Below, in pieces: positions 1 through 10,026 of a stretch of DNA of 10,026 nt. Numbering within the stretch: the first letter of the stretch is position 1; every line of letters begins with the position of its first letter. Source of the stretch: an uncultured Clostridia bacterium (GTDB lineage: Bacteria > Bacillota > Clostridia > Oscillospirales > Acutalibacteraceae). A program made the translations under genes and the position numbers. The notes beneath the pieces were generated by a model that ran no database searches, was not told where the DNA came from, and was given only the letters and a program-made list of their open reading frames with translations. The DNA lies in NCBI GenBank assembly GCA_947302895.1, contig CAMYWU010000034.1, positions 1-10,026 of the forward strand. Direction: 5' to 3'.

Positions 1-672
1 TATGTACATAGCGCCCTTAACAAGATGTCCTATCAGCTCGCCCTCAATTGAATAGCCCTTTGCAAGCCCTGTTTTGCTTGTTTCAAGCTCCCAGGTTTTT
101 GCAACGTCGTGAAGAATAACGCCCGAAAGCAAAAGCTCTCTGTTGATATTCGGATATATTTTACATATTTCCTCCGCCATACGAAGAATACTCATTGTAT
201 GGAACATCAAGCCGCCGAGCATTGCATGGTGGAGCTTAAGAGCGGCGGGATAGTAAACAAGCTTATCCCTGTTTTCATCAATAATTGAAAGAACAAGGAG
301 CCTGAGATTTGCATTTTCAAATTTTTCAACCCTTGCTCTCATCATATCAAAAAGCTGCTCGCCGCCGATTTTTGAGGAGGGAACAAGGTCGGATAATGAA
401 TAATCATCGGAATCAACTGCAGGTCTTATCTGAACAACTCTGAACTGGTCCTTGCCGCCGTATTGCTCAACATAACCCCGAACTTTAACAACGCTGTCGT
501 TTTCAAAAGCTGCGCCGCCCGGGAAATCCCAGAGCTTTGCGTTCATATCGCCGTTTTTATCGCCGATTATCATATCAAGATAGGTCGAGCCGTTTTTCGC
601 CTTTTTTTCTTCACATTTTTTAAGCAAAACAAAGCCTTCGCTCTGCCCGTTTTTAAGTTCTGAAAAATTCAT
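1..672 (-). CDS. yhaM: YhaM-like 3'-5' exoribonuclease (OB fold + HD domain), 3' end outside window
   Basis: The first 224 codons of a leftward gene are present; the frame is open to the window edge, so the C-terminus is missing. Seen: an N-terminal OB-fold-like part (about residues 10-85, starting MNFSELKNGQ), then an HD-type metal-dependent domain with H158 (LMFHT), the H188-D189 pair (GVILHDVAKTWE) and H216 (GHLVKG), the usual ligand order. Family knowledge: YhaM proteins of Firmicutes are about 310-320 aa and trim RNA from the 3' end, also acting on single-stranded DNA. The ATG at 672 is chosen because GGAGGGA lies just upstream on the minus strand and the family N-terminus begins there. 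It is divergently arranged with the kinase-like gene at 935 and has its own promoter candidate at 713-741. The assignment rests on the OB-HD combination and motif spacing; a related HD hydrolase is the main alternative. Confidence 0.85.
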   Translation of the reverse strand, partial: MNFSELKNGQSEGFVLLKKCEEKKAKNGSTYLDMIIGDKNGDMNAKLWDFPGGAAFENDSVVKVRGYVEQYGGKDQFRVVQIRPAVDSDDYSLSDLVPSSKIGGEQLFDMMRARVEKFENANLRLLVLSIIDENRDKLVYYPAALKLHHAMLGGLMFHTMSILRMAEEICKIYPNINRELLLSGVILHDVAKTWELETSKTGLAKGYSIEGELIGHLVKGAMYI

Positions 673-712
673 ATCTTCCCTCCGGAAAAGTTTGATAAAA
701 ATAACAATGAAT

Positions 713-741
713 ATTATAGCGCAATATTAAAATTTAAGCAA
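713..741 (-). promoter_or_regulatory. Candidate sigma-A promoter for the yhaM-like gene
   Basis: On the minus strand there is a perfect -10 box TATAAT (713-718) and, 17 bp upstream, a weak -35 box TTGCTT (736-741). Transcription would begin near 706, giving a leader of about 35 nt before the GGAGG site and ATG at 672. The -10 box is convincing; the -35 box matches consensus at only three of six positions. Confidence 0.5.
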
Positions 742-771
742 GCGTCAAAGACTAAATTTACACATCGTTTC

Positions 772-800
772 TTGACATCGGGGGTTTATGTTGATATTAT
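772..800 (+). promoter_or_regulatory. Strong sigma-A promoter for the pseudokinase-flavodoxin unit
   Basis: A consensus -35 TTGACA (772-777) is followed after exactly 17 bp by TATTAT (795-800), a one-mismatch -10. Expected transcription start is near 807, so the mRNA would have a leader of roughly 125-130 nt that contains the whole heptamer-repeat hairpin at 817-916. It lies back to back with the yhaM promoter, their -35 boxes about 30 bp apart. Confidence 0.75.
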
Positions 801-816
801 TATATATATTTAGTTA

Positions 817-916
817 TTAGGTGTAAGGTGATAGGTTTCTGCCATTGGTGCGGCGCACGGCTATTATCTAAAACCTAAAACCTAATACCTAAAACCTAAA
901 ACCTAAAACCTAAATT
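817..916 (+). repeat. Heptamer-repeat hairpin in the leader of the kinase-like gene
   Basis: The left arm has three 7-nt units, TTAGGTG, TAAGGTG, ATAGGTT (817-837). The right arm has six or seven units of CTAAAAC (868-916), one of them CTAATAC and the last degenerate. The arms are inverted: 817-838 pairs with 878-899 over 22 positions with about four mismatches. Between them is a GC-rich core with its own stem, GTGC/GCAC (848-851 with 855-858), extended by GCC/GGC (841-843 with 859-861) across a bulge. It sits between the promoter at 772-800 and the start codon at 935. No other gene is seen in the 673-934 spacer. Whether it is a dispersed repeat or a leader RNA structure cannot be decided from one copy. 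Confidence 0.75.
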
Positions 917-934
917 ATTAAGTGAAGTGATTAT

Positions 935-2566
935 ATGAAAGATATTGATAATCTTTGTTTGAATTGTTTTAAAGAACTCAGAGAAGGAGCAGTTTGCGCA
1001 GAATGCGGATACGATAACGATACTGCAAACGACGATATGTTTCTTTCGGCAAAAACAGTTCTTGCAGATAAGTATATTGTTGGCGCTTTTATTAAGCAGG
1101 AGAGCGATTCCGTAACCTATGCGGGTTATGATTCCCAGCTTGATAAAAAGATTACTATCAGGGAGTTTTTCCCAAAGGGAATGTGTTCACGTCTTGAGGG
1201 CAGCCTTGATATTCACATCCGCCAGAAATTTATTGCAGACGTTGAAAAGTATAAGAAATCATTCTTTAAGCTATGGACAACCCTTGAAAAGCTCCACAGC
1301 CTTTCGGCAGTTGTTCCTGTTTATGATGTTTTTGAAGAAAATGATACCGTTTATGCAATAATCGAAAGTCTTGAATGCATTCCGCTCAGGGAATATCTTT
1401 TAAGAAACGAATCGGGCTATATTTCATGGGATAATGCAAGACTTATTTTTATGCCCGTTTTAACAACTCTTGAAAACCTTCACCAGAACGGAATTATTCA
1501 TGGCTCGCTCACTCCCGACAACCTTGTTTTATGCAGGGACGGAAAGGTTCGTCTGAGCCCCTTCACAATTCAGGAGGCTTGCGATATAACAAGCTCGCTG
1601 GAGTTTAATTTCTGCGACGGATATACTGCAATTGAGCAGTATGAAAACAACCATAAAATCTGCCCCGCAACGGATATATACGGCTTTTCCGCTTGTATCT
1701 ACAGAGCACTTGCAGGAACAAATCCGCCGAGCGCTCAGACAAGGGAAGCAAACGATAAGCTTATGATTCCGAATTCGATTGCCGAAACAATTCCAATGCA
1801 TGTTATCAAGGCAATCGGCAACGGCCTTCAGATTTATCCTGAAAAAAGAATCAAAACAATTTCTCAGTTCAGAGAGTATCTTGACGCAGCTCCTGCCGTT
1901 ATCGCAAAGGCGGCAAAGCCTGCGGATTCCGAATATGTTGAAGAAAATGTATATGAGGATACCGAGAAATCCAAAAACCTTAAATCAAGGATTATTATAA
2001 TTATTCTTGTTGTTCTGATTGTTGCAGCAATCGGCGCAGGCGTTTATCTTGTTCAGTTTACTGATTTGATTAAGAAGCCCGAAACAACAACCGCAACAAC
2101 TCAGGCAGTAACCTATGAGGTTCCCGATTTTGTTTCAAACGGCTATACCCAGGTTGACGTTGAAAACAACGGTGCATGGAACGAACAGTTCACAATAAAC
2201 TTTGAATATGAATATTCAACCGATATTGAACAGGGAATAATATTCAAACAGAATGTTGCAGCGGGCGAAAACATCCCCGGCGGTTCGGATATTATCTTAA
2301 CCGTAAGCAAGGGCATACAAACCCAGACAATTCCCGATGTTGCCAATATGACTCTTGAGGAGGCAACAAGACAGCTTGAGGCGCTTGGCTTCAAGGTTTC
2401 AAGCGTTGAGGTGTTTAACGACGGAACGCATACTCCAAATACTGTTAAAGCAACCTCATCCTCCGCTCCTGCAGCAGGCGAAGAAGCTGCGGTAGGCGAG
2501 GAAATCATCCTCCAGGTTTACGGCGAGGTTCAGACAACTCAGCCAACAACCCAGGCAGAAGAATAG
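935..2566 (+). CDS. Membrane-anchored zinc ribbon-pseudokinase-PASTA protein
   Basis: The 543-aa protein has four parts. A zinc ribbon uses C8, C11, C21 and C24. A Ser/Thr kinase-fold domain covers about 40-315. One transmembrane helix lies at about 353-373, and two PASTA repeats lie outside (about 394-459 and 464-529), joined by Thr-rich linkers. The fold is recognisable (IREFFP, GYTAIEQY, ATDIYGFSACIYRAL), but catalytic positions are replaced: no glycine-rich loop at 50-62; VAIK lysine is R76 (ITIRE); HRDLKPDN is HGSLTPDN (189-196), losing the catalytic Asp; DFG is PFT (209-211). This points to a pseudokinase with cytoplasmic kinase fold and extracellular PASTA repeats, which in active PrkC/Stk-type kinases bind muropeptides or peptidoglycan. 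No PrpC-type phosphatase is beside it. Start ATG 935 has only a weak GTGAAGTGA-type site. A flavodoxin-like gene follows after 35 bp. Architecture is secure; lack of kinase activity is inferred from motifs. Confidence 0.9.
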   Translation: MKDIDNLCLNCFKELREGAVCAECGYDNDTANDDMFLSAKTVLADKYIVGAFIKQESDSVTYAGYDSQLDKKITIREFFPKGMCSRLEGSLDIHIRQKFIADVEKYKKSFFKLWTTLEKLHSLSAVVPVYDVFEENDTVYAIIESLECIPLREYLLRNESGYISWDNARLIFMPVLTTLENLHQNGIIHGSLTPDNLVLCRDGKVRLSPFTIQEACDITSSLEFNFCDGYTAIEQYENNHKICPATDIYGFSACIYRALAGTNPPSAQTREANDKLMIPNSIAETIPMHVIKAIGNGLQIYPEKRIKTISQFREYLDAAPAVIAKAAKPADSEYVEENVYEDTEKSKNLKSRIIIIILVVLIVAAIGAGVYLVQFTDLIKKPETTTATTQAVTYEVPDFVSNGYTQVDVENNGAWNEQFTINFEYEYSTDIEQGIIFKQNVAAGENIPGGSDIILTVSKGIQTQTIPDVANMTLEEATRQLEALGFKVSSVEVFNDGTHTPNTVKATSSSAPAAGEEAAVGEEIILQVYGEVQTTQPTTQAEE

Positions 2567-2567
2567 T

Positions 2568-2595
2568 GCATATGGCATAGTTCATAGTTAGGAGT
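2568..2595 (+). repeat. Short degenerate heptamer repeat containing the flavodoxin RBS
   Basis: The 35-nt gap between two co-directional genes reads as four 7-nt units: GCATATG, GCATAGT, TCATAGT, TAGGAGT. The last unit supplies the ribosome binding site AGGAG seven bases before the ATG at 2602. The units are few and short, so chance is possible. Confidence 0.4.
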
Positions 2596-2601
2596 AAAAT
2601 T

Positions 2602-3072
2602 ATGAGTAAGAAATTAGTTGCGTATTTCTCGGCAGAGGGAACAACCGCACGAAAAGCAGAAATGCTTAAGGAAGCTTCGGGCGCCGATATTTATGAAATT
2701 GAGCCCGAAAAGCCGTATTCCCAGGAAGATATAAACTGGAGAAAACCGCTTTCAAGATGCAACAGGGAATGGATTAAAAAAGCAAAACCCGCCCTTGCAG
2801 ATACTGCGGCAAATATTTCGGAATATGATACAATCTTCCTTGCCTTTCCGATTTGGTATTTCACTGCGCCCCTGATTATAAGAAGCTTTCTTGATGCATA
2901 TGATTTTTCAGGAAAGAAAATTGTTATCTTTGCAACCTCGGGCGGCAGCGATTTCAGCAAAGCTGTTGCTTTCATAAAGGACTACGCCAAAGGCGCAGAG
3001 GTTGTCGAAGGCATTATGCTCAATGATATCAACACCGCAGATGAACTCAAAGAAATAGCAAATATGTTTTAA
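2602..3072 (+). CDS. Small flavodoxin-like protein (probable FMN binding)
   Basis: This 156-aa protein has the short-chain flavodoxin fold pattern: a beta strand LVAYFS followed by the FMN phosphate loop S10-A-E-G-T-T15, then strand DTIFLAFPIWYF (76-87) whose FPIWY corresponds to the family's GxPIWW loop near the flavin ring, and strand KIVIFATSGGS (106-116). The size is typical of stand-alone flavodoxins and of the flavodoxin family proteins common in Clostridia, often annotated as electron carriers or NAD(P)H-dependent oxidoreductases. It has no signal peptide or membrane segment, so it is cytoplasmic. The start is fixed by AGGAG at 2590-2594. It lies 35 bp after the pseudokinase gene with no promoter seen between, and a strong terminator follows, so the two probably form one transcript. 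Its partner and substrate are unknown. Confidence 0.85.
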   Translation: MSKKLVAYFSAEGTTARKAEMLKEASGADIYEIEPEKPYSQEDINWRKPLSRCNREWIKKAKPALADTAANISEYDTIFLAFPIWYFTAPLIIRSFLDAYDFSGKKIVIFATSGGSDFSKAVAFIKDYAKGAEVVEGIMLNDINTADELKEIANMF

Positions 3073-3075
3073 AAC

Positions 3076-3107
3076 AAAAAGGAACTGCTCTCGCAGTTCC
3101 TTTTTTT
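3076..3107 (+). terminator. Rho-independent terminator of the pseudokinase-flavodoxin unit
   Basis: A perfect 8-bp stem GGAACTGC/GCAGTTCC (3081-3088 with 3093-3100), loop TCTC, is followed by seven T and preceded by five A that extend the stem. It begins a few bases after the flavodoxin stop codon. Confidence 0.92.
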
Positions 3108-3111
3108 AAAC

Positions 3112-3183
3112 ATTTTGCTTCAGCAAAATATATCGCATTTTTCAAGGAAAAATATATCGCATTGCGCTTGCGCAATATATCGC
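3112..3183. repeat. Array of three 7-bp hairpins, each followed by constant ATATCGC
   Basis: Three tandem units of 25, 24 and 23 nt each consist of a perfect 7-bp hairpin plus the same heptamer ATATCGC. Stems are ATTTTGC/GCAAAAT (3112-3129), ATTTTTC/GAAAAAT (3137-3153) and ATTGCGC/GCGCAAT (3161-3176), with loops of 4, 3 and 2 nt; ATATCGC follows at 3130-3136, 3154-3160 and 3177-3183. Stem positions 4, 5 and 6 vary while pairing is kept. A possible inverted remnant of the constant word (TTGATAT) occurs at 3197-3203. It lies just after the flavodoxin terminator, between convergent genes, and has no coding potential. Confidence 0.8.
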
Positions 3184-3203
3184 TTTAATAAATAAGTTGA
3201 TAT

Positions 3204-3230
3204 TTCAATTGGGGACAGTCCCCAATTGAA
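3204..3230. repeat. Perfect 13-bp palindrome with GGGGACAGTCCCC core (REP-like)
   Basis: The two arms (3204-3216 and 3218-3230) are exact inverted copies around a single central A, with core GGGGACAGTCCCC flanked by CAATTG-type sequence. No T-run follows on either strand, so it is not a standard terminator. The core resembles short dispersed palindromes found in many bacteria and sometimes associated with REP-associated tyrosine transposases; this link is recalled knowledge and no such transposase gene is in the window. Confidence 0.7.
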
Positions 3231-3267
3231 CAATGCATATTATTGAAAAACTATTCTGAATTAAAGC

Positions 3268-3304
3268 AAAACGACAAAGGGGACAGACACCTTTGTCGTT
3301 TTTT
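3268..3304. terminator. 13-bp inverted repeat with GGGGACAG, possible bidirectional terminator
   Basis: AAAACGACAAAGG (3268-3280) pairs perfectly with CCTTTGTCGTTTT (3290-3302) around a 9-nt loop GGACAGACA. T-rich ends on both strands (six T at 3299-3304; four T then GC on the minus strand) would suit termination in either direction, including of leftward recG transcripts. It shares GGGGACAG with the palindrome at 3204-3230, so it may equally be a REP-like element that acts as a terminator. Confidence 0.6.
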
Positions 3305-3312
3305 AAATAGCT

Positions 3313-3480
3313 ATGAATTGATGCTGCGCATCATGAATTGGCGATGCCATGAATTTTCGCTTTGCTCCATGAATTGAATTGCTTATATTAATGCCGCAGG
3401 CAATTCATGACCGTAGGTCAATTCGTGCATTTATGCAATTCGTGCGACCTGTCGCAATTCATTGTTGTGCAGTGCACAAC
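3313..3480. repeat. Large inverted array of ATGAATTG/CAATTCRT words separated by mini-hairpins
   Basis: On the left are four direct copies of ATGAATTG (3313, 3333, 3349 as ATGAATTT, 3369). On the right are four inverted copies, CAATTCAT or CAATTCGT (3401, 3419, 3436, 3455). The gaps between copies are mostly small perfect palindromes of different sequence: GATGC/GCATC (3320-3332), GGC/GCC (3340-3348), TGACC/GGTCA (3408-3420), GCAT/ATGC (3427-3436), GCGAC/GTCGC (3444-3455), and last GTTGTGC/GCACAAC (3464-3480), which touches the recG stop codon. The centre has GAATTGC (3376-3382) facing GCAATTC (3400-3406). The word spacing is 16-20 nt. As single-stranded nucleic acid it could form a long stem with side hairpins. 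It has no open frame and no T-run. Confidence 0.8.
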
Positions 3481-4379
3481 TAATACTCTGCTTTTCTGAA
3501 CATATCGCTGATTTGCTCGCAGAGCAGGGGATATTTATCAAGTTTAGGGTCGTCGGCGAGCATTTGTTTTGCGCATGCCTGACATTCCATAAGAGTATCC
3601 ATATCCTCAAGCATATCCGCAATAACGAGATTCGGAAGTCCGTGCTGGCGCTTGCCGAAGAAATCACCGGGGCCCCTTGTTTTGAGGTCGTAATCGGCGA
3701 TTTTGAAGCCGTCGTTTGTTTCCTTCATCAGTTCAAGGCGGTTCTTTGAGCTTTCGCCCTTGCTGTCGGATACAAGTATGCAGTAGCTCTGCTCGCTGCC
3801 TCTGCCGACTCTGCCCCGAAGCTGATGAAGCTGTGAAAGCCCGAAGCGCTCGGCGTTTTCAATAAGCATAATTGTTGCATTCGGAACGTCAACTCCAACC
3901 TCAACAACCGTTGTTGAAACAAGAATCTGCGTTTGTCCGCTCGCAAAGGATTGCATAACCAAATCCTTATCCTTTGCCTTCATTTTGCCGTGGAGAAGCG
4001 CAAGATTGTATCCCTCAAAATGCTTTGTTGAAAGCTCCTCGGCATACTGGGTCGCAGAGATTAATTCGCTTTCGCTTTCCTCAACAAGGGGGCAAACGAT
4101 ATATGCCTGCCTGCCCTCGTCAACATTTTTCTTAATGAAGGCATAAATTCTTTTGTGGTAGCTTGTATCAACAACATCGGTTCTGATTGCCTTTCTGCCT
4201 GCCGGAAGCTCGTCAAGAATGCTCAAATCAAGGTCGCCGTAGATAATCAGACCGAGGGTTCTCGGAATTGGAGTTGCGCTCATAACCATTAAATGCGGTG
4301 AAGCGCTCTTCATAGCAAGGCTTGCTCTCTGTTCAACGCCGAAACGGTGTTGCTCATCGGTTATAACAAGCGCAAGATT
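3480..4379 (-). CDS. recG: RecG C-terminal fragment (DEQH box to C-terminus)
   Basis: This frame is open from the codon after a TGA at 4380-4382. It starts NLALVITDEQHRFGVEQRA, with the DEQH box at 4347-4358, followed by MSATPIPRTL, VCPLVEES, LLHGKM, TTVVEVGVDVPNA and the RecG/Mfd hallmark QLHQLRGRVGRG, then the RecG C-terminal TRGPGDFFGKRQHG. The first ATG is at 4313 (277 aa), inside the domain and without a good ribosome binding site, so independent translation is doubtful. Confidence 0.82.
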   Translation of the reverse strand, partial: NLALVITDEQHRFGVEQRASLAMKSASPHLMVMSATPIPRTLGLIIYGDLDLSILDELPAGRKAIRTDVVDTSYHKRIYAFIKKNVDEGRQAYIVCPLVEESESELISATQYAEELSTKHFEGYNLALLHGKMKAKDKDLVMQSFASGQTQILVSTTVVEVGVDVPNATIMLIENAERFGLSQLHQLRGRVGRGSEQSYCILVSDSKGESSKNRLELMKETNDGFKIADYDLKTRGPGDFFGKRQHGLPNLVIADMLEDMDTLMECQACAKQMLADDPKLDKYPLLCEQISDMFRKAEY

Positions 4380-5482
4380 TCAACATCGTTTTGAATAAGC
4401 GCATGGGTTCCGATAACCAAATCTATCTCGCCCGTCATCAGCGCTTCTTTAATTTCACGCTTTTCCTTGGCTTTTGTTGAGCCTGTCAGAACGGCAATTT
4501 TCATATCTTCGCCCTCAAAGAGCTTTGAAAGCGAGTCAAAATGCTGAAAAGCGAGTATCTCGGTGGGCGCCATCATTGCCGCCTGATAGCCGTTTTTAAC
4601 AGCGGAAAAAATTGCCGCTGCCGCAACTGCGGTTTTTCCCGAGCCAACATCGCCCTGAATGAGCCTGTTCATTGTGCTATTGCTCTGCATATCGCAAATG
4701 CAATCGGCAATGGCGTTTTTCTGAGCGTTTGTTGGGGTAAAGGGGAGCAGGGAGAAAAACTCCTGAGTATAATCCTTTTCTAAAACAAAATTATTTGTTG
4801 TTTCCTTTTTGCCCTTTAGCTTCATCAAGCCGAGCTGCAGGGTTAACAGCTCTTCAAAAATCAGCCTGCGGCGTGCGGTTTCAATATTCTTTTTATTATC
4901 GGGAAAATGAATTTGCCTGATTGCAAAATCAAGCGAGCAAAGGTTGTATTTTGCTCTTATTTCATTATCAAGCGTATCCTCGAAATATTCAAATTTATCA
5001 AGCGCCGTTTTAACAACCTTTGAATTAAGGCTTTCGGTTGCGCTGTATATAGGGTGAATGCCCTGGGCGCTCTCAGCCTTTTCAATTTGCGGAGAACTCA
5101 TAAATGCGCCCGTGAAGCTCTTTTCAACCTTGCCGAAAAGAATGTATTCATCAAAGGTTCTGAGAGCCTTTGCAAGGTATTTATTGTTGAAAATGGTAAC
5201 GTGGATAACGCTCTGCCCGTCGGAAAAATTGCATTTATAAAGGGTTAAGCCCTTTCGTATAAGGCTCTCCTTAACGGGCGTTATCATTGTTGCTTTAATT
5301 GCAACATTCTCGTTTTCGGGAGCATCAACAATGGTGGAGCAGTTGTTCCAGTCCTGATATTTTCTTGGATAAAAATGAATTAAATCCGCAACCGAAAAAA
5401 TGCCCAGCTTGTTGAATAGCCGGGCTCTTTTTTCTCCAACGCCTTTTATATACTGAATATTAAAATCGCTGATGTTTTCCAT
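4361..5482 (-). CDS. recG: RecG N-terminal fragment (wedge domain and Walker A)
   Basis: This 373-codon frame covers the RecG N-terminus and first half of helicase lobe 1. Visible parts are a helix-hairpin-helix-like start (YIKGVGEKRARLF, 11-23), LIHFYPRKYQDW typical of RecG (34-45), the OB/wedge domain (about 60-135), an FPD linker (193-195), Walker A GDVGSGKT (277-284), MAPTEILAFQH (304-314) and IGTHALIQ (357-364). It ends with five out-of-frame residues (ILRLL) after E368. Confidence 0.85.
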   Translation of the reverse strand: MENISDFNIQYIKGVGEKRARLFNKLGIFSVADLIHFYPRKYQDWNNCSTIVDAPENENVAIKATMITPVKESLIRKGLTLYKCNFSDGQSVIHVTIFNNKYLAKALRTFDEYILFGKVEKSFTGAFMSSPQIEKAESAQGIHPIYSATESLNSKVVKTALDKFEYFEDTLDNEIRAKYNLCSLDFAIRQIHFPDNKKNIETARRRLIFEELLTLQLGLMKLKGKKETTNNFVLEKDYTQEFFSLLPFTPTNAQKNAIADCICDMQSNSTMNRLIQGDVGSGKTAVAAAAIFSAVKNGYQAAMMAPTEILAFQHFDSLSKLFEGEDMKIAVLTGSTKAKEKREIKEALMTGEIDLVIGTHALIQNDVEILRLL

Positions 5483-7155
5483 TATTCCACCGAAATTATA
5501 TAGTAGTATACCGGCTGTCCGCCGTTTACCACGCTTATTTCCATATCGTTTTTATATTTATCACTGAGCTTTGCTTCAACCTTTGCGGCATCCTCTTCGA
5601 TGACATCCTCACCAAAGATGAGGGTTACCATTGAATGAGTTCCACGCTTGAAAAGCTTATCAACTGTTTTGAATGCGATTTCCTCTTTGTCCTCGCCGAT
5701 AAACTTAATCTTGCCGTTTGTCATGCCCATAATCTGACCCTGCTTAATCGGCTTTCCGTCAACCTCGCTATCCCTTGCGGCAAAGGTTACCTGACCTGTT
5801 TCAACAGCGCCAGCCATCTCCATCATAGCCATCTGGTTTTCATCTGTGCCTGCGGTTTCATCATATGCAAGCATTGCCGAAATACCCTGGGGGATTGTTT
5901 TTGTCTGAAGAACACGAACCTCTCTGTCCGTTGCAAGAGGAATTGCCTGTTCAGCAGCCATAATAATATTTTTGTTGTTCGGAAGAACAAAAACTGTTTT
6001 TGCAGGGGTTGCCATAATTGCATTGAAAATATCATCGGTTGAGGGGTTCATTGTCTGACCGCCGCTTACTATTGAATCAGCGCCGAGGTCTCTGAACAGC
6101 TCCTCAAGTCCGTCGCCAACGCAAACTGCAACAAAGCCGAAATTGTTTTCAGGGGATGCAATTTCGGGCTCAGCGGGAGCAAGCTCGGGTTGGGGTGCGC
6201 TGCCGTCCATACCAAGCTCAGCATTTCTGTGCTGATAGCGCATATTATCAATTTTTATATTGATAAGCTGTCCGTATTTAAGTGCGGACTGAATAACGGT
6301 TCCCGGGCAGTTTGAATGAACGTGAACCTTTATAATATTATCGTCGTCAACAACAACAACGCAGTCGCCGATGCTTTCAAGATATGCTCTGAGCTTGCGT
6401 GGGTCGTGCTCCTGAGCGTCTGAAGCTTTTTCGATAAGAAATTCCGAGCAATAGCCGAATTCAATATTGCCGCTTGCCTCGGCAACAACCCTGTTTGTTT
6501 TGATTTCAACGGGCTTAACGCCGCCGTCAAGTCCCTGAACAATGGCGCCGTTTTCAAAAACGCTCTGGAAGCCTTCAAGAATAAGTATGAAGCCCTGACC
6601 GCCTGCGTCAACAACTCCTGCCTGCTTTAAAACGGGGAGCTGTTCGGGGGTTTTTGCAAGCGCTTCCTTTGCAGCCTGAAGCGCAGCAAAGCAAACATCA
6701 AGCGGGTCTTCGTTAACCTTTGCCATTTCCTCGGCAGCCTCAGCCGCTTTTCTTACAACGGTTAGAATTGTTCCCTCTGTGGGCTTCATAACCGCTTTAT
6801 AAGCAGCCTCGGTTCCAAGGCGGAAGGCGTTTGCAATATCCTGTGAGTTTGCCTCCTCTGTATCCTTGAATGCTTTTGAAAAGCCACGGAAGATAAGGGA
6901 TAAAATAACGCCCGAGTTTCCTCTTGCGCCTCTTACAAGAGCCGAAGCGCAGCGCTTTGAAACTTCTGAAAGAGAAACATCATCGCCAAGAGAGCAAACC
7001 TCTTTTGACGCTGCTGTTATTGTCATAGACATATTTGTTCCCGTATCTCCGTCGGGAACGGGGAAGATATTTAAGGCATCAACTGCCTGACGGCTGTTTG
7101 AGATGTTGTTTGCACCCGAAACAATGCCGTCTCGAAACATTTGTCCTGTAATCAT
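5482..7155 (-). CDS. fakA: Fatty acid kinase, ATP-binding catalytic subunit FakA (DAK2/YloV family)
   Basis: The 557-aa protein has the three-part FakA layout. An N-terminal DAK2 kinase domain (about 1-200) shows FPVPDGDTGTNM (31-42) for nucleotide and metal, RGARGNSGV (75-83) and VVDAGGQGF (181-189). The middle domain carries GYCSEF (C236) and KVHVHSN (H278, H280), matching the Cys-His-His metal site I recall for staphylococcal FakA. A DegV-like C-terminal domain ends GGQPVYYYIISVE. FakA phosphorylates fatty acids held by FakB (DegV) carriers, yielding acyl phosphate for phospholipid synthesis. No fakB gene lies in the window. A Pro/Glu-rich linker (about 318-336) joins the last two domains. 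Start ATG 7155 has GGAGGT six bases upstream. It follows asp23 after 36 bp and overlaps recG by one base, the usual Firmicute order. The annotation is firm. Confidence 0.95.
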   Translation of the reverse strand: MITGQMFRDGIVSGANNISNSRQAVDALNIFPVPDGDTGTNMSMTITAASKEVCSLGDDVSLSEVSKRCASALVRGARGNSGVILSLIFRGFSKAFKDTEEANSQDIANAFRLGTEAAYKAVMKPTEGTILTVVRKAAEAAEEMAKVNEDPLDVCFAALQAAKEALAKTPEQLPVLKQAGVVDAGGQGFILILEGFQSVFENGAIVQGLDGGVKPVEIKTNRVVAEASGNIEFGYCSEFLIEKASDAQEHDPRKLRAYLESIGDCVVVVDDDNIIKVHVHSNCPGTVIQSALKYGQLINIKIDNMRYQHRNAELGMDGSAPQPELAPAEPEIASPENNFGFVAVCVGDGLEELFRDLGADSIVSGGQTMNPSTDDIFNAIMATPAKTVFVLPNNKNIIMAAEQAIPLATDREVRVLQTKTIPQGISAMLAYDETAGTDENQMAMMEMAGAVETGQVTFAARDSEVDGKPIKQGQIMGMTNGKIKFIGEDKEEIAFKTVDKLFKRGTHSMVTLIFGEDVIEEDAAKVEAKLSDKYKNDMEISVVNGGQPVYYYIISVE

Positions 7156-7191
7156 TGGTCAACCTCCGTTGAATTCGCTTGATATTTTTGG

Positions 7192-7548
7192 TTAGTTCAA
7201 CGCATCAACATGAACATTGACCTTTGAAACCTTGAGACCTGTTGCAGCCTCAACGGTATAGCGAACCTTATTAGTAATGCTGTCTGTTATAGTTGCAATA
7301 TTAACGCCGTATGAAATAGCAATATGCAAATCAATAACAAGCGCACCGTTTATGCTTTTAACAATAACTCCCTGATTTGAATTATCAAGAGAAGCCTTGT
7401 TTTTGATTATTGATTTAATTGAATGATAGGGGTTCGGATTAACCATTCTTGTAACGCCGAAGCAGCTTTGTGCAGCATTGCCGACAAGGCGTGCGAAATA
7501 GTTGTTTGTGATTTCGATATATCCCTGCGGATTTTCAAATTTAATCAT
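7192..7548 (-). CDS. Asp23/Gls24 family envelope stress protein (YloU type)
   Basis: The 118-aa protein has the Asp23 pattern: GYIEITNNYFARLVGNAAQSCFGV near the N-terminus (family: I..evi..IA..aa.ev.GV), the strand VIVKSINGALVIDLHIAISYGVNI and the tail VRYTVEAATGLKVSKVNVHVDAL. Proteins of this family are small and cytoplasmic; staphylococcal Asp23 associates with the membrane through AmaP, which is absent here. The copy beside fakA (YloU in Bacillus) is conserved, but its biochemical role is not settled. Start ATG 7548 has a strong GGGAGG site on the minus strand. Its stop is 36 bp before fakA. The long N-terminal insert VNPNPYHSIKSIIKNKASLDN is somewhat variable within the family. The family call is secure; the exact function is not. 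Confidence 0.92.
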   Translation of the reverse strand: MIKFENPQGYIEITNNYFARLVGNAAQSCFGVTRMVNPNPYHSIKSIIKNKASLDNSNQGVIVKSINGALVIDLHIAISYGVNIATITDSITNKVRYTVEAATGLKVSKVNVHVDALN

Positions 7549-7566
7549 ATTTTCCTCCCAAATAAT

Positions 7567-7679
7567 AATTACGAATTACGAGTTACGAAATACGAATTTC
7601 GGGGCTTGCAGCCAGCTATTATATAATTGCTGTGCGCAGCACCCGAAAGCGTGCAACGCAAAACGCAAAACGAGTAACT
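7567..7679. repeat. Heptamer repeats flanking a small hairpin, between the lipoprotein gene and asp23
   Basis: Beside asp23 are five degenerate 7-nt units of the type AATTACG (7567-7601: AATTACG, AATTACG, AGTTACG, AAATACG, AATTTCG). Beside the lipoprotein gene are four (7652-7679: TGCAACG, CAAAACG, CAAAACG, AGTAACT). Between them is a 5-bp stem TGCTG/CAGCA (7628-7632 with 7637-7641). Unlike the 817-916 element, the two arms have the same orientation. It fills the whole 131-bp spacer apart from the asp23 ribosome binding site. Confidence 0.65.
7618..7623 (-). promoter_or_regulatory. Candidate -10 box for asp23-fakA-recG
   Basis: A perfect minus-strand TATAAT lies 70 bp upstream of the asp23 start, but no acceptable -35 box is found at 16-18 bp. 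The small hairpin at 7628-7641 lies within the would-be spacer. It is offered only because this spacer is otherwise without a promoter and the genes could be read through from ymdB. Confidence 0.3.
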
Positions 7680-9176
7680 TTAGTTATAATACCAATCCTG
7701 TATGTTTGAAAAATAATTATCAACATATCCCTGCATATCGCCATGCAGCGATTTTGAATAGCAAATCATACCCTGTCTGTACAGCAGGGGAACAAAGGGC
7801 ATTTCCTTTGAAAAGGCAAGAATGAAGCCGCCAATTTCGTTTTGGGAATTAAGATATCCCGTGTATGCCTTTGCGGTTTTGCTTTCGGAAATATTAATTC
7901 CGTAGCGGGTTGCGCCCTTTTCTGTAAAGAAGCTGTTTAAATTCATATCGGAGGGAATTTTTGTTTCCCCGATATATAAATCAAAAGCTCCGCTTCCGAT
8001 TTTAGAATAATATGCCTGGTTGTTTTCCTGGTTAATTGCAACCTTAAAGCCAACAGCCTCAAGCTGCTGCTTTATAAGCCTTGCGGCTGCAATGCGGTTT
8101 GGATTCTCGTTAACAAGAATATCAAGGCTTAATTCCTTTTTATCAAATCCGCTCTGGGCAATTGCCTGCTTTGCTGCGGCGGTATCCGAACTGCTGTTGA
8201 AAACAGCGGTTTGCTTTCCGATTGCTGAGGCGCTGTTGAAAACCGAAACAGCGCTTTTACCATATCCCTGATATGCGCTTTTAACAAGCGAATCCCTGTC
8301 GGCTGCAAGGGAAATTGCTTTTCTTATATATTCGTTTTTTGTTATTCCTATGCGGTTATTTATTCCGATAAATACAAGGTTGTTGAGATTAACCGCTTTT
8401 TTATTGCATTGAATTTTTATGCTTGAGCCCTCGGATAAATCACGAAAAGCATAGCTGATGTTTCCGATGTTCAGCGCATTATCGATTGATTCCGAGGAGG
8501 CGATATTAACAAGAGGAATTCTCGTAAATCTCGGGTTAAAATCCTCTTTTTTGGGATTAACCTCAAGGAAAACCATTCCGTCTCCATCACCGAATTTATA
8601 TCTGCCCGAGCCTATGGGATAGCCCTTTTTATCGGTTTTATTCTTTGCTATTGCAAAGGTAAGAAGCTTGTGGGCATCGGGATTTGTGTATGCAAGATTG
8701 AAGTTGATAACCGAATCGCTTGAGGCTGATGCGCTGTTTATTGAGCTGAGGGAAGTTGCCCATCTGAAGGATTTTTTTGCCTCGTTGAAGGAATAAACAA
8801 CATCCTTTGCCGTTATAACCGAGCCGTCGGAAAAAACATTTCCGCTTGCAATTGTTACAGAAAGCGTTTTGCCGCCCGAATAAGTAAAGCTCGTTGCAAG
8901 CGAGGGCTGGGCTTCAAAGCTTTCATCAAGAACAAACAGCGACTCAAAAACAAGATTCTGAACAACCTGGTTATTAAGCGTATCAGCTTCAAAGGGATTT
9001 AAGGAATCCGATTGCGTGTAGCTGAGCTTGAAGCTTGAGGTATCGGTAACCAGCTGGGTTGTGGTCTGGGTAACAAGCTGATGATTATTCTGGTTGTTGT
9101 CTGACTTGGAGCATGCGCCAAAGGTGCAAGCCAGAACAACAGCGCTTAAAACAACAGCTATTATTTTTTTGTTCAT
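7680..9176 (-). CDS. Solute-binding lipoprotein, ABC transporter family 5 (peptide/nickel type), orphan
   Basis: The 498-aa protein begins with a lipoprotein signal (MNKKIIAVVLSAVVLACTFGACSKS); the likely lipidated residue is C22, with C17 an alternative because the lipobox is not canonical. A Thr/Gln/Asn-rich tether (about 26-46) leads into a family 5 binding domain, with FSDGSVITAKDVVYSFNEA (115-133) and NEYIRKAISLAADRDSLVKSAYQGYG as recognisable family segments. The length is slightly below the usual 520-550 aa. Such proteins sit outside the membrane and pass peptides or other small ligands to ABC permeases. No permease or ATPase gene is in the window, so its transporter must be elsewhere or it has a sensing role. 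Its ATG lies inside the end of ymdB (ATGA overlap), implying translational coupling. The ligand cannot be predicted from sequence. Confidence 0.9.
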   Translation of the reverse strand: MNKKIIAVVLSAVVLACTFGACSKSDNNQNNHQLVTQTTTQLVTDTSSFKLSYTQSDSLNPFEADTLNNQVVQNLVFESLFVLDESFEAQPSLATSFTYSGGKTLSVTIASGNVFSDGSVITAKDVVYSFNEAKKSFRWATSLSSINSASASSDSVINFNLAYTNPDAHKLLTFAIAKNKTDKKGYPIGSGRYKFGDGDGMVFLEVNPKKEDFNPRFTRIPLVNIASSESIDNALNIGNISYAFRDLSEGSSIKIQCNKKAVNLNNLVFIGINNRIGITKNEYIRKAISLAADRDSLVKSAYQGYGKSAVSVFNSASAIGKQTAVFNSSSDTAAAKQAIAQSGFDKKELSLDILVNENPNRIAAARLIKQQLEAVGFKVAINQENNQAYYSKIGSGAFDLYIGETKIPSDMNLNSFFTEKGATRYGINISESKTAKAYTGYLNSQNEIGGFILAFSKEMPFVPLLYRQGMICYSKSLHGDMQGYVDNYFSNIQDWYYN

Positions 9177-9946
9177 CTTCTGAACCTTTCTATTCTAACG
9201 GTTTTTCCTGTTTTGTTATCTGTTTCAAAAAAACAGCCTTCAATTGTGCAGGGACCGTCTTCGTTAATAAATCTTACAGGAAGGTTTGTTTTCATTTTCT
9301 GGATTGCCCTTTCGGGAGCAACTCCAAGAACTGAGTAAAACGGACCCGTCATTCCGATATCCGTTATATATCCTGTTTGACAGGGGAGTATTTGCTCATC
9401 CGAGGTCTGAACATGGGTATGTGTTCCAAACAAAACGGATATTTTTCCGTCAAGATAGAAACCCATTGCCTTTTTTTCGCTGCTTGCCTCGGCGTGAAAA
9501 TCAATAATAATTGTGTTAACTCCCTCGCTTTTTGCGATTTCAAGGAGTCTGTCTGCCGCATCAAAGGGGTTTTCAATATTATCAAGATATACAGCACCCT
9601 GAATATTTGCAACCATTGCCCTGATATAGCCCTTATCAACTATTGTATAGCCTTTACCCGGGGCGCTTTTATGGTAGTTTTCGGGGCGGATGATGAATTC
9701 CTTTTCATCAAGAAAATCGCAAATTTCAGGCCGTCTCAGAGAATGGTTTCCAAGAGTTATAACATCTGCGCCGCAGCTGAAAATAAAGTTTGCGCTCTGC
9801 GGAGTAACGCCGTTTCCAACGGCGGAATTTTCGCCGTTAACTATTACAAGCTCCGCCTGGTATTCTCTTTTCAGCTTTGGCAGCATCTCTGAAAGATATT
9901 CGCAGCCCTGCTTTGAAACTACGTCACCGATAGTTAAGATTCTCAT
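9173..9946 (-). CDS. ymdB: YmdB-like metallophosphoesterase (TIGR00282 family)
   Basis: The 257-aa protein matches YmdB in length and motifs: GDVVSKQG (7-14, D8), VNGENSAVGNG (36-46, E39 and N40), TLGNHS (64-69, N67 and H68), DFHAEASSEK (149-158, H151) and FGTHTHVQTSDE (173-184, H176 and H178), the dinuclear metal ligands expected for the family. YmdB of Bacillus hydrolyses 2',3'-cyclic nucleotides and affects biofilm and motility decisions; it is usually encoded next to ribonuclease Y (rny), which is not visible here but could lie beyond the right edge. Odd point: the GNHxW motif has Leu-Arg-Arg (GNHSLRRPEI) where the family commonly has Trp. Start ATG 9946 has an AAAGAG-type ribosome binding site and its own promoter candidate. 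Its stop overlaps the lipoprotein start by four bases. The enzyme class is sure; the natural substrate is inferred. Confidence 0.92.
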   Translation of the reverse strand: MRILTIGDVVSKQGCEYLSEMLPKLKREYQAELVIVNGENSAVGNGVTPQSANFIFSCGADVITLGNHSLRRPEICDFLDEKEFIIRPENYHKSAPGKGYTIVDKGYIRAMVANIQGAVYLDNIENPFDAADRLLEIAKSEGVNTIIIDFHAEASSEKKAMGFYLDGKISVLFGTHTHVQTSDEQILPCQTGYITDIGMTGPFYSVLGVAPERAIQKMKTNLPVRFINEDGPCTIEGCFFETDNKTGKTVRIERFRR

Positions 9947-9978
9947 ATAATCTCTTTTCTATATAATAAGATAAATAC

Positions 9979-10007
9979 ATTATATAATATTAATAAAACA
10001 AATACAA
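9979..10007 (-). promoter_or_regulatory. Candidate promoter of the ymdB-lipoprotein unit
   Basis: On the minus strand, TTGTAT (10002-10007) and TATAAT (9979-9984) are spaced by 17 bp in a very AT-rich spacer. Transcription would start near 9972, about 26 nt before the ymdB ATG. The -10 is perfect; the -35 matches at three positions. The AT-richness makes chance -10 matches common. Confidence 0.45.
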
Positions 10008-10026
10008 TAACAGTTGAAAAAAATAT

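Follow-up and report, generated by a model that had tools for sequence, protein, structure and literature searches.

A hairpin-spaced word array at the recG stop codon, probably a gene-less copy of a mobile element that carries a 23S rRNA-IVP gene

The window is the whole stretch of DNA that was analysed, 10,026 nt from an uncultured Clostridia bacterium. It contains a flavodoxin gene and recG, and the 407-nt gap between these two genes houses several small elements (Table 1). One of them is an array of short words that ends at the recG stop codon. Four words on the left side of the array face four inverted CAATTCRT words on the right, as the preliminary description of this DNA had it, although only three of the left words are ATGAATTG and the other is ATGAATTT. 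The starts of the words within each side are 16-20 nt apart. The same description took nearly every gap for a small perfect palindrome; 6 of the 7 gaps are indeed perfect hairpins (3-5 pairs), whereas the seventh is a non-palindromic core that is common to other copies of the array. The outer hairpin (17 nt, 8 pairs, 1-nt loop) has one base in common with the recG stop codon, as described. Along the minus strand, in the direction of recG, the stop codon is followed by the outer hairpin, the AATGAATTG words, the centre, the core, and lastly the CAATTCAT words. Since its ORF is partial, recG scores below the full-length cut-off of the RecG models. The gene is split into two ORFs (3480-4313 and 4361-5482), either by an assembly error or by a real break.

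Table 1. Features of the flavodoxin-recG interval and its flanking genes (positions within the window)
Feature	Position	Strand	Remarks
Flavodoxin gene	2602-3072	+	Neighbour across the gap from recG
Second array, word ATATCGC	3112-3183	+	Three perfect hairpin spacers: 3112-3129, 3137-3153, 3161-3176
Word-hairpin array, ATGAATTG	3313-3463	-	Canonical reading AATGAATTG ... CAATTCAT; 77, 80, and 88% identity to the three tandem units on contig C27 of the same genome
Plus-strand words	3313-3376	+	ATGAATTG at 3313, 3333, and 3369; ATGAATTT at 3349; hairpin gaps 3320-3332, 3340-3348
Core GGAGCAAAGCGAAA	3355-3368	-	Sole non-palindromic gap; last base deviates from the GAGYRNAGCGAG pattern of other copies
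Centre	3369-3408	.	Flip of word orientation; ATGAATTGAATTGC ... GCCGCAGGCAATTCAT on the plus strand; hairpin 3393-3401
Inverted words CAATTCRT	3401-3462	+	Words at 3401, 3419, 3436, and 3455; hairpin gaps 3409-3419, 3427-3436, 3444-3455
Outer hairpin GTTGTGCA-C-TGCACAAC	3464-3480	-	At the recG stop codon, one base in common
recG, 3' part	3480-4313	-	Host gene, touched by the element at its stop; RecG models, best E 7.4e-128

Neither ATGAATTG nor CAATTCAT occurs in exact form elsewhere in the window. The commonest 7-mer in the window has 6 occurrences against a shuffle mean of 2.5, and the maximum among 2,000 shuffles is also 6. Against Rfam, the window produces no match that attains a family's gathering score. 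As a single sequence, the RNA of the array folds in a mildly unusual way (z = -1.87; 9 of 200 shuffles fold equally well); such folding is weak evidence, and it is the family data that carry the point. The ATATCGC array lies outside the ATGAATTG element, yet follows the same grammar; arrays that resemble it are present at two loci of another genome (L109 and L140, G069), and no owner gene of the 23S rRNA-IVP kind discussed below was found for it among the loci examined. The window also holds two GGGGAC-type palindromes (3204-3230 and 3268-3302). The one at 3204-3230 almost matches those that flank a RAYT-like gene in the genome G051 (locus L213), and is therefore likely a REP of that system.

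The array at recG belongs to a dispersed, patchily distributed element. The preliminary description had staked its reading on a second copy in the genome, and the organism's own assembly (G000; 254 contigs, 81.6% complete) carries three tandem units on contig C27 that are 77-88% identical to the recG array. The first word of the C27 array begins about 11 nt past the stop codon of V-ATPase subunit D. With the C27 array as query, 13 of 98 genomes (the own one among them) in 7 of 33 genera gave matches; copy numbers are lower bounds because at most six candidates were scored per genome. A strict pattern of three words is matched by 7 of 80 same-genus genomes, again including the own genome, and its reversed control by none of the 80; the species G002 alone has 26 overlapping hits. 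In G002, four copies about 150 nt long are near-identical while their outer flanks differ, and in two of them a further, shared palindrome encloses the array. When these four were compared by eye for target-site duplications, the one candidate was ATAGTGCATAGT on both sides of a single copy, a direct repeat that is itself heptad-like. At V-ATPase D, the G000 and G002 copies also have an outer hairpin ahead of AATGAATTG (by eye). Among 35 ATGAATTG array places examined, four overlap an ORF call (L369 and L370 seem to be a single locus present on two contigs). Decayed coding sequence was rejected as an origin, the arrays being multi-copy and mostly intergenic. In a viral collection, 21 contig stretches match the three-word pattern; on reading the matches, eight are hairpin-spaced ATGAATTG stretches (L417, L420 weakly, L422, L423, L424, L425, L430, and L431), and the others are unrelated tandem repeats.

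Across the family the words are constant and the hairpins change, with their pairing preserved. From 172 distinct contexts in the loci then collected, 110 distinct spacers between RTGAATTG words were drawn, 89 of which are fully self-complementary. Pairing averages 3.87 positions per spacer; after right halves had been exchanged among spacers of equal length (1,000 sets), it averages 1.87 (sd 0.11, highest 2.31).

Empty and occupied alleles of the same site can be compared directly. At the end of recG, the comparison of the 3' boundary that the preliminary description had proposed finds the array in none of the 16 closest relatives (of 80). Among 13 V-ATPase D loci, ATGAATTG arrays are present in two (G000 and G002) and a remnant in one (G051), and ten are without. 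The junction of infB and rbfA was read in the best 30 of 78 rbfA-bearing genomes, with infB assigned by eye. It is near-empty in 16 of the 30 (-1 to 40 nt, though some short gaps may be remnants, such as L403) and contains 61-491 nt in the other 14. Two of these long junctions hold an IVP gene between AATTCGG arrays, 11 hold gene-less word arrays (by eye, of several different words), and one (L394) has no clear array. The infB-rbfA inserts begin no more than a few nucleotides from the stop codon and finish before the start of the next gene, and the recG array sits likewise, as do the ATGAATTG arrays at the V-ATPase D stop codon in two species; this location may come from selection rather than from targeting. 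An inserted element bounded by the gene, as the preliminary description had suggested, is supported by the other copies in the own genome and in other species and by the absence of the array at the recG end of the closest relatives.

The arrays are linked to genes of one protein family. Two ATGAATTG arrays in G002 enclose an ORF of 121 aa at distances of 11 and 14 nt, and this ORF belongs to PF05635 (23S_rRNA_IVP). Arrays of ATGAATTG adjoin IVP genes in three species, G002 (L134, on both sides), G016 (L304), and G006 (L299), and at each of these loci the word array flanks its cognate IVP gene. In the own genome (81.6% complete), no IVP gene with ATGAATTG in its flanks turned up. That genome has seven IVP genes, six of which were scored; their commonest flank words differ from ATGAATTG, and in three of the six these are weakly repeated (3-4 times). 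A search of the same genus gave 97 IVP matches in 40 of 80 genomes, including all seven pattern-positive ones and G029, an IVP-bearing genome with array matches in the 98-genome search. IVP genes are thus present in 7 of 7 pattern-positive genomes and in 33 of the 73 others, which have IVP genes without hits to the ATGAATTG pattern (Fisher p 0.006, with genomes that are not independent of each other).

The association between IVP genes and repeated words extends well beyond ATGAATTG. A phylum-wide search matched 45 of 249 genomes, from which 29 loci and 30 ORFs were taken. After removal of short flanks, short domains, and duplicates, 109 IVP loci were available: 67 from 74 ORFs of the genus (L134 and 70 loci from the 97 matches), 28 from the 30 phylum ORFs, and 14 from 26 plasmid records. 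Controls were 275 genes from the loci of recG relatives. In autocorrelation, both flanks of IVP genes show peaks at lags of 7, 14, and 21, with matches of 0.31-0.49; the controls have no such peaks (0.26-0.28). A local array with lag-7 identity of at least 0.6 in 42 nt is present at 72 of the 109 IVP loci (40/67 genus, 19/28 phylum, 13/14 plasmid) compared to 8 of the 275 controls; lags of 5, 6, 8, and 9 give at most three in any IVP set and at most five in controls. The 37 loci that fail this heptad test are partly hairpin arrays and partly without an array by eye (e.g., L330, L342, L346, and L348). Complementarity between upstream and downstream flanks exceeds the 95th percentile of 150 sampled controls at 77 of the 109 loci (43/67, 20/28, and 14/14), and that of flanks swapped within each set at 64 (32/67, 20/28, and 12/14), although swapped flanks between IVP loci also yield some high complementarity (highest 38). 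IVP flanks carry word arrays, mostly of 7-nt words and often inverted upstream versus downstream.

The core GAGYRNAGCGAG is present in 19 of the 67 genus IVP flanks (one of which, L302, looks like chance) compared to 2 of 275 controls, and in none of the 28 phylum or 14 plasmid loci. Several heptad elements of the genus share a motif like TTGTYYGAGCGAAGCGAGTAACC near their words, similar to the core of the ATGAATTG arrays. Heptads seen by eye include AATTCGT in Dolichospermum and Nostoc, GTCGGAA in Nostoc, and TAGTGAT in Bernardetia, and the plasmid IVP genes are hosted by Cyanobacteriota, Bacteroidota, Spirochaetota, Chloroflexota, and Bacillota. On one Nostoc plasmid (L361), a heptad-flanked IVP gene is lodged between cas2 and cas1. 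IVP genes with inverted words also sit within structured RNAs, at four loci within 23S rRNA and at two within RNase P RNA. The latter (L341 and L344, positions 1229-2003) combine an IVP gene with inverted heptads and come from two same-phylum genomes of one family. At the one of these that was aligned, the insert sits in a hairpin loop, which we take to be P12.

Words and proteins have diverged together. A tree of 92 IVPs was built, 20 of them without a label for array type; it has few columns, and long branches meet in it. In this tree, 16 of the 18 IVPs labelled as hairpin-type, among them those with ATGAATTG, fall into one clade of 26 rows (98/88; 10 unlabelled), and this clade is nested within the heptad IVPs. 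The two that fall elsewhere, L321 and L288, are palindromic heptads miscounted as hairpins; counting them, the label needs three changes on the 92-row tree. Within the 26-row clade, five word groups (21 rows) need four changes, which is the minimum, compared to a shuffled mean of 9.5 with none of 200 shuffles as low, a clustering that near-copies among the rows help. The words follow IVP subclades, with L305, which has a different word, falling among the ATGAATTG IVPs. Three polar residues are invariant in all 92 IVPs (N46, E49, and E72). In 22 IVPs that include other phyla, Q36, S43, E50, and E73 are invariant and N47 nearly so (full-length numbering, one higher). IVPs match the solved structures 2rld and 2gsc, and we know of no catalytic activity for the family.

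The reading that best accounts for these data, with a probability that we put at roughly 0.74, is that the recG array represents the non-autonomous form of a mobile element, which at full length has a single gene for a four-helix-bundle protein of PF05635/TIGR02436 (23S rRNA-IVP). Behind it stand a family with many copies, hairpins that covary, linkage to IVP genes, the co-divergence of words and proteins, and occupied and near-empty versions of one site. A non-autonomous transposable element remnant was among the possibilities named in the preliminary description, and the dispersed copies support it; its assignment to an owner gene of the 23S rRNA-IVP family is newly proposed here.

A regulatory reading would make the arrays and heptad words cis-acting or mRNA-processing sites (translation control, 3'-end stabilisers, or RNase III substrates), with IVP as an RNA-binding regulator or a hitch-hiker and with dispersal as a secondary matter. 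It fits the mostly intergenic location of the arrays. Excerpts of two papers add that heptads upstream of start codons in Beggiatoaceae have been read as possible translational control (PMC4679880) and that the intervening sequence (IVS) RNA is excised from 23S rRNA by RNase III (PMC4990558). This reading is nevertheless improbable in view of sister species that lack arrays at the same genes (recG and infB-rbfA, as above), of one site that carries different words in different species, and of tandem or near-identical copies at different genes. The preliminary description had likewise offered a protein-binding site or an mRNA 3'-end stabiliser; either may exist as a secondary effect, but explains neither the patchy distribution, nor the tandem copies, nor the copies beside IVP genes. 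We give somewhat less credence still to the array as a MITE that belongs to an ordinary transposon of the DDE or HUH kind (REP/RAYT included), with an unrecognised transposase and with IVP genes as passengers. The ends of the array are inverted relative to each other (AATGAATTG / CAATTCATT, by eye), as the terminal inverted repeats of a MITE would be, and RAYT-like Y1 genes are present in G000, G002, G051, and G016; the one at L213 matches a REP-associated transposase model (E 6.4e-21, 74.8 bits, cut-off 80). Yet at none of 22 RAYT-like loci do ATGAATTG-type words number three or more over a distance of about 0.9 kb, and 21 of the 22 have GGGGAC/GGGGTC palindromes or halves of them. Arrays are present in G029 and G101 (74% complete) with no Y1_Tnp match in either genome, and the tracking of IVP subclades by the words also speaks against such a MITE. 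The transposases compared were of the Y1 type, and the ORF between the two G002 arrays is an IVP. RAYT/REP was ruled out as owner of the ATGAATTG arrays, none of the RAYT-like loci being flanked by them.

The least probable of the alternatives is movement of IVP elements by way of RNA, in which a reverse transcriptase would act in trans and IVP would play the part that Avd has in diversity-generating retroelements. Among four scanned IVPs, one (L341) gives a hit to the Avd model NF033474 that stays under the cut-off of 80 (E 2.2e-5, 24.7 bits), and PF05635 is linked to Avd in an excerpt of PMC10053308. RVT_1, however, is found in only one of eight array-bearing same-genus genomes (G051) and in none of G000, G002, G006, G016, G029, G057, and G101; of the negative genomes, G057 and G029 are 96-97% complete and the others 73-90%. 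A reverse transcriptase in trans is thus unlikely to be obligatory, since none was found in seven of the eight array genomes, several of which are incomplete. As a needed partner it is not supported by co-occurrence.

For the IVP element, a mechanism can be proposed. Full elements have word arrays that flank the IVP gene or sit directly upstream of it, with words that at most of the loci read are 7-nt tandem repeats, often inverted between flanks; in one derived IVP clade, freely varying mini-hairpins separate the words (ATGAATTG, ATGAAAT, AGTTATA, and others). We infer that IVP is the mover of the arrays: the protein would recognise its own word array as a folded nucleic acid and promote its copying into new sites, and gene-less arrays would be moved by it in trans. 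IVP may work on single strands in their folded state, with the joining left to host replication or repair. Insertions would persist where they are harmless, in the interval between a stop codon and the next gene and in the loops of structured RNAs. The perfect hairpin arms could be kept by template switching within the palindrome or by selection for the fold.

A wider proposition, for which the balance is about even, is that IVP genes define widespread single-gene mobile elements without a recognised transposase. The four-helix-bundle protein, with its invariant polar residues, would recognise a lineage-specific word, grow and copy inverted arrays of it, and leave gene-less arrays behind in intergenic DNA, rRNA, and RNase P RNA. 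The heptanucleotide repeats of cyanobacteria (STRRs), the TAACTGA repeats of Beggiatoaceae, and the intervening sequences of rRNA would be branches of this group, and the recG array a derived, hairpin-spaced branch. To our knowledge, both the heptad repeats of bacterial intergenic DNA and the S23/IVP proteins have gone unexplained for decades. The flank data tie the two together by a link that is testable, and IVP, still named after rRNA in databases, gains a likely role. A code that relates IVP residues to the word is suggested, like that of RAYT and REP. Strange hairpin arrays that would otherwise be taken for unique structures receive an explanation.

Several known systems share parts of this design. 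REP/BIME elements are small intergenic palindromes in mosaic arrays with one owner gene family; they differ from the arrays described here in that the RAYT-like genes accompany GGGGAC palindromes, not ATGAATTG. BOX elements of Streptococcus are modular intergenic repeats with a variable number of modules. The name STRR belongs to the heptanucleotide repeats of cyanobacteria, whose history reportedly goes back to Mazel 1990 and, on rnpB, to Vioque 1997. Heptanucleotide repeats of Nostoc, Xanthomonas, and Beggiatoaceae are dispersed intergenic 7-nt tandem words, and those of Xanthomonas also occur as inverted pairs (excerpts of PMC4692102 and PMC4679880). Heptamers of Xanthomonas and Nostoc are treated in PMC4692102, and for the TAACTGA repeats a repeat-binding protein has been suggested as a possible mobile element (PMC4679880); neither of these two papers contains the terms S23 or helix bundle. 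Inverted heptads also stand on either side of several IVP genes on Nostoc plasmids. In the window array, in contrast, the words are 8 nt long and the hairpin spacers about 8-12 nt; the unit of 16-20 nt with a hairpin spacer is not a tandem 7-nt repeat, and the array is related to STRRs only through the nested IVP tree.

The protein family itself appears in several contexts, as far as excerpts of the sources go: in rRNA insertions of CPR bacteria (PMC11270868), among the associations of CRISPR adaptation modules (PMC10910872), and, as four-helix-bundle genes, among strain-specific genes (PMC8700078). Among the matches listed in a literature search that left subscription papers mostly outside, none connects IVP genes with heptad or hairpin arrays in their flanks at sites other than rRNA. 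Avd of diversity-generating retroelements is a distantly related four-helix-bundle protein (excerpt of PMC10053308), from whose elements the present ones differ in the scarcity of RVT_1 (1 of 8 array genomes). The 23S rRNA IVS with an S23/IVP ORF (in Coxiella, Leptospira, and others) has the same protein family and terminal inverted repeats as the IVP elements here, with short tandem words beside the ORF, and four of the IVP loci here are likewise inside 23S rRNA. In Coxiella, GACAGAT heptamers adjoin the IVS ORF, the termini are inverted, RNase III excises the IVS, and an origin as remnants of transposition has been proposed, with S23p stated to have no known function (excerpts of PMC4990558). 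In contrast to these, the recG copy is intergenic, in the flavodoxin-recG interval rather than in an rRNA helix, lacks an ORF, and has variable hairpins between its words, and most of the IVP loci described here lie outside rRNA.
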